Shown here: positions 1 to 64,000 of the stretch, in pieces
Position numbering within the stretch: position 1 is the first letter of the stretch
Layout of the letters: each line of letters starts with the position of its first letter
Assembly: GCF_019455445.1 (NCBI RefSeq)
Contig: NZ_JAHWUS010000001.1
Span: forward strand, 1,073,856-1,137,855
From: Pseudaquidulcibacter saccharophilus
GTDB lineage: Bacteria; Pseudomonadota; Alphaproteobacteria; Caulobacterales; Aquidulcibacteraceae
Reading direction: 5' to 3'
DNA length: 64,000 nucleotides
The notes under the pieces: generated by a model
The model's input: the letters and a program-made list of their open reading frames with translations, nothing else
Database searches by the model: none
What the model was told of the DNA's origin: nothing
Program-made: the position numbers and the translations under genes

Positions 1-1299
1 GTGACGGTGTGCGTAATCAGAAACCAATTTCTCACTTAGGTCGTCGCCGGTTTTCATACCAATTGCGTGCGGGCGTGGGCCGACAAGCGACATATCACCC
101 AAAATAACGTTAAATAATTGTGGTAACTCATCAATTGAGGTTTTTCGGATAAATTTCCCAATTTTGGTCACGCGGGGGTCGTCTTGCACAACTTGCTGCG
201 CAGCCTGATAATCACATTGTTCAATAAACATTGAACGGAATTTGAAGCAATAAAATTCCTGATTATTAAAACCATGGCGCTTTTGTCGGAAGAAAACAGG
301 CCCTTTACTTTCTAATTTAATTGCAATCGCGGTTGCCAGCATAATTGGGCTTAATAAAATTAATGCCATAATGCTTAGGGTTAAATCCTGCACACGCTTC
401 CAGAATGCACGCTTCGCATCTTCAGGGCTTCCAGATACATAAGCAACCGGAAATGCGCCAAGATTGCCAATGGTTATACCATCAACCTCAAAACCCTGCA
501 TATCGATTGCCAATACCAATTTATTTGGCATCGAGCGTAGCTTTTCAGTTAGTTGGAGGACGCGTTCTTGGGCGGCACTTGAAACCGTAATTACAACACG
601 GTCAATTGTTGGTAATTGCGACCATTCCATAAGGGCATCAAGATCACCCAATACCGGAACACCATTAATCTCTTTTGGCGCACGGCTTAGGCGGTCATCA
701 AAAATACCTAGAAAGTTAAAATCACCACCAGCTTTTAGTTTGTTAATCAGAACCTTTGCCTGCTTGGTTGCGCCAACCACAACAATATTCATTGAGAAAA
801 AGCCGGATTCACTTAGGCGTTTTACTACGGCTGCTGATATTGTGTGGGTTATTAATAGAATTACCCCTGCTGATGCGACCATAAAAGTGGCCTCGCCAAC
901 GGTTTCTTGCCATGGGCGTGCCGAAATGCCGGAAACCAAAAAGCCGATAACAATTGCAAGCGGCATGGCAATAACGATTGCGCCCAATGTATTTAGGAAA
1001 TGTTTCAATGGGCTGGGACGTGATGTGAAATGATATAAATCATTTTCACGCGCAACCCACCATAAACCCGCCGCAGAAAATGCAAATGGCATAGTAATCG
1101 CCAAATCAGCCGATAATAAACGGTCGGCAATATAAAGGCGCAAAGTTACCGCCATTAAAAACGCAACGGCAAAAAAATCAAAAATCTCTAATGCTTTTGC
1201 AAAACCAGAACGAAATATACGCGCGCCCCGCGCAGCACGTTTTCCATGTAATGAATTTGTATTTTCCAACAAGCGTTTCGCGGTATTTGCCGACAACAT
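1..1299 (-). CDS. Undecaprenyl-phosphate sugar phosphotransferase (exopolysaccharide initiation), 3' end cut by window
   Basis: This enzyme family transfers a sugar-1-phosphate to undecaprenyl phosphate at the inner membrane, the first step of exopolysaccharide or holdfast synthesis. Reading the minus strand from ATG 1299 gives 433 open codons that run off the window edge. N-terminal hydrophobic segments (about residues 25-120) are followed by a nucleotide-binding-like middle region with VVVGATKQA and LGIFDDR. The C-terminal catalytic part shows KGPVFFRQKRHG, FKFRSM, DELPQLFNVILGDMS and LVGPRP, the signature of the bacterial sugar transferase family (PF02397, WcaJ/PssY/HfsE type). The start is supported by GGGGAAG about 4 bases upstream. 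The exact sugar and pathway cannot be told. Only the last residues are missing. Confidence 0.9.
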   Translation of the reverse strand, partial: MLSANTAKRLLENTNSLHGKRAARGARIFRSGFAKALEIFDFFAVAFLMAVTLRLYIADRLLSADLAITMPFAFSAAGLWWVARENDLYHFTSRPSPLKHFLNTLGAIVIAMPLAIVIGFLVSGISARPWQETVGEATFMVASAGVILLITHTISAAVVKRLSESGFFSMNIVVVGATKQAKVLINKLKAGGDFNFLGIFDDRLSRAPKEINGVPVLGDLDALMEWSQLPTIDRVVITVSSAAQERVLQLTEKLRSMPNKLVLAIDMQGFEVDGITIGNLGAFPVAYVSGSPEDAKRAFWKRVQDLTLSIMALILLSPIMLATAIAIKLESKGPVFFRQKRHGFNNQEFYCFKFRSMFIEQCDYQAAQQVVQDDPRVTKIGKFIRKTSIDELPQLFNVILGDMSLVGPRPHAIGMKTGDDLSEKLVSDYAHRH

Positions 1300-1529
1300 A
1301 TTCTTCCCCAATGGGCGCGAATATACATCTTTGTTCTAAGTAATCGGTTAATATCCTGATATTATTTACAGTTAATTTGTCGATATTTATGATAATATTT
1401 GAAAATGACTTGTGAAATAAGATGTATTGTCGATAAAGTTTATATGTATCTTGCTGAAATTTTAGTGCAATTAATCTGCCAGAATATCTTGGCATCTTAG
1501 GAATGTTCGTATAACACCATTCCGCGAGT

Positions 1530-1620
1530 GGAGACGTGGCCGAGAGGCTGAAGGCACTCGTTTGCTAAATGAGCGTACTCCAAAAGGGTACCGAGGGTTC
1601 GAATCCCTCCGTCTCCGCCA
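1530..1620 (+). tRNA. tRNA-Ser (anticodon GCT)
   Basis: A class II tRNA with long variable arm. The acceptor stem GGAGACG pairs with CGTCTCC. The anticodon loop reads TTGCTAA, giving anticodon GCT for AGC/AGU serine codons. The T arm GAGGGTTCGAATCCCTC is canonical, and CCA is encoded at 1618-1620. The variable arm TACTCCAAAAGGGTA is typical of tRNA-Ser. Confidence 0.97.
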
Positions 1621-1968
1621 CTTACCTGCTTTTCTGTATCATTGATTTATATCGCCTTGTTATTTTATGACTGGGTTGGTGAATCATTTTTGTTCGTGTT
1701 TTTGCATGAATTAAGCGGAGTTTATGTGAAAGCGGGCGGAAATATATTTTATTATTAGGTTGATTTTTAAAATTTTAATCTAGGTCAGCTGGGTGGTGTT
1801 TGATAGCTTGAAGGATTTGTGTCAAAAAACACAAATAATAACAATATGTTATAAAAATTGTTTTGAAAGATGCAATTATTGGGTTTGACATTTCATAATC
1901 TAGTGATAAAAGTGTCATGTTAATTTATTTTAATCAGCATTTACGTGCTGTTTTTTTTAAATACAAAA

Positions 1969-1982
1969 TGACACCGGTATCA
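1969..1982. promoter_or_regulatory. LacI-family-type operator, copy 1
   Basis: The site TGACACCGGTATCA is a near-perfect inverted repeat around a central CG, as in LacI/GalR-family operators. It lies about 150 bases upstream of the TonB receptor start. A second, perfect copy is centred exactly 74 bases downstream, close to seven helical turns, which would suit looping by a tetramer or paired dimers. No LacI-type gene is present in the window. The rest of 1621-2131 shows no gene. Confidence 0.6.
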
Positions 1983-2042
1983 TCGGCAATAATTTAAAAT
2001 AGATAAAAAGCTTCAACGAGGGAATATTTTTTTTAAATATTA

Positions 2043-2056
2043 TGACACCGGTGTCA
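2043..2056. promoter_or_regulatory. LacI-family-type operator, copy 2 (perfect palindrome)
   Basis: TGACACCGGTGTCA is a perfect 14-base palindrome about 75 bases before the receptor start codon at 2132, a position consistent with a repressor blocking the promoter or early transcription. It matches copy 1 at 13 of 14 positions. That it controls the downstream pectin-type genes is inferred from position and symmetry. Confidence 0.65.
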
Positions 2057-2131
2057 GTGTGGATTTTGTCTAAATTTGCATTCAATATAAGCAAAAGACA
2101 AAATGCAAGATTAAAAAATTGGGAGGAACAA

Positions 2132-4858
2132 ATGAAATTTCGGAGAAGTATTAAACAAAATACAAGTATTTTGGCAGTGTCGTTTGCGCTCGCGCTAACA
2201 TTTGTTGGCGATGCATATGCCCAAAGTAGTGAAAAGGCGCAATCATCAGATGGCAGCGAAGTAATCGTTGTAAAAGGTATTCGTGGTTCTTTAAATAAAT
2301 CGCGGGAAATCAAGCGCAAATCAGCTAACCTTGTTGAAAGTATTGTTGCCGAAGATATCGGTAAAATGCCGGATCTAAACCTTGCGGAATCCATTCAAAG
2401 GGTTCCTGGTGTGGCAATGTCGCGTGAAGGTGGTGAGGGTCGTAACATCACTTTGCGTGGTTTTAGCCCTGATTTCACACGTACCACATTAAACGGTATG
2501 GAAGTTCCGGCAAGTAGTGACGGTCTTGATAGTGGTGGGGTTACAATTAACGCGGGACGCGCGTTTGACTTCCACGTTTTCGCATCGGAATTGTTTAACC
2601 GTATTGATATTCAAAAGACCCAAAAAGCCTCTACTGAAGAGGGTGGTATTGCCGGTACTGTTGACCTTTATTCGGCACGCCCTTTTGATTTCCGTGAAGA
2701 TTTTACCGCATCGGCATCGGTTCAAGGTGGCTATAATTCGCTTTCAGAAAAAGTTGACCCACGCGTTGCTGTGATGGTCAGCAAGAAGTTCCTTGATGGC
2801 AAGTTTGGGGTTTTGCTTTCTGCGGCATTATCACAAAGAACCGTGCACCAAGAAGGCTTTGCAAGCGTTCGTTGGACATCGCCTTATGTTAACGGTGATG
2901 CGTGGGATACATCACATTTAACATCTATAACCGGAACGCCGTCTAGTGCGTGTGGTGCTGCAAATGCGCTAAATTGTTTATGGGCGCCGCGTCTGCCTCG
3001 TGCCGACTTCTTTGGTAATGATCAACAACGTGAGGGTTATACGGCATCATTCCAATTTAAACCAAATGATAAGCTGCTTTTGACTTTGGATGCCCTACAT
3101 TCATCATTACAGAATGACCGTTATAGCTATAATTCAATGGAATGGTTGTTGACCCATGGCCCTGCTGGCAATTTCACTGGTCAAACACCGTTATCTTTTG
3201 TGATTGGACCAGATGGTAAAACCTTGACTGCGGCAAGTTTTGATAACGTAACCTCATGGTACGAAAGCCGTCATCAAAAATCGGATTCAAAATTTAATCA
3301 AATTGTGCTTTCTGGCAAATATAATGTGAATGACAAGCTTACCATTGATGCAATGGCCGGCAGTGCAAGTGACGATGCAGATAGAACAGAACTTCGTTTC
3401 TATTATCGTTCTATTCCGCATTTCTATTCATATGATTATTCCCAAGATCCATATGTGCCAGTTGTAAGCTGGGGCACTTATGACCCAAATAAAGCAAGCA
3501 ATTATATTGATGCGCTTACTGCGGCAAACCGCATAAACAATGTTAAGAAAGAAAACTTTACTAGCAAGATTGATACAACTTATACAGCCGATACATTTAA
3601 TGTTAAGGCCGGCCTAAATTATAATAATCGCAAGGTTACTTATTCTGAAGGCTATGGAAACAACCCTACTGCAAGTGTTGCGCAATATACAATGCCATTC
3701 CCAATTTCTAATTTTGGTAAAGGTCTTGATGGCCCTGGTCTTGTGCCGTTCCGCGTTGCCGATTTTGATGCCATTGCTGCATCTGGATTGATTGCACCGG
3801 GATATACAACCAATATTCCTGCGGGTTGGGATGTTGGTGAAGAAACCATGGGCGCGTATGTTGAAATGAATTCGGAATATTATTTCGGCGATATGCGTTT
3901 ACGTTCGAATGTTGGCTTGCGTTATGTGAAAACCAACGTGACCTCAAGTGCAATCATTAGTGGTAAGAAGGTTGAAGATAAATCGTCTTATGACAATTAT
4001 TTGCCATCAATCAACCTTGCACTTGATGTAACCAAAGACGTTGTGGTTCGTGCCTCTTATGGTCGTAGCATGACACGTGCGGGCCTAAGCTCTTTGAACA
4101 TTGCTGGTCCGGTATTCGGTTATACAACCCGAACCGTTGGCAATATTGGTAACCCAGAGCTTAAACCATATGAATCAAACGATATTGACCTTGGGGTTGA
4201 TTGGTTCTTTGGTAAAGAAGGGCTTGTTTCGGTTGGTTTCTTCCATAAAGACATTGTACGGTCTTTAAAGACACAAATCGTAACAAAAATGATTGATCCA
4301 TCTTTCTGGCCTGCGATTTATGCCGATCCACAATATGATCCATCTTATAATGCGGATCCTGCAACCGTTCCATACACATTCACCATTCCAGTGAATGACG
4401 ATTCTGGTGACGCGGTTAAAGGTTTTGAATTAACCTATAACCAGCCATTCTCATTCCTTCCTGGGCCATGGTCAAAATTTGGTATTGCATCAAACTACAC
4501 CCATGTATCAGCGAGCGATTCAACCGGGCTTTCACCTAATTCATACAATTTCACATTATATTATGACACCGGAAAATATGGTGCCCGTTTATCTGTGAAT
4601 AAACGTGATGATTATCTATTAAGCCAACCAGGCGGCAACGGCCATCTTCAAGAAAGAAAGTTTGGTCCAACCCATGTCGATTTCTCTGCATTCTATAATA
4701 TTAATGACAAACTTACCCTTAGCCTTGAGGGCATTAATATTACGGACGAGGTTGAACGTATTTATGGAACCGGTGACACTGGAACTATGGATTTAACCCG
4801 TGAATATTCGCACACTGGTGCGCAATGGTTCATCGGCGCGCGTTATCGCTTTAGATAA
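2132..4858 (+). CDS. TonB-dependent outer-membrane receptor (Xanthomonas/Caulobacter type), probably for pectic oligosaccharides
   Basis: This family imports a bulky ligand through a 22-strand outer-membrane barrel using TonB energy. A 908-residue protein starts at ATG 2132, nine bases after GGGAGG; an in-frame ATG at 2042 lies inside an operator and is rejected. A signal peptide ends near DAYA. The plug domain has SEVIVVKGIRGS, DLNLAESIQRVPGV and NITLRGFSPD, the pattern of the TonB-Xanth-Caul subfamily (TIGR01782). The barrel ends in an aromatic-rich strand WFIGARYRFR. Two LacI-type operators precede it, and an esterase lipoprotein and a CE8 pectinesterase follow on the same strand. A pectin or galacturonate oligomer substrate is inferred from those neighbours, not from the receptor itself. 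Confidence 0.92.
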   Translation: MKFRRSIKQNTSILAVSFALALTFVGDAYAQSSEKAQSSDGSEVIVVKGIRGSLNKSREIKRKSANLVESIVAEDIGKMPDLNLAESIQRVPGVAMSREGGEGRNITLRGFSPDFTRTTLNGMEVPASSDGLDSGGVTINAGRAFDFHVFASELFNRIDIQKTQKASTEEGGIAGTVDLYSARPFDFREDFTASASVQGGYNSLSEKVDPRVAVMVSKKFLDGKFGVLLSAALSQRTVHQEGFASVRWTSPYVNGDAWDTSHLTSITGTPSSACGAANALNCLWAPRLPRADFFGNDQQREGYTASFQFKPNDKLLLTLDALHSSLQNDRYSYNSMEWLLTHGPAGNFTGQTPLSFVIGPDGKTLTAASFDNVTSWYESRHQKSDSKFNQIVLSGKYNVNDKLTIDAMAGSASDDADRTELRFYYRSIPHFYSYDYSQDPYVPVVSWGTYDPNKASNYIDALTAANRINNVKKENFTSKIDTTYTADTFNVKAGLNYNNRKVTYSEGYGNNPTASVAQYTMPFPISNFGKGLDGPGLVPFRVADFDAIAASGLIAPGYTTNIPAGWDVGEETMGAYVEMNSEYYFGDMRLRSNVGLRYVKTNVTSSAIISGKKVEDKSSYDNYLPSINLALDVTKDVVVRASYGRSMTRAGLSSLNIAGPVFGYTTRTVGNIGNPELKPYESNDIDLGVDWFFGKEGLVSVGFFHKDIVRSLKTQIVTKMIDPSFWPAIYADPQYDPSYNADPATVPYTFTIPVNDDSGDAVKGFELTYNQPFSFLPGPWSKFGIASNYTHVSASDSTGLSPNSYNFTLYYDTGKYGARLSVNKRDDYLLSQPGGNGHLQERKFGPTHVDFSAFYNINDKLTLSLEGINITDEVERIYGTGDTGTMDLTREYSHTGAQWFIGARYRFR

Positions 4859-4882
4859 AATTAAATTTTCCCTATAAACTTG

Positions 4883-4915
4883 CTGCCGGTTTGGAGATAT
4901 ATTTCAAACCGGCAG
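4883..4915 (+). terminator. Intercistronic hairpin after the TonB receptor gene
   Basis: CTGCCGGTTTG and CAAACCGGCAG form a perfect 11-bp stem with an 11-base loop, 25 bases after the receptor stop. There is no clear U-run after it, so it may be a weak terminator, an attenuator lowering expression of the two enzymes, or an mRNA-stabilising hairpin. Confidence 0.5.
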
Positions 4916-4951
4916 ACTTATAGATAAATAATTCATTCGGGAATGAACGCC

Positions 4952-5914
4952 ATGTTAAAGCCATCTTTAATCTTACTTTCCTTGGTAACGCTTTGTTCGT
5001 GTGCCACCAAACCGGATAATGTGCGCCCGCTTGATGATAGTTACACCATCTCGCAGCGTTATGATGGCTATAAGGATAAATATGCGGGTATCGAATGGCC
5101 GGTAACTGAATTTATGGCTGGGCAAAAAGTCTATTTTGACCAGAGGTATGAAAAGATTGGCACTCGCGAACTTCGGATTGATACATTTCTTCCCCCGCCA
5201 AATATTAATAAGCACAAGGCAATTCTTTTGGTGCATGGTGGCGCGTGGCGCTCTGGTAGCAAGTCGCATTTTTATAACCTTGCAAACCGTATGGCGCAAA
5301 AGGGTTATGTGGTCTTTATACCCGAATATCGATTGTCGCCAGAAATTGGTTATCCTGCTGGTCTCTTTGATATTAATAATGCGATAGTTTGGGCAAAATC
5401 GCACGCCGCCGAATTTGATTTTGATAAAAACGAACTCGCAATTGGTGGCGCATCATCGGGCGGGCAGATGGCGGCGCTTATTGCCTATACTTATGATACA
5501 GACTTGTTCAAAGAGGCGGGGCAAGACACCAAAGTAAGTGCCTTAATCGACCTTGATGGGGTTTTGGATTTTACCACCCCGCTTGCACTTAAATATGAAA
5601 ATGCCGCCAAAAGTAAATCTGTTGCCGCCAAATGGCTAGGTGGCTCAATGGAGCAAGTGCCAAATAAATGGCACGAGGCGAGCGCCACAACCCATCTTGG
5701 CAAAAATTCACCGCCAACCCTTATAATTAGTAGTGGGATTGAACGTTTTACTGCTGGCAAAGAAGAGGTTTTTCAAACCCTTAATAGCTTAAAAATTCGC
5801 AATGATTATTACGAATTCAAAGATACACCACACGATATATGGCTTTTTGAGCCGTATTTGGGCAAAATTGCAGACAAGATTGATGGCTTCCTTTCTGCGG
5901 AAACAGCAAAATGA
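4952..5914 (+). CDS. Exported alpha/beta-hydrolase esterase (lipoprotein; possible pectin acetylesterase)
   Basis: A serine esterase of the alpha/beta-hydrolase fold, 320 residues. The start at 4952 has GGGA at a sensible distance; ATG 4943 sits directly on that motif. The N terminus is a short lipoprotein signal (SLVTLCSC), so the enzyme is probably membrane-anchored in the envelope. Visible motifs are the oxyanion HGGAW, the nucleophile elbow GGASSGG, an Asp in DLDGVLDF and the late His in TPHDIW, as in the BD-FAE/esterase group. It overlaps the following pectinesterase by four bases (ATGA), so the two are probably co-translated. Removal of acetyl groups from pectin before or with demethylation is inferred from this pairing; a feruloyl or other carbohydrate esterase is possible. 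Confidence 0.85.
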   Translation: MLKPSLILLSLVTLCSCATKPDNVRPLDDSYTISQRYDGYKDKYAGIEWPVTEFMAGQKVYFDQRYEKIGTRELRIDTFLPPPNINKHKAILLVHGGAWRSGSKSHFYNLANRMAQKGYVVFIPEYRLSPEIGYPAGLFDINNAIVWAKSHAAEFDFDKNELAIGGASSGGQMAALIAYTYDTDLFKEAGQDTKVSALIDLDGVLDFTTPLALKYENAAKSKSVAAKWLGGSMEQVPNKWHEASATTHLGKNSPPTLIISSGIERFTAGKEEVFQTLNSLKIRNDYYEFKDTPHDIWLFEPYLGKIADKIDGFLSAETAK

Positions 5915-7053
5915 TTGGATTTATGATGAAACGAAATCAAAATATAATTGTCAAAACTCCACAATTAATTTTCGCGTCACTTTTGTTGGTTGCTGGCTGT
6001 GCCAGTATGCCGAGCCATAATGGTGCCAATTTTTACGTGAAGAAAGACTGCGGCACGCTTGCAAATTGCTTTAATAATATTCAATCAGCACTTGATGCGG
6101 CAACCAAAGAAGCGCCCGATAAATGGGTAAATATTGATGTCGGAGAAGGGGATTATTACGAAAAGATCGTAATCAGCCGCGATAAATTAAAACTGCATGG
6201 CCAAGGTAGTGCAAAAACACGTTTGTATTATGACGCCTTTGCCCAGACCGCAGGTGTTTATCACCGTAATAAATGGGGGACACCGGGTTCTGCAACACTT
6301 ATGATAAATGCAAAAGATGTTGATGTTTCGGGCATTAAAATTGAAAACACATATGATTTTCTTGCAAATGATGCACTTGCCGATGGGGATGCAAAAAAAG
6401 TCTCCAACTCACAGGCGGTTGCCCTTCTTTTAGATGTTGATAGCGATAGAGTAAAAATCGAAAATTCTTCAATAGAAGGCTATCAAGATACTTTGTTTGC
6501 TAATGGTAAGCGTGTTTATATTAAAAATAGCAAAATCTCTGGCAATGTTGATTTCATTTTTGGCAATGGTAGTGTTTTAATAGAAGATTCCATAATCGAA
6601 AGCCGTAAACGCGCCGCAAGTTTTAAAGAGGGTGAATACCAATCCTTTATCACTGCGCCATCAACGCAAATTTCCCAAGAATTAGGAATAATTATTTACC
6701 GTTCAAAAATTGTTCGCGAAGACGGTGTGCCAGATAATTCCGTTGCCTTGGGGCGGCCGTGGCATCCAACCACAAAATTTGACGATGGTCGTTATGCCGA
6801 TCCAAATGCTGTGGGGCAGGCGTCTTTTATTGATTGCTATATGGATGCGCACATTAATCCAGAACATTGGACTTTTATGAATGGCACGGCAAGAGATGGC
6901 AGCAAGACCGCAATTTTCACCGCGCAATCATCTCGTTTTTCAGAAATAAATTCATATGGTCCGGGCGCGCGACATATAGATATTGGGATAAAGTGGAGGG
7001 GCAACACGAATATCGGTGAAATTCGCACAATGTTTTTCAAGGATTGGAAATAG
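5911..7053 (+). CDS. Pectin methylesterase, CE8 family, lipoprotein
   Basis: Pectinesterases (CE8, PF01095) hydrolyse methyl esters of polygalacturonate. The protein has a lipoprotein signal ending LLLVAGC, so it probably acts at the cell surface or in the periplasm. The right-handed beta-helix core begins at ANFYVKKDCG. Diagnostic family motifs are present: QDTLFA, the catalytic stretch GNVDFIFGNG with its Asp, and LGRPWHP with the conserved Arg-Trp. Length is 380 residues, usual for bacterial CE8 enzymes. Start codons at 5911, 5923 and 5926 are all possible; 5911 overlaps the upstream stop. Together with the receptor and the esterase it makes a small polymer-use unit. No pectate lyase or uronate-catabolism genes are in the window. 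Confidence 0.93.
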   Translation: MIGFMMKRNQNIIVKTPQLIFASLLLVAGCASMPSHNGANFYVKKDCGTLANCFNNIQSALDAATKEAPDKWVNIDVGEGDYYEKIVISRDKLKLHGQGSAKTRLYYDAFAQTAGVYHRNKWGTPGSATLMINAKDVDVSGIKIENTYDFLANDALADGDAKKVSNSQAVALLLDVDSDRVKIENSSIEGYQDTLFANGKRVYIKNSKISGNVDFIFGNGSVLIEDSIIESRKRAASFKEGEYQSFITAPSTQISQELGIIIYRSKIVREDGVPDNSVALGRPWHPTTKFDDGRYADPNAVGQASFIDCYMDAHINPEHWTFMNGTARDGSKTAIFTAQSSRFSEINSYGPGARHIDIGIKWRGNTNIGEIRTMFFKDWK

Positions 7054-7338
7054 TTGCACAAATAATATACTTGCTGGGTGTTGCTGGTTACCAAAAGGTA
7101 AAGGGTTTGGCGCTGTAATTTTATTGTGAAATTAGCATTATTTTTTAAGGTTCTTTGTGTTTTTGTTTTATAAAATGCAATAAAAACAATGATGTATGTC
7201 GCAATATTTTTTATGCAAACTTTTGCATAAAAATGCGCAAAATCCACGTTTTAGCGCCAAATTTTTACATAAATAATTAACCTTAAGAAAGGTAATTAAT
7301 TTGCCACTAAAAAAATGATTAAATAATAGGCAAATAAA

Positions 7339-9399
7339 ATGCGTTCTTTGTCCGACCTAAAACTTACAACAAAAATAACATTTGGTATAAGTGCCTCCAT
7401 CATAGCGTCTATTCTATGCTTTTTACTTATTATTGGTTGGCGGCTTTATGATACATCTTTACAACAAGCAAAAACCAATACTGTTGTTAATGGTGAAAAA
7501 ACCTCAGAGTTTATAAAATCATTCTTTGCGCAATCAATTGCACGCTCTGAAGCGGTTGCATTAGCAGTAAAAGAGCAAAATGGAAAATCAAACGACCGTG
7601 CATTTCTAAATGAACTGGACAAGGCATCATTACAAAATGCCCCTAAAAGCGTTTTTGGGGCATGGGTTGTTATGCGTCCCAGTGAGTTGGGTGGGGCGGC
7701 AAATGCAACACCCGCAGTTGATGGTAGTGAGAAGAATGGGATTTTCTCACCTTATTGGGTGCGTGGTGAAAACGATACAATTGTCGAAAGTAATGACTTG
7801 GCTACTTATGATGCCAATGGTGATTATGAAAATGACTATTATAAAATACCAGAAAGCCTTGGCAAAAGCACGGTAATTGACCCTTATGTCGATACATCTG
7901 TCAATAAATTAATGGCGTCAACGGCTGCACCGATTATTCGTGATGGCAAGGTTATCGGGGTTGCGGGGAATGATTTGTTATTAACCGATTTGTCGCGCGA
8001 AATTGTTGAAAAACGCCCATATAAACAATCAAATATTACTTTGATTGGCGGCGGGATTGTAATTGCCGACAATAACCCCGCAAATGTTGGAAAGCCAATT
8101 GCCGATCTAAAGCTTAAAATGGAAAAGGGTGGTGTAAAGTTTAAAAGCACTTCGAAAAGCCTTATTACTGATTTACCTGTTAAGGTGGATGGAAATAATG
8201 AATGGCGCCTTATCATCAACACACCTAAATCAGTGCTGCTTGGTTCGGCGAATTTAACGATTATGCTTTTGGCATTGGGTGGTATTATCGTTATGGTGGC
8301 TGGTTTGATTGGCGGCAAATTACTTGGCAATCAAGTTAGCGGTCCAGTCGTTGAAATGGCAGCGGCAATGAATATGCTTGCCGCCGGACGGCTTGATATA
8401 AATATTCCAAACCATAGCCCAAAAACCGAAGTAGGGCAGATGGCGTTAGCATTGCATAAATTCCGTGAAAATGCACTTGAACGTGAGAGATTGGGGCAAA
8501 TTGCCAATCGCGCGGAAAGTGAAAAACAAGCGCATAATCAGCATATTATAAAAATGCTTGAAGAATTTCACGACAATTCAAGAAATACATTGAACATAAC
8601 TTCGCAAAAAATGGCACAGCTTGAAGAGGCGTCACATGGTCTGCGAAATATGGCAAATGTTGCGATTACACAGGCCGATGCCGCAAATGTATCTTCAAAT
8701 TCTAGCGCCGAAAATGTGCAAACTGTTGCCGCCGCATCCGAGGAGATGTCGAGCTCAATTAATGAAATCAAGCACCAAATTACCGAGGCGGCAAATATTA
8801 TTTCCCAAGCGCAAAAACTGGCTGAAACTTCTGCCGGCGAGATTTTGGTTCTTTCAAGCCTTGCCGATAATATTGGTGATATAATCTCATTAATTCAAGA
8901 TATTGCCGAACAAACCAACCTTCTTGCCCTAAATGCGACAATCGAGGCAGCACGTGCAGGCGATGCGGGGCGTGGCTTTTCTGTGGTGGCACAAGAGGTT
9001 AAACAACTTTCCGAGCAAACATTCGCAGCCACCGAGAAAATTCGCAGCCAGATTGGCGATATTCAACATAAAACTGGCAATACGTCGGCAATTGTCAAAC
9101 AGGTTGCCGATATTATGCAACAAATTGATAGTGCCACGGTTGCAATTGCGGCATCGGTGGAACAGCAAAGCCTTGCCACCAATGAAATTTCACAATCTGC
9201 GGCTCATGCCGCAAGCTATACTCGTGAATTATCATCATCGGTTGGCGAAGTTAGTTTGATTATCGGCGAAACAGGTAATACGGCAATTGTGGTTGAACAA
9301 AACTCTGCCGAAGTAGCAGAGCAGGCAAAATTATTATCGTTTGAGATTAATAAGTTTGTCGATATGTTGCGCAATGGCCCTCTAAAAGATGTCGCATAA
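7339..9399 (+). CDS. Methyl-accepting chemotaxis protein with periplasmic Cache domain
   Basis: A transmembrane chemoreceptor that controls CheA through the cytoplasmic hairpin. The 686-residue protein has a first membrane segment at about residues 14-34 and a dCache-like periplasmic sensor (about 40-295, with GAWVVMRPSELGG and STAAPIIRDGKVIGVAGND). A second membrane segment lies at about 302-325, followed by HAMP and then the signalling tip with [18 protein letters not shown] and GFSVVAQEVKQLS. Such Cache sensors often bind small organic acids or amino acids; the ligand is unknown. It is a single gene: 285 bases without a gene precede it and a strong bidirectional terminator follows. Confidence 0.95.
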   Translation: MRSLSDLKLTTKITFGISASIIASILCFLLIIGWRLYDTSLQQAKTNTVVNGEKTSEFIKSFFAQSIARSEAVALAVKEQNGKSNDRAFLNELDKASLQNAPKSVFGAWVVMRPSELGGAANATPAVDGSEKNGIFSPYWVRGENDTIVESNDLATYDANGDYENDYYKIPESLGKSTVIDPYVDTSVNKLMASTAAPIIRDGKVIGVAGNDLLLTDLSREIVEKRPYKQSNITLIGGGIVIADNNPANVGKPIADLKLKMEKGGVKFKSTSKSLITDLPVKVDGNNEWRLIINTPKSVLLGSANLTIMLLALGGIIVMVAGLIGGKLLGNQVSGPVVEMAAAMNMLAAGRLDINIPNHSPKTEVGQMALALHKFRENALERERLGQIANRAESEKQAHNQHIIKMLEEFHDNSRNTLNITSQKMAQLEEASHGLRNMANVAITQADAANVSSNSSAENVQTVAAASEEMSSSINEIKHQITEAANIISQAQKLAETSAGEILVLSSLADNIGDIISLIQDIAEQTNLLALNATIEAARAGDAGRGFSVVAQEVKQLSEQTFAATEKIRSQIGDIQHKTGNTSAIVKQVADIMQQIDSATVAIAASVEQQSLATNEISQSAAHAASYTRELSSSVGEVSLIIGETGNTAIVVEQNSAEVAEQAKLLSFEINKFVDMLRNGPLKDVA

Positions 9400-9403
9400 A
9401 TAA

Positions 9404-9431
9404 AAAAAGCCCCCGATTTCGGGGGCTTTTT
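9404..9431. terminator. Bidirectional rho-independent terminator
   Basis: AAAAAGCCCCCG, a four-base loop ATTT, and CGGGGGCTTTTT form a perfect GC-rich stem flanked by A and T runs on both sides. It lies between the convergent chemoreceptor and ctpA and would serve both. Confidence 0.93.
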
Positions 9432-9447
9432 AATTTAGGTTAAACCA

Positions 9448-10926
9448 TTATTTCATTGGAACTTTAACTGGTGTTGGAACTTGTTTACCAGTTTCCGGTT
9501 TCTTTGCCGCCGGTTTTTGTGCGTCGGCGGTTTGCACCAATCCACCTTTTGGCATGCCAGCGTGGATAAAGGCAATTGCGCGATCAAGCACATAATCCTT
9601 ATCTTTGTTCCAATTTTCTGGAGGCATATCTTTTGGCATATGTGGCTGTTCGCGTTTTGCGCCGGAATCATTGTTCAGCGCATTTGGTAAATCTTCCTCA
9701 AAACGGAATTCAGCTTTACGGCGTTCAATATCCTTGTCGGTTAGGCGAATGCCAGAAACTTCAATATCAGGTTTGATGCCCGCCCCTTGAATAGAGCGAC
9801 CAGAAGGCGTGTAATATTTCGCAGTAGTAAGGCGTAATGCGCCATCTTTACCGCCAGAAAGTGGGATAACGGTTTGCACTGAACCTTTACCGAATGAAGT
9901 TGTGCCGAAAATAACCGCACGTTTTCTGTCTTGTAATGCGCCCGCAACGATTTCAGACGCCGATGCAGTGCCTTCATTGGTAAGAATTACCAACGGAACA
10001 CCGGCCATTTTCTCACCGGCATTGCCGTAATAACGTTCAATCTGTTCAGGACGACGGCCACGGGTTGAAACAATTTCACCGCGATCCATGAATATATCCG
10101 AAACCTCAACCGCCTGATCAAGAAGACCACCACCGTTGTTACGAAGGTCAAGAATAATGCCTTTTACATTGCCACCCAATTTGCGTTGAATGTCATCAAG
10201 CGCTTTATCAACTTCTTTAGAAGTATTTTCATTCACAAAGGTTGAAATACGAATATAACCAATATCACCCTCAACACGTGAAGTAACGGCGTGCAATACG
10301 ATGATTTCACGTTTTAACTTCAATACGATTGGCCCCTCTGTGCCTTCGCGTGAAATGGTTAAATCAATTGAGGTGCCAGGTTTCCCGCGCATTTGCTCAA
10401 CCGCATCATCAAGTGGCATGCCAACGATGTTTTTGCCGTCAATCGCAATAATTCTATCACCCGCTTTGATGCCAGCTTTTTGACCAGGTGAGCCATCCAT
10501 AGGTGAAATCACTTTCACGCTTCCGGCATCCGAAGTAACTTCAAGACCAAGACCACCGTATTCACCACGGGTCGAGGTTTGCATATTGTTAAATTCTTTG
10601 GCGTTCATAAAGCTTGAATGCGGGTCAAGCGATGACAGCATGCCATTAATCGCCGAATCGATAAGCTCATCCTGCTTTGGTTGAACAACATAATCGGTAT
10701 TTACACGCGCCAAAACATCAGCAAAAATGTTTAGTTGGTGTAAAGTAGCCTCACGATTTTCTGATGATTGCGTGAAATTTGTTTCAGAATCCGACCACGC
10801 AACCGCGCCACCGCCTAATATTGCGCCCACACCAACAGAGCCGGCAATAACCGGTATAATCCACCAACGAAATTTGGATTTATTATTAGTTGTAGTTTTT
10901 TCCTGTTGGGTCTGCCCTGTTTGCAT
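9448..10926 (-). CDS. ctpA: C-terminal processing peptidase (S41 family), PDZ-containing
   Basis: S41 serine proteases cleave periplasmic substrates, often cell-wall hydrolases or their regulators. Start ATG 10926 is chosen because CGGAG lies six bases upstream; an earlier in-frame ATG has no such signal. The 492-residue protein has an N-terminal membrane anchor (WWIIPVIAGSVGVGAILGGG), a PDZ domain (GGLGLEVTSDAG, SPGQKAGIKAGDRI) and the protease core. The catalytic Ser is in GTASASEIVAGAL and the Lys in FGKGSVQTVIPL. A Lys/Pro/Thr-rich tail follows. It is last in the minus-strand series rsfS-rlmH-envC-ctpA, a common alphaproteobacterial order. Confidence 0.95.
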   Translation of the reverse strand: MQTGQTQQEKTTTNNKSKFRWWIIPVIAGSVGVGAILGGGAVAWSDSETNFTQSSENREATLHQLNIFADVLARVNTDYVVQPKQDELIDSAINGMLSSLDPHSSFMNAKEFNNMQTSTRGEYGGLGLEVTSDAGSVKVISPMDGSPGQKAGIKAGDRIIAIDGKNIVGMPLDDAVEQMRGKPGTSIDLTISREGTEGPIVLKLKREIIVLHAVTSRVEGDIGYIRISTFVNENTSKEVDKALDDIQRKLGGNVKGIILDLRNNGGGLLDQAVEVSDIFMDRGEIVSTRGRRPEQIERYYGNAGEKMAGVPLVILTNEGTASASEIVAGALQDRKRAVIFGTTSFGKGSVQTVIPLSGGKDGALRLTTAKYYTPSGRSIQGAGIKPDIEVSGIRLTDKDIERRKAEFRFEEDLPNALNNDSGAKREQPHMPKDMPPENWNKDKDYVLDRAIAFIHAGMPKGGLVQTADAQKPAAKKPETGKQVPTPVKVPMK

Positions 10927-11005
10927 TAAACGCTCCGATAATTGTTGCAACATAATATATTCATTTGCACAATACAATAAAGTTAAATCTATTTATGATT
11001 ATGTT

Positions 11006-12193
11006 TTAGCCGTTAGTATCCTTACGAAACCATGGTGACGGATTAAAAGTAGTGTTGCCTTTGCGAAATTCAACATAAAGATCAGGAATTACCCGCCCGT
11101 CTGCTGCCATTTCGCCGATTGGTTCGCCCGCAAGAATTTCTTGCCCGGCTTCGACATAGATTTCCCCCATTCCGGCAAGAACAACACGGTAATCACCGCC
11201 AACATTTATAATGACAACCTTGCCATATGAACGGAATGGTGCGGAAAACTCCACCTTGCCATCATAGGGCGACATTACTTGTGCTGCTTGTCTGGTTCTT
11301 ATGGTCATTCCGCTTGCGGTTCCACCTTCGGAAAGGCGTGCACCATAATTTTGCATAGTTATGCCAAGTACTGGGCGCGTAAGATTGCCTTTTTGGCTTT
11401 CGAAATTGCGTGCAAATGCCGAACCATTAAGGTTGCCACCCATATTGTTTACGGCTTCACCAACGCGGCTAATGAGGTCACGTAGTGATTGTGCCTTGGC
11501 GGCAATTTGCGCAATTACTTGTTTTTCACCGGCCGCATCTTTGCGCAATTTAACTTCTAAAAGACGGCGCTGCGCAATCAAAACCGCAATGGTTTGTTTT
11601 GAATTTTGTAAATAGGTATTGGCCTTGCGATATTCGTCATTGGACATCAGAATATTTTCACGCAATTGGCGCAAATTACCGATTTCACTTGAAATTTGTT
11701 GCGCACGTGCATTTAATTGTGGTGCAATAAGGCGCATTAAAATTGCCACCCGTGCCGCCTCTGTGGCGTTTTGTGGTTTCACCGCAAGGGCAGGTGGCCT
11801 ATCTTGTTCTATGGCGATAAGGGCAACAACCACATTTTCCAAGGCTTCGCGCCGTGCCAAAAGCTGATTATTGGCGAGTTGTTCTTGTTGGCGAAGGGTT
11901 GTAAGTTTCGTAACCGATTTTTCGACATTGCGTTCAGCAGTATCGCGGTCAACCGCAGCCTGAACCAGTCTTTGTTGTAATTCATTGACCTCTTTGACGG
12001 CATTATCTGCATTTTGCTCAAGTGCTTTTACACGCTGTTCGCGGGTTTGCTTCTCTTGCTCAAGGCGGTCAATTTCGCTTTTTGTTGAATTATTTTGGGC
12101 GTTTTGGGCAAAAATCAAAGACGAAGGCATCGTATTGCCCAATATGAGCAATGCAAATGCAAGCGCCTTAGTGATTCTATGCTTTTCGACCAT
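11006..12193 (-). CDS. EnvC-like murein hydrolase activator with degenerate LytM domain
   Basis: EnvC proteins activate cell-division amidases in the periplasm. The 395-residue protein has a signal peptide ending near SLIFAQ and a long coiled coil (about residues 35-245, rich in Gln/Glu/Lys/Arg, starting NSTKSEIDRLEQEKQ). A C-terminal M23/LytM-like domain begins at VMSPYDGKVEFSAPF. The zinc-ligand positions of active M23 peptidases are lost: the usual HGNG region reads NVGGDYR and the usual HLHFE reads DLYVEF. It is therefore an activator rather than an enzyme, as in EnvC. It starts seven bases after rlmH, consistent with one operon leading on to ctpA. Confidence 0.9.
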   Translation of the reverse strand: MVEKHRITKALAFALLILGNTMPSSLIFAQNAQNNSTKSEIDRLEQEKQTREQRVKALEQNADNAVKEVNELQQRLVQAAVDRDTAERNVEKSVTKLTTLRQQEQLANNQLLARREALENVVVALIAIEQDRPPALAVKPQNATEAARVAILMRLIAPQLNARAQQISSEIGNLRQLRENILMSNDEYRKANTYLQNSKQTIAVLIAQRRLLEVKLRKDAAGEKQVIAQIAAKAQSLRDLISRVGEAVNNMGGNLNGSAFARNFESQKGNLTRPVLGITMQNYGARLSEGGTASGMTIRTRQAAQVMSPYDGKVEFSAPFRSYGKVVIINVGGDYRVVLAGMGEIYVEAGQEILAGEPIGEMAADGRVIPDLYVEFRKGNTTFNPSPWFRKDTNG

Positions 12194-12199
12194 AATTAA

Positions 12200-12676
12200 T
12201 TATGCCTTATGATAAGGTGTCTTGGCAATTATGGATACTGAACGATAAATCTGCTCGCCTGCCATTGCGCGCACTAATTTATGCGGCCATGTCATTTTTC
12301 CAAAAGATAATTGTAAATCAGCGCGCGATTTAAATTCTTGCGAATGCCCTTCGGCACCACCAATTGCAAAGATTATCTCTCTTACACCATTATCTTTAAG
12401 TTTTTCTATATTTTCGGCAAATTCTTCTGAACCCAAATTTTTGCCGCGTTCGTCAAGGCAAATTAAATATGCGCCGTCTGGCAATGCCGAAAGCAATAAT
12501 TCACTCTCTCGCTTGGGGTTGGCATCTTTTAATTTGGTGTCAAATTCGCGGATTTCACAAGCCGTAATACCAAAAGCGCGCCCCATAACTTCGGCGCGCT
12601 TTAAATAATCCAGACATAAATCCATTTCCGGCAAATCTTTTTTATATTTGCCGATTGCGTAAATGCTTATTTTCAC
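12200..12676 (-). CDS. rlmH: 23S rRNA (pseudouridine-1915-N3)-methyltransferase
   Basis: RlmH methylates pseudouridine 1915 in helix 69 of 23S rRNA on assembled ribosomes. The 158-residue SPOUT methyltransferase shows the family motifs IFAIGGAEGH (SAM-binding knot), LSFGKMTWPHKLVRAM, the EQIYR segment and the C-terminal PYHKA. Length is the family norm. It overlaps the end of rsfS by four bases, indicating translational coupling. Confidence 0.97.
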   Translation of the reverse strand: MKISIYAIGKYKKDLPEMDLCLDYLKRAEVMGRAFGITACEIREFDTKLKDANPKRESELLLSALPDGAYLICLDERGKNLGSEEFAENIEKLKDNGVREIIFAIGGAEGHSQEFKSRADLQLSFGKMTWPHKLVRAMAGEQIYRSVSIIAKTPYHKA

Positions 12677-13068
12677 GCTTTGCCCAATAATGTTTGTCCA
12701 TCGGCCCAGATACGTTCAATATCATAAAAGGCACGAACTTCTGGTTTGAAAATATGGGTGATAATATCACCGGCATCGATAAGAACCCAATCAGCGTTTG
12801 GAAGCCCTTGCACCTTTACTTTGCCAAAGCCCAATTCTTTTACTTTTTTTGAAATATGGTCGGCCAGTGCCGCAACATGTCGTCCTGAACGACCTGATGC
12901 AATAATCATTTTATCGGCAATAGAGCTTTTACCCTCTAAATCGATGCATAAAACATCTTCTGCTTTGTCTTCATCAAGTGATGAAATAATAACATCCTGC
13001 AACTGCTTTAATCGCGTGGCTTTATCAGAAACTGAACCCGAGTTTTCGGGATTTAAGGAACTTTGCAA
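12673..13068 (-). CDS. rsfS: Ribosomal silencing factor RsfS (Iojap family), TTG start
   Basis: RsfS binds ribosomal protein uL14 and blocks subunit joining in nutrient limitation. The Iojap fold is visible: DVLCIDLEGKSSIADKMII, ASGRSGRHVAALADHI and ADWVLIDAGDIITHIF. The only suitable start is TTG 13068, preceded by AAAGG with six-base spacing; no ATG lies before the conserved region. The 131-residue length fits. It is the first gene of rsfS-rlmH-envC-ctpA and is divergent from hrcA. Confidence 0.95.
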   Translation of the reverse strand: MQSSLNPENSGSVSDKATRLKQLQDVIISSLDEDKAEDVLCIDLEGKSSIADKMIIASGRSGRHVAALADHISKKVKELGFGKVKVQGLPNADWVLIDAGDIITHIFKPEVRAFYDIERIWADGQTLLGKA

Positions 13069-13215
13069 AACAAACCTTTCTTATAAAATTGTTTTTATGC
13101 CACATAGAATAATATATAAGTCACAATTTTACAAAGTATTTTTATTTTATGGTTTGTGAACTTGCATTTTACCTTGTTTTTTCACTAAAATAAGCGTGCT
13201 TCTTTTTAAAGAGAT

Positions 13216-14322
13216 ATGGTTGGCGAATTGAATAAATTGCTAAATAATGGGGTTCAAGATCTTGATGAGCGCGCAAGGCAAATCTTTCGCGAAATTGTCG
13301 AGACTTATATTGAAACTGGTGAGCCAGTGGGTTCACGCACCCTTAGCCAAAAGGGAATTGGGCTTTCGCCTGCAACCATCCGCAATACAATGGCGGATTT
13401 GGCGGGGCTTGGATTACTTGACGCCCAACATATTAGCGCGGGCAGAAGCCCAACCCACCAAGGGCTTCGGTTTTTTGTTGATGGCCTTTTAGAAGCCAGC
13501 CAAATTAAAGAACAAGATAAAATCGCCATTGACCAAAGATTTAGCGAGGCGGGTGACGACATATCCAACGCACTTTCCGAGGTTTCAAGCATGTTATCGG
13601 GAATTGCCGGTGGGGCAGGGCTTGTAACCACGCCAAAACGAGAAAGTGCAATTACCCACGTTGAATTTGTAAAAATATCCCCCAATCAAACCCTTGTGGT
13701 TTTGGTTTTTGATGATGGGCAGGTTGAAAATCGTCTAATTGACGTGCCATATGGCTTTACCGCATCACAGCTTCAGGAAACTACTAATTTTTTAAATCAC
13801 CATCTTGTCGGGCGCACATTCTCCGAGGCAATTGTTCTGATTAATAGTGAATTGCAAAAAAACCAGCGCGAATTAGATGAAATTACCCAAAGGCTGATTA
13901 ATGATGGTTTTGCCCTGTGGTCGGGCAATGTTTATAATGATGATCGCACATTAATTGTTCGCGGGCGTTCAAATCTTTTGAAAAATGCAGATTTGAATAT
14001 GGATTTGGAACGTGTGCAGGTGCTTTTTGATGAATTAGAGAAAAAGCGCGATTTAATCCAATTGCTTGATGCCGCAAAAGACGGTGCGGCGGTTAAATTA
14101 TTCATTGGCTCGGAAAACCCATTGTTTGCGCTTTCGGGTTCGGCATTAATCGCCGCGCCCTATGTTGACGGGCAGAACCGCGTGGTGGGCGCACTTGGTG
14201 TAATTGGGCCAACCCGCATAAATTACGCCCGCATCATTCCAATTGTTGATTATACTGCAAGATTACTGTCAAAGATGATGGAAAAACGCAGATTAATTGC
14301 CGCCCCAGGGGTGAAATTCTAA
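13216..14322 (+). CDS. hrcA: Heat-inducible transcription repressor HrcA
   Basis: HrcA represses groE/dnaK-type operons at CIRCE elements and needs GroEL for activity. The 368-residue protein begins with a winged helix (ARQIFREIVETYIETGEPVG, SPATIRNTMADL), then the GAF-like domain with the HrcA hallmark HHLVGRTFSEA, and ends GPTRINYARIIPIVDYTARL. Start is ATG 13216 after a weak AAAGAG. I found no CIRCE inverted repeat in the 147-base gap before it, so autoregulation through CIRCE is not supported here. grpE follows 47 bases downstream. Confidence 0.95.
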   Translation: MVGELNKLLNNGVQDLDERARQIFREIVETYIETGEPVGSRTLSQKGIGLSPATIRNTMADLAGLGLLDAQHISAGRSPTHQGLRFFVDGLLEASQIKEQDKIAIDQRFSEAGDDISNALSEVSSMLSGIAGGAGLVTTPKRESAITHVEFVKISPNQTLVVLVFDDGQVENRLIDVPYGFTASQLQETTNFLNHHLVGRTFSEAIVLINSELQKNQRELDEITQRLINDGFALWSGNVYNDDRTLIVRGRSNLLKNADLNMDLERVQVLFDELEKKRDLIQLLDAAKDGAAVKLFIGSENPLFALSGSALIAAPYVDGQNRVVGALGVIGPTRINYARIIPIVDYTARLLSKMMEKRRLIAAPGVKF

Positions 14323-14369
14323 AAAACCACACTATTTAAGCAAGTATTATTGTTAATTGGGAAGCAGAT

Positions 14370-14963
14370 ATGTCTGAACAGGAAAAAAGTGAAATTGAAA
14401 ATGAAGAAGCATTAAATGTTGAAGACAACGAAGTTTGTTTGTCTGCGGATGATGCTGATACGGAAACTGCACAGGCGACCGGAAAATCACTTGAAGAAGA
14501 GTTAGAAGCTGCTCGTGCGGAAATTGCGGGTCTTAAAGATGCCGCCCTTCGTGCTTTGGCGGAGTCTGAAAATGTGCGCCGCCGTGCCGAAAAAGAAAAA
14601 TCTGACGCCCGCGCATATGGTATCGAAAAATTCGCGCGCGATTTATTGCCAATCGCTGACACTTTGGGTCGTGCATTGGGCGCAATTACCGATGACCAAC
14701 GTGCAGATGGTTCTTTCACCAGCTTTGTTGAGGGTATTGAACTTACTGAAAAAGAATTATTCGCGGTTCTAGAGCGTAATAATGTTCAAAAAGTCGGAAT
14801 TCAGGGCGAAAAATTTGACCCGAACCTTCATCAAGCAGTTGCGCAAATTCCAAGCGCAATCCAAAAAGACCATATCGCCGAGGTTTTCCAACCTGGCTTC
14901 ACACTAAATGGTCGTGTATTGCGTGCGGCAATGGTTGCCGTAAGTGCCGGCGAAGCAAATTAG
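14370..14963 (+). CDS. grpE: Nucleotide exchange factor GrpE
   Basis: GrpE releases ADP from DnaK. The 197-residue protein has an acidic, disordered N terminus (residues 1-45, Glu/Asp-rich) and a long coiled-coil helix (EEELEAARAEIAGLKD). The C-terminal beta domain shows GEKFDPNLHQAVAQIPSA and GFTLNGRVLRAAMVAVS. GGGAAG precedes the ATG. The stop codon lies in the first unit of a 22-base tandem repeat that continues to 15007. Confidence 0.97.
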   Translation: MSEQEKSEIENEEALNVEDNEVCLSADDADTETAQATGKSLEEELEAARAEIAGLKDAALRALAESENVRRRAEKEKSDARAYGIEKFARDLLPIADTLGRALGAITDDQRADGSFTSFVEGIELTEKELFAVLERNNVQKVGIQGEKFDPNLHQAVAQIPSAIQKDHIAEVFQPGFTLNGRVLRAAMVAVSAGEAN

Positions 14964-15007
14964 AAATTAATTTGAAGCAAATTAGAAGATTATTTGAAGC
15001 AAATTAG
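14952..15007. repeat. Three 22-base tandem repeat units between grpE and the converging gene
   Basis: The 12-mer GAAGCAAATTAG occurs at 14952-14963, 14974-14985 and 14996-15007, exactly 22 bases apart, with similar AT-rich spacers (AAATTAATTT, AAGATTATTT). The first copy encodes the last residues and stop of grpE. The third contains the stop codon of the convergent minus-strand gene at 15004. This looks like a local duplication by slippage of the grpE 3' end. Confidence 0.85.
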
Positions 15008-16224
15008 GAAATAGCTTTTACAAGCGTTTTTATATCTTGTTCTGTTGAATTAACGCCGGGGGTAATGCGAATGCATGCCCCCGCATTTAATCCAACCCTA
15101 AGCACGCTAAAAATACCATATTCATTTAGTAATTTTTGTACCAATGCGGCATGTGCGGCGGGTGAATTATCATCTTTTAAACGAAACGAAGAAATACCTG
15201 CGTTTAATCTGTCATCATCTGGTGTGATAACAATGGTCTTTTTGGAACTTTCTAAAGGTTCGACCCACAGGTTTCGCAGATATTTAAGACGCTTATTAAT
15301 TCTATCAATTCCAATTTCATTATGTAAATCAATGGCATCAATTGCCGCCAATTGCGCGGCATAATTTGCGGTTCCGGTATGGATACGCGAACTTATTGGA
15401 TCTTTTTCGTTCGGAATTTCACCTAAAAAACGGTCAATTAAATCGATTTTGTCTTTCTTGATATAAAGTGCGCCGACACCCAAAGGCGCGCCAACCCATT
15501 TATGTAGGTTAAGGCCCGCAAAATCTATTCCTTGTGCCTTTACATCAATTGGCGTCAGTCCCATTGCCTTTGCGCTGTCAACAAGGGCATGAATACCATA
15601 ATGGCGTGCCATTTCGATGATTTCTTTTATGGGCAGCACAAGACCATCACGGTGCGACAAGTGGGTTAATAATACCATTTTTGTTTTCGGATTGGCCTTG
15701 AATGCTGTTTCATAGGCATCAATCAGATTTTGAAAAGTTGCAGGGTATGGAAGCGCGATTTTTATAACATCAACGCCGCGCCGTGTTTTCAACCATTCCA
15801 TAACGGTTTGCATGTTTTCATAATCGTGGTCGCTATAAATAACTGCATCCCCTGGATTTAGCTGATTAAAGCCAGAAATTAGGGCCTGCATGGATTCAGT
15901 TGCATTACGAGTTATCGCAATTTCAGAAGCGTCGGCATTTATCATTCGCGCAATTTTTTCACGCAAAATCTGATAATATGAATAAAATTCGCGGCGAACA
16001 AAATACGTGCCTTGGCGATTGATTTTTTCGCTATATTGGGCGAACTTTTCTTGCACCAAAATTGGCATTTGCCCAAAGCCGCCATATTCAAGATTTATAA
16101 TCTTTTCCATTCGCTTTGGATAAAGTGCGGCGATTTTTTCCCAATCGTCTTTATTTTGTGGTGCGGCAAATGCGGGGCTTGCCATAAACCCCGCACTTAA
16201 TCCCAAAAGTTCGCGTCTTTTCAT
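15004..16224 (-). CDS. Tat-exported class V aminotransferase-fold PLP enzyme
   Basis: A 406-residue fold-type I PLP enzyme related to cysteine desulfurases, selenocysteine lyases and isopenicillin-N epimerase-like proteins. The N terminus MKRRELLGLSAGFMASPAFA is a Tat-type signal, so the enzyme probably acts in the periplasm, unusual for housekeeping desulfurases. The PLP lysine is in AGLNLHKWVGAPLG, and SIPxR-like active-site features include SFRLKDDN and the final GACIRITPGVNST. It starts three bases after the stop of the upstream TonB receptor, so the two are almost certainly one operon. A role in processing a sulfur- or amine-bearing ligand brought in by the receptor is an inference. Confidence 0.85.
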   Translation of the reverse strand: MKRRELLGLSAGFMASPAFAAPQNKDDWEKIAALYPKRMEKIINLEYGGFGQMPILVQEKFAQYSEKINRQGTYFVRREFYSYYQILREKIARMINADASEIAITRNATESMQALISGFNQLNPGDAVIYSDHDYENMQTVMEWLKTRRGVDVIKIALPYPATFQNLIDAYETAFKANPKTKMVLLTHLSHRDGLVLPIKEIIEMARHYGIHALVDSAKAMGLTPIDVKAQGIDFAGLNLHKWVGAPLGVGALYIKKDKIDLIDRFLGEIPNEKDPISSRIHTGTANYAAQLAAIDAIDLHNEIGIDRINKRLKYLRNLWVEPLESSKKTIVITPDDDRLNAGISSFRLKDDNSPAAHAALVQKLLNEYGIFSVLRVGLNAGACIRITPGVNSTEQDIKTLVKAIS

Positions 16225-16227
16225 TAA

Positions 16228-18636
16228 TTAATACTTTATGTTAAAGCGAACATAATACTGCCCGCCATAACTATCGTATGGTGCATTTCGAGAATAAACA
16301 ATACCGCGTGAAGCCTGATAAAGCGCTTTATCTGGATATGTATCAAGAATATTCTCACCAGCGATTTTAATCGAGAATTTTGAATTAATATTATAAGTTA
16401 CCGATGCATCAAGAAAGGTTATTGCACCAAATTCTTGGAAAATATCACCGGTCGAGTTGCCGCTTGAATCTGTCCATTTGCCGTAATAGCGTCCTCTTAA
16501 CTGATACTCGAATGCACCAAGAGAATAATTAGCGGTTATTGTTGCATTGTTTTTAGGAAGGTTTTCTTCAAACAATCTTTTTTGGGTTGGGCTGGCATTT
16601 AATGAGCCACCACGAATTGATGTTTTGTTATAATTATAGGCGCCAATGAGGTTGAATTTTCCGCCAAAAAGTTCGTTGGTATAGGTGGTTACTACATCAA
16701 CGCCTTCGGTGCGTGTATCATAATCATTGGTGAACCAGTAAATAGAAGTATAAGTGCTGGCACCACTTAAACCCTGTGCAACCAAGGCGGCCTTTTGTGC
16801 ATCGCTAAGCTTAATTGTTGACGAAGACGAAATACGATTATCAACATCAACGCGGTATGCATCAATAGATCCGGAAAGCCCTATATCAGTATTCCAAACT
16901 ACGCCCGCGCTTAGGTTTTTGGATTTTTCAGGTTCAAGGGGTTTTGCGCCCAAAGCAATTGCGATTGGGTTGGTTGGTGCAATCCGGCCCGTGGTAAATA
17001 ATTGCAAAGTTGTGGTATCAAGACCTTGTGAGGTGCTAAGAGAATTTACCTGACCAACTGTTGGCGCACGGAAGCCAGTTGAATAAGATGCACGAACGGC
17101 AAGGTTTGGCATTATTTCATAACGGCTAGAAATTTTGCCATTTGTTGTGCTGCCGAATGTGTCAAAGTCTTCATAACGAGCGGCCGCGCCAATTGACCAT
17201 GCTTTTGTGAGGTTGCTTTCAAGGTCAATATATGCGGCATTACTAATTTGTTTCCAATTGCCTGCTTGAAGGTCACTAAAACCTGGGAAGCCGTTTGAAC
17301 CAACAGCAAGCCCGTATTGCGCACCTGGGCCGACTTCATATGATGCCTTGTCGCCCTGTTGAACGGTATATTCTTCTTGGCGGCGTTCAAGACCGAATGC
17401 GATATTTACTGGTTCTGGCAATGATGAAACGTTTAATTTATAAACACCATCGGCATTCAAATTGGTTTCATGTTGTATCTGTGTGCCTAAAAAGAAATTA
17501 TATGGAGACGATGGACCCAAAGAAGCATTGATTGAATTATATAGATAAAAATCGGTTTTGTTTTGCCCATCGGAAACGCTGATATCCCAATTGAAATTAT
17601 CGCCGATGGATGATTTCATCCCTAATACAGATTGATAATCACTATATTTTGCTTGTTCACGTGGGGTGAAGCCCAATGGGTAAACTGAAAGCAGGTTCCA
17701 ACCGGGGAAAGCCGCAACAGTTTTATAAACACTGGCGTTTGAAGTTGCGCTTGGGATACGCCAATTTATATCGTTAATGCCTTTGCCATTGGCAAAAGTC
17801 GAGAAGCCGTAAAATTCACCATTATTTGCAATGGGATATGCAAAATTTATTGCGTAATTATAGTTTTCAGTATCGGGTGAACCCCAATGTTGTACTGGAT
17901 TTGGTAGTTTTATTCCCGGATTAGCCGCTTCAAAAGCAATTGCATCCGCGCGTTGATTTGTGCGCGAAGTCATTGCCGCTTTGCCATATTCCATTACGCC
18001 GTTCAAATAGCCGCCTTGGCCAATTTCAACACCGCCTTTTACGCCAACGCGTGTGGTATCGCCATCACCTTCAAAATATTGTGAACCTTGGATGTATGAT
18101 GAAAAACCAGTTTTATTATCAAGTTGGACGTTTATTACGCCGGCAATGGCATCCGAGCCATATTGTGCAGATGCGCCATCACGCAGAACTTCAATACGGC
18201 CAACGCCAAAAGATGCAATCTTGCTAAGGTCTGGGCCTTGTGCGCCCCTTTGTCCTAAAAATGAAGAACGGTGAAAACGCTTGCCATTAATCAAAACTAA
18301 TGTTTGGTCGGATGAAAGCCCGCGTAAATGCGCTGGACGAATAAATTGTAAGCCATCAGATGACGGAAGTTTATGCACGTTAAATGACGGAATTACTTGC
18401 GCCAAATTATCTGCAAGCTCACTTGATGCGCCATCTTGAATGGCCTTGCCTGAAACAACGTCAATTGGGGTCAAGCTGTCGAATTTTGTTCTGCTTTTTT
18501 CGCGCGTGCCAGTTACGATAACTGTTTGGTCATCGTTGTTTGGCTTGGATTCATCGGCATATGCAATGTTTGTAAATGCCACGATTGGTAAAATCGCAAC
18601 CGATGAAAATAGTTTAAACCTCGTTCTATGATTCAT
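16228..18636 (-). CDS. TonB-dependent outer-membrane receptor, operon partner of the PLP enzyme
   Basis: An 802-residue TonB-dependent receptor. Start ATG 18636 has GGGG six bases upstream; a TTG four codons earlier is less likely. The signal peptide ends TNIAYA and a TonB-box-like segment is QTVIVTGTREKS. The plug shows FIRPAHLRGLSSDQTLVLINGKR, FGVGRIEVLRDGASAQYGSDAIAGVINV, as in vitamin- or siderophore-type receptors. The barrel ends YYVRFNIKY. The ligand is unknown; the tight coupling to a Tat-exported PLP enzyme is the only clue. No Fur-like box was recognised upstream. Confidence 0.93.
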   Translation of the reverse strand: MNHRTRFKLFSSVAILPIVAFTNIAYADESKPNNDDQTVIVTGTREKSRTKFDSLTPIDVVSGKAIQDGASSELADNLAQVIPSFNVHKLPSSDGLQFIRPAHLRGLSSDQTLVLINGKRFHRSSFLGQRGAQGPDLSKIASFGVGRIEVLRDGASAQYGSDAIAGVINVQLDNKTGFSSYIQGSQYFEGDGDTTRVGVKGGVEIGQGGYLNGVMEYGKAAMTSRTNQRADAIAFEAANPGIKLPNPVQHWGSPDTENYNYAINFAYPIANNGEFYGFSTFANGKGINDINWRIPSATSNASVYKTVAAFPGWNLLSVYPLGFTPREQAKYSDYQSVLGMKSSIGDNFNWDISVSDGQNKTDFYLYNSINASLGPSSPYNFFLGTQIQHETNLNADGVYKLNVSSLPEPVNIAFGLERRQEEYTVQQGDKASYEVGPGAQYGLAVGSNGFPGFSDLQAGNWKQISNAAYIDLESNLTKAWSIGAAARYEDFDTFGSTTNGKISSRYEIMPNLAVRASYSTGFRAPTVGQVNSLSTSQGLDTTTLQLFTTGRIAPTNPIAIALGAKPLEPEKSKNLSAGVVWNTDIGLSGSIDAYRVDVDNRISSSSTIKLSDAQKAALVAQGLSGASTYTSIYWFTNDYDTRTEGVDVVTTYTNELFGGKFNLIGAYNYNKTSIRGGSLNASPTQKRLFEENLPKNNATITANYSLGAFEYQLRGRYYGKWTDSSGNSTGDIFQEFGAITFLDASVTYNINSKFSIKIAGENILDTYPDKALYQASRGIVYSRNAPYDSYGGQYYVRFNIKY

Positions 18637-18783
18637 TTTATACCCCAATTTTATGCATTGATTAATTTGAGAAAATTATCTGAAAAATGCAGTTTGAAAT
18701 TGAGGCGGTATTATTAACCAAATTTAACAATTGAATGATGGTTAGATAAACTTTGCATGAAGACCGTCTGATTTATTTAAAAC

Positions 18784-18821
18784 AAAAAAAAGGGGTGCAA
18801 ACCATATGATTTGCACCCCTT
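18784..18821 (-). terminator. Rho-independent terminator after the DUF4167 gene
   Basis: AAGGGGTGCAAA and TTTGCACCCCTT form a perfect 12-bp stem with an eight-base loop. Read on the minus strand it ends in a run of T from the A-run at 18784-18790. It follows the DUF4167 gene by 20 bases. Confidence 0.92.
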
Positions 18822-18840
18822 GAATATTCATTTGATAAAA

Positions 18841-19587
18841 TTATTCAGTGACGCTTGTCGCCAAAAATGCCGGCATATCTTCGCCGAAACCAGAAGGCTC
18901 TTTATCTTCGCGCGGTTCACCGTCACGTTTTTGACGCGGACGACGACCAAGAGGGCTTCTTAGGCGTGAATTACCACGTGGTGCACGGGTTTTGACTTCT
19001 TCACCATTTTCAGGGTTTGCATCGTCAATTTGTGGTGCATCGTTTTGCGGTTCATTGCTTGCTTCGACAGCATCAGGGGTATTTTCAACACCTTCTGCAG
19101 TTTCATTGCGGTTGTTGCGGTAATGATCGCGGCCACGACGACGGTTGTTATTAAAGCGGTCGTTACGGTCATTGCGATTGTTGCGGTCATTACGATTGTA
19201 ACGCTCATTACGGTTTGAAGATGCTTCGGTATCGTCTTCTTCACCTTCGGCAATGTTTTCGCCTTCGTTTTCAGCCAATTCGTTGTTTTCGGCGTCTTCG
19301 TCACCATCAGAAGGTATGCCAGAAATCGCAAGCTCCGAACGTGGGACAAAATGCGGCTGAATCGATTTTAAAAGCCTCAAATAATGCTCGGCGTGTTGCA
19401 TATAGTTTTCAGCCAAAATACGATCACCCGAAGCCATGGCATCACGACCAACTTGTTGATATTTTTCAAGAATAGTCTGTGCAGAGCCACGTACTTTTAT
19501 ATCAGGACCAGTAGATTCATAAGCACGATTAGGGTTGTTATTCGTGGGTTTGTTGCGCCCGCGACCACGTTGACGTTTGATGTTCAC
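18841..19587 (-). CDS. DUF4167-family protein, basic and disordered (RNA-binding-like)
   Basis: This family (PF13763) is conserved across alphaproteobacteria and lacks a firmly assigned role. The conserved N-terminal block is intact: RGRGRNKP, VRGSAQTILEKYQQVGRDAM, ASGDRILAENYMQHAEHYLR. After about residue 90 the 248-residue protein becomes low complexity: an acidic stretch (DGDEDAENNELAENEG), then Arg/Asn-rich repeats (NRNDRNNRNDRND), then a basic tail. Such composition suggests RNA binding or condensate behaviour, which is inference. It is a single gene ended by a strong terminator. Confidence 0.9.
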   Translation of the reverse strand: MNIKRQRGRGRNKPTNNNPNRAYESTGPDIKVRGSAQTILEKYQQVGRDAMASGDRILAENYMQHAEHYLRLLKSIQPHFVPRSELAISGIPSDGDEDAENNELAENEGENIAEGEEDDTEASSNRNERYNRNDRNNRNDRNDRFNNNRRRGRDHYRNNRNETAEGVENTPDAVEASNEPQNDAPQIDDANPENGEEVKTRAPRGNSRLRSPLGRRPRQKRDGEPREDKEPSGFGEDMPAFLATSVTE

Positions 19588-19759
19588 TTTGTTTACTTGC
19601 CTTTGTTTATGTCCGTCTCAAACATTATAAATTGCGAGATTTAAACCACATATTGCTCGAAAAAATGGGTGTTGCATTATGCCTTATTCACCCAAATTCG
19701 GGGTTGTGGCCCATATTCTGATTTCTTGTTACGAAATCAGCCCACGTAAAACGGCGTTC

Positions 19760-19855
19760 TCAATTAAAACTAATATTGAAGAATACAGCCGCCCCGAGCA
19801 AAGCGAAACCGATTAGCATCAAGCCCCCAATAAGAATCATATCCATCAGTTTCAT
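19760..19855 (-). CDS. Possible 31-residue single-span membrane protein
   Basis: On the minus strand ATG 19855 to TGA 19760 encodes 31 residues: MKLMDMILIGGLMLI, GFALLGAAVFF and a short NISFN tail, one clear transmembrane helix. It lies 49 bases downstream of prmC on the same strand. The ribosome-binding site is weak (ACTC before the start). The composition, uninterrupted hydrophobic helix and position in an otherwise empty gap make it worth listing, but chance cannot be excluded for so short a frame. Confidence 0.4.
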   Translation of the reverse strand: MKLMDMILIGGLMLIGFALLGAAVFFNISFN

Positions 19856-19904
19856 TAGAGTTTTCTACAATGAAGAAGTTAAACAATAAAGAGGCTAACT
19901 GCTT

Positions 19905-20750
19905 TTATTGTTTTTTCCCAATTATTACACGTTCAATATCAGATAAATCTTTAATAATCGCTAATTCAGTGAAATAACCGCTATTTTGTGCGATTTCAAG
20001 TATTTCTTTTGCCTGCCCAATACCAAATTCAAATGCAAAGACACCGCCTTGTTTCAATAAATTTGGTAATGCGGCAAAAATGATACGGTATGGCTCAAGC
20101 CCGTCATGCCCGCCATCTAAAGCCAAATGCGGGTCATAATCTTTAACATCCGTATCAAGTGTCGGTATTACATGGCTTGGGATATAGGGCGGGTTAGAAA
20201 CCACAATATCGAATTCGCCTTTAACACCATCCACCCAATTTGTATTCAAAAACTCAACACGGTTTTCAAGGCTGTGCATATTGGCATTAATTTGCGCCAA
20301 TTCGAGTGCGTCTTTTGAAATGTCGGTGGCAACACCTTTCCATTGGTGGCGTTCAGCAAGAAGTGAAAGGATTATTGCGCCAGTTCCGGTTCCGATATCA
20401 AGAACGCGCTTTTCTTCTTCGCCATTGGTTTTAACGACATAATCGATGATAACTTCGGTCTCCGGGCGCGGTACAAGGGCGCGGGCATCGGATGCAAATT
20501 CAAGCTTCCAGAATGCCTTTTTCCCAATGATATGGGCAACGGGTTCACGGGTTTTGCGGCGCGCAAGAAAGGCGTTTAATTTATCTTCATCTGCTTTTGC
20601 AACTTCGCGATATGGATCATTTAACAAATCAGTACGCGATATTTTCAAAGCATCAAGCAAGAGAATACGGGCATCGATGGTTGGGCTATCGACACCTGCT
20701 GCTTCAAGTTCTGATTTGGCATTTTTCCATAAAGTTACAAGATTGGTCAT
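19905..20750 (-). CDS. prmC: Release factor glutamine methyltransferase
   Basis: PrmC methylates the Gln of the GGQ motif in release factors RF1 and RF2. The 281-residue protein has an N-terminal helical domain and a Rossmann methyltransferase domain. The SAM motif is VLDIGTGTGAIILSLLAE and the substrate-binding motif is VVSNPPYIPSH. An acidic SAM-ribose position lies in GVATDISKDALELA. An AT-rich inverted repeat (AACAATAAA at 19882-19890 with TTTATTGTT at 19904-19912) overlaps the stop and could be a weak terminator. In many genomes prfA is adjacent; it is not here. Confidence 0.96.
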   Translation of the reverse strand: MTNLVTLWKNAKSELEAAGVDSPTIDARILLLDALKISRTDLLNDPYREVAKADEDKLNAFLARRKTREPVAHIIGKKAFWKLEFASDARALVPRPETEVIIDYVVKTNGEEEKRVLDIGTGTGAIILSLLAERHQWKGVATDISKDALELAQINANMHSLENRVEFLNTNWVDGVKGEFDIVVSNPPYIPSHVIPTLDTDVKDYDPHLALDGGHDGLEPYRIIFAALPNLLKQGGVFAFEFGIGQAKEILEIAQNSGYFTELAIIKDLSDIERVIIGKKQ

Positions 20751-20811
20751 TTAAGAATCCTTTTGCGGGGATATGGGGCAGGGGGCGTTGTTTTTCAAGC
20801 TTCTATGCATG

Positions 20812-22212
20812 TTATGCCGCTGCGATTGCGCTTAAGAGTATCTCATTGATTTTTGGCTGTACCCTTGGAAGGTTGCCGTAATTACAATCGACAAAGCCGC
20901 ATTTTTGGGTTTTGGGATAATAAATAAACTCGGCATACCATAAAGTGTTCGAGCCATTGTGCCATATGCCGCCATCATCACGCTTAATAACACCCAAGGC
21001 ATAATTGCCGCCAAATGGTGGGTTTTCAAGCTTTTCCCAGCTTTGGAGGCCCAAAATATTATTGCGCCCCATGCGTGCCTTTAGGTATTTTATCATATCT
21101 TGGGCATTCATATTTAAGGTTCCGGCGGGGCCAAGAACCAACGGGTTATCGGAAATTATATCCTGCGGCTCAACGGCGACCCGTTTATTCACGCTGTCAT
21201 CGAAATAATGCCCCATTGGTTCATCTTTTACATCGCGCCCGCGTGGTGCGCCAAAGTCTGCAGATGTGATATTAAGGGGGCGAAAGATAAATTCTTTTAC
21301 AAGGGTTTCCCAAGAGCGCCCCATTTTATATTCGGCAATATGCCCCGCGATTACAAAACCACTATTGGAATAAAGAAAAGTTTTGCCCATTTCTCCGGCC
21401 GGACTTTGGGCAAAAACATTTGTGACATAATCCTTGCGCTGGCTCATGATGGGGGATTTGTTTTCTTTATATTCAAGCAATTTATCAATATCTAAATTGG
21501 CCTGTAACCCCGCGCGGTGGGATAAGAGATGCAAAAGAGTAATATTTTTATAGGCATCGGGAACATCGATATAATTGCCAAAAGTTTTTGAAATTGGCTC
21601 ATCCCATTTAAGGATATTCTTCTCGACCAATATGGCAATCAAAAGCGCAGTAAAAGATTTGGTGATTGAACCCAAATGCCATTTATCGTCAAGCTCTGCC
21701 TTAATATCGTTATTGACCGAACGTATGCCAGAAACCATTGCCTTTGGCTGTGCTTCGGCTGCTGCACTAATGGCGATTATTGCGGGTGCGCCCGATTTTG
21801 CGACGGCTTCATCAAGCATGCCTTGTGTAAGTGGGGGCGGTGGCGGTGCGGATTCGGCAGCATTACGACTGAAAACAAGGTCAAATTGTGCGCCTTGGGT
21901 GAATTTGCCGATTATCTTTCCATTTTGAAGTTTACCTTCATATTTTGCATTTATCGTTGCAAATTCGGCATAAATATTATCGCCCTTGATTTTAAATTCA
22001 GACGCGGGGATTTTGGCGTTTTTTTGGGATATTGAATATAGGTTGGCGCTATCGGATGCCAATATTTCAAGCCGTAGCTTAAGCGTGGTAATACCAACAT
22101 CAAGATTGCCGTACCAATCGCCAATAATGGCATCTTGCGCCCGTAGCGGAAGCGGTACCATACAAGAGGCAACAAAAATCCCCGCATATTTTGTAAAATC
22201 ACGACGTTTCAT
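20812..22212 (-). CDS. Tat-exported serine hydrolase (class C beta-lactamase fold) with N-terminal beta domain
   Basis: A 466-residue enzyme of the beta-lactamase/D-alanyl-aminopeptidase/esterase EstB superfamily (PF00144). Start ATG 22212 is preceded by GGAGG with five-base spacing and opens a Tat signal MKRRDFTKYAG. Residues about 25-120 form a separate beta-rich domain (GDWYGNLDVG, NLYSISQKNA, KYEGKLQNGKIIGKF). This domain is clearly homologous to the whole exported protein encoded next to it at 22299-22661. The catalytic domain has the nucleophile motif GSITKSFTALL (SxxK), the tyrosine YSNSGF, and a WHNGSN segment at the third motif. The substrate is unknown. Confidence 0.88.
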   Translation of the reverse strand: MKRRDFTKYAGIFVASCMVPLPLRAQDAIIGDWYGNLDVGITTLKLRLEILASDSANLYSISQKNAKIPASEFKIKGDNIYAEFATINAKYEGKLQNGKIIGKFTQGAQFDLVFSRNAAESAPPPPPLTQGMLDEAVAKSGAPAIIAISAAAEAQPKAMVSGIRSVNNDIKAELDDKWHLGSITKSFTALLIAILVEKNILKWDEPISKTFGNYIDVPDAYKNITLLHLLSHRAGLQANLDIDKLLEYKENKSPIMSQRKDYVTNVFAQSPAGEMGKTFLYSNSGFVIAGHIAEYKMGRSWETLVKEFIFRPLNITSADFGAPRGRDVKDEPMGHYFDDSVNKRVAVEPQDIISDNPLVLGPAGTLNMNAQDMIKYLKARMGRNNILGLQSWEKLENPPFGGNYALGVIKRDDGGIWHNGSNTLWYAEFIYYPKTQKCGFVDCNYGNLPRVQPKINEILLSAIAAA

Positions 22213-22298
22213 GAATGCCTCCGAAAAATGCTGCATAGTCTAAAAGCACTTATCAATCTGGTCAATATTATATGAAAAAGACAAAATTATGCACGGTC

Positions 22299-22661
22299 TT
22301 ATACACGCTGCATTACAATTTTGAAATCCGCAGCCTTGGCAGAGCTTTGCGAGAATATACCAACAATTTTATTGCCTTTTAATTTGCCGACAAAGGTTGC
22401 GTTGATTTCATCAAAGCGAAGCATGATTTGATTATTATGGATTTGAAGTTCATTAGAAACAATGGCGCGATTTGCCTGTGAAGTTGAATATAGGCTTGCG
22501 CTTTCTGTGCCGATGACAAGTTTTATTGGGTATTTCACATTGCTGGTAACGATTTCGCCAACCCAATCACCATCCAATTTTGTCGCCGCAAATGAAAGGC
22601 TAGGGACAAGAGATGAAATAATCAAAGCACCTGAAAGCTGAAATAAACCACGTCTTTGCAA
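22299..22661 (-). CDS. Small Tat-exported protein, paralogue of the neighbouring hydrolase's N-terminal domain
   Basis: About 120 residues: a Tat-like signal (QRRGLFQLSGALI, ending SLSFA) followed by one beta-rich domain. It shares GDWVGEI, LYSTSQANRA, INATFVGKL and KIVGIFSQ with residues 25-120 of the adjacent serine hydrolase, so it is that domain standing alone. AGGAG lies six bases before TTG 22661 but only one base before ATG 22667, so the TTG is the better start. A lipocalin-like or ligand-binding role is a guess from the beta pattern; no function is known. Confidence 0.75.
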   Translation of the reverse strand: MQRRGLFQLSGALIISSLVPSLSFAATKLDGDWVGEIVTSNVKYPIKLVIGTESASLYSTSQANRAIVSNELQIHNNQIMLRFDEINATFVGKLKGNKIVGIFSQSSAKAADFKIVMQRV

Positions 22662-22693
22662 AACCATCTCCTGAAAATTAGGTTCACTTTAAT

Positions 22694-22921
22694 TCAGTCT
22701 TCCAACAAATCAACATCATCTTTGATATATTCGAATAAATCAGATGGTTGGCAGTCAAGATGATAACAAATTTTGCAAATTGTTGAAAAACGCACACCTT
22801 TTATTTTCCCATTGCGCAATTGCGACATTTGGGTTTCGGAGATTCCGATTGTTTGCGCCAAATCTTTTGCCCGAACTTTACGTTTGGCAAGCATGACATC
22901 AAGGGTAACATTGATAGGCAT
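22694..22921 (-). CDS. Small XRE-family (Cro/CI-type) helix-turn-helix regulator, YozG-like
   Basis: A 75-residue protein that is almost entirely a DNA-binding domain: MLAKRKVRAKDLAQTIGISETQMSQLRNGKIKGVRFSTIC, then YHLDCQPSDLFEYI. The pattern fits the HTH_26/YozG-like group that is commonly found beside DUF2975 membrane proteins. Its ATG overlaps the stop of the upstream DUF2975 gene (TAATG), so they are translationally coupled. It probably regulates its own operon; no operator was identified. Confidence 0.88.
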   Translation of the reverse strand: MPINVTLDVMLAKRKVRAKDLAQTIGISETQMSQLRNGKIKGVRFSTICKICYHLDCQPSDLFEYIKDDVDLLED

Positions 22922-23439
22922 TATACTATTTCATCCAATTCAACTCTAAGTTTCTGCCCAATTTTTCCTATGGTAAATAATAATGCCCCCATAACTCCTG
23001 CCAAAAGGTTTTGATTATCAAATCCAATTCGACAGCAATGAAAAACGCCGCGAAATAGGTCAATTAAAAATGGTTGTATGAATGCTGCTGCGATAAAACC
23101 AAAGAATAAATTTGAACCAATTGCTTCGAGTTGAATTACCATTGAATTAGTAAATTTTTCGCCAGTTGAGATTTTTTCAAACAAGGTTGCGCAATTGAAA
23201 ATCGCAATTGCAAAAAAGACCTGTGAGATTAACTCGACCCAATAATTTGGATTTAAAAGTGAAGATATTATGCCATTCTCATTAGGAATTAATTTCAAGT
23301 GTATATCTATTAAGCCTAGTTTGTATGCTCTTTCAGTCACCGCGCATAACATGAAATATAGACTTGCAAAAATCGAAAAATATTTTGCAAATTTTGCAAA
23401 TTTTTTGACACCATATTTTTCCAAAAGTGAATCTAACAT
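22921..23439 (-). CDS. DUF2975 family membrane protein, copy 2
   Basis: About 172 residues with four predicted transmembrane segments in the DUF2975 pattern (for example YFSIFASLYFMLCAV, LISQVFFAIAIFNCATLFE, NLFFGFIAAAFIQPFLID and GVMGALLFTIGKIGQ). The segment FEKISTGEKFTNSMVIQLEAIGSNLFFG between helices is the family's most conserved part. ATG 23439 is preferred; a GTG at 23451 is also in frame. The gene is coupled by TAATG to the XRE regulator. The function of DUF2975 is not established; pairing with a small XRE regulator is typical, as in Bacillus YoaS/YozG. Confidence 0.82.
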   Translation of the reverse strand: MLDSLLEKYGVKKFAKFAKYFSIFASLYFMLCAVTERAYKLGLIDIHLKLIPNENGIISSLLNPNYWVELISQVFFAIAIFNCATLFEKISTGEKFTNSMVIQLEAIGSNLFFGFIAAAFIQPFLIDLFRGVFHCCRIGFDNQNLLAGVMGALLFTIGKIGQKLRVELDEIV

Positions 23440-23511
23440 TTGAATTGGCACTTTCTTGCTAAATACTAACTTGCGTTATGTGAACTTTGTGAAGGCTTGC
23501 ATTTTTAAATA

Positions 23512-24018
23512 TCAGACAAAACTTTCAAGTTCGGCATTCAATTTTTTGCCAATATCGGCAATGAAATATAATGCACCGCCAACAATAAGAATTACGAACG
23601 CTTCGGTAGATGCGGCAAATTTAATTCCGCCTTTAAAGCTAAACCAGTTTAGTAATGTCGGGGTTATGAAAATCGCCCCACACGCCCCAAATAATAGATT
23701 TGCCCCCATTTTTTCCAAACCTTTTAAAAGTGTCGGGCTGAAATCATTTCCTTTATTTATTGCGCGAAATACGGAAACAGCGGCAATAATTGCCATGGCA
23801 TAAGAGGCGGGCGCAATAATTGATACCCAAAAAACAGGGCTTAAAAGCGACAGGAAGAAAATTGACAATTGTTGTGTCAAATTCATGTCTGGCAATATCC
23901 CTGATGTAGCTACAAACCGATCACGAATTAGATAGATAATCAAAAGAAACGCCACCATAGTGCTTAAGGCTTCCCACAGCATGGCTTGCTTTTGCAAATT
24001 TGTTTTTGCTTCTTTCAT
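23512..24018 (-). CDS. DUF2975 family membrane protein, copy 1
   Basis: A 168-residue, four-helix membrane protein, paralogous to the next gene. The two share the central pattern (here AVSVFRAINKGNDFSPTLLK and GLEKMGANLLFGACGAIFITP) and the C-terminal FIADIGKKLNAELESFV, which parallels FTIGKIGQKLRVELDEIV. The start ATG 24018 has GGGAGC upstream. It is first in a five-gene minus-strand series ending with the serine hydrolase at 20812. Confidence 0.82.
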   Translation of the reverse strand: MKEAKTNLQKQAMLWEALSTMVAFLLIIYLIRDRFVATSGILPDMNLTQQLSIFFLSLLSPVFWVSIIAPASYAMAIIAAVSVFRAINKGNDFSPTLLKGLEKMGANLLFGACGAIFITPTLLNWFSFKGGIKFAASTEAFVILIVGGALYFIADIGKKLNAELESFV

Positions 24019-24092
24019 ACTATTTGCTCCCTGACAAAATATGTCAAAGGCAAATTAATTTAAGTATTACTTAAAGTCAAGTAGGTTTTAGT

Positions 24093-25952
24093 TTAACTTT
24101 CCAAATCTTCTAATTTTTCCAATGCTTCCAAATATTCCGCCTCAAATTTATCAAGGCGTTTTTGGTGCCAATTTTGCGTTTTGGTTAAATCCATTGCCGC
24201 ATGATGGTCTTTGTTATAACTGCCGGGGTCGGCAAGTTGGTTTTCAATTTGCGCGATTTTATCTTGTTCAATCGCGATATCTTTTTCACACGCCGCAATT
24301 TTGCGTTTAAGGGTTTGAATTTGGTTATTGCCTGCTTTTGGCTTGCCCCATTTTTCTTTGCCGTCTTTTGCGGGTTTGCTATCCGGGCGATCGGCGGTCA
24401 AAACCATTTGGCGATAATCGGACAAGTCACCGTCATATTGGCTGGCGCGGCCATTAAATACCAACCACAAACTATCGGCACAGGCCTCCGCCAAATAAAC
24501 GTCGTGGGTAATAAGCAAAATTGCACCACTAAAATCATTTAGCGCGTGGATTAATGCCTCACGGCTATCGATATCCAAGTGGGATGTCGGCTCATCGAGG
24601 ATTAAAATATGCGGGCGGGCATAGGCAGTAATGCCAAGAAGTAATCGCACTTTTTCACCACCCGAAAGTTTTTCAACCTTGGTGCCGATTTTATCCTGTC
24701 CAAAGCCGATATTGGCGGCAATGGCGCGGTGTTTGGATTCGCCTGCTTCGGGTTCAAGGTCTTTGATATGTTGTAAAACCGTGTCGCCTTCGCGCAATTC
24801 ATCCATTGAATCTTGGGAGAAATAGCCGATTTTGATTTTATTGCTGGCGCGCCTTTCACCATTCAATAGCTTGAGGCGTTCACCGATTGATTTCACAAGC
24901 GTGGTTTTACCCTGACCATTTGGTCCGATAATTACGATGCGGTCCTCATTATCAAGCCTGAAATTGACATTCTTTAGAACCGGTTGCCCCTTGATATAAC
25001 CCAAATCGGCATCTTCAAGCTGAATGAGGGGGGAGGCAAGTTCGGGTGCATCGTAAAAATGGAATGGCATTGCCCGATCTTCAATCGGAACCTGAATATC
25101 CTGCATTTTTTCCATCATTTTGATGCGGGCTTGGGCTTGGCGTGCTTTTGATGCCTTGGCACGGAAACGATCAACAAAGGCCTGAAGGTGCGCCTTGGCG
25201 GCATCTTGCTTTGCCTTTTGCCCGGTTAAATTTGCCATACGTTCGGCGCGGCGTTTCAAATAAATATCATAGCCACCGGTCGAAATCTCAAGCTTTTGGT
25301 TTTCAAGCGCCAAAACGTGGGTAACTGAACGGTTCAAAACCTCACGGTCGTGGGAAACCACCAAAACCGTGTGCGGGTATTTCACCAAATAGCTTTCAAG
25401 CCATGCCGCACCCTCTAAATCCAAATAGTTGGTCGGCTCATCTAGGATTAACAAATCAGGTTGTGAAACCAAAACCCCGGCCAATGCGGCGCGCATCCGC
25501 CAACCACCAGAAAATTCACCGGCGGGTTTGTATAAATCATCCTGCTTAAAGCCAAGACCAACCATGATTTCGGCGGCGCGTGCTTCGGCGCTATATGCAT
25601 CAATATCAAGCAGGCGGGAGTGGATATAGCCAATACGATCGGGGTCGGTTGCGGTTTCGGCCTCGGTCATTAATGCGTGGCGTTCAAGGTCTTGTTCAAG
25701 AACCATTTCCATCATTGGCGTTTCGTTGGCGGGAACTTCTTGGGCAACAAAGCCCATGCGCGCGCCACGTTTTAATTTAATGGGGGAATTGGGTTTGCCA
25801 ACTTCTTCACGGATTAATTTCAAAAGCGTTGATTTGCCCGTGCCATTTTTACCAATGACACCAACTTTCCAGCCATCGGCAATAAATGCACTGGCATTAT
25901 CAAATAGGATTCGTTTGCCAAAGGCGTGGGATAGTTCGGTGATTTCTAACAT
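24093..25952 (-). CDS. ABC-F family ATPase (YheS/Uup-like)
   Basis: A 619-residue cytoplasmic protein with two ABC ATPase domains and no membrane part, the ABC-F layout; such proteins bind the ribosome E site or act in translation quality control. Domain 1 has GKNGTGKST, GEFSGGWRMRAALAG and LLILDEPTNYLDL. Domain 2 has GPNGQGKTT, EKLSGGEKVRLLLG and ILILDEPTSHLDI. The interdomain linker (about residues 235-310) is charged and helical. A C-terminal coiled-coil extension (about 530-619) resembles YheS/Uup. No sign of an antibiotic-resistance subtype is visible. Confidence 0.93.
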   Translation of the reverse strand: MLEITELSHAFGKRILFDNASAFIADGWKVGVIGKNGTGKSTLLKLIREEVGKPNSPIKLKRGARMGFVAQEVPANETPMMEMVLEQDLERHALMTEAETATDPDRIGYIHSRLLDIDAYSAEARAAEIMVGLGFKQDDLYKPAGEFSGGWRMRAALAGVLVSQPDLLILDEPTNYLDLEGAAWLESYLVKYPHTVLVVSHDREVLNRSVTHVLALENQKLEISTGGYDIYLKRRAERMANLTGQKAKQDAAKAHLQAFVDRFRAKASKARQAQARIKMMEKMQDIQVPIEDRAMPFHFYDAPELASPLIQLEDADLGYIKGQPVLKNVNFRLDNEDRIVIIGPNGQGKTTLVKSIGERLKLLNGERRASNKIKIGYFSQDSMDELREGDTVLQHIKDLEPEAGESKHRAIAANIGFGQDKIGTKVEKLSGGEKVRLLLGITAYARPHILILDEPTSHLDIDSREALIHALNDFSGAILLITHDVYLAEACADSLWLVFNGRASQYDGDLSDYRQMVLTADRPDSKPAKDGKEKWGKPKAGNNQIQTLKRKIAACEKDIAIEQDKIAQIENQLADPGSYNKDHHAAMDLTKTQNWHQKRLDKFEAEYLEALEKLEDLES

Positions 25953-26001
25953 GGCGCGCTTTTAGCGGATTTTAGAAACCTAAGTAAACCGTCCCACAGG
26001 C

Positions 26002-26026
26002 AAAAAAGCACTAATTAGGCTTTTTT
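26002..26026 (-). terminator. Terminator overlapping the acyltransferase stop codon
   Basis: AAAAAAGC and GCTTTTTT form an eight-bp A-rich stem around a nine-base loop that contains the stop codon of the acyltransferase gene. Read on the minus strand it ends in six T. The stem is mostly A-T, so the call is moderate. Confidence 0.5.
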
Positions 26027-27079
26027 GGGTTTTAACTTGGCATTTAGCCATTTTCTAACCGGTGCATCATAATATTTATTGGCAAAATACGACAAAATAA
26101 TCATGAATATTTGCAAGCCAACTTGCCCCCACGGCGCAATTGCATGGGGAACAATATGCATGACCTTAAGCTGATGCATCAACATTGCGATAATCGCATA
26201 TTGCAAAACATAAATTGTATAAGAAAGATTGGATAGAAACTCCGCAATTTTTGCCAAAGTTCCACCGAAATCAATTTTTGTCGCAATAATTACCAAAACA
26301 GGGAAAACCACAATGGTTAAAACCAATGAAATAAGGGCATTGGAGTCGTGATTGATATTTTGGATGCACAGACAAATCGCCAAAATAAGGCTTAGTGAGA
26401 ACCCAATTAAAGGCTTGTTATATTGCTTTTCAAAAAAGCCATTTCGCATAACACGATATAGTAACATGCCCAAAGTGAATGAGAACCCAAAGCGGCAGAA
26501 ACCAAATTGCCAATTATAATTGGCATAGCCCAAATCAAGCCCACCCGCAGGGTTCATATGATATGCCGCCCAAACAAGCACAATTGCACTAATGATGCTT
26601 ATGACCGCCAATGCAATGTTATTGAGATATTTATAAACGAATGAAAGAATAATTACGCCCGCAATATCAACGAATAAATACCATGCCAAGCCGTTGATTT
26701 GGAACCAAAACATTGGCGCGGTTAAATTCGGCCCCATAGTCAAGCTGATAAGCCATGCCTGCCAAAATGGCTGATAAGTTATGCCAAATGAGGTTGCAGC
26801 ACCAGTAAAGAAGCATAATCCCGCCAATAAAACCGACAAAAAGTAAAGCGGATAGAGGCGAATAAAGCGGTTTATAATTGCGCCCTTGGCATCCATTTTG
26901 CCACTAACAAGTTTATCACCCGCAGAAGGGACAAAAACAAAGCCACTTATGAGGAAAAATAAATCAACCGCAAGATATGAAACATAGGGGTCAAAGCCCG
27001 CGATTGGCACAGAATGGCGCATAAGAATGATTAAAGCCGCAATCCCACGAAACAAATCCAAAGTAATAAAGCGCTTCAT
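26015..27079 (-). CDS. Acyltransferase 3 family membrane protein
   Basis: A 355-residue polytopic inner-membrane protein of family PF01757, which O-acylates surface sugars or lipids. The family start is seen in FITLDLFRGIAALIILMRHS (Arg of the R-x-x-A motif and the catalytic-type His) and in DLFFLISGFVFVPSAGD. About ten transmembrane segments follow, ending LSYTIYVLQYAIIAM and a basic tail. Tandem ATGs at 27082 and 27079 follow GGGGGA; 27079 gives the better spacing. It is a lone gene and the acceptor is unknown. Confidence 0.9.
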   Translation of the reverse strand: MKRFITLDLFRGIAALIILMRHSVPIAGFDPYVSYLAVDLFFLISGFVFVPSAGDKLVSGKMDAKGAIINRFIRLYPLYFLSVLLAGLCFFTGAATSFGITYQPFWQAWLISLTMGPNLTAPMFWFQINGLAWYLFVDIAGVIILSFVYKYLNNIALAVISIISAIVLVWAAYHMNPAGGLDLGYANYNWQFGFCRFGFSFTLGMLLYRVMRNGFFEKQYNKPLIGFSLSLILAICLCIQNINHDSNALISLVLTIVVFPVLVIIATKIDFGGTLAKIAEFLSNLSYTIYVLQYAIIAMLMHQLKVMHIVPHAIAPWGQVGLQIFMIILSYFANKYYDAPVRKWLNAKLKPKKA

Positions 27080-27270
27080 CATTCCCCCTAATAGCTTTGC
27101 GGAAATATTATTATCATTTGAATTGCGCTCGTAAAACCGCAAAGCGCATGAAGTATGGCACTAAATACACTAAATTACAGTTGGTTTTGGAGGGCGGTGG
27201 CTTGTGAATTTCATTTGCGAACCTATATTTTTGTTGTCCCAATAATTCTACTAATCCCTAAGGAGCTTTT

Positions 27271-28362
27271 ATGCCTAATAGCGCGCTTTTCAAACCATTT
27301 GAATTTAAATCAATAAAATCAAAAAACCGTATTGCTATGGCGCCAATGACGCGCACCATGGCGCCAAATGGCATCCCTGGTGAGGCCAATGCCGCATATT
27401 ATGAACGCCGTGCCAAGGGTGGGGTCGGCCTTATTATTACCGAAGGCACGGTTATTGACCGCCCTGGTTCAAAAATGGCGCCTGATGTACCTAATTTCTT
27501 TGGCGCGGCAATGGATGGCTGGAAAAATGTTGTTGAAAAGGTTCACGCTGCGGGCGGGCAAATTGTTCCGCAGATTTGGCATGTTGGCAATGTTGGTATG
27601 GCAAAGGGGTGGGAGCCATCAAAAATTGATAGCCCATCAGGCTATATCATGCCAGACAAACAAAACACCGAGCCAATGACCGAAGAAGACATTGCCGACA
27701 CAATCGCAAAATTTGCAGAATCTGCAAAAGCCGCCAAAGATGTTGGCTTTGACGGTATCGAGTTACACGGCGCGCACGGCTATTTGATTGATCAATTCTT
27801 CTGGAAAGAATTGAATAAACGCACCGACAAATGGGGCGGCGCAACCATTAAAGAACGCAATGCCTTTGCCGAAGCTGTTATCAAGGCGTGTCGTGCGGCG
27901 GTGGGCGATGATTTTGCCATCATTATCCGCATAAGCCAATGGAAACAACAAGATTACGAGGCACGCCTTGCAACAACCCCTGATGAAATGACCGAATGGC
28001 TTGGTGGTTTGGTTGATGCCGGTGCGGATATTTTGCATTGTTCGCAACGTCGTTTTTGGACGCCTGAATTTGAAGGGTCTGATTTAAACTTTGCCGGTTG
28101 GGCAAAGAAACTATTGGGCGTGCCGACAATTTCGGTTGGCTCGGTTGGTCTTGACGGCGAATTCTTGGGCGCATTCCGTGGCCAAGGTTCAGAGGTTGCA
28201 CCAATTGACGGCCTTATCAAACGCATTGAAAATGATGAGTTTGACATGATTGCCGTTGGTCGCGCGCTTCTAAGTGATCCTGAATGGGTTGCAAAAATCA
28301 AAGAAAACCGCGCAGAAGAACTTCAAGCCTTTGATCGTAGAGACTTGGCAGTATTGAAATAA
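27271..28362 (+). CDS. NADH:flavin oxidoreductase, Old Yellow Enzyme family
   Basis: A 363-residue FMN-dependent ene-reductase (PF00724) that reduces activated C=C bonds or nitro groups with NAD(P)H. The TIM barrel shows RIAMAPMTRTMA, QIWHVGNVG, and the family block GIELHGAHGYLIDQFFWKELNKR with its His pair binding the substrate carbonyl. The C-terminal phosphate-binding part is DMIAVGRALLSDPEW. AAGGAG precedes the ATG by five bases. It stands alone; the substrate is unknown. Confidence 0.95.
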   Translation: MPNSALFKPFEFKSIKSKNRIAMAPMTRTMAPNGIPGEANAAYYERRAKGGVGLIITEGTVIDRPGSKMAPDVPNFFGAAMDGWKNVVEKVHAAGGQIVPQIWHVGNVGMAKGWEPSKIDSPSGYIMPDKQNTEPMTEEDIADTIAKFAESAKAAKDVGFDGIELHGAHGYLIDQFFWKELNKRTDKWGGATIKERNAFAEAVIKACRAAVGDDFAIIIRISQWKQQDYEARLATTPDEMTEWLGGLVDAGADILHCSQRRFWTPEFEGSDLNFAGWAKKLLGVPTISVGSVGLDGEFLGAFRGQGSEVAPIDGLIKRIENDEFDMIAVGRALLSDPEWVAKIKENRAEELQAFDRRDLAVLK

Positions 28363-28380
28363 TCTTTTCTTCCCTTTGTG

Positions 28381-28408
28381 ACGGGGGGGTATCTACTTCC
28401 CCCGTTGC
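28381..28408. repeat. G/C-rich inverted repeat sharing a 13-mer with elements at 30386 and 30544
   Basis: ACGGGGG (28381-28387) can pair with CCCCCGT (28399-28405), giving a hairpin after the Old Yellow Enzyme gene. The segment CTTCCCCCGTTGC at 28396-28408 is the exact reverse complement of GCAACGGGGGAAG at 30552-30564. Inverted copies of the same element therefore lie on both sides of the AAA-TOPRIM gene. The rest of 28409-28567 is AT-rich and shows no gene. Confidence 0.6.
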
Positions 28409-28567
28409 CAATGAGGCTGTCACCACGCATTTATTGCGGGGTCTCATATTGCCTATAATCCTGCAACAAGTGCTAGATGATATGACTGATTGAAATCATA
28501 TACTTTGCAACCATTTTAATCTTGTGATAGTAATTTTGATTATGGGGTATTTTTATAGGGTACAAAC

Positions 28568-30244
28568 ATGGTTATGAAAACTTTTAGCATTAACATATGT
28601 ACCGAAGTAAGAATGCAATCGCTACCAGCGTATCCTGGACAACAAGCTCACATGATGCCAATGCCAATAATGACTTCCATCCCATTGAATTCGGGACAGC
28701 TTCTTTTTATTGTTGGGGCAAATGGCACTGGTAAATCAACCCTAATGGGTTCAATCGGTCAAATGAATTTTGGCAATTCTAAGCGAGTATTAGCAAACAG
28801 GACACTATGTTTTGATAATGAACAAATTGGCATGGCTTCTTCAGAAGTGAAAAACCAATCAGCAAATTTAAAAAACAATGAAAATAATCCTGATTCACGG
28901 TGGCAAATTAATAATTTTCAAAATTACCGAGCTAAGATTGATGTCAATGAAGTTATTTTAGCTGAAGCAAATCTTAATAGTGAAATTTCTCAAATTGCTA
29001 GAGAAGGAAACGTTGAGGTTCTAAACAATTTCATAAAACAAAACCCCTCATTAATAAAAATAATTAATGAGGTTTTTGAGGCATCTAACTTAAAAATAAA
29101 ATTAAAACTCAATGGTATTGAGAATATTTCAGCCTTACGTGAAGAAAATTTTGAGTATAGTATAGCAAGAATGTCGGATGGCGAAAGAAATGCTTTTATT
29201 ATTGCTTCAAATATTTTGACCGCTGAAAAAGACACTTTAATATTATTAGACGAGCCTGAACGGCATTTACATAAATCGATAGTAGTGCCATTGTTAGCTA
29301 ATTTGATGAATTTACGTAAAGATTGTGCGTTTGTTATTTCAACTCATGAGCTTGACCTTCCACTTGAGTTTGCAGATTCTAAAATATTAATAACAAGGAA
29401 TTGCAATAGAGTACCTATGGCACTAGGAGGCTATACATTTGAGATTGAAATGCTTGAAACAGCAGAAGAACTACCAGATAGTCTAAAACTTGACATCATT
29501 GGAAGCCGAAAAAAGGTGCTATTTATTGAAGGCGAAGTACATAGAAGTTTGGATAGCCCGCTTTATTCACTGCTATTTCCAAATATATCAATAATACCAA
29601 AAGGTTCTTCAAAGAATGTTTTTCAGTCAGTTATAGGAATACGAAGTAATCTTAAGCTAAATTGGGTCGAAGCATTTGGATTAATAGATAGAGATGGTTT
29701 TGAAGGTGATGACGAAATATCTTCACAAGAAGAAAAGGGCATATTTAGATTAGATGTGTATTCATCAGAAGCAATTTATTATAACCCAAAAATCATGGAA
29801 AAAGTAGCCGCACGTAATGATCTCAACTATAAAAAACTAGTTGAAAATGCAATAAAATCTGGATTGACTGCCATAGAAAAACATAAGGAAAATATAGTCA
29901 GTTATTCTGTTGAAAGACATATATGGAATCAAATTGATAGAGAAGTTCCCAAACGTTCCTGTTTATTAAAAGATAATGCACTTAAGCTAACCATAGATAT
30001 AGCCTCTATTAGGGGTGCTGATTTGACTAAACTAAGTGAACTTGTTAGCAAAAATAACTTTGTTGAAATACTTAAATGTTACCCAGTCCGTGAATCATCA
30101 GCACTTTCCGAAATTTCGAAAAATCTAGGATTTGCCAGCAGGAAGGCGTATGAGGCTGCTGTTATTAATTTAATAAGCCAAGATGAAGATGCAAAACAAA
30201 TAGCACTGTCACTCACAGGAAATTTAATGGCTCAGCTATCTTAA
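28568..30244 (+). CDS. AAA/ABC-type ATPase fused to a TOPRIM/DUF4435-like domain; candidate anti-phage effector
   Basis: A single 558-residue chain. Residues 1-290 form an ABC/AAA ATPase: Walker A GANGTGKST (50-58), a signature-like RMSDGERNAF (201-210), Walker B LILLDEPER (224-232) and the switch STHELD (258-263). Residues about 312-480 look like DUF4435, a TOPRIM-type nuclease fold: KKVLFIEGEVHRS (315-327) supplies the first acid (E321/E323), and GLIDRDGF (371-378) supplies a D-x-D pair (D374/D376). An ATPase plus DUF4435 is the composition of PARIS (AriA plus AriB, sometimes fused); ATPase-TOPRIM chains also occur in OLD nucleases. Codon use is richer in AGA, ATA and TTA than its neighbours, and repeat-like DNA flanks it, suggesting acquisition. 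No helicase or partner gene is adjacent. Domain calls are by eye. Confidence 0.75.
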   Translation: MVMKTFSINICTEVRMQSLPAYPGQQAHMMPMPIMTSIPLNSGQLLFIVGANGTGKSTLMGSIGQMNFGNSKRVLANRTLCFDNEQIGMASSEVKNQSANLKNNENNPDSRWQINNFQNYRAKIDVNEVILAEANLNSEISQIAREGNVEVLNNFIKQNPSLIKIINEVFEASNLKIKLKLNGIENISALREENFEYSIARMSDGERNAFIIASNILTAEKDTLILLDEPERHLHKSIVVPLLANLMNLRKDCAFVISTHELDLPLEFADSKILITRNCNRVPMALGGYTFEIEMLETAEELPDSLKLDIIGSRKKVLFIEGEVHRSLDSPLYSLLFPNISIIPKGSSKNVFQSVIGIRSNLKLNWVEAFGLIDRDGFEGDDEISSQEEKGIFRLDVYSSEAIYYNPKIMEKVAARNDLNYKKLVENAIKSGLTAIEKHKENIVSYSVERHIWNQIDREVPKRSCLLKDNALKLTIDIASIRGADLTKLSELVSKNNFVEILKCYPVRESSALSEISKNLGFASRKAYEAAVINLISQDEDAKQIALSLTGNLMAQLS

Positions 30245-30356
30245 AATCAAAGTAGTTAAATTAAATATACATTGTTGTTATAGCTGCCCGTTGTTTCATT
30301 TCTGTGCGCCACAATTCTTTCAATCGCTTTGTCACTTAATTTAATGTTATGCAGCA

Positions 30357-30570
30357 TGCGCCCCCTCCGCCGCCTATGGCGACAACTTCCTTAATAACGG
30401 GGGAAGCAAAGAGTGCAAAATCTACCCGCCCCTTGCGGGAAGGTCGGGTGCGAAGCACACGGGGTGGGGTTGGCGACGGTTGGTTTTATGGCAAGCGTTG
30501 CAGGTAATTATATATTGCTAACCCCCTTCACCCCTTCGGGGAGCTTCCTTAGCAACGGGGGAAGCAAAGA
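30357..30570. repeat. Cluster of G/C-rich intergenic repeat elements
   Basis: Two direct copies of a 27-base unit, CTTCCTTAATAACGGGGGAA... at 30386-30412 and CTTCCTTAGCAACGGGGGAA... at 30544-30570, agree at 25 positions. Each is preceded by a short hairpin (GCCGCC TAT GGCGAC near 30369, CCCC TTC GGGG near 30531). Between them CCCGC CCCTT GCGGG forms another hairpin near 30424. The G/C content contrasts sharply with the surroundings. The whole 30245-30950 gap holds no convincing gene. Confidence 0.65.
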
Positions 30571-30950
30571 TTGACGCAAACCCGCTATCACCGCCCAAGA
30601 ATTTCCCCTTATAATATCAAAATCCTATTCCTGATGTTCTTTGAAAAATGTCAGGAATTGTCAGGGTTTTTGGCGATGTGCAGGATATTGGTGGAAATTA
30701 TGCGCCTTTTTAATGTCAACAAATGTCAACATTTTTGGGAAATAGGCAGAATGAACGCCATTATGTGATGCAAGTAGTTGATTAATAATGATTATTTTAA
30801 AATTTTTGCAAAAAACATATTGTTACAAACGGTTAAAAGGGGGGGTAAATTGTTACAAAGGTGAATGGGTGCTTGGTTAATAATTTATCCCCATCATAAT
30901 TTATCGCCCCAATTGCGCAGTATGAATGTTCATGATATGTTCTCATTATT

Positions 30951-32291
30951 ATGAGCTATGCCAATAAATTTATGCACGGCGATAGTGCCGATAAAACAAG
31001 CCTTATTCACAGAATTCTTGCCGATAAACGTTGGGAAGATGGGGGCGGGCTTTTGTGGCTTTATGCCGATATGAATTCGTTTTTTGCCTCCTGTGAGCAG
31101 CAGGATAATAAGGCGTATCGCTATCGCCCGCTCATTGTTGTGCCGACCATGACCGATTATACCGGCGCAATTGCCGCTTCACGCGAAGCGAAATTATACG
31201 GCATCAAAACCGGCACTTCGGTGATTGAGGCCAAACAAAAATACCCCGACGTTATTATCGTCGAGGCGCGACCAAATCGTTATGTCGAATTGCACCACCA
31301 AATTATTGCGGCGGTTGATAAGGTCATTCCTATTGATAGCATTTGTTCGGTTGATGAATTTGCCTGCCTCTTGATGGGACCCCAAAGGTTTGAAGCGAAT
31401 GCACGGCAAATCGGCATGAGTTTACAACGAATTATCCTAAGTGAGGTTGGGGAATATTTAACCGCATCGGTCGGGATTGCACCGTCCAAACTTTTGGCAA
31501 AAACTGCGGCCGATATCATAAAGCCGTTGGGGCTTACGGTTTTGCGGGCCGATGAGTTGCCGGGACGCCTACTTGATCTTGAAATTGAAGATTTTGCGGG
31601 AATTGGCAAGGCGATGGGATTTCGCCTGCGGCGTGCGGGTATCGCAAATGTAAAACAATTATGGGACCTAAGTCCTGGGCGGATGCGGGCATTATGGGGC
31701 GGAATAATGGGGGAAAATTTTTGGTATGCTTTGCACGGTAAAGACCCACCTGAACTTGTGACTACGCGCTCATCAATAAGTCATTCGCATATTTTAGCGC
31801 CAGAGCTTCGTCCGCCAGAGGCCGCACATGGTGTGGCGCGCCGCCTTGTTGCCAAATGCGGGTCGCGTTTGCGGCGGATGGAATATAAAACCCCGCGCCT
31901 TATGCTTTCGGTGCGTACCGATGATAAGCAAAACGCGGGGGCGGAGGCGCATTTTCCCGCCACCTCAGACAGCTTTAAATTAATGCGCACCACCGATGAA
32001 TTATGGAAAAAATCTCTGTCTCGTCTTCGCGGTAAACGCATACGTATTAAAAAAGTTTCGGTGGTTTGTATGTCTTTGATAAAAGAAAATAGTGAGGAGG
32101 ATTTATTTGGTTGGTCGGTTAATCAGCTTGATGACCCTGTTAATATCGGGCTTTTGAAATCGCTTGATAAATTAAACCAACGCTATGGCAAGGATACGAT
32201 AACCATTGGTCCAAGAACCAAAATTCATAATTTTGTCGGCGCAAAAATTGCCTTTAACCGCGTTCCCGAAAAGAATGAATTTAGGGAATAG
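30951..32291 (+). CDS. Y-family DNA polymerase, DinB/Pol IV-like
   Basis: A translesion polymerase of 446 residues. Palm and finger motifs are present: LYADMNSFFASCEQQ with the first metal-binding Asp, CSVDEFACLL with the catalytic Asp-Glu pair, and GIAPSKLLAKTAADIIKPLG. Helix-hairpin-helix-like DFAGIGKAMGFRLRRAGI follows, then the little-finger region with PPEAAHGVARRL. No C-terminal beta-clamp peptide is obvious. The catalytic acids argue against an inactive ImuB-type protein. No lexA, imuA or dnaE2 is adjacent. No LexA box was recognised in the upstream region. Confidence 0.88.
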   Translation: MSYANKFMHGDSADKTSLIHRILADKRWEDGGGLLWLYADMNSFFASCEQQDNKAYRYRPLIVVPTMTDYTGAIAASREAKLYGIKTGTSVIEAKQKYPDVIIVEARPNRYVELHHQIIAAVDKVIPIDSICSVDEFACLLMGPQRFEANARQIGMSLQRIILSEVGEYLTASVGIAPSKLLAKTAADIIKPLGLTVLRADELPGRLLDLEIEDFAGIGKAMGFRLRRAGIANVKQLWDLSPGRMRALWGGIMGENFWYALHGKDPPELVTTRSSISHSHILAPELRPPEAAHGVARRLVAKCGSRLRRMEYKTPRLMLSVRTDDKQNAGAEAHFPATSDSFKLMRTTDELWKKSLSRLRGKRIRIKKVSVVCMSLIKENSEEDLFGWSVNQLDDPVNIGLLKSLDKLNQRYGKDTITIGPRTKIHNFVGAKIAFNRVPEKNEFRE

Positions 32292-32295
32292 GCAA

Positions 32296-32329
32296 TAAAA
32301 AAGCGGTGAGGGGGTTCACCGCTTGTTTT
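32296..32329. terminator. Bidirectional terminator between the Y-family polymerase and ctrA
   Basis: AAGCGGTGA and TCACCGCTT form a perfect nine-bp stem with a six-base loop. A-runs precede it and a T-rich stretch follows, so it can serve both converging genes. Confidence 0.88.
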
Positions 32330-32352
32330 AATATCAATGTGGAAAGCAGAAA

Positions 32353-33048
32353 TTACGCTGCTTTTACGTCCTGTGTTGGATCGCGAAGAACATATCCACG
32401 TCCCCAAACAGTTTCGATATAATTCGCACCACCCGCAGCAGCAGCAAGTTTTTTGCGCAATTTACAGATGAATACGTCAATGATTTTAAGTTCTGGCTCG
32501 TCAAGGCCGCCATAAAGGTGGTTAAGGAACATTTCTTTGGTAAGGGTTGTGCCTTTGCGCAAAGAAAGAAGTTCAAGCATTTGGTACTCTTTGCCAGTAA
32601 GGTGAACACGAACTTGGTTAACTTCAACAGTTTTTTGGTCAAGGTTAACAATAACGTCGCCAGTTTGAATAGTTGCTTGAGAGTGACCTTTAGAGCGGCG
32701 AACCACAGCGTTAATACGTGCAACAAGTTCGTCTTTGTGGAAAGGTTTTGTAACATAATCATCGGCGCCAACGCCAAAGCCACGAACTTTGGTATCAATA
32801 TCAGCAGAGCCGGAAAGAATTAGAATAGGTGTGCCAACGCGTGAATTACGAAGTGTGCGAAGAACGTCAAAGCCGTTCATGTCTGGAAGGTTAAGGTCAA
32901 GAAGAATGATATCATAATCAAACAATTTACCTAAATCGACACCTTCTTCACCCAAATCAGTAGTATAGACGTTAAAACCTTCTGACTTAAGCATAAGCTC
33001 GATCGCCTGTGATGTCGCACGATCATCTTCAATTAAAAGAACACGCAT
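32353..33048 (-). CDS. ctrA: Cell cycle response regulator CtrA
   Basis: CtrA is the essential master regulator of Caulobacterales: it binds TTAA-N7-TTAA, activates flagellar and division genes and, in Caulobacter, silences the replication origin. The 231-residue OmpR-type regulator has a receiver with the acidic pair in LLIEDDR, phospho-acceptor D51 ([14 protein letters not shown]) and Lys in [10 protein letters not shown]. The winged-helix domain has [15 protein letters not shown] and [14 protein letters not shown]. The protein ends in KAA; a C-terminal Ala-Ala is the feature required for ClpXP turnover of Caulobacter CtrA. The upstream region carries TTAA clusters and GANTC sites. Confidence 0.97.
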
Positions 33049-33121
33049 TTATAACCCCCTAGGTACATAAAACGAAAACAAATCAACCCATGACGCAGTC
33101 TAAACTGATTTGCTAATAAAA

Positions 33122-33203
33122 GGTTAACAACATTTTGCAGTTAACCAGATTTTTTTACTTTTTAACGTAATCGGTTTAAGAAAGGTTAATTTTTTCGGCT
33201 TAA
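33122..33203. promoter_or_regulatory. ctrA upstream region: inverted repeat and TTAA cluster (candidate CtrA autoregulatory sites)
   Basis: GGTTAAC (33122-33128) and GTTAACC (33140-33146) are perfect inverted arms with centres 18 bases apart, about 75-98 bases before the ctrA start. Four more TTAA tetramers follow at 33162, 33176, 33186 and 33200. None has the exact seven-base spacing of a CtrA box; the closest is TTAA-N6-TTAA at 33176-33189. Autoregulation of ctrA is known in Caulobacter; binding here is inferred. Confidence 0.45.
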
Positions 33204-33229
33204 GTGACAAAAAAATGTTATTTTTTTAA

Positions 33230-33274
33230 GAATCATGAATTTTATTAAGATTCGTGGCTTATGATATAAGAATC
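33230..33274. promoter_or_regulatory. Three clustered GANTC (CcrM-type) methylation sites between ctrA and fliI
   Basis: GAATC at 33230-33234, GATTC at 33249-33253 and GAATC at 33270-33274 lie within 45 bases in the divergent promoter region. GANTC is the target of CcrM, and in Caulobacter a GANTC site in ctrA P1 couples transcription to replication. The clustering here is visible; its function is inferred. Confidence 0.55.
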
Positions 33275-33311
33275 AGGGGGTTTTGCCCCATTTGAAACGG
33301 CGAAATTATCA

Positions 33312-34637
33312 ATGCGTCTTAATATTCTTGCTAAAAAAATTAATAATTTAGAGCTTGTCGAATATGAAGGTCGGGTCGCGGCTGTTAACGGTTTGATTAT
33401 AGAGGCATTTGGTCCACCACAGGCAATGTCACTTGGGGCGCGTGCCTATGTTGAAAACCAGCAAAATACCCGTCTTGAAGTGGTTGGCTATCGTGATGGA
33501 CGTGCATTATTAATGCCTTTTGACAGTGTGGAAGGTTTGCGCGCCGGTACAAAATTAATTTTTAGACCTTCGCAACCAGTGATTAATCCATCTAATTCGT
33601 GGTTGGGGCGGATTATTAATTCATTTGCCGAACCCATTGATAATAAAGGGCCATTAATAGAGGGTACGGATCCGGTTTTTGTAAAAAACACCCCACCACC
33701 AGCGCAAGATCGTGTTCGCGTTGGGGATAGGATTGAAACCGGTGTGCGCGCCTTGGATGCGTTTTGCGCGATATGTCGCGGACAAAGGATGGGTATTTTT
33801 GCAGGTTCGGGCGTTGGTAAATCGGTTTTAATGTCGATGTTGGCACGCGGCGCGGAATCTGATGTGATTGTTATCGGTCTTATTGGTGAGCGCGGGCGTG
33901 AAGTGCGCGAATTTATCGAAGATTCATTGGGCGAAGAAGGTTTGAAACGTTCTGTCCTTGTGGTGGCGACATCTGATGAATCTTCCTTAAAAAGGCGGCA
34001 GGCGGCATATACAACAATGGCGGTTGCCGAATATTTCCGTGACCAAGGTAAACAGGTTTTCTGCCTTATGGATAGTGTGACCCGCTTTGCTATGGCGCAA
34101 CGTGAAATCGGCCTAGCCGCGGGCGAACCCCCAACCACAAAAGGTTATACCCCAACCGTATTTGCCGAATTGCCAAAGCTATTGGAACGCTCTGGCCCTG
34201 GTGCGCCGCTTGAGGATGGTTCGGCGGGGGCGATTACCGGTCTTTTTACGGTTCTTGTTGACGGTGGTGACCATGATGAACCCGTTGCCGATGCTGTGCG
34301 TGGTATTTTGGATGGTCACTTGGTTTTGGAACGCGCCATTGCCGATAGGGGGCGATATCCGGCAATTAATATTTTGAAGTCTGTTTCACGTCTTATGCCT
34401 GAATGCCATTCGCCAGAAGAACAAGTTTTAATTAAAGAAGCCAAAAATGCGATGGCGAACTTTTCGGATATGGAAGAATTAATCAGGCTTGGGGCATACC
34501 GTATTGGGGCCGATGCCAAAACAGATCGTGCAATTGCACTTAGTGAACCGCTTGAGGCTTTCCTTTCACAGGGCAAGCATGAGCGTTCAACCTTTCCCGA
34601 AACCTTTGAAAAACTGGAAAATATTCTAACTAATTAA
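33312..34637 (+). CDS. fliI: Flagellar export ATPase FliI
   Basis: FliI powers and organises export of flagellar subunits through the type III apparatus. The 441-residue F1-beta-like ATPase has Walker A in [36 protein letters not shown], Walker B-type [17 protein letters not shown], and the exporter signature [20 protein letters not shown]. It is divergent from ctrA and followed 46 bases later by fliJ. Confidence 0.97.
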
Positions 34638-34683
34638 AATTTGTACACAAAACTGTAAAGTTTTTTAACTTTCACTTGTTATC

Positions 34684-35121
34684 ATGTCCGAAATTAACGG
34701 GAATGGTTTAATGCGTTCAGGTGAAACACTTATAAAATTGGCGAAACACAAGGTTGATAGCGTGCAAAAATTACTTGCTGCTGCCCAAAAGATTCATGCT
34801 GATTTGATTAAAAAACAAGAGGATTTGAAAAACAACCTCGATCGTGAACGTGTGATTGCAGAAAATAACCCTGCGATGGCATCTGACTTTGCGCAATATA
34901 AAATTTCTATGGATGGGCAACAGGCGAACCTTTTGGCATCATTAACCGGTGTTGAAGAAGAAATTCGTACCCTAGGCGAAGAATTACGTATTGCCTTTGA
35001 AGAACAAAAGAAATTCGAAACCCTTGAAGAGCGTCGCCAGGCACATGCCGCCGAACAAAAAAAGGCACGCGAACAAAAGGCAATGGACGAGTTTGCGATA
35101 ATTCGTTCTAAACGGGCATAA
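34684..35121 (+). CDS. fliJ: Flagellar export protein FliJ-like
   Basis: FliJ is a small coiled-coil stalk that links the FliI ring to FlhA. The 145-residue protein is almost wholly helical and charged (QKLLAAAQKIHADLIKKQED, EEEIRTLGEELRIAFEEQKK, EERRQAHAAEQKKAREQK), with no other domain. Identification rests on this pattern, the length and its place directly after fliI. Confidence 0.85.
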   Translation: MSEINGNGLMRSGETLIKLAKHKVDSVQKLLAAAQKIHADLIKKQEDLKNNLDRERVIAENNPAMASDFAQYKISMDGQQANLLASLTGVEEEIRTLGEELRIAFEEQKKFETLEERRQAHAAEQKKAREQKAMDEFAIIRSKRA

Positions 35122-35143
35122 AAGAACATTTAACCGATGCATT

Positions 35144-35168
35144 AAACCCCGCGATTGCGGGGTTTTTT
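35144..35168. terminator. Bidirectional rho-independent terminator after fliJ
   Basis: AAACCCCGC and GCGGGGTTT form a perfect nine-bp stem with loop GATT, followed by six T. It lies two bases before the stop of the converging mechanosensitive channel gene. Confidence 0.94.
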
Positions 35169-35169
35169 G

Positions 35170-36141
35170 TTATTTGGCTTCTTCTTTTGGCGTTACATTC
35201 ACCACCCGTATTTCATTTTTAGAATAAGGAATATGTATGTTATTCTCTTTGAATTTATGAAGAATACGCAGCATTACATCACTTTGCGGTCCGGCGCGTC
35301 CTTCGGTTACGTCATTAACCCAGAAATTAAGGCTTAGCCTAATTGCATTATCGGCAAATTCTTTAACAAATGCAGTTGGTGCAGGTGATTTAAGGCATTT
35401 GTCATTTTCCAATGCTGCTTCATACATAATTTTTAGTGCTGTTTCTGCGCTATCCTCGTATGAAATTGCAACGTTAATATCTACCCGTGCTTTGCGGTTG
35501 CGGTAAGTCCAGTTGACAACTTGGTTGGTTATGAAACTTTCGTTGGGAACCATAATTTTTTTGCCATTGGTTGCCTCAATAAGAATATATCTTGCCCCCA
35601 TGCGGCGAACATAACCAAATGTGCCATCACTAAGTTCAATTAAATCATTGGTTTCCAGTGATTTCTCAAATAATAAAATTAAGCCGGAAATAAAATTTGA
35701 TGTGATTTTTTGTAAACCAAAGCCAAGGCCAATACCTATCGCACCAGAAAATATTGCAAAGGAGGTTAAATCAATCCCAAGGATTTCAATGCCAATCAAA
35801 AAGCCAATCGCGTAAACAGCAATACGATATAATTTAATAGTAAGTGCTTTATTTGCGGCTTTTAAGGTTTTGATATTATCAATCCTTGCCGAGCCAAAAT
35901 CAGAAATTAATCCAGCAAGCCAAAAGAAAACCACCATTATTATTAATGATTTTAAAATCAAATAAAGTGTGATTTTGCTTTTGCCAACTTCAAGAATAAA
36001 TGGCGGAGAAGTCAAAAGCTCTTTAAAATCAGCATAATATGGTGTGGCCGAAAAATAAAAAAGCCCACCCATTATTGCAATTATTAGGATTATTGAAACG
36101 AATGCTTTTGGTTTTAAAAGTGAAGAGATAAATTTACTCAT
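35170..36141 (-). CDS. Small-conductance mechanosensitive channel, MscS family
   Basis: MscS channels open on membrane tension to release solutes after hypo-osmotic shock. The 323-residue protein has an N-terminal helix, two to three further membrane segments (LILKSLIIMVVFFWLAGLI, LYRIAVYAIGFLIGIEILG) and the pore helix GAIGIGLGFGLQKITSNFIS. The beta domain follows: GYVRRMGARYILIEATNGKKIMVPNE and NWTYRNRK. This is the plain MscS architecture with a slightly longer N terminus. It separates fliIJ from flhF but has no known flagellar role. Confidence 0.92.
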   Translation of the reverse strand: MSKFISSLLKPKAFVSIILIIAIMGGLFYFSATPYYADFKELLTSPPFILEVGKSKITLYLILKSLIIMVVFFWLAGLISDFGSARIDNIKTLKAANKALTIKLYRIAVYAIGFLIGIEILGIDLTSFAIFSGAIGIGLGFGLQKITSNFISGLILLFEKSLETNDLIELSDGTFGYVRRMGARYILIEATNGKKIMVPNESFITNQVVNWTYRNRKARVDINVAISYEDSAETALKIMYEAALENDKCLKSPAPTAFVKEFADNAIRLSLNFWVNDVTEGRAGPQSDVMLRILHKFKENNIHIPYSKNEIRVVNVTPKEEAK

Positions 36142-36205
36142 GAAATAAACCTATAAACATTGCGGTTAAAATTAAAAAAGATTGCGCCGTTTAAAAATAA
36201 AAAGG

Positions 36206-37396
36206 CTATAAATTATCAAATGGTTCTAAAATTAAACTTGCAAGGCGTTGCGGCGAAGCCATGACAATTCCACCCGCGATGAACGGGCTTGCAGAGATTA
36301 ATGATGTTTTCATTCCGTGGTTTAAAAGTCCAACTAATGGGCCGGCACGGCGGTTGGTAATATCAGAACGGGTCAAAATATTTCGGACAACACCAAGTGA
36401 TTTATATTCGCCAATTAAATCTTCTATATCATCGCTTCTTAGGTCACACGGAAGACATAAAATTGGTTCGGCTTGGGTTTCTTCGATTATGCGTTCTGTA
36501 ACCCTTAACGATGCCGGTTCGATGTGCGATGCGGCGGCACAATCAATAATTACCACTTTTCCGGCATCAAGCCCGCCACGAACCAAGTGTGCTGCCTCGG
36601 TTACATTGTCGGCAAAATTAAATGATGCACCAAGTTTTTTGGCAAAGCCTTTTAATTGTTCAACACCACCTTGTCTTTCCGTGTCGGTTGAAATTAGTAA
36701 AACCTCTACACCGGAGCTTAGGGCGCGGGCAGCAAGTTTGGCGGCAGTAATTGTTTTACCGCAACCAGCCGGGCCAATTAATGCAATTGCATGATCTGGT
36801 GCGGCTTCTAATGGTTCAAAATCATATTTTTCTTCTAAGATTTTGACCAAAATATCGTGGGGGCTACTTTCGGCACCATATTCAAGGAAACTTGCAAATG
36901 GTTTTATTTCTTTAAGGTTAAGACCGGCCTTTACTAATAATGGCACAAGTGGATGAAGGGACGGCTTTTTCTTTTCTTCAACTTGTTCGGTTGGCGTTGG
37001 CGCAGTTGCCTCGGTATTAGCATTAACATTTTGCGCTTTAACGGCTTTTTGTTTTGTGCCAACTAAAACGCCGACCCCGCCTTTGTCGGATTTTGTCTCT
37101 TTGGTTGCCTTGCCGCCATAGGCACGTAAAGCACGCTGCCGCTCCGCGAGTTCTTTTTGGCGCAACGCTTCTTCATGTTCAAAAACATCGTAACGCGGTG
37201 CGGTTCCGCCTTTGGTTTGAAATTCACCAAGTGGCTGCGCGGGTTGCTGGTTTTGTGGCTTTCCGGCATGGGCAACAACTTCGATAGCATCACCAAGGTT
37301 ATTCCATGAAATAATGGTCGCATTCTCCCCAAGCTCGGCCTTAACTTTTGCCATAGCATCCTGAAGGTTAGGGGCGATAATGCGAACGTTTTCCAT
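36206..37396 (-). CDS. flhF: Flagellar biosynthesis GTPase FlhF
   Basis: FlhF is an SRP-type GTPase that sets the site and number of polar flagella. The 396-residue protein begins VRIIAPNLQDAMAKVKAELG, then a low-complexity linker (residues about 60-150). The NG domain has G1 LIGPAGCGKTITAAKLAA, STDTERQGGVEQLKGFAKKL, and CDLRSDDIEDLIGEYKSLGV in place of the longer SRP54 motifs. It follows flhA on the same strand after a 52-base gap. FlhG is not in the window. Confidence 0.92.
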   Translation of the reverse strand: MENVRIIAPNLQDAMAKVKAELGENATIISWNNLGDAIEVVAHAGKPQNQQPAQPLGEFQTKGGTAPRYDVFEHEEALRQKELAERQRALRAYGGKATKETKSDKGGVGVLVGTKQKAVKAQNVNANTEATAPTPTEQVEEKKKPSLHPLVPLLVKAGLNLKEIKPFASFLEYGAESSPHDILVKILEEKYDFEPLEAAPDHAIALIGPAGCGKTITAAKLAARALSSGVEVLLISTDTERQGGVEQLKGFAKKLGASFNFADNVTEAAHLVRGGLDAGKVVIIDCAAASHIEPASLRVTERIIEETQAEPILCLPCDLRSDDIEDLIGEYKSLGVVRNILTRSDITNRRAGPLVGLLNHGMKTSLISASPFIAGGIVMASPQRLASLILEPFDNL

Positions 37397-37448
37397 TCAG
37401 TCTATATAATACTTTCTTTATACAGTTACCAATTATACGGTACAGAGT

Positions 37449-39551
37449 TTATACGGTACCAAGTGTTTTAAGTTTTGCTTTGGGGTGGATTTCATTTTGG
37501 CTCATAACAACAGTTTGCGCGCGGAATCTTTCAACCAATGAGCGCACAAACGGTCTGATACCTCCCGAAGTCAGAACAACCGGAACTTCACCCAATTGCG
37601 CCGCTTTATCCAAGGCAACCCTTATATCATTTACAAATTCATGCACTTGAGATGGCGCAAGCGCAAGTTGTTTGTCACCTTTTTCGCCGATAATTGCCTC
37701 TGCAAATGCAGTTTCCCAACGCGGTGAAAGGGCAACAAGTGGCAATGAGCCATCAACGCCACGATTTTGCCAGCATAATTGGCGGGCAAGGCGGGCGCGA
37801 ACATGTTCCACAAGTGAAATAGCATCAAGACCTGCGCCTTCCATAATGGCTTCAACAATTGTTGAAAGGTCACGAATAGAAACACGTTCTTTAAGAAGTG
37901 ATTGCAATACGCGTTGGAACAATGCCCAAGAAACTTGCGATGGAACCATTTCTTCAACCAATTTTTGGTTTTCAGCTGATAATTGTTTAACCAATTTCTG
38001 AACTTCTGAAATCGACAATAGTTCGGCCATATTGTCTTTGATAACTTCAGTAAGGTGTGTGGTAAGCACGGTTGCAGGATCAACCACGGTAAAGCCTTTG
38101 AATAATGCTTCTTCGCGCAAATCTTCAGTAATCCATTTTGCGACCAAACCAAATGCAGGTTCAGTTGTGTTTTCGCCGTGAATTGATGGGGTATTACCGG
38201 TTGGATCCATAACCAATAGATGGCTTAGGCGTAATTCACCTTCGCCGGCATCCATTTCCTTAACGCGGATTGCATAGCCATTATTTGGTAATGCCATATT
38301 GTCAAGGATACGTACGCTTGGCATGATAAAGCCCAATTCCTGTGCCATCTGGCGGCGAAGTGCCTTGATCTGATCGGTTACACGTTTGCCGTGAACATCA
38401 TTCACCATGCTTAGAAGGCCGTAGCCAAGCTCGATTTTAAGTTCATCAATTGCAAGGGTTTCATTAATTGGTTCTTCAACCTCTTTGGTTTCGGCGGCCA
38501 TCTCAGCTTGATGAACTTTGTCTGCGGCATCGAGCAGTTTTTGTTGATTATTGCGCCAAGTTTTATAGGCAAGATATCCAACTCCACCACCAATCGCCCA
38601 GAATGCAATAATTGGCATCCCTGGTAAAAGACCGGCGATGATTGCTGTTGCTGAAACCATGCCTAAAGCTTGTGGTGAGCCCGCCATTTGGCGAACAAGT
38701 GCGTCTTCAACTGGCTCGTCAACGCCCGCTTTTGAAACCAATAAACCTGCGGCAACTGAAATGATGAGTGCGGGGATTTGTGAAACAAGACCATCACCGA
38801 CGGTTAATTGTGTATATGATGCGCCCGCTTCGCCAAGTGATAAATGGTTTTGTGCCACACCGATAATGATGCCGCCAATAACGTTAATTGCAGTAATCAA
38901 AAGCCCGGCGATTGCATCACCGCGTACGAATTTAGACGCACCGTCCATTGCGCCGTAAAAATTGCTTTCGCCTTCTAATTCTTTACGTTTTGCGCGGGCC
39001 TGATCTTCATTGATTAGACCAGATGACAAATCGGCATCAATTGCCATTTGTTTCCCCGGCATGGCATCCAAGCTGAAACGTGCGGCAACTTCTGCGATAC
39101 GAGTTGAACCTTTGGTGATAACGACAAAGTTAACGATAATCAAAATGATAAATACAATCAAACCGATTACGAAATTACCCTGCATGATGAAATTACCAAA
39201 AGCTTGGATAATTTCACCGGCCGCATTTAAACCTTCGTGTCCGTGACCTAAAATTAGGCGGGTTGAGGCAATGTTAAGGCCAAGGCGGAAAAGGGTTGCT
39301 ACCAACAAAATTGACGGGAATGCAGAAAACTCAAGTGGCTTTTTAATAAAAAGCGCCGTCATCAAGATTAAAACTGATGATGTAACTGAAATCGCCAGAA
39401 AGAAATCAAGCATAAAAGGTGGTAATGGCACGATAAGCAGTACGATAAGTAATACCACGCCAATACCCACGGCAATATCACCGCGCATCATACCTTTTAA
39501 AACATCATTTAGTTTTAATACCGGCACATTCTGTGCCACTTGTTCAGTCAT
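37449..39551 (-). CDS. flhA: Flagellar export gate protein FlhA
   Basis: FlhA forms the nonameric ring and gate of the flagellar type III export apparatus. The 700-residue protein has eight membrane segments in the first 330 residues and the family cytoplasmic loop RFSLDAMPGKQMAIDADLSS with GESNFYGAMDGASKFVRGDA. A large C-terminal cytoplasmic domain follows (MPSVRILDNMALPNNGYAIRV, LGEVPVVLTSGGIRPFVRSL). It starts four bases after the flbD stop, so it probably shares the fliF-flbD transcript. Confidence 0.97.
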   Translation of the reverse strand: MTEQVAQNVPVLKLNDVLKGMMRGDIAVGIGVVLLIVLLIVPLPPFMLDFFLAISVTSSVLILMTALFIKKPLEFSAFPSILLVATLFRLGLNIASTRLILGHGHEGLNAAGEIIQAFGNFIMQGNFVIGLIVFIILIIVNFVVITKGSTRIAEVAARFSLDAMPGKQMAIDADLSSGLINEDQARAKRKELEGESNFYGAMDGASKFVRGDAIAGLLITAINVIGGIIIGVAQNHLSLGEAGASYTQLTVGDGLVSQIPALIISVAAGLLVSKAGVDEPVEDALVRQMAGSPQALGMVSATAIIAGLLPGMPIIAFWAIGGGVGYLAYKTWRNNQQKLLDAADKVHQAEMAAETKEVEEPINETLAIDELKIELGYGLLSMVNDVHGKRVTDQIKALRRQMAQELGFIMPSVRILDNMALPNNGYAIRVKEMDAGEGELRLSHLLVMDPTGNTPSIHGENTTEPAFGLVAKWITEDLREEALFKGFTVVDPATVLTTHLTEVIKDNMAELLSISEVQKLVKQLSAENQKLVEEMVPSQVSWALFQRVLQSLLKERVSIRDLSTIVEAIMEGAGLDAISLVEHVRARLARQLCWQNRGVDGSLPLVALSPRWETAFAEAIIGEKGDKQLALAPSQVHEFVNDIRVALDKAAQLGEVPVVLTSGGIRPFVRSLVERFRAQTVVMSQNEIHPKAKLKTLGTV

Positions 39552-39555
39552 TTAT

Positions 39556-40941
39556 TTAACCTAGTGCAAATTTGCCTTCAGAAGCATGTGGGGCAGGGAT
39601 GTCGATACCGGCATCCTGATACTGTTTTAGTTTATTGCGTAATGTACGGATTGAAATTCCCAAAATCACTGCAGCATGGGTACGATTACCAAGACAATGT
39701 TTAAGGGTTTCCAAAATCATTTCCTGTTCAACGTTTTCAATTGTTCTTCCGACTAATGAAACCGAGGCATTTGAAACCGCAATTTGTGCGTTGGTTAGGG
39801 CATCTTGTGAAATTCCGCCGCCAGTAACTGGGCTTGCGGTATTGACCACTTGTGAACCTAAATCCACTGCTTCAATTTGATTTTCACGCGATAAAAGTAC
39901 GGCACGGTGAATGGTATTTTCAAGTTCGCGAACGTTTCCACGCCAGCCGTTTTGTAACAATGCGTCTTTGGCGTTTTGCGAAAATGCTTTTGGAGGCTGA
40001 CCATTGGCAACCGCAAATTTTTTGGCAAAAAATTCAGCTAATGGAACAATATCAGATTGTCTTGTTCTAAGTGGCGGAATTTCAAGATTGATAACGTTCA
40101 AACGGTAATACAAGTCTTCGCGGAAATTGCCTTCATTAACTTCTTTGATTAATTCGCGGTTGGTTGTGGCAATTATGCGAATGTCAACCGGAACCGGTTT
40201 TGAACCACCAACTCGGTCAATTACACGTTCTTGGATAGCGCGTAAAAGTTTTGCCTGAAGCTTTAGATCCATTTCTGAAATCTCGTCCAGAAGTAGGGTT
40301 CCGCCATTAGCTTCTTCAAATTTACCGATACGACGGGCAATAGCGCCAGTAAACGCACCTTTTTCATGACCAAACAATTCGCTTTCAAGAAGATTATCTG
40401 GAATAGCGGCACAGTTTACTGAAATGAATGGCTTATCCGCACGGCGTGATTTAGAATGAAGAAAGCGTGCCATAACCTCTTTACCCACGCCAGATTCACC
40501 TGAAATCATGATTGATGCGTCTGATGGGGCAACCTGTTCGGCAAGTTTCAATGCGGCAATCATTGCAGGATCTTTGGCAATCATTGGCTTGCTGTCATCG
40601 GATACGGCGGCAATAACAGCGGCAATCAACTCAGGATCAGGAGGTAAAGGAATGAATTCTTTTGCGCCTGCACGAATTGCCATTGCGGCGGTGCGGGCGT
40701 CGGTTGAAATACCACAAGCAACCACGGGAACAAAAATATGCTCAACTTCATTTTGGCGAATAAGTGCTTCAATGTCATGGCTAACTTCAACCATAAGCAA
40801 ATCTGCACCGCGTCCAGAACGCAAAGCATTGGTCGCAGCGTCAATATTATCAACCTGCATCACTTTTGCGCCGCGATCCATGGCAATTTTTGATGCCATT
40901 GCCAAGGGACCGGTAATAGATCCAACAATCATTAAACGCAT
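39556..40941 (-). CDS. flbD: Sigma-54-dependent flagellar regulator FlbD
   Basis: FlbD activates class III/IV flagellar promoters with sigma-54 and represses fliF in Caulobacter. The 461-residue protein has a degenerate receiver (1-115), an AAA+ core with Walker A SGESGVGKEV, the sigma-54-contact loop GAFTGA and FREDLYYRLNV, and a Fis-like helix-turn-helix (THAAVILGISIRTLRNKLKQY). The receiver lacks the N-terminal acidic pair, has Glu (E52) at the usual phospho-acceptor and Leu (L99) at the usual Lys, so it cannot be phosphorylated in the normal way. In Caulobacter FlbD is controlled by FliX; no FliX gene is in the window. Confidence 0.95.
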   Translation of the reverse strand: MRLMIVGSITGPLAMASKIAMDRGAKVMQVDNIDAATNALRSGRGADLLMVEVSHDIEALIRQNEVEHIFVPVVACGISTDARTAAMAIRAGAKEFIPLPPDPELIAAVIAAVSDDSKPMIAKDPAMIAALKLAEQVAPSDASIMISGESGVGKEVMARFLHSKSRRADKPFISVNCAAIPDNLLESELFGHEKGAFTGAIARRIGKFEEANGGTLLLDEISEMDLKLQAKLLRAIQERVIDRVGGSKPVPVDIRIIATTNRELIKEVNEGNFREDLYYRLNVINLEIPPLRTRQSDIVPLAEFFAKKFAVANGQPPKAFSQNAKDALLQNGWRGNVRELENTIHRAVLLSRENQIEAVDLGSQVVNTASPVTGGGISQDALTNAQIAVSNASVSLVGRTIENVEQEMILETLKHCLGNRTHAAVILGISIRTLRNKLKQYQDAGIDIPAPHASEGKFALG

Positions 40942-40950
40942 ATTATTCTC

Positions 40951-41304
40951 CTAATTACCCGTATCGCCGTCTTTGATGATTTCAGTCATGGTTACACCCA
41001 AATGATCCTCAACCACCACTAATTCGCCCCGCGCAACAAGGCGGTTATTAATATAAATGTCGATTGCTTCACCAACCTTACGGTCAAGTTCAATTACCGA
41101 GCCAGCATTAAGTTCCAAAATTGAACTAACATTCATTGAAGCGCGTCCTAAAACGGCTTTAACATGGACCGGAACATCGAAAACCGGTGCAAGTTCGCTT
41201 GCAGAGCGCTCTATTCCTGAAACATCGCCAAGCGTAAGTTCGTTATTGACACTTTGCTCATTGGTAAGGTCAGGAAGATCTAAATTGTCATTTTCGTCTG
41301 TCAT
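40951..41304 (-). CDS. fliN: Flagellar motor switch protein FliN
   Basis: FliN forms the lower C-ring and binds CheY-P and FliH. The 117-residue protein starts at ATG 41304 with GGA upstream; a TTG at 41316 is in frame but weaker. After an acidic N terminus (DENDNLDLPDLTNEQ) the SpoA domain is complete: VFDVPVHVKAVLGRASMNVS, LNAGSVIELDRKVGEAIDIY and NNRLVARGELVVVEDHLGV. It lies between fliH and flbD with short gaps. Confidence 0.95.
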   Translation of the reverse strand: MTDENDNLDLPDLTNEQSVNNELTLGDVSGIERSASELAPVFDVPVHVKAVLGRASMNVSSILELNAGSVIELDRKVGEAIDIYINNRLVARGELVVVEDHLGVTMTEIIKDGDTGN

Positions 41305-41329
41305 GCTTTTGTCCAATTTGGTTTAATTT

Positions 41330-41968
41330 TTAAATTGTGTCGAACAAATTTAATTGTACTTCAGTTTGTTCGGCACTTTTTAGCCAGCTGTTTGCAGCTG
41401 CCTCAATTTTTTCAATGGTTTCATCATGGTTGTAGCTAATTGATCCGTCTTGCCATTCGATTGAACAATCGCCAAGGCGGGCGTTATCATCGCCACGAAC
41501 TTCGATTTGTCCATCAAAACCGGTATCGCGGGCGGTGGTGTATATTGGTTCTTCAACGGCACTAATTAGGTCGTGCGGAACTTTGATGATAATGCGTGGC
41601 ACATTACGTAAATTTGCGGTGGCTTCTTTGATATAATCAAGGATGGTTTCTTTACCGCATTTTTCAAGCGCAGCGCCAGCAATCGCTTTGGCAGCAGCCA
41701 TAGAGACCTCTACGGCATCTTCACGCAATTGTTTTGATTCAGTGTTTAATTTACCCAAAATCATTTGCATCATTGATGCAATTGCTCGTAGGCTTTCAGC
41801 GGTTTGTTTTTGTGAAATCGCGATTTGTGAAACTTCGCCTTCTTTAAAACCTTCATTACGGGCGATATTCAAATCCTGCTCGTTTAAAACTTTTTTACGT
41901 TTTATCGGCGTGAAATCACCATTAGGGTCGTGAATTGGGCTAAAGTCAAATTTTTGATATGCGCTCAT
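41330..41968 (-). CDS. fliH: FliH/FlbE-type flagellar export regulator
   Basis: FliH-type proteins hold the FliI ATPase in check and dock it to the C-ring. The 212-residue protein has a disordered N terminus with a polar FKEGEV segment and a central helical rod (QKQTAESLRAIASMMQMILG). The C-terminal domain has RIIIKVPHDLISAVEEP and GDCSIEWQDGSISYN, the latter resembling the conserved FliH C-terminal GGCRVEWxDG motif. It sits at the position of flbE in the Caulobacter fliF operon, between fliG and fliN. Sequence similarity is weak, so the name rests partly on order. Confidence 0.85.
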   Translation of the reverse strand: MSAYQKFDFSPIHDPNGDFTPIKRKKVLNEQDLNIARNEGFKEGEVSQIAISQKQTAESLRAIASMMQMILGKLNTESKQLREDAVEVSMAAAKAIAGAALEKCGKETILDYIKEATANLRNVPRIIIKVPHDLISAVEEPIYTTARDTGFDGQIEVRGDDNARLGDCSIEWQDGSISYNHDETIEKIEAAANSWLKSAEQTEVQLNLFDTI

Positions 41969-41978
41969 GATATAGCCC

Positions 41979-42986
41979 CTAATAAATTAGTTCATCGTCA
42001 GAGCTTCCAGAAGCAAGGACGATTTCACCGCTTTGGGCAAGGTCTTTCGCAACCTGCACCATAGACATTTGCGCTGTATCAACGTCTTTAAGACGTACGG
42101 GCCCCATTGCTGCCATATCCTCTTTAAGGATTTTAGAAGCACGTTCGGACATATTAGAGAAGAATAAGTTGCGTAATTCATCAGAGGCACCCTTAAGCGC
42201 CAAGCCAAGTTGATCTTTATCAATAGCGCGTAACAAGGTTTGCACGCCGCCCGGATCAAGTTTTTTGAGGTCTTCAAACACAAACATTAATGCACGAATA
42301 CGTTCGGCAGATTCACGATTTCTTTCTTCCAGCGATGACAAGAAACGGTTTTCCGTTGCGCGGTCAAAGTTGTTGAAAATATCTGCCATTAATTCGTGGC
42401 TATCGCGTTTTGAAGTTCTGGCAAGGTTCGACATAAACTCAACACGCAAGGTATCTTCAATTTTTTCCAAGATTTCGCGTTGGATTGGTTCCATGTTCAA
42501 CATGCGGTTAATGCATTCAAGCGCAAATTCTTCTGGTAAAGTTGATAAAACCCGTGACGCATGGTCTGCCTTGATTTTGGTAAGTACAACGGCAACAGTT
42601 TGCGGGTATTCATTTTTAAGATAGTTTGCTAATGTTTGTTCAGAGACGTTGCCCAATTTATCCCACATGGTACGACCGGCAGGGCCGCGAATTTCTTCCA
42701 TGATGGAATTCACTTTGTCGGGAGGTAGTATTGACGACAATAGTCTTTGGGTTTGTTCATAAGAACCCATAACTGCGCCAGTGGTTGACATTTTCCCAAT
42801 GAATTCAACAACTAATTCTTCTACCATAGAGGCGTTTACTGTGCCAAGGGTGGACATAGCGGCAGAAATTTCTTTAATTTCTTCCTCGTCAAGATGTTCC
42901 CAAATGCTGGCATGATCTTCCCCCAAGGCCAGAAGGAAAATTGCGGCTTTTTCGGCACCATTTAATTCATTTAGCGAAGCAGGCAT
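41979..42986 (-). CDS. fliG: Flagellar motor switch protein FliG
   Basis: FliG is the rotor protein that engages the stators and reverses rotation. The 335-residue protein has the N-terminal domain [20 protein letters not shown], the middle-domain motif [20 protein letters not shown], and the C-terminal torque helix with [20 protein letters not shown] and [17 protein letters not shown]. The charged torque residues ([22 protein letters not shown]) are in place. It starts three bases after the fliF stop, in one operon. Confidence 0.97.
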
Positions 42987-42989
42987 TTG

Positions 42990-44648
42990 TTATTTTTTCT
43001 CCTGAAGCCAATTTCTTATTACGCTTACGGTTTGTTCTGGATGATCATTCACAACATCGGAAACTTGTTTCATTGCATTTGCGTTCACAGAGCCTGAAAT
43101 GCGGGCTATATCGACAGTTTCCACAGAGGTCGTATGTCCCTGATCACCAGATGTTGGAAGACCTGCAACCATATTCTCACCTGATGGCATGCCGGCAACC
43201 ATTGGCGGCATAGAGCCACCACCAGCAAGTGCAGGTTTTCTACCACCCGCCGCAGGTACGCCTTCTGAAAAGATGCCAGTTATAAGAGGACGGGCAACAA
43301 AGAAGATCATGGCAATTGCAATTAGGCTCATGGCAAGAATTTCAACGCCGCGCATAATTTCATTTTTACCAAAATCAAATTTGCTAGGTGCTTTTGAGCC
43401 GGTATCTGTGGCAGAGCGGGCGAATTTTACGTTGGCAACCTCAAGTTTGTCGCCACGTGTATCGTCAATGCCTGCTGCTGAACGTACAAGAGTTGTGATT
43501 TTGTCTATATCTTCTTGTGAACGCGGTGCCCATTTTGGTTGCTCGCCAGCTTTTGCGGCAGGTGTGGTAATGCCATCAACCGCAACAGCAACCGATAATT
43601 TGGTAACTGTTCCCGGTGATGAAACCTGAACTTTAGTGGTTTTTGAAATTTCGTTGTTTACGGTTTCTTCGGTGCGGCTAGTTGCGTTTGATGAACCATT
43701 TGCATTAGTTTGCGAATTGGTTCCATCGGGAACATTTTGACCTTGGGTAACGGCACCACCATCTGATGATTTTTCATTGCCACTTTCTTCAACGGTTTGG
43801 GTAGAGCGTGGAACAACTTTATCAGGGTCAAAGTCTTCGGTGGTAGTGTTGGTTTGCGAAAAGTCCATATCAGCAGAAACCTGTACGCGAACCGCACCAG
43901 GGCCAGTAACACCTTCTACAATATCTTGAATTCTTTTACGCAGGCGCTCTTCATATTGTGCTTTGCGGTCATCCGCCGCGCTTGCAGATGCATCAGCAGA
44001 GTTTTGCGCACTTGCCAAAAGCTCACCGCGCTCATCAAGAATTGTGATTTTATCGGGGCTTAGACCTTTTACGGCAGAGGCAACAAGATTGCGGATTGCG
44101 TTTACTTCTTTATCTGAAAGCGAACCTTTTTCAAGGCCAACAACAATTGATGCAGTTGGCGGGTCATTATCAGTCTCGAATAGTTGTTTTTCAGGGATAA
44201 CCAAATGCACGCGGGTGTTTTTAACAGTATCAAGACTGTCGATAGAACGTGCAAGTTCGCCTTCTAAGGCGCGTAATTTATTTATGTTTTGAACAAAACT
44301 AGTTTGTCCCATTGCATCTTGTTTATCAAAGATTTCATAGCCGATGGAGCCTTGTCCAGGAAGTCCTTCTGATGCAAGTTGCATACGTGCTTCTGCAACT
44401 TTTGAACGCGGTACGAAAACCGAGCTGCCATCAGATGAAACCTCATATTTTACTTTGGATTTTTCAAGCTGTTGCGTGATAGATGATGCGTCTTTCGGAG
44501 AAAGACCTGAATAGAGCAATGCTTTGTCTTCAGTACCAACGCGGAACATGATTGCAAACAAGGTTGCAGCAACCAAGCCAGTTACACCCAAGGCGGCAAT
44601 AAGTCTTCCTGGGCCAGCCTGAGCTAAAGTTTGTAAAAAGCGATCCAA
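42990..44648 (-). CDS. fliF: Flagellar MS-ring protein FliF (TTG start)
   Basis: FliF builds the inner-membrane MS ring on which the flagellum assembles. The protein has two membrane helices (about residues 17-37 and near 440). Between them lie the YscJ/FliF domains (ALLYSGLSPKDASSITQQLE, LVIPEKQLFETDNDPPTASI) and a Gly/Asn/Ser-rich periplasmic stretch. The FliG-binding tail ends ADVVNDHPEQTVSVIRNWL-type. No ATG fits the N terminus. TTG 44648 has GGGAG about ten bases upstream; TTG 44675 is an alternative. A candidate CtrA box lies about 75 bases before the start, as expected for this early-class operon. Confidence 0.93.
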   Translation of the reverse strand: MDRFLQTLAQAGPGRLIAALGVTGLVAATLFAIMFRVGTEDKALLYSGLSPKDASSITQQLEKSKVKYEVSSDGSSVFVPRSKVAEARMQLASEGLPGQGSIGYEIFDKQDAMGQTSFVQNINKLRALEGELARSIDSLDTVKNTRVHLVIPEKQLFETDNDPPTASIVVGLEKGSLSDKEVNAIRNLVASAVKGLSPDKITILDERGELLASAQNSADASASAADDRKAQYEERLRKRIQDIVEGVTGPGAVRVQVSADMDFSQTNTTTEDFDPDKVVPRSTQTVEESGNEKSSDGGAVTQGQNVPDGTNSQTNANGSSNATSRTEETVNNEISKTTKVQVSSPGTVTKLSVAVAVDGITTPAAKAGEQPKWAPRSQEDIDKITTLVRSAAGIDDTRGDKLEVANVKFARSATDTGSKAPSKFDFGKNEIMRGVEILAMSLIAIAMIFFVARPLITGIFSEGVPAAGGRKPALAGGGSMPPMVAGMPSGENMVAGLPTSGDQGHTTSVETVDIARISGSVNANAMKQVSDVVNDHPEQTVSVIRNWLQEKK

Positions 44649-44722
44649 AACAAAAAATCTCCCTACCGGAAACAAATCACATGTGATTCATCCCCGCTAG
44701 GCAGATTTTTCCCAGTAAAGCG

Positions 44723-44737
44723 TAAACTTTCTTTTAA
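44723..44737 (-). promoter_or_regulatory. Candidate CtrA box upstream of fliF
   Basis: On the minus strand TTAA-AAGAAAG-TTTA matches the CtrA consensus TTAA-N7-TTAA at seven of eight fixed bases, with exact spacing. It lies between sciP and fliF, about 75 bases before the fliF start. CtrA activation of the fliF operon is established in Caulobacter; here it is inferred. Confidence 0.5.
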
Positions 44738-44760
44738 TTTTTGCCTCAGGTGTGCAAAAA

Positions 44761-45039
44761 TTACCTATATGATTGCAGTCGGGTGACTCTTAGACCGCGA
44801 AGTCCGTGTTTATCAACCTGACGCTGCCATGAAAGAAACTCTTCCATCGTAAGTTTGTAGCGGTTGCAAACGTCTTCAAGACTTAATAGACCGCCCCGTA
44901 CGGCTGCTACTAATTCTGCTTTACGTCTTGCGACCCAGCGTTCAGTTTCAGGAGGGGGGAGGGTTGCCAATGTTAATGGAATTCCTTCCGGTCCGATTAC
45001 TGATGGTTCTTTTATTAGTGGTTGTACCATTTTTCCCAT
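44761..45039 (-). CDS. sciP: Small CtrA inhibitory protein SciP (DUF1153)
   Basis: SciP binds CtrA and blocks its recruitment of RNA polymerase in G1, and has its own DNA-binding helix-turn-helix. The 92-residue length from ATG 45039 fits SciP; AGGA lies eight bases upstream. ATG 45030 is an alternative. The DUF1153 core is intact: RWVARRKAELVAAVRGGLLS, LEDVCNRYKLTMEEFLSWQ, VDKHGLRGLRVTRLQSYR. The gene sits upstream of fliF within the flagellar cluster, and a near-consensus CtrA box precedes it. Confidence 0.93.
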   Translation of the reverse strand: MGKMVQPLIKEPSVIGPEGIPLTLATLPPPETERWVARRKAELVAAVRGGLLSLEDVCNRYKLTMEEFLSWQRQVDKHGLRGLRVTRLQSYR

Positions 45040-45098
45040 TCTCCATATCCTCATGAAAGGATAATAGAAACACTTTAAACTCACGCTAAATTTTATGT

Positions 45099-45113
45099 TT
45101 AATAACTCATTAG
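45099..45113. promoter_or_regulatory. Candidate CtrA box upstream of sciP
   Basis: TTAA-TAACTCA-TTAG matches TTAA-N7-TTAA at seven of eight fixed bases with exact spacing, 60 bases before the sciP start. In Caulobacter sciP is transcribed under CtrA, closing a negative loop; the site here would fit that circuit. Confidence 0.5.
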
Positions 45114-45167
45114 TAACACCGAGAAGATTGAAACTAATTTTTGTATAAACTTTTAGAATTTAGCCCC

Positions 45168-46505
45168 TTAACGCTTCATGCTGATTAGCTCATCGAGCAT
45201 TTGGTCAGCGGTTGTGATAATTTTTGAAGACGCGCTATAAGCACGCTGGGTAATTATCATGTTTGAAAATTCACGTGCTAAATCCACTGTGGATGCTTCT
45301 AGTGCAGAAGATGTAAGTGTACCTGCACGCCCAGAACCTGCCTGCTGCAAAGTTGGGTCACCAGATTGTTGTGTGGTTTTGTAAACCCCACCAGAATATT
45401 TCTTTAAACCGTCAGGGTTGGTGAAAGTTACCAATGGAATTTGGAAAATTTTCTTTTTTGCACCTGATTTAAATGTTGCGGTTACAAATCCTTCCTCATC
45501 GATAGACAGTGTATCAAGTTTGCTTGCAGTTGTGCCATCAGTTGTGGTTGAGGTAAGTGTGGTGTTATCAGCGTGTTGTGTAACTGCACCAGTACTAGTC
45601 GGTGTTTGGCCTAATTCAAGCTGAATAGATTGTGATGCAAGGCCAGTTGAAGCCGCCCACGGGATATTGATTGCAGATAAAAGCCCGGCAGAAGTATTTG
45701 TAGTGTCTATTTCGCCACTTGTGGTAAAGGCCAAAGTGCCAGAAGTAATAAGACCGTTTGCACCGGTAACATTTGATGCGGGAGATGAATATACTTCAAC
45801 GTTCCATTGGTTTGCTGTTGCAGATTTTAACAATGCGATATTTAGGGTTTTTGTTCCACCTAATGAATCGACAATCTGAACTGGCCAAGTTGCATCGGCG
45901 GTTACTGTTCCTGCTGCCATGTTACCAGCGGTATATGTACCAGAAGACGCTGCGGCAGAGATTGTGGTATCGGAATTTAGGTTACCGGTAAGTGCAACGT
46001 TGGTACTTGCGGTAACGCTATCAGATATACCATTAATGTTAACCGGAACCAAAGCAGGAATGCTTGCGGTAGGTCCAGAAATAGCACCATTTGCATCAAG
46101 TGGCCATCCGCGCAAAACGTTTCTTGCGCTATTAACAAGATAGCCTTCTTCATCCGGATAAAAAGTTCCGTTTCGTGTATATGCAATTTCTGGAGTGGTT
46201 GAATCAATATTTGAAATGGGCGAAACCACAAAAAAACCATCGCCCTGAATTGCCAAGTCAGTGGTTGCAGTTGTGCTCGCAATATTGCCTTGCGAACTAA
46301 TAAGTTGTCTTGTCACAGCCCGTGTGCCGCCCGCATTATAGGTGGTTCTTGAACTTTGTGAGTTCACTAAATCTTCAAAATCAGATCTATCTGCTTTATA
46401 CGCAGTTGTATTAACATTGGCGATGTTATCAGAAATCACCGCCATTGCAGATGAGTTCGCATTTAGCCCAGATACGCCCGCCAGCATTGCGCTATATATT
46501 GACAT
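45168..46505 (-). CDS. flgE: Flagellar hook protein FlgE
   Basis: FlgE polymerises into the hook joining rod and filament. The 445-residue protein has the conserved D0 start MSIYSAMLAGVSGLNANSSA with AVISDNIANVNTTAYKADRS, a variable Thr/Ser/Ala-rich middle (residues about 150-330), and the C-terminal ASTVDLAREFSNMIITQRAY with SSKIITTADQMLDELISMKR. It follows flgD by about 100 bases and probably belongs to the fliK-flgD-flgE transcript. Confidence 0.97.
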   Translation of the reverse strand: MSIYSAMLAGVSGLNANSSAMAVISDNIANVNTTAYKADRSDFEDLVNSQSSRTTYNAGGTRAVTRQLISSQGNIASTTATTDLAIQGDGFFVVSPISNIDSTTPEIAYTRNGTFYPDEEGYLVNSARNVLRGWPLDANGAISGPTASIPALVPVNINGISDSVTASTNVALTGNLNSDTTISAAASSGTYTAGNMAAGTVTADATWPVQIVDSLGGTKTLNIALLKSATANQWNVEVYSSPASNVTGANGLITSGTLAFTTSGEIDTTNTSAGLLSAINIPWAASTGLASQSIQLELGQTPTSTGAVTQHADNTTLTSTTTDGTTASKLDTLSIDEEGFVTATFKSGAKKKIFQIPLVTFTNPDGLKKYSGGVYKTTQQSGDPTLQQAGSGRAGTLTSSALEASTVDLAREFSNMIITQRAYSASSKIITTADQMLDELISMKR

Positions 46506-46606
46506 TTTAAGCTCCTAATTATTTGTATTTTTTGTTGAAGCATTCTGCCTGACACCACACCCTTCTTCGAAAGGTAATTTATTGGATAATTATTTTATCC
46601 TTGGTC

Positions 46607-47278
46607 TCAACTACCTGATGATTGCGCAAGATACGTAATAGCAGACAAAGAGACATATGTGCCTCCAATGAGGACTTTTGGTTCAGAACCAGACATATCA
46701 ACTGCTGATATTGTTCCGGATCTGGTAACTTTTGCATCAAGGTCGGTACCACTTGAATTTTTTGCTTCGACCTCAAGTTTAAAATTGCCACTGGTTAGTT
46801 TAACACCATTTGATTTTGTGCCGTCCCAGTTCAATTCGTGCGTGCCAGCGGTTTTTGTACCGTCAATTGTCTGCACGAGATTGTCGTTTTCGTCATATAT
46901 TTTAAGGGATACGCTGCTTGCGCCTGATGGAATATTATAATTCCAATTTGCACTGCCATTTGAAAGTGCGGCAGTGGGGTCGGTTGTAGTTGCGGTTTTT
47001 CCCAAATATGAAACTGCATATGAGCCACTGCTTGCTGTGACTAATTTATTTAACCCTTCAAGCAAGCTGTTGGTTTTCATGCTTTGCTCAACTTCTGAAT
47101 ATTGCACCAATTGATTAGTGAATTCGGTTGAATCCATTGGTGAAAGCGGGTCTTGGTTCTTTAATTGCGCAGTTAGAAGCGTCATGAACGTCTCAAAATT
47201 CGCAGTAAGAGTTTTATACGAACTCGAAGTTGTACCAGAGTTTGTATTTGTGGATGTTGACGAGTTTACTGTGGTCAT
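46607..47278 (-). CDS. flgD: Hook assembly scaffold protein FlgD
   Basis: FlgD caps the growing hook. The 223-residue protein has the N-terminal export and cap motif FMTLLTAQLKNQDPLSPMDS followed by EFTNQLVQYSEVEQSMKTN, then the FLG_D/Ig-like domains (VSLKIYDENDNLVQTIDGT, AGTHELNWDGTKSNGVKL). It starts seven bases after the fliK stop, and flgE follows. Confidence 0.95.
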   Translation of the reverse strand: MTTVNSSTSTNTNSGTTSSSYKTLTANFETFMTLLTAQLKNQDPLSPMDSTEFTNQLVQYSEVEQSMKTNSLLEGLNKLVTASSGSYAVSYLGKTATTTDPTAALSNGSANWNYNIPSGASSVSLKIYDENDNLVQTIDGTKTAGTHELNWDGTKSNGVKLTSGNFKLEVEAKNSSGTDLDAKVTRSGTISAVDMSGSEPKVLIGGTYVSLSAITYLAQSSGS

Positions 47279-47285
47279 GTCACTC

Positions 47286-48656
47286 TCACGCTATTAAAGA
47301 CACACGGACATTATGCCAAACTTGGGTCCGGTTTATGTCACGATTAATTTGATTTATAACTTCGGGTTGAACCTCTTCTGATGTATTTTTATCTGAAGAT
47401 TTGTCGTTGCTTTGCGATTTTGCATTTTGTGCAAATTCGTTATCATTGGATTGCTGATTAAGGTTAAATTCAAAATCTTCTTCGTTAATATCCACGCCGC
47501 CATCTTTTAGTGATTGGGCGAGTTCTTTTACAGATTTTGTCAAATCGCCTAATGCCTCGTGGTTTGAAGCAGATATTACGGCCTTTGCCCTTTTATCTTT
47601 GTCAATCTTTAACTCAACCTTGATTTCGCCCAATTCTGGTGGATCAAGGCGAATAGTAAAGGTTTTTTCACCACTAAAATGTTTGCGAACCATAATCGCA
47701 GCAAGTGATTGGATGTTATCAAGATTAATGCGGAGGCCAGTGTTTTGATCTACAGGGCTTTTATTAATGTCTGTGGTTGTTTGGCTATTTGATGTTGTAC
47801 TATTTTCGGCAACTGCAAGAGTATTTGTATTGGCCGAAGATAAATCCTGTGTTTTTATACCCGCATCAAAGGTTTGCGCTGTTTGGTGCGCGTTATTGGT
47901 TTTAATCAAAGGATTATTTAAATTTTGATCATGATTTTGGTTTGCAACATTATTTGCAGGATTATTATTTTGGGTTCCATCATTTGGAATAATATTTGGG
48001 TTAGATGTTTTTAATGAAAAATCTAATTTCCCATTTTTGCCATCGTCGGTTTTGCCGTTTTCTTTTGGTGGCATAGCAATTTTTAATTCGGTGGCGGCAT
48101 TATCACCATTTTGTGCAAGTGCCGCAAGCAACGCAGGATTATTATTGCCCTGTTTGTTATCAATTAAGGCTGCTACATCATTTGCGCTTACTGTGGAGGC
48201 ATCACTTGTTAAGTTAGTTGTAGCATTTTCAACAGGCTGCTGCCCCTGATTTAATATCAAGGCCAACATTGCTTGTTGGGCGTCAATCAATGGATTTTTT
48301 TCACCATCTATATTTTCTGCATTTTTGACGCCATTGTTTTCAATATTGGCATTAGAATTTTCAATCGCAGTATCGTCATCTGCTACAACAGTTGGTGCTG
48401 CATCTTGGGAAGTTACGTTTTTAATATTAGCGCTATCTTGGGCATCACTATTTTGAACGTCTTTAGTGGCACTATTATCTGAATTAGAGGCAGACTTTTT
48501 TGCGCTAGTTGTGTCTTGTAGATTGTTTTTATTTGAATTTTTGTCGGTAACGGTGGAGAGCAGGTCGGCAAAATTGTCCACCTTGGCGTCTTTGCCATAA
48601 GCGGTATTATCCACTTTAGGGATACTTTTTGCGCTGTAACTGCTATTAATTTCCAT
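47286..48656 (-). CDS. fliK: Flagellar hook-length control protein FliK
   Basis: FliK measures hook length and switches export specificity. The 456-residue protein is mostly a disordered Asn/Asp/Ser/Thr-rich ruler (residues 1-320). The compact C-terminal Flg_hook domain has FTIRLDPPELGEIKVELKI and RAKAVISASNHEALGDLTKS. The low-complexity N terminus is normal for the family. A sigma-54 promoter lies about 50 bases before the start, making this the first gene of fliK-flgD-flgE. Confidence 0.9.
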   Translation of the reverse strand: MEINSSYSAKSIPKVDNTAYGKDAKVDNFADLLSTVTDKNSNKNNLQDTTSAKKSASNSDNSATKDVQNSDAQDSANIKNVTSQDAAPTVVADDDTAIENSNANIENNGVKNAENIDGEKNPLIDAQQAMLALILNQGQQPVENATTNLTSDASTVSANDVAALIDNKQGNNNPALLAALAQNGDNAATELKIAMPPKENGKTDDGKNGKLDFSLKTSNPNIIPNDGTQNNNPANNVANQNHDQNLNNPLIKTNNAHQTAQTFDAGIKTQDLSSANTNTLAVAENSTTSNSQTTTDINKSPVDQNTGLRINLDNIQSLAAIMVRKHFSGEKTFTIRLDPPELGEIKVELKIDKDKRAKAVISASNHEALGDLTKSVKELAQSLKDGGVDINEEDFEFNLNQQSNDNEFAQNAKSQSNDKSSDKNTSEEVQPEVINQINRDINRTQVWHNVRVSLIA

Positions 48657-48703
48657 AGTTATTTTTATTTCCCGATTGCAATACTAGGTTTGCAATTTTA
48701 TTG

Positions 48704-48719
48704 AGCAATAATCGTGCCG
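48704..48719 (-). promoter_or_regulatory. Sigma-54 promoter for fliK-flgD-flgE
   Basis: On the minus strand CGGCACGATTATTGCT matches the -24/-12 consensus TGGCAC-N5-TTGCT at all but the first base, with the exact GG-N10-GC spacing. It lies 48 bases upstream of the fliK start. It is divergent from a second sigma-54 promoter about 180 bases away. Confidence 0.8.
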
Positions 48720-48898
48720 CGATTTTCTTGTGGTTAACTTATTGAAAATATTATGAAAAATTAAATTGATGCACCGTGCAGCCTCTGCCGATAGGAATCG
48801 ATTGCCCATCAACAAGGTAAAGATTGCAGCATAAAATTCGTTAAGTTTTAACCAATCTAAAAATTACGCCATCTCGAAAATTTTGAAGGTGATAAGTT

Positions 48899-48914
48899 TG
48901 GCAAGCGCTTTGCA
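48899..48914 (+). promoter_or_regulatory. Sigma-54 promoter for flgK-flgL
   Basis: TGGCAAGCGCTTTGCA fits TGGCAC-N5-TTGCA with one mismatch and the required GG-N10-GC spacing. The flgK start is about 180 bases downstream, leaving a long leader. Activation by FlbD, encoded in this window, is the expected regulation. The rest of 48657-49096 shows no gene. Confidence 0.75.
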
Positions 48915-49096
48915 TTAATAATTATATGTAAAGTAAAGCTGAAATTTTGTGTTTGAATAAATGCAATAAATTCAGTTGGTTATTAATAAAATGCGAGAAT
49001 GAAGCAAATAAAATAATAATAATTAAGGCAATTATTTCCATTTAATCGGTAATTATTGCCTATTTGGATATGGTTTAAAAAGAACGGTATAAGAAT

Positions 49097-51226
49097 ATGT
49101 CATCTTTAAGTTCGATTATGAATATTGCCACTTCTGGATTGTATACAGCGCAATCTGGTCTGAATGTCGTTTCGAAGAATGTCGCAAACGCAAATACAGA
49201 AGGCTATGTGCGGCTTGAACAACAACAATCAAACCTAAACTATGGTGGAATTAACGGTGGTGTTACTGTTGATGCAATAAGACGCGCAACAAATACATTT
49301 CTTGAAGCGACTGCATTGAACGCAAACTCTGCTGAAGCTGGCGCTAGTGTAAAATCCCAATATCTTGATTCATTGCAATCAATATTTGGCGACCCGTCTG
49401 AAGATACTTCTATATTCTCGACCCTTAATAATGCATTGGCAAGTTTTGAAACCGCGGCGTCAAATCCAACTTCAACAATTATAAAAAGCCAGATTATCGC
49501 AAATTTACAAAGCGCCTTAAGTCAATTAGGGCAGGCGTCCCAACAGATAAAAAACACCCAAAACCAAGTTGATAAAGATATTTCAAGTAAAGTTGACACT
49601 GTAAACAATTTACTGAAAAATATTGTTGAAGCCAACTCAAAAGTGGTTAGTGCATCAATCACAGGTGATGCAACAGGGGCACAAGAAACCCTATCAGGAT
49701 TTATCAACCAACTTTCTGATCTTGTTGATATTAATGTTGATTATGGCAATGATGGCTCGGCAAAAATTTATACAACCAATGGCATGTTCCTTGCCGGTAC
49801 AACTGCGTCAACGTTAAGTTATTCATCGCTTGATGGAAATTCTGATCCAAGCATAAATATAAAGATTACCCCAAATTCCACCCCTATGAACATCGAAAGC
49901 TCGGTTCAAAGTGGATCTTTGCGTGGCTTACTTGACTTACGTAATGTTGATTTGCCAAAAATTTCTGAAGCAGTGAACCAATTTGCCGGAAAGTATGCTG
50001 ATGCGGTGAATAGTGTTTATAACCTTAATTCAACACTTCCGGCATTATCATCAACAACTGGCAGTGATACTGGATTGTTGGCAACAGATTCACTTGGCTT
50101 TACCGGAAATACTTCAATCGGTATTGTTGATTCATCTGGCACATTGGTTTCAAAGATTGCAATTGATTTTGATAATTTGACAATGTCTGTAAATGGCGGC
50201 GCTGCAACTTCGTTTGCAAATACTGTTGGTGGATTCACTTCAGCGCTTAATACTGCGCTTGGTGCAAATGGGACAGCAAGTTTTGCAAATGGTAAACTTA
50301 GTTTAACTGCATCAACAAGCGGAAATGGTTTAGTTTTTGACGAACCAGCTGCTGGCGGCTCTTTACGTGGTGACAAGGCTTTTGCCCATTTCTTTGGCTT
50401 GAATAATCTTATCAGCTCAACAACACCTACTTCCCCTGCGAGTGGAATTAAAGGAACTGATGCGAATGGCTTTACCGCAGGTGATACTTTTACCCTTGCA
50501 CTAAGTGATGGCAACGGAAAACCGCTTTCAACAAAAACCATATCCATACCTTCTGGCACTTTTGACGATATCATTAGCGCAATGAATGATAATTCTACAG
50601 GTTTTGGTATTTATGGAACTTTCGCATTAAATTCTGATGGCTCATTAAAATTTACCCAGTCAAACGGCGGAACTGATTATAGTTTTAATATGATTGATGA
50701 CAGTGAAAACCGTGGTACTACATCGGTTTCATTAGGAGAAATGTTGGGCTTTTCAGATGAGGCAAGGAATTCAATTGCGCAAAGCCTTAGCGTTAATTCA
50801 AAAATTGCAACAAACCCATCAGCGCTTGCACTTGCTACAACTGATTTGACCTCCACCAATGTTGGATCAATTGCATTAGGAAAAAGCGATTCAAGTGGTG
50901 CACAAGCACTATTTAATGCAAGTGCGGTTAAATTAAACTTTTCAACGTCACCGCTTTCTGGCTCAAAAAGCACTATGACATTGTCTGATTATATGTCATC
51001 GGTGGCAGGTGACATTGGTACACGGGCATCAAATGCCGAGACTGCGGCAACTGCGGCGGCCAGTTTTAAAACTGATGCTAAAACCCGTCTTGCTAATACA
51101 GTAGGCGTCAATCTTGATGAAGAGTTGGTAAAAATGACGCAATTCCAACAAGCATATTCGGCATCGGCAAGAATGCTAAAAGCCGCAGATGAAATGTTTC
51201 AAACTTTATTAGATGCAGCAGGGTAG
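49097..51226 (+). CDS. flgK: Flagellar hook-filament junction protein FlgK
   Basis: FlgK (HAP1) joins hook to filament. The 709-residue protein starts SSIMNIATSGLYTAQSGLNV with SKNVANANTEGYVRLEQQQS and ends NLDEELVKMTQFQQAYSASA followed by RMLKAADEMFQTLLDAAG, the family termini. The middle (about 300-600) is a longer-than-usual Ser/Thr/Gly-rich surface insert. flgL follows 12 bases later. Confidence 0.96.
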   Translation: MSSLSSIMNIATSGLYTAQSGLNVVSKNVANANTEGYVRLEQQQSNLNYGGINGGVTVDAIRRATNTFLEATALNANSAEAGASVKSQYLDSLQSIFGDPSEDTSIFSTLNNALASFETAASNPTSTIIKSQIIANLQSALSQLGQASQQIKNTQNQVDKDISSKVDTVNNLLKNIVEANSKVVSASITGDATGAQETLSGFINQLSDLVDINVDYGNDGSAKIYTTNGMFLAGTTASTLSYSSLDGNSDPSINIKITPNSTPMNIESSVQSGSLRGLLDLRNVDLPKISEAVNQFAGKYADAVNSVYNLNSTLPALSSTTGSDTGLLATDSLGFTGNTSIGIVDSSGTLVSKIAIDFDNLTMSVNGGAATSFANTVGGFTSALNTALGANGTASFANGKLSLTASTSGNGLVFDEPAAGGSLRGDKAFAHFFGLNNLISSTTPTSPASGIKGTDANGFTAGDTFTLALSDGNGKPLSTKTISIPSGTFDDIISAMNDNSTGFGIYGTFALNSDGSLKFTQSNGGTDYSFNMIDDSENRGTTSVSLGEMLGFSDEARNSIAQSLSVNSKIATNPSALALATTDLTSTNVGSIALGKSDSSGAQALFNASAVKLNFSTSPLSGSKSTMTLSDYMSSVAGDIGTRASNAETAATAAASFKTDAKTRLANTVGVNLDEELVKMTQFQQAYSASARMLKAADEMFQTLLDAAG

Positions 51227-51238
51227 GGAGATTAATAA

Positions 51239-52162
51239 ATGACAAGAATTTCTACTTTAACCATGCTAAACAGCAATACTAGTGGGCTTATTAATGCCCA
51301 AAATGCTGTATATGAAGCACAAACACAACAATCGAGTGAGAAAGTCGCAACTGATTTAAAAGGTTATGGCAATTCAGCTGGGATTTTGGTTGATTCAAAA
51401 TCATTATTGCAAAAATTAGATGTGCGTAATGATAATCTTAAGACCCTTTCTTCGCGCTCTGATATTGAATCTATCGCTTATGAGGGTTTTACGGATGCGA
51501 TTTCATCAGTTCGTGATGCCTTGACTAATGCGCTTGCAAATAAAAACGGTTCAGGACTTTCAACCGCGATTGAGGGTGCATTAGCAGATGCTATGTCCGC
51601 CGCAAATACACAATTTGATGGACAATATATTTTCGGTGGCGTTCGTGGTGATACCCAACCGGTTACAACTGCAACACTTGATGCGCTTGCTGCCCAACCA
51701 AATACTGATGCCAATTGGACCGCAACCGGCGATACACGTAAAATCACCCTAAGCGATGGTAATACAATAGAGCTTAGCAAAAATGCAGAGGAAGTTTTCC
51801 GACCATTTGTTGATTTCCTTCGCGGAATTCGTGCATGGGAAAACTCTAATACTTCTCTTGAGGGCAAGCTTGACGATACATCCTCGGCATATATTTCAAG
51901 CCTATTGACCAATATAAAAACTATTCAATCGGATGCGATTAATTATCAATCTGGTGCAGGTTTGGTGCAAAAGCAAATTGAAAACAAAATGACCGAAAAC
52001 AGTAATCAACAAACTGTGATAAAAACTGCAATCGGTAATGTTGTTGATGTTAATTTAGCAGAAGTGGCGGCAAAGCTTGTTGCAGCACAAACTCAATACC
52101 AAGCAATGGCATCAATTTTTGCACAGGTAAAAGGGCTTAACTTATTACCATATTTAAGCTAA
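51239..52162 (+). CDS. flgL: Flagellar hook-filament junction protein FlgL
   Basis: FlgL (HAP3) is the second junction protein, with flagellin-like ends. The 307-residue protein has an N-terminal helix region (MLNSNTSGLINAQNAVYEAQ) and the flagellin-type phrase ANTQFDGQYIFGGVRGDTQP. The C-terminal helix NVVDVNLAEVAAKLVAAQTQ leads to YQAMASIFAQVKGLNLLPYL. It is co-transcribed with flgK. No flagellin gene follows. Confidence 0.93.
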   Translation: MTRISTLTMLNSNTSGLINAQNAVYEAQTQQSSEKVATDLKGYGNSAGILVDSKSLLQKLDVRNDNLKTLSSRSDIESIAYEGFTDAISSVRDALTNALANKNGSGLSTAIEGALADAMSAANTQFDGQYIFGGVRGDTQPVTTATLDALAAQPNTDANWTATGDTRKITLSDGNTIELSKNAEEVFRPFVDFLRGIRAWENSNTSLEGKLDDTSSAYISSLLTNIKTIQSDAINYQSGAGLVQKQIENKMTENSNQQTVIKTAIGNVVDVNLAEVAAKLVAAQTQYQAMASIFAQVKGLNLLPYLS

Positions 52163-52211
52163 AGAGCATTTTTAAATTTTGCTGTGGACCTTGACTCCAC
52201 TGGAGAATAAA

Positions 52212-53411
52212 ATGTTATCAAGTTTTAATGACCCCGTTGTTTTGGGGGATGTTTCTTCTATTCCAGATATTGATTTAGGCTTTGATAAGCCAAGAGATAA
52301 AACCCGCGTTGTTGTTGCAATGTCGGGTGGCGTGGATTCGTCTGTTTGTGCGGCATTGGTAAAGCTTGCCGGATATGAAACCATTGGCATAACTTTGCAA
52401 TTATACGATCATGGTGCCGCAATAAAAAAGAAAAATGCCTGCTGCGCTGGACAAGATATTTATGATGCAAAAATAATTGCCGATAAAATGGGTTTCCCGC
52501 ATTATACACTTGATTACGAAAGCCGCTTTAAACAATCCGTTATCGAAGATTTTGCAGATACATATGTTTCTGGGGCAACGCCAATTCCATGTGTACGGTG
52601 CAATCAATCAGTTAAATTCCAAGACTTATTAAAAACTGCGAAGGCACTTGGTGCCGATTGTATGGTTACCGGGCACTATGTTGCGCGGGTTGGTGGAATT
52701 GTTGATGCGAAAATGTATCGCGCAAAAGATAGGGGGCGCGATCAATCATATTTCCTGTTTGCAACAACCCAAGACCAACTTGATTATTTGCGTTTTCCTT
52801 TGATGGATATTGATAAAGACGAAGTGCGTCGCATTGCAAATATAATCGGCCTTGATGTAGCAAATAAGCCAGACTCCCAAGATATTTGCTTTGTTCCTGA
52901 GGGGAAATATCAAGATATTGTTCTTGGCCTTCGTCCACAAGCCGGTCGTGGTGGCGATGTGGTTCATATTGATGGGCGCGTGCTTGGTAAACATAATGGT
53001 ATAATTAATTACACGGTTGGTCAAAGGCGTGGTCTTGGCATTGCAACCGGTGAGCCAATTTATGTGGTTGCGCTTGATGCCAAAAATGCGCGCGTAATTG
53101 TTGGCCCGCCAGAGGCATTGGCCGTTAAATCATTGACCTTGAAAGAAGTAAATTGGTTGGGTGAAAAGCCAGAAACTGAAGATTCGCTTGATGGTCTAAA
53201 AGTTCTTGCCCGTGTGCGTTCAACCCGCCCACCTATTCCTGCTACACTTTCTACTAAAGAGGGATGGAAGATAATTTTTGAAAACCCCGAAACCGGTGTT
53301 GCGCCGGGGCAGGCTTGTGTTTTCTATGAACCCAATAGTTCAATTGGCGAATTGGGTGAACGTGTCCTTGGTGGCGGGTTTATTGCCCAAACCATAAAAG
53401 TTTGGGAATAA
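52212..53411 (+). CDS. mnmA: tRNA-specific 2-thiouridylase MnmA
   Basis: MnmA adds sulfur at C2 of the wobble uridine in tRNA-Lys, -Glu and -Gln. Start ATG 52212 has GGAG six bases upstream; an in-frame ATG at 52179 does not. The 399-residue protein shows the PP-loop [14 protein letters not shown], the first catalytic Cys in [22 protein letters not shown], and the second Cys in [13 protein letters not shown]. The C-terminal domain has [17 protein letters not shown] and [10 protein letters not shown]. It lies 49 bases after flgL but is unrelated in function. Confidence 0.97.
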
Positions 53412-53437
53412 AAAAGGCGGCTTAAAAGCCGCCTTTT
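53412..53437. terminator. Bidirectional terminator after mnmA
   Basis: AAAAGGCGGCTT and AAGCCGCCTTTT form a GC-rich stem around a short AA loop, with flanking A and T runs. It separates mnmA from the converging lipoprotein gene, whose stop is four bases away. Confidence 0.9.
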
Positions 53438-53441
53438 CAAA

Positions 53442-54494
53442 TTATTTCTTTTTCGGAGTTGTTGTCTTTTTGACAGGTGCTGCCGGTTTTGAATCTTTGA
53501 ATTTAATTGGAATAGTAACCGAAGTTGCACTCTTTTCTTTTTTAACAAGTGGTTTTGGATAACCAACAGCTTCGGCAAAGCAATTTTTCATTTCGTTTTG
53601 ACCATGCTCAGAAATACAGAATGCGTGTTCAAATGGGAATTTGGTTGCCGCCATACACATTCTTGAGTTTAAATAGGCGCGGTATGCACATGATTGGCCC
53701 GAGCCAATTTTCATAGTTGAAAGCACTTCACGATCCGCGCGCAAGATGCGCAAAGCCGCAGCAGCCATAATATCATCATTAACTTCGGCAATTGGTGTTG
53801 CAGTAACAACATCACCAGCAGCATTTGCGGTTTGTGTTGGATTATAGCTTATAGTTTTTGGATCAAAATCAGATTGTGCGAGTGGAACTTCCCAATTTGA
53901 AGCCATTTTATTTAGATGGATTTGTTTGTCTTGTGGAACTTTTGCCCATGAAGTCAGCTGCAAATCATAAGCGGCTTTTTTTACAATTGCTGATGCACTA
54001 TCAATTTTTGCGAACTGCTCACCAACTGCGGCACCAGCATAGGTTTTTGCCTCTGAGTAACCAGGTATAGAGCGAACCATTGATGGGTTGGCAGTGATTT
54101 TGGCAATCATGCCATCGCGGCCATAAGATGCACCAATTTGTTCAATACCATTACGGAACGCTTGTGAATTTGCGGCAGCAAGAATTGCATATGCTTTTGC
54201 GCCGTCAATTGTTTCGGTGCGGCCTAGAAGAGGTGCGTTATCAATTGAATTACCAATATTTACAGCTGTTGAAAGATTAGGCGAAGTTGCTGAATTGGTT
54301 GCGGCATTGGCAAATTTTGGCAAATAGCCAGCAATATTAACCAAGCTAGTTGAAGATGGTGTTTCAGGCATATTTGCAGGAATAACACTTGGTTTTTCGA
54401 CCACTTTTGGCGGTGGGGCAGGAGACGCGCCATCATCACATCCCGTAAGCGCCGCAACAGATACTGTTAAAACTAAACCAATTAACTTCTTCAT
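53442..54494 (-). CDS. Uncharacterised lipoprotein with C-terminal four-cysteine domain (paralogue 1)
   Basis: I do not recognise a named family. The 350-residue protein starts at ATG 54494 with GGAAGG upstream. It has a lipoprotein signal ending ALTGC and a Pro-rich linker. A helical core shows DGAKAYAILAAANSQAFRNG, YSEAKTYAGAAVGEQFAKID and AKVPQDKQIHLNKMA. The C-terminal segment has the cysteine pattern C-x10-C-x12-C-x11-C (from SCAYRAYLNSRMC to MKNCFAEAV), which would suit two disulfides. A Lys/Ala/Pro-rich tail ends the protein. It shares core and cysteine spacing with the secreted protein at 55863-56825, on the far side of nhaA. Envelope location is clear; function is unknown. Confidence 0.8.
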   Translation of the reverse strand: MKKLIGLVLTVSVAALTGCDDGASPAPPPKVVEKPSVIPANMPETPSSTSLVNIAGYLPKFANAATNSATSPNLSTAVNIGNSIDNAPLLGRTETIDGAKAYAILAAANSQAFRNGIEQIGASYGRDGMIAKITANPSMVRSIPGYSEAKTYAGAAVGEQFAKIDSASAIVKKAAYDLQLTSWAKVPQDKQIHLNKMASNWEVPLAQSDFDPKTISYNPTQTANAAGDVVTATPIAEVNDDIMAAAALRILRADREVLSTMKIGSGQSCAYRAYLNSRMCMAATKFPFEHAFCISEHGQNEMKNCFAEAVGYPKPLVKKEKSATSVTIPIKFKDSKPAAPVKKTTTPKKK

Positions 54495-54590
54495 TACAAT
54501 ACCTTCCAAATGTGATTCAAAGCAGACCACAAGTAAAACTCAAATCAACCTATAAAATAATTCTTCATAAATGATAATATTAAAAATTCA

Positions 54591-55769
54591 CTACGCTTTT
54601 TCATTACTTTTTGCTAATAATGCAATTCCAATAATACCTGAAATGATTGAGCCTAAGAATACACCCATTTTCAATTCATTGCTTATTATTTCTCCTTTAT
54701 CAGCATAACTAAGACCACCTAAAAATAGGCTCATGGTAAAGCCGATGCCGCATAATGCCCCGACACCTAATAATTGCCTCATGGTGATATTTTCCGGAAT
54801 GCGTGCAATCCCAATTATTTTTGAAAAATAAACCATGCCCAAAACCCCCAAAGGCTTGCCGATAGAAAGGCCGCAAACAATTGCCACAACTAACGGGCTT
54901 AGAATTGTTGAAATTCCCATACCGCTGAATGAAAATCCAGCGTGGGTTAATGCGAATAAAGGCATAATTGCATATTTTACCCATGCAGAAAAATCATCAT
55001 GCAAATCTTCTAATGGGCTTTCAAAAGCATCGCTGTTTGATTTTAGGGGAACGGTAATTGCTGTCATTACCCCTGCTAAGGTTGGGTGAAAACCACTTTG
55101 TAACATGAATGCCCACATCACAAGCCCACCCATAACAAAAACCCAAGGACGGCGAATGCCAAGACGTGGTAGTGCTAGTAAAACAACAAAAATCCCCAAA
55201 GACCATGAAAGCGCAACATAATCGATATTGCTGCTATATAATGCCGCAATTAGAACTACGGCCCCCAAATCATCAACAACGGCAAGTGTTAATAGGAATA
55301 TTTTAAGGCTTGAGGGAATGTTTTTTGCCACGACGGCAATTGCCGCAACGGCAAAGGCGATATCTGTTGCAACCGGGATTGTCCATCCTTTTATTAAATC
55401 CTGATGACCTTCAAGCATTATAACTGCAATGAAGATAAGTGCCGGCATAATCATTCCGCCCAATGCACCAAAGACGGGTAACGCTAGTTTTTTGGCATCC
55501 GATAATTCGCCTTCCATAATTTCTTTTTTAATTTCCAACCCGACATGAAAAAAGAAAATCGCCATTAGGCCGTCTTTAACCCAATGCTTAACATCCGCAG
55601 TATGCGACCATGTGCCGATTTGTACAGGTATTTCATAATGCAACCAATTATCAAATGCCCCAGAAAGTGGGGAGTTGGCAATGATAATTGCAATCAGCGC
55701 GCTAATGCCAAGTGTAATACCGGCGGCGGCTTCTAGTTCAAAAAAATTACGGATTTTTTGTAAAGGCAT
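54591..55769 (-). CDS. nhaA: Na+/H+ antiporter NhaA
   Basis: NhaA expels sodium in exchange for protons and sets intracellular pH. The 392-residue protein has about twelve membrane segments. The diagnostic motifs are GLMAIFFFHVGLEIKKEI, VPVATDIAFAVAAIAV-like PVATDIAFAVAAIAVV carrying one transport Asp, and LTLAVVDDLGAVVLIAALY with the Asp-Asp pair. The cytoplasmic end is short. It sits between two paralogous secreted proteins on the same strand. Confidence 0.96.
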   Translation of the reverse strand: MPLQKIRNFFELEAAAGITLGISALIAIIIANSPLSGAFDNWLHYEIPVQIGTWSHTADVKHWVKDGLMAIFFFHVGLEIKKEIMEGELSDAKKLALPVFGALGGMIMPALIFIAVIMLEGHQDLIKGWTIPVATDIAFAVAAIAVVAKNIPSSLKIFLLTLAVVDDLGAVVLIAALYSSNIDYVALSWSLGIFVVLLALPRLGIRRPWVFVMGGLVMWAFMLQSGFHPTLAGVMTAITVPLKSNSDAFESPLEDLHDDFSAWVKYAIMPLFALTHAGFSFSGMGISTILSPLVVAIVCGLSIGKPLGVLGMVYFSKIIGIARIPENITMRQLLGVGALCGIGFTMSLFLGGLSYADKGEIISNELKMGVFLGSIISGIIGIALLAKSNEKA

Positions 55770-55862
55770 AATATCTCTTTGGCATGAACATAACTCAATT
55801 AGCCAAAGAATTATTATAGCTTGCGGTCAACTAATGCAACCAAAACCGAACGCAATTTTATG

Positions 55863-56825
55863 CTATTTTAATGCCTCGATTGAACACGCATTGGTTTCGC
55901 TATATGCATGTTTTGCAAGGCAATAAGTGTGTTCATATGGATAACGACTTGCTGCAAGACACATTTTTACATTTAAAAATGCACGCTTTGCACATGGTTT
56001 ACCAGACCCCAATGAAAGGGTTTCAAGCGCGCTTGAATTGTCTTTCAATTGCATCATAACTGCCGAAGCCATAATTCTATCATTAATGATAATTTTATCG
56101 CTGCCGCTATTATTGAACATATCACCGTTTATATCAGAATATACCAATGGCTTTTCTAAACTGGCATCAACTTCTAAAAGATGGCGTTCTTTATCTTGCG
56201 GCAATTGTGACCATTTATACTTTTGGATATCGTATGACGATTGCAAGATAGTCTGGCTTGAGGTGTCAATTTTATTGAATACAGTTTCCAGTGAATTTGC
56301 CGCATAAGACTTGGCTTCAGCATAGCCTTCAATATTACGTACCCATGATGGATTATACTTTAAGATTTGTACAAGGTTATTTGCGCCAACCTCTTGTGCC
56401 ATTTTTGAAATACCAAACACAAAATTTTGATTTCTTGTGGCAACAATTGCGGCAAAAGCTTTTGAGCCATCAATAATTTCTGGACGGGTATAATATGATG
56501 AATGGTCAATTGATGTGGCTATGGTTTCGGGTGAAGAAAGATTTTCAGAACGTGCAGCCCGACTGGTTTCGGCAAAAAATGCGGCAAAATTACCTGCAAG
56601 GCTATATATAGCGTCTTGTGTGACATTATTTTGTTCAATTGGCGAAGAATTAACGGAATTGGCGATGATATTCATAGGTTTTTGCACATTTGTAAGTGCG
56701 GCCATTTGCGTAGTGGTTGGCGAAAAAATATCGGAAGTTTGATTTACATTCTGCGCGATTGTGAGTTGTGACATAGCAGTTGCAACAGCCAAGGTTCCGA
56801 AGAAGTAAAATATATTCTTGCCCAT
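55863..56825 (-). CDS. Uncharacterised secreted protein with C-terminal four-cysteine domain (paralogue 2)
   Basis: A 320-residue exported protein, paralogous to the lipoprotein at 53442-54494. It has a cleavable signal (FFGTLAVATAMSQLTIAQ) rather than a lipobox. Shared core blocks are DGSKAFAAIVATRNQNFVFG, YAEAKSYAANSLETVFNKID and SQLPQDKERHLLEV. The same C-x10-C-x12-C-x11-C pattern is seen from PCAKRAFLNVKMC to NACSIEALK at the very C terminus. The two copies are well diverged outside these blocks, so the duplication is old. No domain of known function was recognised. Confidence 0.8.
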   Translation of the reverse strand: MGKNIFYFFGTLAVATAMSQLTIAQNVNQTSDIFSPTTTQMAALTNVQKPMNIIANSVNSSPIEQNNVTQDAIYSLAGNFAAFFAETSRAARSENLSSPETIATSIDHSSYYTRPEIIDGSKAFAAIVATRNQNFVFGISKMAQEVGANNLVQILKYNPSWVRNIEGYAEAKSYAANSLETVFNKIDTSSQTILQSSYDIQKYKWSQLPQDKERHLLEVDASLEKPLVYSDINGDMFNNSGSDKIIINDRIMASAVMMQLKDNSSALETLSLGSGKPCAKRAFLNVKMCLAASRYPYEHTYCLAKHAYSETNACSIEALK

Positions 56826-56996
56826 CCCAACAATCCCCCAAATAATCCAAATGTTGTTGAATGATTGAAAAAGACTAGCCGCAAAGATTTGCCACGAATT
56901 TAAATAAAATCATGAAAATTTATGATAATTTTATTAAATTTTACAGAGCCAAAAATGCCTTTGTATTTAGTGCTATTTTTGAAAATATATTTGAAT

Positions 56997-57026
56997 AAAA
57001 AGGCCAAAGGAGTTTATCCTTTGGCC
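56997..57026 (-). terminator. Terminator after the second chemoreceptor
   Basis: GGCCAAAGGA and TCCTTTGGCC form a perfect ten-bp stem with loop GTTTA. Read on the minus strand it ends in five T. It lies 33 bases after the chemoreceptor stop. Confidence 0.9.
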
Positions 57027-57059
57027 ATTGTATTTGGGTGGTATTTTGGGTTTTATGAA

Positions 57060-58739
57060 TTATGAAGCCCGCAAGAATTGCGTGAAGCTTGCAACTTCTT
57101 TGTTAAGTTCATCGGTTTGCCTTGACAAGTGATCCGCCAATTGCATCATATCTGCTGAAGCGGCGCCTGTTAGTTCTGCAGCGCGGCCAACCCCGGAAAT
57201 GTTTTCGGTAACTTCTTGGGTTCCATTTGCGGCCATTGACGTATTGCTGGCAATTTCACTGGTCGCAGTTCCTTGTTGTTCAACAGATGCGGCAACACTT
57301 GAAGATACGCTTCTGATTTCACCAATGGTTCTAACAATCTTTTCAATAGATGCCACAGAGCGATTGGTTGCATTTTGAATGCTTGTAATTGCCGTGCTAA
57401 TTTCTTCGGTTGCCTTGGTGGTTTGTCCCGCGAGGGTTTTAACCTCTTGGGCAACAACAGCAAAACCTTTCCCAGCTTCACCGGCACGCGCCGCCTCAAT
57501 TGTTGCGTTAAGGGCAAGAAGGTTGGTTTGTTCTGCAATCTGATTAATCAAGCTAATTACATCACCGATTTTTGTTGCAAGTTTTGCAAGTTCTGTAATT
57601 TCGCGTTCTGAAATATCGGCCTCCATGGAGGCTTCATCAGATACTTTTGCAGCAAGTCGCATTTGCTCTGAAATTTCTTTAACCGAGATTGATAATTCTT
57701 CGGTTGCAGACGCAACATTTTGAACATTTTGCGACGATTCTTCTGCTGCAGAAGAAACCGCCATTGACTGTCTTGAGGTTTCTTCTGCGGTGGCAGATAG
57801 ATTGTTTGATGCTTCGGTAAGTTCTGCAGAAGACTTCACAAATGCTTCGGTAATTCTTCCCATTTTGGCTTGGAACTGGTCAGCGATTGCATGGCGTTCT
57901 TGAATAATTTTTTGTGCGTTTAACTCTTCTTGACGCGCCGCATCTTTACGAAGTTGTTCTGCTTCTTTTAAATTGTCGCGGAAAACCAATAATGTTTTCG
58001 CCATGTCGCCAATTTCATTATTATTTTCAGTATATTCAACCTTGGTATCAAGTTCACCACTGGAAATCTTTTGCATAGAATTCTTGGTAACATCCAACGC
58101 ATTGATAACTTGTTTATTGACGAATATGATTGAAATAATTGTTAATAACGCGCCAACAATTGATACACCCAAGACAGTAATTATTGCCGTAATGAATGAT
58201 TTTTGCGCAGTTTTATAATCGTCAGCGGCGCCTTCTTTATTTAAGTTTACGAGTTTCAACAAGGTTGCAGAATAATTGTCAAATTCATTGCGTAATTGGG
58301 TTTTATATTGTGCCGCTGCTTGTTCGTTCATGTTTTGGCGTGAAAGAACCAAAACTTGTTGTTCTGCTTTAAGATAATTTGAATAATCTTTTTTAAATGA
58401 ATTATATAATTCGCGTTCTTTATCAGATGAAATCAAAGGCTCATATTTTTCCATCAATGTTTTGATATCAGCTTTTCTGGCCTTTATGTCGTCTTCTGCA
58501 CGCTGCATATCTTCTGCTGTTGTGCTCATGATATGGGTGCTTTCCGCAATTCTGAGGTCAGAGGTTGCGGTATTTATTTCTTCTGTAAGTTGGATTGATG
58601 GCAACCAGTTATTTGAAATATTTTTAACGTTATTATTAGTATTATTAACCAAATAAAGGCCAACGGCGCCCGTGATTATAATCATCATCAGTAGCGCCGA
58701 CATGATGGTGAAAAGTGTTTTCTTAATTGTGAAACTCAT
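57060..58739 (-). CDS. Methyl-accepting chemotaxis protein with four-helix-bundle sensor
   Basis: A 559-residue chemoreceptor. Start ATG 58739 follows GGGC; an in-frame start 17 codons earlier is less likely. Membrane segment 1 is [19 protein letters not shown] and segment 2 is [20 protein letters not shown]. The periplasmic part (about 32-180) is all helical, in the 4HB_MCP style ([20 protein letters not shown]). HAMP and the signalling tip follow ([40 protein letters not shown]). It differs in sensor from the Cache receptor at 7339. The C terminus has no CheR-binding pentapeptide. Confidence 0.94.
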
Positions 58740-58917
58740 AATTCTGCCCTTGTACAAAATAATGGACAAAAGTGAGTATATAAGAAACATTTAATAATAG
58801 ATGAAATACATACGTAAAAATCGTAATATATACTATAAAATATAGTTTTTTGTCAGATTTTATACTTTTGTATATATATGGTTACCAATGAGAAACTATA
58901 AACTCATGGTAAATGAA

Positions 58918-59877
58918 TTAATTAAAATTGTGGTTCAAAATATTCGTATAAATATCTTTGTTAATATTCCCACCTGACAGGATCACTCCGCACTTTTTGC
59001 CTTTGTTTTTGTCTTTGTGTTTTATTGCAGCAGCAAGTGGGGCAGCCCCTGCGCCTTCCGCAACATTATGGGTCGTTGAAAAATAAAGACGGATTGCATC
59101 GGCAATTTCTGTTTCGGAAACCGATACCACATCTTCTGCACCATTTTGTATAATTGCAAAGGCTTCTTCATGTGGCGTACCAACTGCCAAGCCGTCAGCA
59201 AAAGTATCGGTGGTTTTTGTGGGAATTATTTTACCAGATTTATAACTTTGTTCATAGGCATTGGCTTTTTCGGCCACGACCCCAATAATTTTGGTCTTTA
59301 GGCCCAACATGTCGCGCACCAAAATATTGGCACAAATGCCACTGCCAAGGCCGATTGGAACATAGACAACGTCAAGCCCTTCAACAGTTTTCATAAATTC
59401 ATAGGCATAGGTTGCAACGCCAATTACCAAATCATCGTGATAGGATGGCACAAAGTGATAATTATTCTCGCACGAATGGCGCGCACAGTTTGCCTTGGCT
59501 TCATCAAACGTTTTGCCAGATTTAAAAACCGCAGCGCCAAAACCTTCCATTGCAGCGTTTTTATCCGGGCAATTACATTCTGGCACAAAAATATGCGCCT
59601 TTTTACCGAAAATGCGGCTGGCAAAGGCGATTGATTGCCCATGATTGCCGCGAGTAGCAGAAATAAAATCTTCAGCGTCTTTTTTATGGTTGTTTAAATA
59701 TACAATCCCACCACGAATTTTAAACGCGCCAGTGGGTGTATGGTTTTCATGCTTTACCCAAATTTCATTGCCTGCCGCCTCATTCAAAAGCGACCAAGAA
59801 TATTGTGGGGTAGGGGACATGAATTTATAGATTAAATCTTGCGCCGAATTTATGTGATGTTCTTGTATTCTGTTCAT
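58918..59877 (-). CDS. PLP-dependent threonine dehydratase-like enzyme
   Basis: A fold-type II PLP enzyme of the serine/threonine dehydratase family, which deaminates hydroxyamino acids to 2-oxo acids. The 319-residue catalytic domain has the PLP lysine in HTPTGAFKIRGGI, the phosphate loop GLGSGICANILV, NHGQSIAFASRIFGKKAHIF and the C-terminal SGGNINKDIY. There is no ACT regulatory domain, so it is the short catabolic type. The exact substrate (threonine, serine or a hydroxyaspartate) cannot be told. Start ATG 59877 has a poor ribosome site; TTG 59889 is in frame. Confidence 0.87.
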   Translation of the reverse strand: MNRIQEHHINSAQDLIYKFMSPTPQYSWSLLNEAAGNEIWVKHENHTPTGAFKIRGGIVYLNNHKKDAEDFISATRGNHGQSIAFASRIFGKKAHIFVPECNCPDKNAAMEGFGAAVFKSGKTFDEAKANCARHSCENNYHFVPSYHDDLVIGVATYAYEFMKTVEGLDVVYVPIGLGSGICANILVRDMLGLKTKIIGVVAEKANAYEQSYKSGKIIPTKTTDTFADGLAVGTPHEEAFAIIQNGAEDVVSVSETEIADAIRLYFSTTHNVAEGAGAAPLAAAIKHKDKNKGKKCGVILSGGNINKDIYTNILNHNFN

Positions 59878-59982
59878 TGTGCTAACCAAATCAATGATTA
59901 AACGTAACAGAATATTATTACTGTTGTAAAGTTAGTAAATGGAACTGTATTCTATTTTAACTGGCGATTAAAGAACAAAAAT

Positions 59983-61830
59983 CTATTTTTCGATTTTGCT
60001 CTTTGTTTTTGCTGGCAAGGGCTTTTCGTCAAATAGATCAGCCAATTGGTCAACCATTGCACCACCTAATTGTTCTGCATCGGTGATGGTTACGGCACGT
60101 TTATAATAGCGTGTTACATCATGCCCGATACCAATTGCAATAAGTTCAACATCTTTACGCTTTTCAATCATGGCAATCACTTCTTTAAGGTGATTTTCAA
60201 GATATGGGCCAGAGTTTACAGAAAGTGTAGAATCATCGACCGGCGCACCATCGGAAATAACCATTAAGATTCGCCGTTGTTCAGGGCGATGGCGAAGGCG
60301 TGAATATGCCCATTCCAACGCCTCACCATCAATGTTTTCTTTTAACAAGCCTTCACGCATCATAAGGCCTAGGTTGCGTTTTGCACGACGCCATGGGGCA
60401 TCTGCGGCTTTGTAAATTATGTGACGAAGATCATTTAAGCGACCTGGTTGAGGCGGTTTGTTTTCGGCAAGCCACTTTTCGCGTGATTGCCCGCCTTTCC
60501 AAGCCTTTGTAGTAAAGCCCAAGATTTCAGTTTTAACTGCACAGCGTTCTAGGGTGCGCGCCAAAATATCGCCACACGTTGCCGCAATCATAATTGGACG
60601 ACCACGCATAGAACCCGAATTATCAATCAAAATCGTGACCACAGTATCACGGAATTCAATATCGCTTTCCATTTTAAAAGATAATGGTGCAGATGGATCT
60701 GTAACAACGCGTGAAAGTTTTGCGGCGTCAAGCATACCTTCTTCAAGGTCAAACATCCATGACCGGCTTTGTTGTGCCATTAATTTACGTTGCAAACGGT
60801 TGGCAAGTTTTCCAACCGCCCCTTGAAGCCGTGAAAGTTGTTGATCAAGATACATACGAAGACGTTCAAGCTCATCATGCTCGCATAATTCTTCCGCCCC
60901 GATTATTTCGTCAAACTCACGAGTGAAAACCCTGTATTCATTGGCTTTACCTGCTTGTGGAACAGGCGGTTGTGAAAATGGGCTTTCAGCATTTTCAAGT
61001 TCATCATCAGAAACCTCATTGGGGTCATAATCGGTTTCTCCAGTGGTGGTTTCTTCGGTTGAATCTTCACCTTCAGGAGTTTCAGATTTATCGGGCTCTT
61101 GTTCTTCCTGTTCCTGATTATCCTGTTGCTCGTTGTCGCCTTCGGGCGGGGCCTCTTGATTTTCATTGCCGTTTTCTTGGTCTTCAGGGTCGTCGCCAAG
61201 TTCATCGGCATAATCAAGGTCGCGGATTACATCACGGATTTTTTTTGCAAAGGCATCCTGATTGTCAAGATTGTCCAAAAGCCCATCAATATCTTTGCCG
61301 GCCTTGGTAATGATTTCACCACGCCAGAAGTCGGCAACATGTTTTGTGCCATCTGGTGGTGCTTTACCTTGTAAAATCTCTCGCAATACCAAACCCAACC
61401 CCTCAACCATTGGGGTGGTTTCTTTGGAAAGCATACGGTTGTAACCCTTGCGGGCAGCTTTTTCGACTAATAAATGCTCAAGATTCTGTCCAACGCCATC
61501 CATATTGCGTGCGCCAATGGCGGCAACGCGGGCATCTTCGGCAATGTCGTAAATTGCCTGAGCATTTGGGCCAATTGGTCGATGCTTTTGGTGGGCAATT
61601 TCATTGTGATGTGCAAGTTTTAAGCCCGCAAAATCCGATTGCCCGCGAACTTTTGAAACTTCTTCAAAGTTTAAAAGCCTTGCGGGGTGGGGCAGGTTTA
61701 CATTTTTCCCATCGACAGATGGATCATTAGCGGTAAAATTAACCTCGACACCTTCTTCACGTGCAAATGCACGGGTGACATTTGAAATCGCCCGTTTGAA
61801 AATATCTGCCTGTGTCGCTTTTTGTGTCAA
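59983..61830 (-). CDS. cobT: Cobaltochelatase CobT subunit
   Basis: CobT works with the AAA+ subunit CobS to drive cobalt insertion by CobN in aerobic cobalamin synthesis. The 615-residue protein has the family N terminus ([20 protein letters not shown]), an acidic Glu/Asp/Gln-rich linker (about residues 210-285), and a C-terminal von Willebrand A domain. The MIDAS motif is [14 protein letters not shown] and later [11 protein letters not shown]. It lies 136 bases after cobS on the same strand. CobN is not in the window. Some alphaproteobacteria keep cobST without the full pathway, so another metal-chelatase-like role is possible. Confidence 0.94.
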
Positions 61831-61920
61831 TTAATTTTACCAAATATTTTGCAAAGCAAAAAAACTAAAATGTAAAAGAAAATCGTCGAAATGCTTCATG
61901 ATTTTCTTTTCCTTCATTGT

Positions 61921-61962
61921 TCACATTGCTAAGTGAGCCCGAAGGGCGAAGGTGCAATGTGA
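61921..61962. other. Nested inverted repeat between cobS and cobT
   Basis: TCACATTGC (61921-61929) pairs with GCAATGTGA (61954-61962). Inside, GCCC GAA GGGC makes a second short stem. No U-run follows on either strand. It may stabilise or process the cobS-cobT mRNA, or be one copy of a dispersed palindrome. Confidence 0.55.
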
Positions 61963-61966
61963 TATA

Positions 61967-62953
61967 CTATGTCACCTTCAACAAATGTGCCGCTTCTGGT
62001 AAGTCTTCACCAAAGCAACGCTGATAGAATTCGGCAATTGTTGGGCGTTCCAATTCATCACATTTATTTAGGAATGAAAGGCGGAATGCCAAACCAACAT
62101 CTTCAAAAATCTCGGCATTTTGCGCCCATGAAATCACGGTTCTTGGTGACATTACGGTTGAAATATCGCCATTAATAAAAGCGTTACGCGTCATATCGGC
62201 AACGCGCACCATTTTCGCAAGAACTTGTTTTTCTTCTGGGGCCGATACTTCCATTTTTGCGGCAACAATGTCGGTTTCGGTGTCATGGTCAAGATAGTTA
62301 AGGGTGGTTACGATTGACCATCTATCCATTTGCCCTTGGTTGATTTGTTGTGTGCCGTGATAAAGACCAGTTGTGTCGCCAAGACCAATGGTATTGGTTG
62401 TTGCAAACAGGCGGAAATAATCATGTGGTTTAATAACACGGTTTTGGTCAAGCAGGGTCAAATTACCCGATGCCTCCAAAACCCTTTGGATAACAAACAT
62501 AACGTCAGGGCGACCTGCGTCATATTCATCAAACAAAAGCGCCACAGAGCGTTGTAATGCCCATGGCAAAATCCCTTCACGGAATTCTGTGATTTGTTTG
62601 CCATCTTTTAAAACAATCGCGTCTTTGCCTACCAAATCAATCCGCGAAATGTGACCATCAAGGTTTACGCGGATAAGTGGGTAATTTAGGCGTGCCGCAA
62701 TCTGTTCGATGTGCGTTGATTTACCAGTGCCGTGATAACCTTGTACAATAACGCGGCGGTTAAATTCAAAACCCGCAAGCACGGCGCGTGTTGTAAGAGG
62801 ATCGAATTTATAGGTGCTGTCAATCTCTGGCACGTATGAATTTGCTTGTGAGAATGCTTTTACTTTGCGGGTTGATGCAAAGCCAAAAGTTTCTTCAACA
62901 GAGATTTCTTTATCTGGTGCGGCGGATAATAATTGTTCTGATAAATCGGTCAT
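61967..62953 (-). CDS. cobS: Cobaltochelatase CobS subunit (AAA+ ATPase)
   Basis: CobS is the MoxR-type AAA+ motor of the aerobic cobaltochelatase. The 328-residue protein has Walker [21 protein letters not shown], Walker [15 protein letters not shown], sensor [14 protein letters not shown] and an Arg-rich C-terminal lid. The N terminus carries the CobS helical cap ([20 protein letters not shown]). Length is normal. cobT follows, with an inverted repeat between. Confidence 0.95.
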
Positions 62954-63057
62954 TTTCGTTTTCTAAAATTTTGCGGCGCAATAAGCCCGTAAATACCTAC
63001 TATTAGCGAGGGGCGAAAACGTCAATCATTTTCGAGTGTGGGTTGCAGTTTGGTAAA

Positions 63058-63549
63058 TTATGATTTGGCTTCACCATTTAATTTGCAAAATGTATAAGTC
63101 GCGACATATCCAGAAATAAAATATACCAGTATCATGTTAAAATGAATTTCTGGAATCAATTTATTATTGAAACGAACAATTTGTGAAAAGAAAACAATTG
63201 GTGTTATTGTTAAGTATAAATTTATTGCACTAACCCGCTTCAATGCTTTCATTAAAAGGTTTAGGTTAAGAATATTGCGTATGATGCTAATTTCAAGCCA
63301 AGCGCCCAATATACCAATTGAAATAAAAATAATTGCAATAAAAAATGACGAATAACCCTGAAGTTTCGCAGTCAATCCATAGCTGTTTTCAGCAATTATC
63401 GGGGCTTTGAAAAAAGTGTAAATCCCTGCAAGGAAAACCAGAAAATATATAGCTGCTAGGGATAAATGGAACGCAAGTGTTACCCATTTTGCGGCATTAG
63501 AAATGGACTGCCTTTTTAAAAATGGATTTACCTTGAAAATGCTATTCAT
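63058..63549 (-). CDS. Uncharacterised four-helix membrane protein
   Basis: I do not recognise a family. The 163-residue protein has four hydrophobic segments (AFHLSLAAIYFLVFLAGIY, FFIAIIFISIGILGAWLEI, NLYLTITPIVFFSQIV and MILVYFISGYVATYTFC) with a basic N terminus. The size and helix layout recall the DUF2975 proteins at 22921-24018, but I see no convincing shared motif. No regulator gene is adjacent. It is transcribed divergently from tag. Confidence 0.65.
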   Translation of the reverse strand: MNSIFKVNPFLKRQSISNAAKWVTLAFHLSLAAIYFLVFLAGIYTFFKAPIIAENSYGLTAKLQGYSSFFIAIIFISIGILGAWLEISIIRNILNLNLLMKALKRVSAINLYLTITPIVFFSQIVRFNNKLIPEIHFNMILVYFISGYVATYTFCKLNGEAKS

Positions 63550-63671
63550 GAATGCCCTAGTTTAATATTTAAGTAAATCACTTTACAAAATAATTTGCTT
63601 ATAGCAATTGAATTTTGACACTTTTTGCATTTGCAATGCTAAGGTTGTGTATATTGAAGCAAGGAAAAATT

Positions 63672-64000
63672 ATGACCGAACATTATATCGCCCCCGATGG
63701 TCAGCCGCGTTGCAAGTGGTGTGGTTTTGCGCCGGAATTTTTGGATTATCATGACAAGGAATGGGGCTTTCCAGTACGCGATGATTTAAGGCTATTTGAG
63801 AAGCTTTGCCTAGAGGGCTTTCAATCAGGGCTTAGTTGGCGGATAATTTTAAACAAACGTGAAAATTTCCGCGCCGCCTTTGCTGGCTTTGATTTTGAAA
63901 AAGTTGCTAAATTTGATGAAAAAGATATCGAACGGCTTGTAAATGATGCGGGCATTGTACGCCACCGCGGCAAAATCGAAGCCGTGATAAACAACGCCAA
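63672..64000 (+). CDS. tag: DNA-3-methyladenine glycosylase I, 3' end cut by window
   Basis: Tag removes 3-methyladenine from alkylated DNA. The visible 109 residues include the zinc-binding start PRCKWCGFAPEFLDYHDKEW, the active-site phrase EKLCLEGFQSGLSWRIIL with Glu and Trp in place, and DAGIVRHRGKIEAVINNA. AAGGAAAAATT precedes ATG 63672. The frame is open to the window edge; about 80 residues are missing, including the distal zinc ligands. Confidence 0.95.
   Translation, partial: MTEHYIAPDGQPRCKWCGFAPEFLDYHDKEWGFPVRDDLRLFEKLCLEGFQSGLSWRIILNKRENFRAAFAGFDFEKVAKFDEKDIERLVNDAGIVRHRGKIEAVINNA

Follow-up and report, generated by a model that had tools for sequence, protein, structure and literature searches.

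In mitochondrial CHCH (twin CX9C) proteins, two successive helices each carry a spaced pair of cysteines and are linked by two disulfides, an arrangement also predicted in the two proteins analysed here, A and B. The statements on COX6B1 and COA6 in PMC12114033 give spacings of CX9C-X13-CX10C and CX9C-X10-CX10C, respectively, to which the tail of A and B (CX10C-X12-CX11C) is close, yet without CX9C motifs. The predicted hairpin of A and B differs further from CHCH proteins in that it ends a longer, apparently exported protein of bacteria. Caulobacterales, to which the cell-cycle model Caulobacter belongs, contains uncharacterised lipoproteins and secreted proteins of the same envelope kind as A and B, but no curated family includes the A/B family, which is spread through the order. 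In the genus studied, the pair has as neighbours the antiporters NhaA or NhaD, which belong to unrelated families; A and B themselves are not transporters. The window, that is, the whole 64,000-nucleotide stretch of DNA that was analysed, derives from an organism of the clade for which Aquidulcibacteraceae appears as a proposed name in PMC12700997.

The locus comprises three minus-strand genes in the order B, nhaA, A, separated by gaps of 93 and 96 bases. The gene of B (55863–56825) encodes 320 residues, predicted to be secreted, with a four-cysteine tail (55872–56018, minus strand). It is followed by nhaA (54591–55769), which encodes a 392-residue Na+/H+ antiporter that matched PF06965 with an E value of 5.3e-128 and TIGR00773 with 374.9 bits, above the cut-off of 254. 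The gene of A (53442–54494) encodes 350 residues; its open frame spans 53442–54530, with the ATG at 54494 as the likely start, and its four-cysteine tail (53568–53714, minus strand) is predicted to form a disulfide-linked helical hairpin. A consensus scan returned a weak terminator-like palindromic hairpin of 11 pairs (53412–53437, strand unassigned) directly past A and past a convergent gene that we took, by eye, to be mnmA-like. A further weak hairpin of 10 pairs (57002–57026, minus strand) sits between a chemoreceptor gene and B, and the scan listed no terminator-like site in the B–nhaA and nhaA–A gaps. Overall, the scan was near chance (6 sites found vs 4.5, sd 2.3, in shuffles), and since it barely exceeded the shuffles, a common transcript of B, nhaA and A is rated as plausible and not higher.

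As the earlier note had claimed, nhaA is flanked by two paralogues, A and B, that share a four-cysteine tail. They align by BLASTP with 185 bits and 34% identity over 286 columns, and the E value of 1e-60 indicates that the likeness is not due to chance. The core blocks previously quoted are present in both proteins, as IDGAKAYA and IDGSKAFA, and as PQDKQIHL and PQDKERHL. The cysteines are found at positions 19 (lipobox), 269, 280, 293 and 305 in A, which has a Lys/Pro-rich C-terminal extension beyond the tail, and at 278, 289, 302 and 314 in B; the tail spacing, C-x10-C-x12-C-x11-C, is identical in the two, and neither contains a CxxC motif. A search at E ≤ 10 yielded A and B as the only family copies in the genome of the window. 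The description of one protein as a lipoprotein and the other as secreted was upheld by motif and hydrophobicity rules. A has a hydrophobic signal sequence followed by the lipobox LTG-C, with the cysteine at residue 19, and scored 11.8 bits with Pfam LPAM_1, under the cut-off of 20. By the motif rules, the predicted split holds genus-wide, with a lipobox in the downstream copy in 5/5 genomes and a signal-peptidase-I type sequence in the upstream copy in 4/4.

The exact tail spacing was retained in 61 of the 66 rows of the family alignment, the other five comprising three with a longer last spacer, one without two of the cysteines and one cut by a run of N. The four cysteine columns are occupied by C in 65, 64, 64 and 65 of the 66 rows, and these cysteines, along with G120, A129, F135, A171, Y198, Q201, W205, E298 and H306 (B numbering), are each found in at least 55. 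The AlphaFold model of B is all-helical (pLDDT 85.1, pTM 0.77), with mean pLDDT values of 88–98 per ten-residue block from residue 71 and a poorly predicted N-terminal part; the model of a member from Candidatus Phycosocius (pLDDT 81.8, pTM 0.77) agrees with it. Both models place the cysteines suitably for nested pairs. In B, the last helices, 276–292 and 296–319, carry C278 and C289, and C302 and C314, respectively. The position sums are nearly equal (278+314=592 and 289+302=591 in B; 319+355=674 and 330+343=673 in the Candidatus Phycosocius member), so the first cysteine would oppose the fourth, and the second the third, in an antiparallel hairpin. This pairing, read from helix positions in the models, implies putative nested disulfides C278–C314 and C289–C302. 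The tail is predicted to bring the disulfide-hairpin layout of the mitochondrial intermembrane space into the bacterial envelope, and the two groups probably came to this layout by convergence. No CHCH-type family was found among the Pfam matches at E ≤ 1 of 25 members.

As far as database searches reach, A and B belong to an uncurated family that matches no established one, in line with the earlier note, which had recognised no known family. Neither protein had a family match above cut-off in Pfam and NCBIfam, and no Pfam or NCBIfam family at E ≤ 1 was common to more than two of the 25 members searched. Weak names such as PDZ_6 (E 0.0036), PRK08303 (0.005), LPAM_1 (0.012) and arginine deiminase (0.015), each of which only one or two of the 25 matched, were rejected. 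Sequence searches of the PDB with B and with the tail profile gave no match, and the 25-member profile gave four, the best of which (GpsB, E 0.37) was not credible. PDB fold searches with best E values of 0.52 and 0.084 returned nothing at E ≤ 0.001, and the best E value in a viral fold library was 0.22. The best VIA-align Z was 5.6, a level documented as common for helical models. Pore-forming proteins with long helices were frequent at the top of the Foldseek results, but the TM-scores there were below 0.25 and these matches were attributed to chance. The models are therefore without a significant fold match, which does not in itself prove a new fold. Eleven stretches of viral contigs fit a peptide pattern, and none encodes a relative. 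A narrow literature search found no paper on the family, which does not preclude that one exists. The full-length family profile matches A with E 1.5e-97 and B with E 4e-83, by construction, as both are rows of its alignment.

Judged by homology searches, the family is near-universal in Caulobacterales and rarer outside. This order-wide family lacks a curated name, a relative of solved structure and a significant match to a known fold. Single-sequence searching found members in 52 of 61 genomes, that of the window included, and a profile recovered one of the nine missed. Within the order, the tail profile matched 142 genomes out of 150; the eight that it missed were every one of the six sampled from genus g24, which belongs to order family f4, one more of f4, and G008, in which the body is present with altered tail spacing. 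In a sample of the class, 13/190 genomes matched, three of them in the order, and in one of the phylum, scored on up to six candidates per genome such that weak members may be missed, 10/299 matched, all ten in the order. Matches with names (43 loci) include Aquidulcibacter, Candidatus Phycosocius, Terricaulis and strain UKL13-1. A pseudogene in G053, taken from a reported stop, was dropped, as intact matches, B among them, also show one stop with that profile, probably the gene's own stop codon.

Neighbourhoods were compared over 60 loci, each a stretch of at most 20 kb with a family member, and genes were clustered by BLAST. Most often, the family gene is found between a histidine kinase, which is immediately divergent in 33/60 loci, and SufE, at most four genes downstream in 39/60; both were found in 29/60. 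All three kinases scanned have HisKA and HATPase_c, and one has PAS. In order family f3, the gene adjoins prs in six of seven loci, with rplY or pth beyond in most, a tandem pair in two and an adjacent kinase in none. Some g6 genomes, among them G033, G031 and G018, carry one copy at the kinase/SufE site and a second that precedes a gene, presumably dehydrogenase-like by eye, and mreB, mreC, PBP2 and RodA. Extra copies (10 further members) were found with the tail profile in 7 of 12 sampled genomes of genus g12. Six of these seven genomes have them close to lspA and to a class I tRNA synthetase gene that is probably ileS, identities for which one gene of each kind was tested. Apart from the antiporter site, the settings of the family are housekeeping ones. 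A general antiporter link through Mrp genes, present in 21/60 loci, was rejected as local gene order, with none in 19 of the 39 SufE-linked stretches.

In the genus of the window, the two copies are positioned after cobS-cobT and are absent from the commonest site: in the four genomes examined, the kinase adjoins SufE with no family gene between them. The mreB stretches of three genomes of the genus also contain no family gene. Its copies join those linked to mreB in g6 as one clade (SH-aLRT 99; 97 for the window's genus alone) in a tree that was built quickly, has long branches and includes four window-genus rows of odd composition. In a further test, also with long branches, the upstream copies as one clade were neither rejected nor shown (p-AU 0.293), and the downstream copies form one side of a branch with support of 76/88, not starred. 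A split copy in G004 was dropped as a frameshift, its junction being a run of N.

G000, G002 and G004 have NhaA between the two copies; G003, which of the set is most closely related to the window's genome, has it beside a single copy. There, B is a 39-residue remnant with a stop, and the DNA on both sides of it is ~85% identical to the window, so the earlier statement that both copies are kept did not hold throughout the genus. In G001, no NhaA match was found, while the other nine of ten genomes searched contain one, and a 427-residue NhaD lies between the two copies on the strand opposite to both, which precludes an operon in that genome. This NhaD scored 380.9 bits with TIGR00775 (E 6.6e-114), under the cut-off of 577.1, and 155.9 bits with NF038006, over the cut-off of 80; its Pfam family is CitMHS. 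At E ≤ 1e-30, NhaD was found in G001 as the only one of 150 genomes of the order, and in none of 14 control genomes. We read this as an in-place swap, in either direction, between two types of antiporter; it is a single instance, from a draft genome.

NhaA homologues were present in 4/60 loci, all in the window's genus, and NhaA or NhaD in 5/60, again all in that genus, with none in the 55 loci elsewhere. The family is thus found near nhaA within the genus and never at the loci outside it. Of the shared ion-stress role at which the earlier note had hinted, the general form is weakened by this restriction to one genus, and the local form gains from the NhaD that replaces NhaA in the same slot. 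The observation itself is confirmed and is wider than the earlier note stated. Genus g6 has the order CNNM/HlyC, nhaA, bolA, dnaJ-like, cobS without a family gene, and part of the proximity may reflect old gene order. Simple retention of an nhaA-cobS order is not certain, as the NhaA of g6 is just 37.5–39.6% identical to that of the window's genus, within which identity is 57–95%. Among the loci seen, the nhaA link is a trait of one genus, where accident appears a poorer explanation than gene order by itself would suggest.

A structural envelope role is favoured, in which the genus-specific pair would be tuned to antiporter use. A and B would be exported, all-helical and probably non-enzymatic envelope proteins, the C-terminal hairpin of which, from model geometry, may be locked by two nested disulfides. 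Lipid-anchored A and soluble B could then act as an anchor plus a soluble partner. As the pair flanks an antiporter slot in the window's genus, filled by NhaA or, in one species, by NhaD, it would support the envelope during antiporter activity, when salt or alkali imposes a load. We give this combined reading, with its putative ion role, slightly less than an even chance. The loss of B in G003 counts against it, since a pair that has decayed in the closest relative is not indispensable. The same loss would suit a general factor of envelope or cell-wall growth without an ion role, for which the vicinity of nhaA would be a rearrangement accident in one genus. The five settings of the family (kinase/SufE; prs; mreB-mreC-PBP2-RodA; lspA/tRNA synthetase; cobST/antiporter) and the g6 nhaA near cobS without a family gene also speak for such a factor, which we hold possible but short of probable: two unrelated Na+/H+ antiporters in one slot are hard to obtain by random rearrangement, and the NhaD of the slot occurs in no other of the 150 genomes of the order.

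The frequent divergent kinase, accompanied by SufE in most of its loci, would fit a periplasmic signal-side subunit of that kinase, with the other copies as later reuse of the fold, and L142, the single kinase run against NCBIfam, has the cell-cycle kinase DivJ as its best match, although with 212.6 bits, far under the cut-off of 1000. We consider such a partnership improbable, because the kinase remains beside SufE in the four window-genus genomes examined, with no family gene there, and in f3 the gene adjoins prs in six of seven loci and a kinase in none. Still less probable is a redox or metal-handling protein with reactive or metal-binding instead of structural cysteines. The near-invariance of the tail cysteines, E298 and H306, and the neighbouring SufE, would agree with it, but the way the cysteines are spaced along the modelled helix pair suits two nested structural disulfides, CxxC is missing from A and B, and SufE is cytoplasmic, whereas the family looks exported. 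A stronger form of the favoured envelope role, which we regard as unlikely, is that the disulfide-stapled, CHCH-like, lipid-anchored and soluble pair is a dedicated accessory module of Na+/H+ antiport that serves any antiporter between both genes; were it true, NhaA and NhaD would be exchangeable in the slot with the partnership kept. The presence of an unrelated antiporter in the slot of one genus member constitutes a natural experiment on the link between the pair and the antiporter.

The four-cysteine family, an unnamed group of probably exported proteins of Caulobacterales with a predicted all-helical fold, was duplicated repeatedly and at different places. Genus g12 carries 10 additional divergent members across seven genomes, either singly or in tandem, within the loci L213 (7596-9541), L214 (8699-10766), L215 (7971-9874), L216 (9215-10126), L217 (9143-10039), L218 (9234-10178) and L219 (8069-9133). 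The lspA gene and a class I tRNA synthetase gene lie close to these extra members in six of the seven loci, the exception being L216. Tandem copies with prs upstream of them were found in two genomes of the order family f3 (L071, 9226-11777; L076, 9372-11739), and eight of nine f3 rows were classed as lipoprotein-like by the motif rule. The second copies of genus g6 (L037-L040) are followed downstream by a dehydrogenase-like gene and then mreB, mreC, PBP2 and RodA; this position upstream of mreB/mreC/PBP2/RodA suggests a tie between the family and cell elongation.

Within the window, a chemoreceptor gene (57060-58790; 4HB_MCP, HAMP and MCPsignal domains) was located directly upstream of family member B. 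In G003, the relative in which B is reduced to a remnant, the chemoreceptor adjoins nhaA, and it was not found at the corresponding place in the remaining three genomes of the genus.

Another uncurated protein is encoded close to the family's commonest site, the one flanked by a histidine kinase and SufE (L052, 6779-7600; L142, 7622-8449). Neither of these two proteins was matched in a Pfam search, nor was that of L052 in an NCBIfam search.

The tail-profile search detected the four-cysteine tail in 142 of 150 genomes of the order; the genomes without it include all six sampled from genus g24 (G051, G055, G059, G301, G309 and G317). Genus g24 represents a natural loss of the tail and a useful comparison case.
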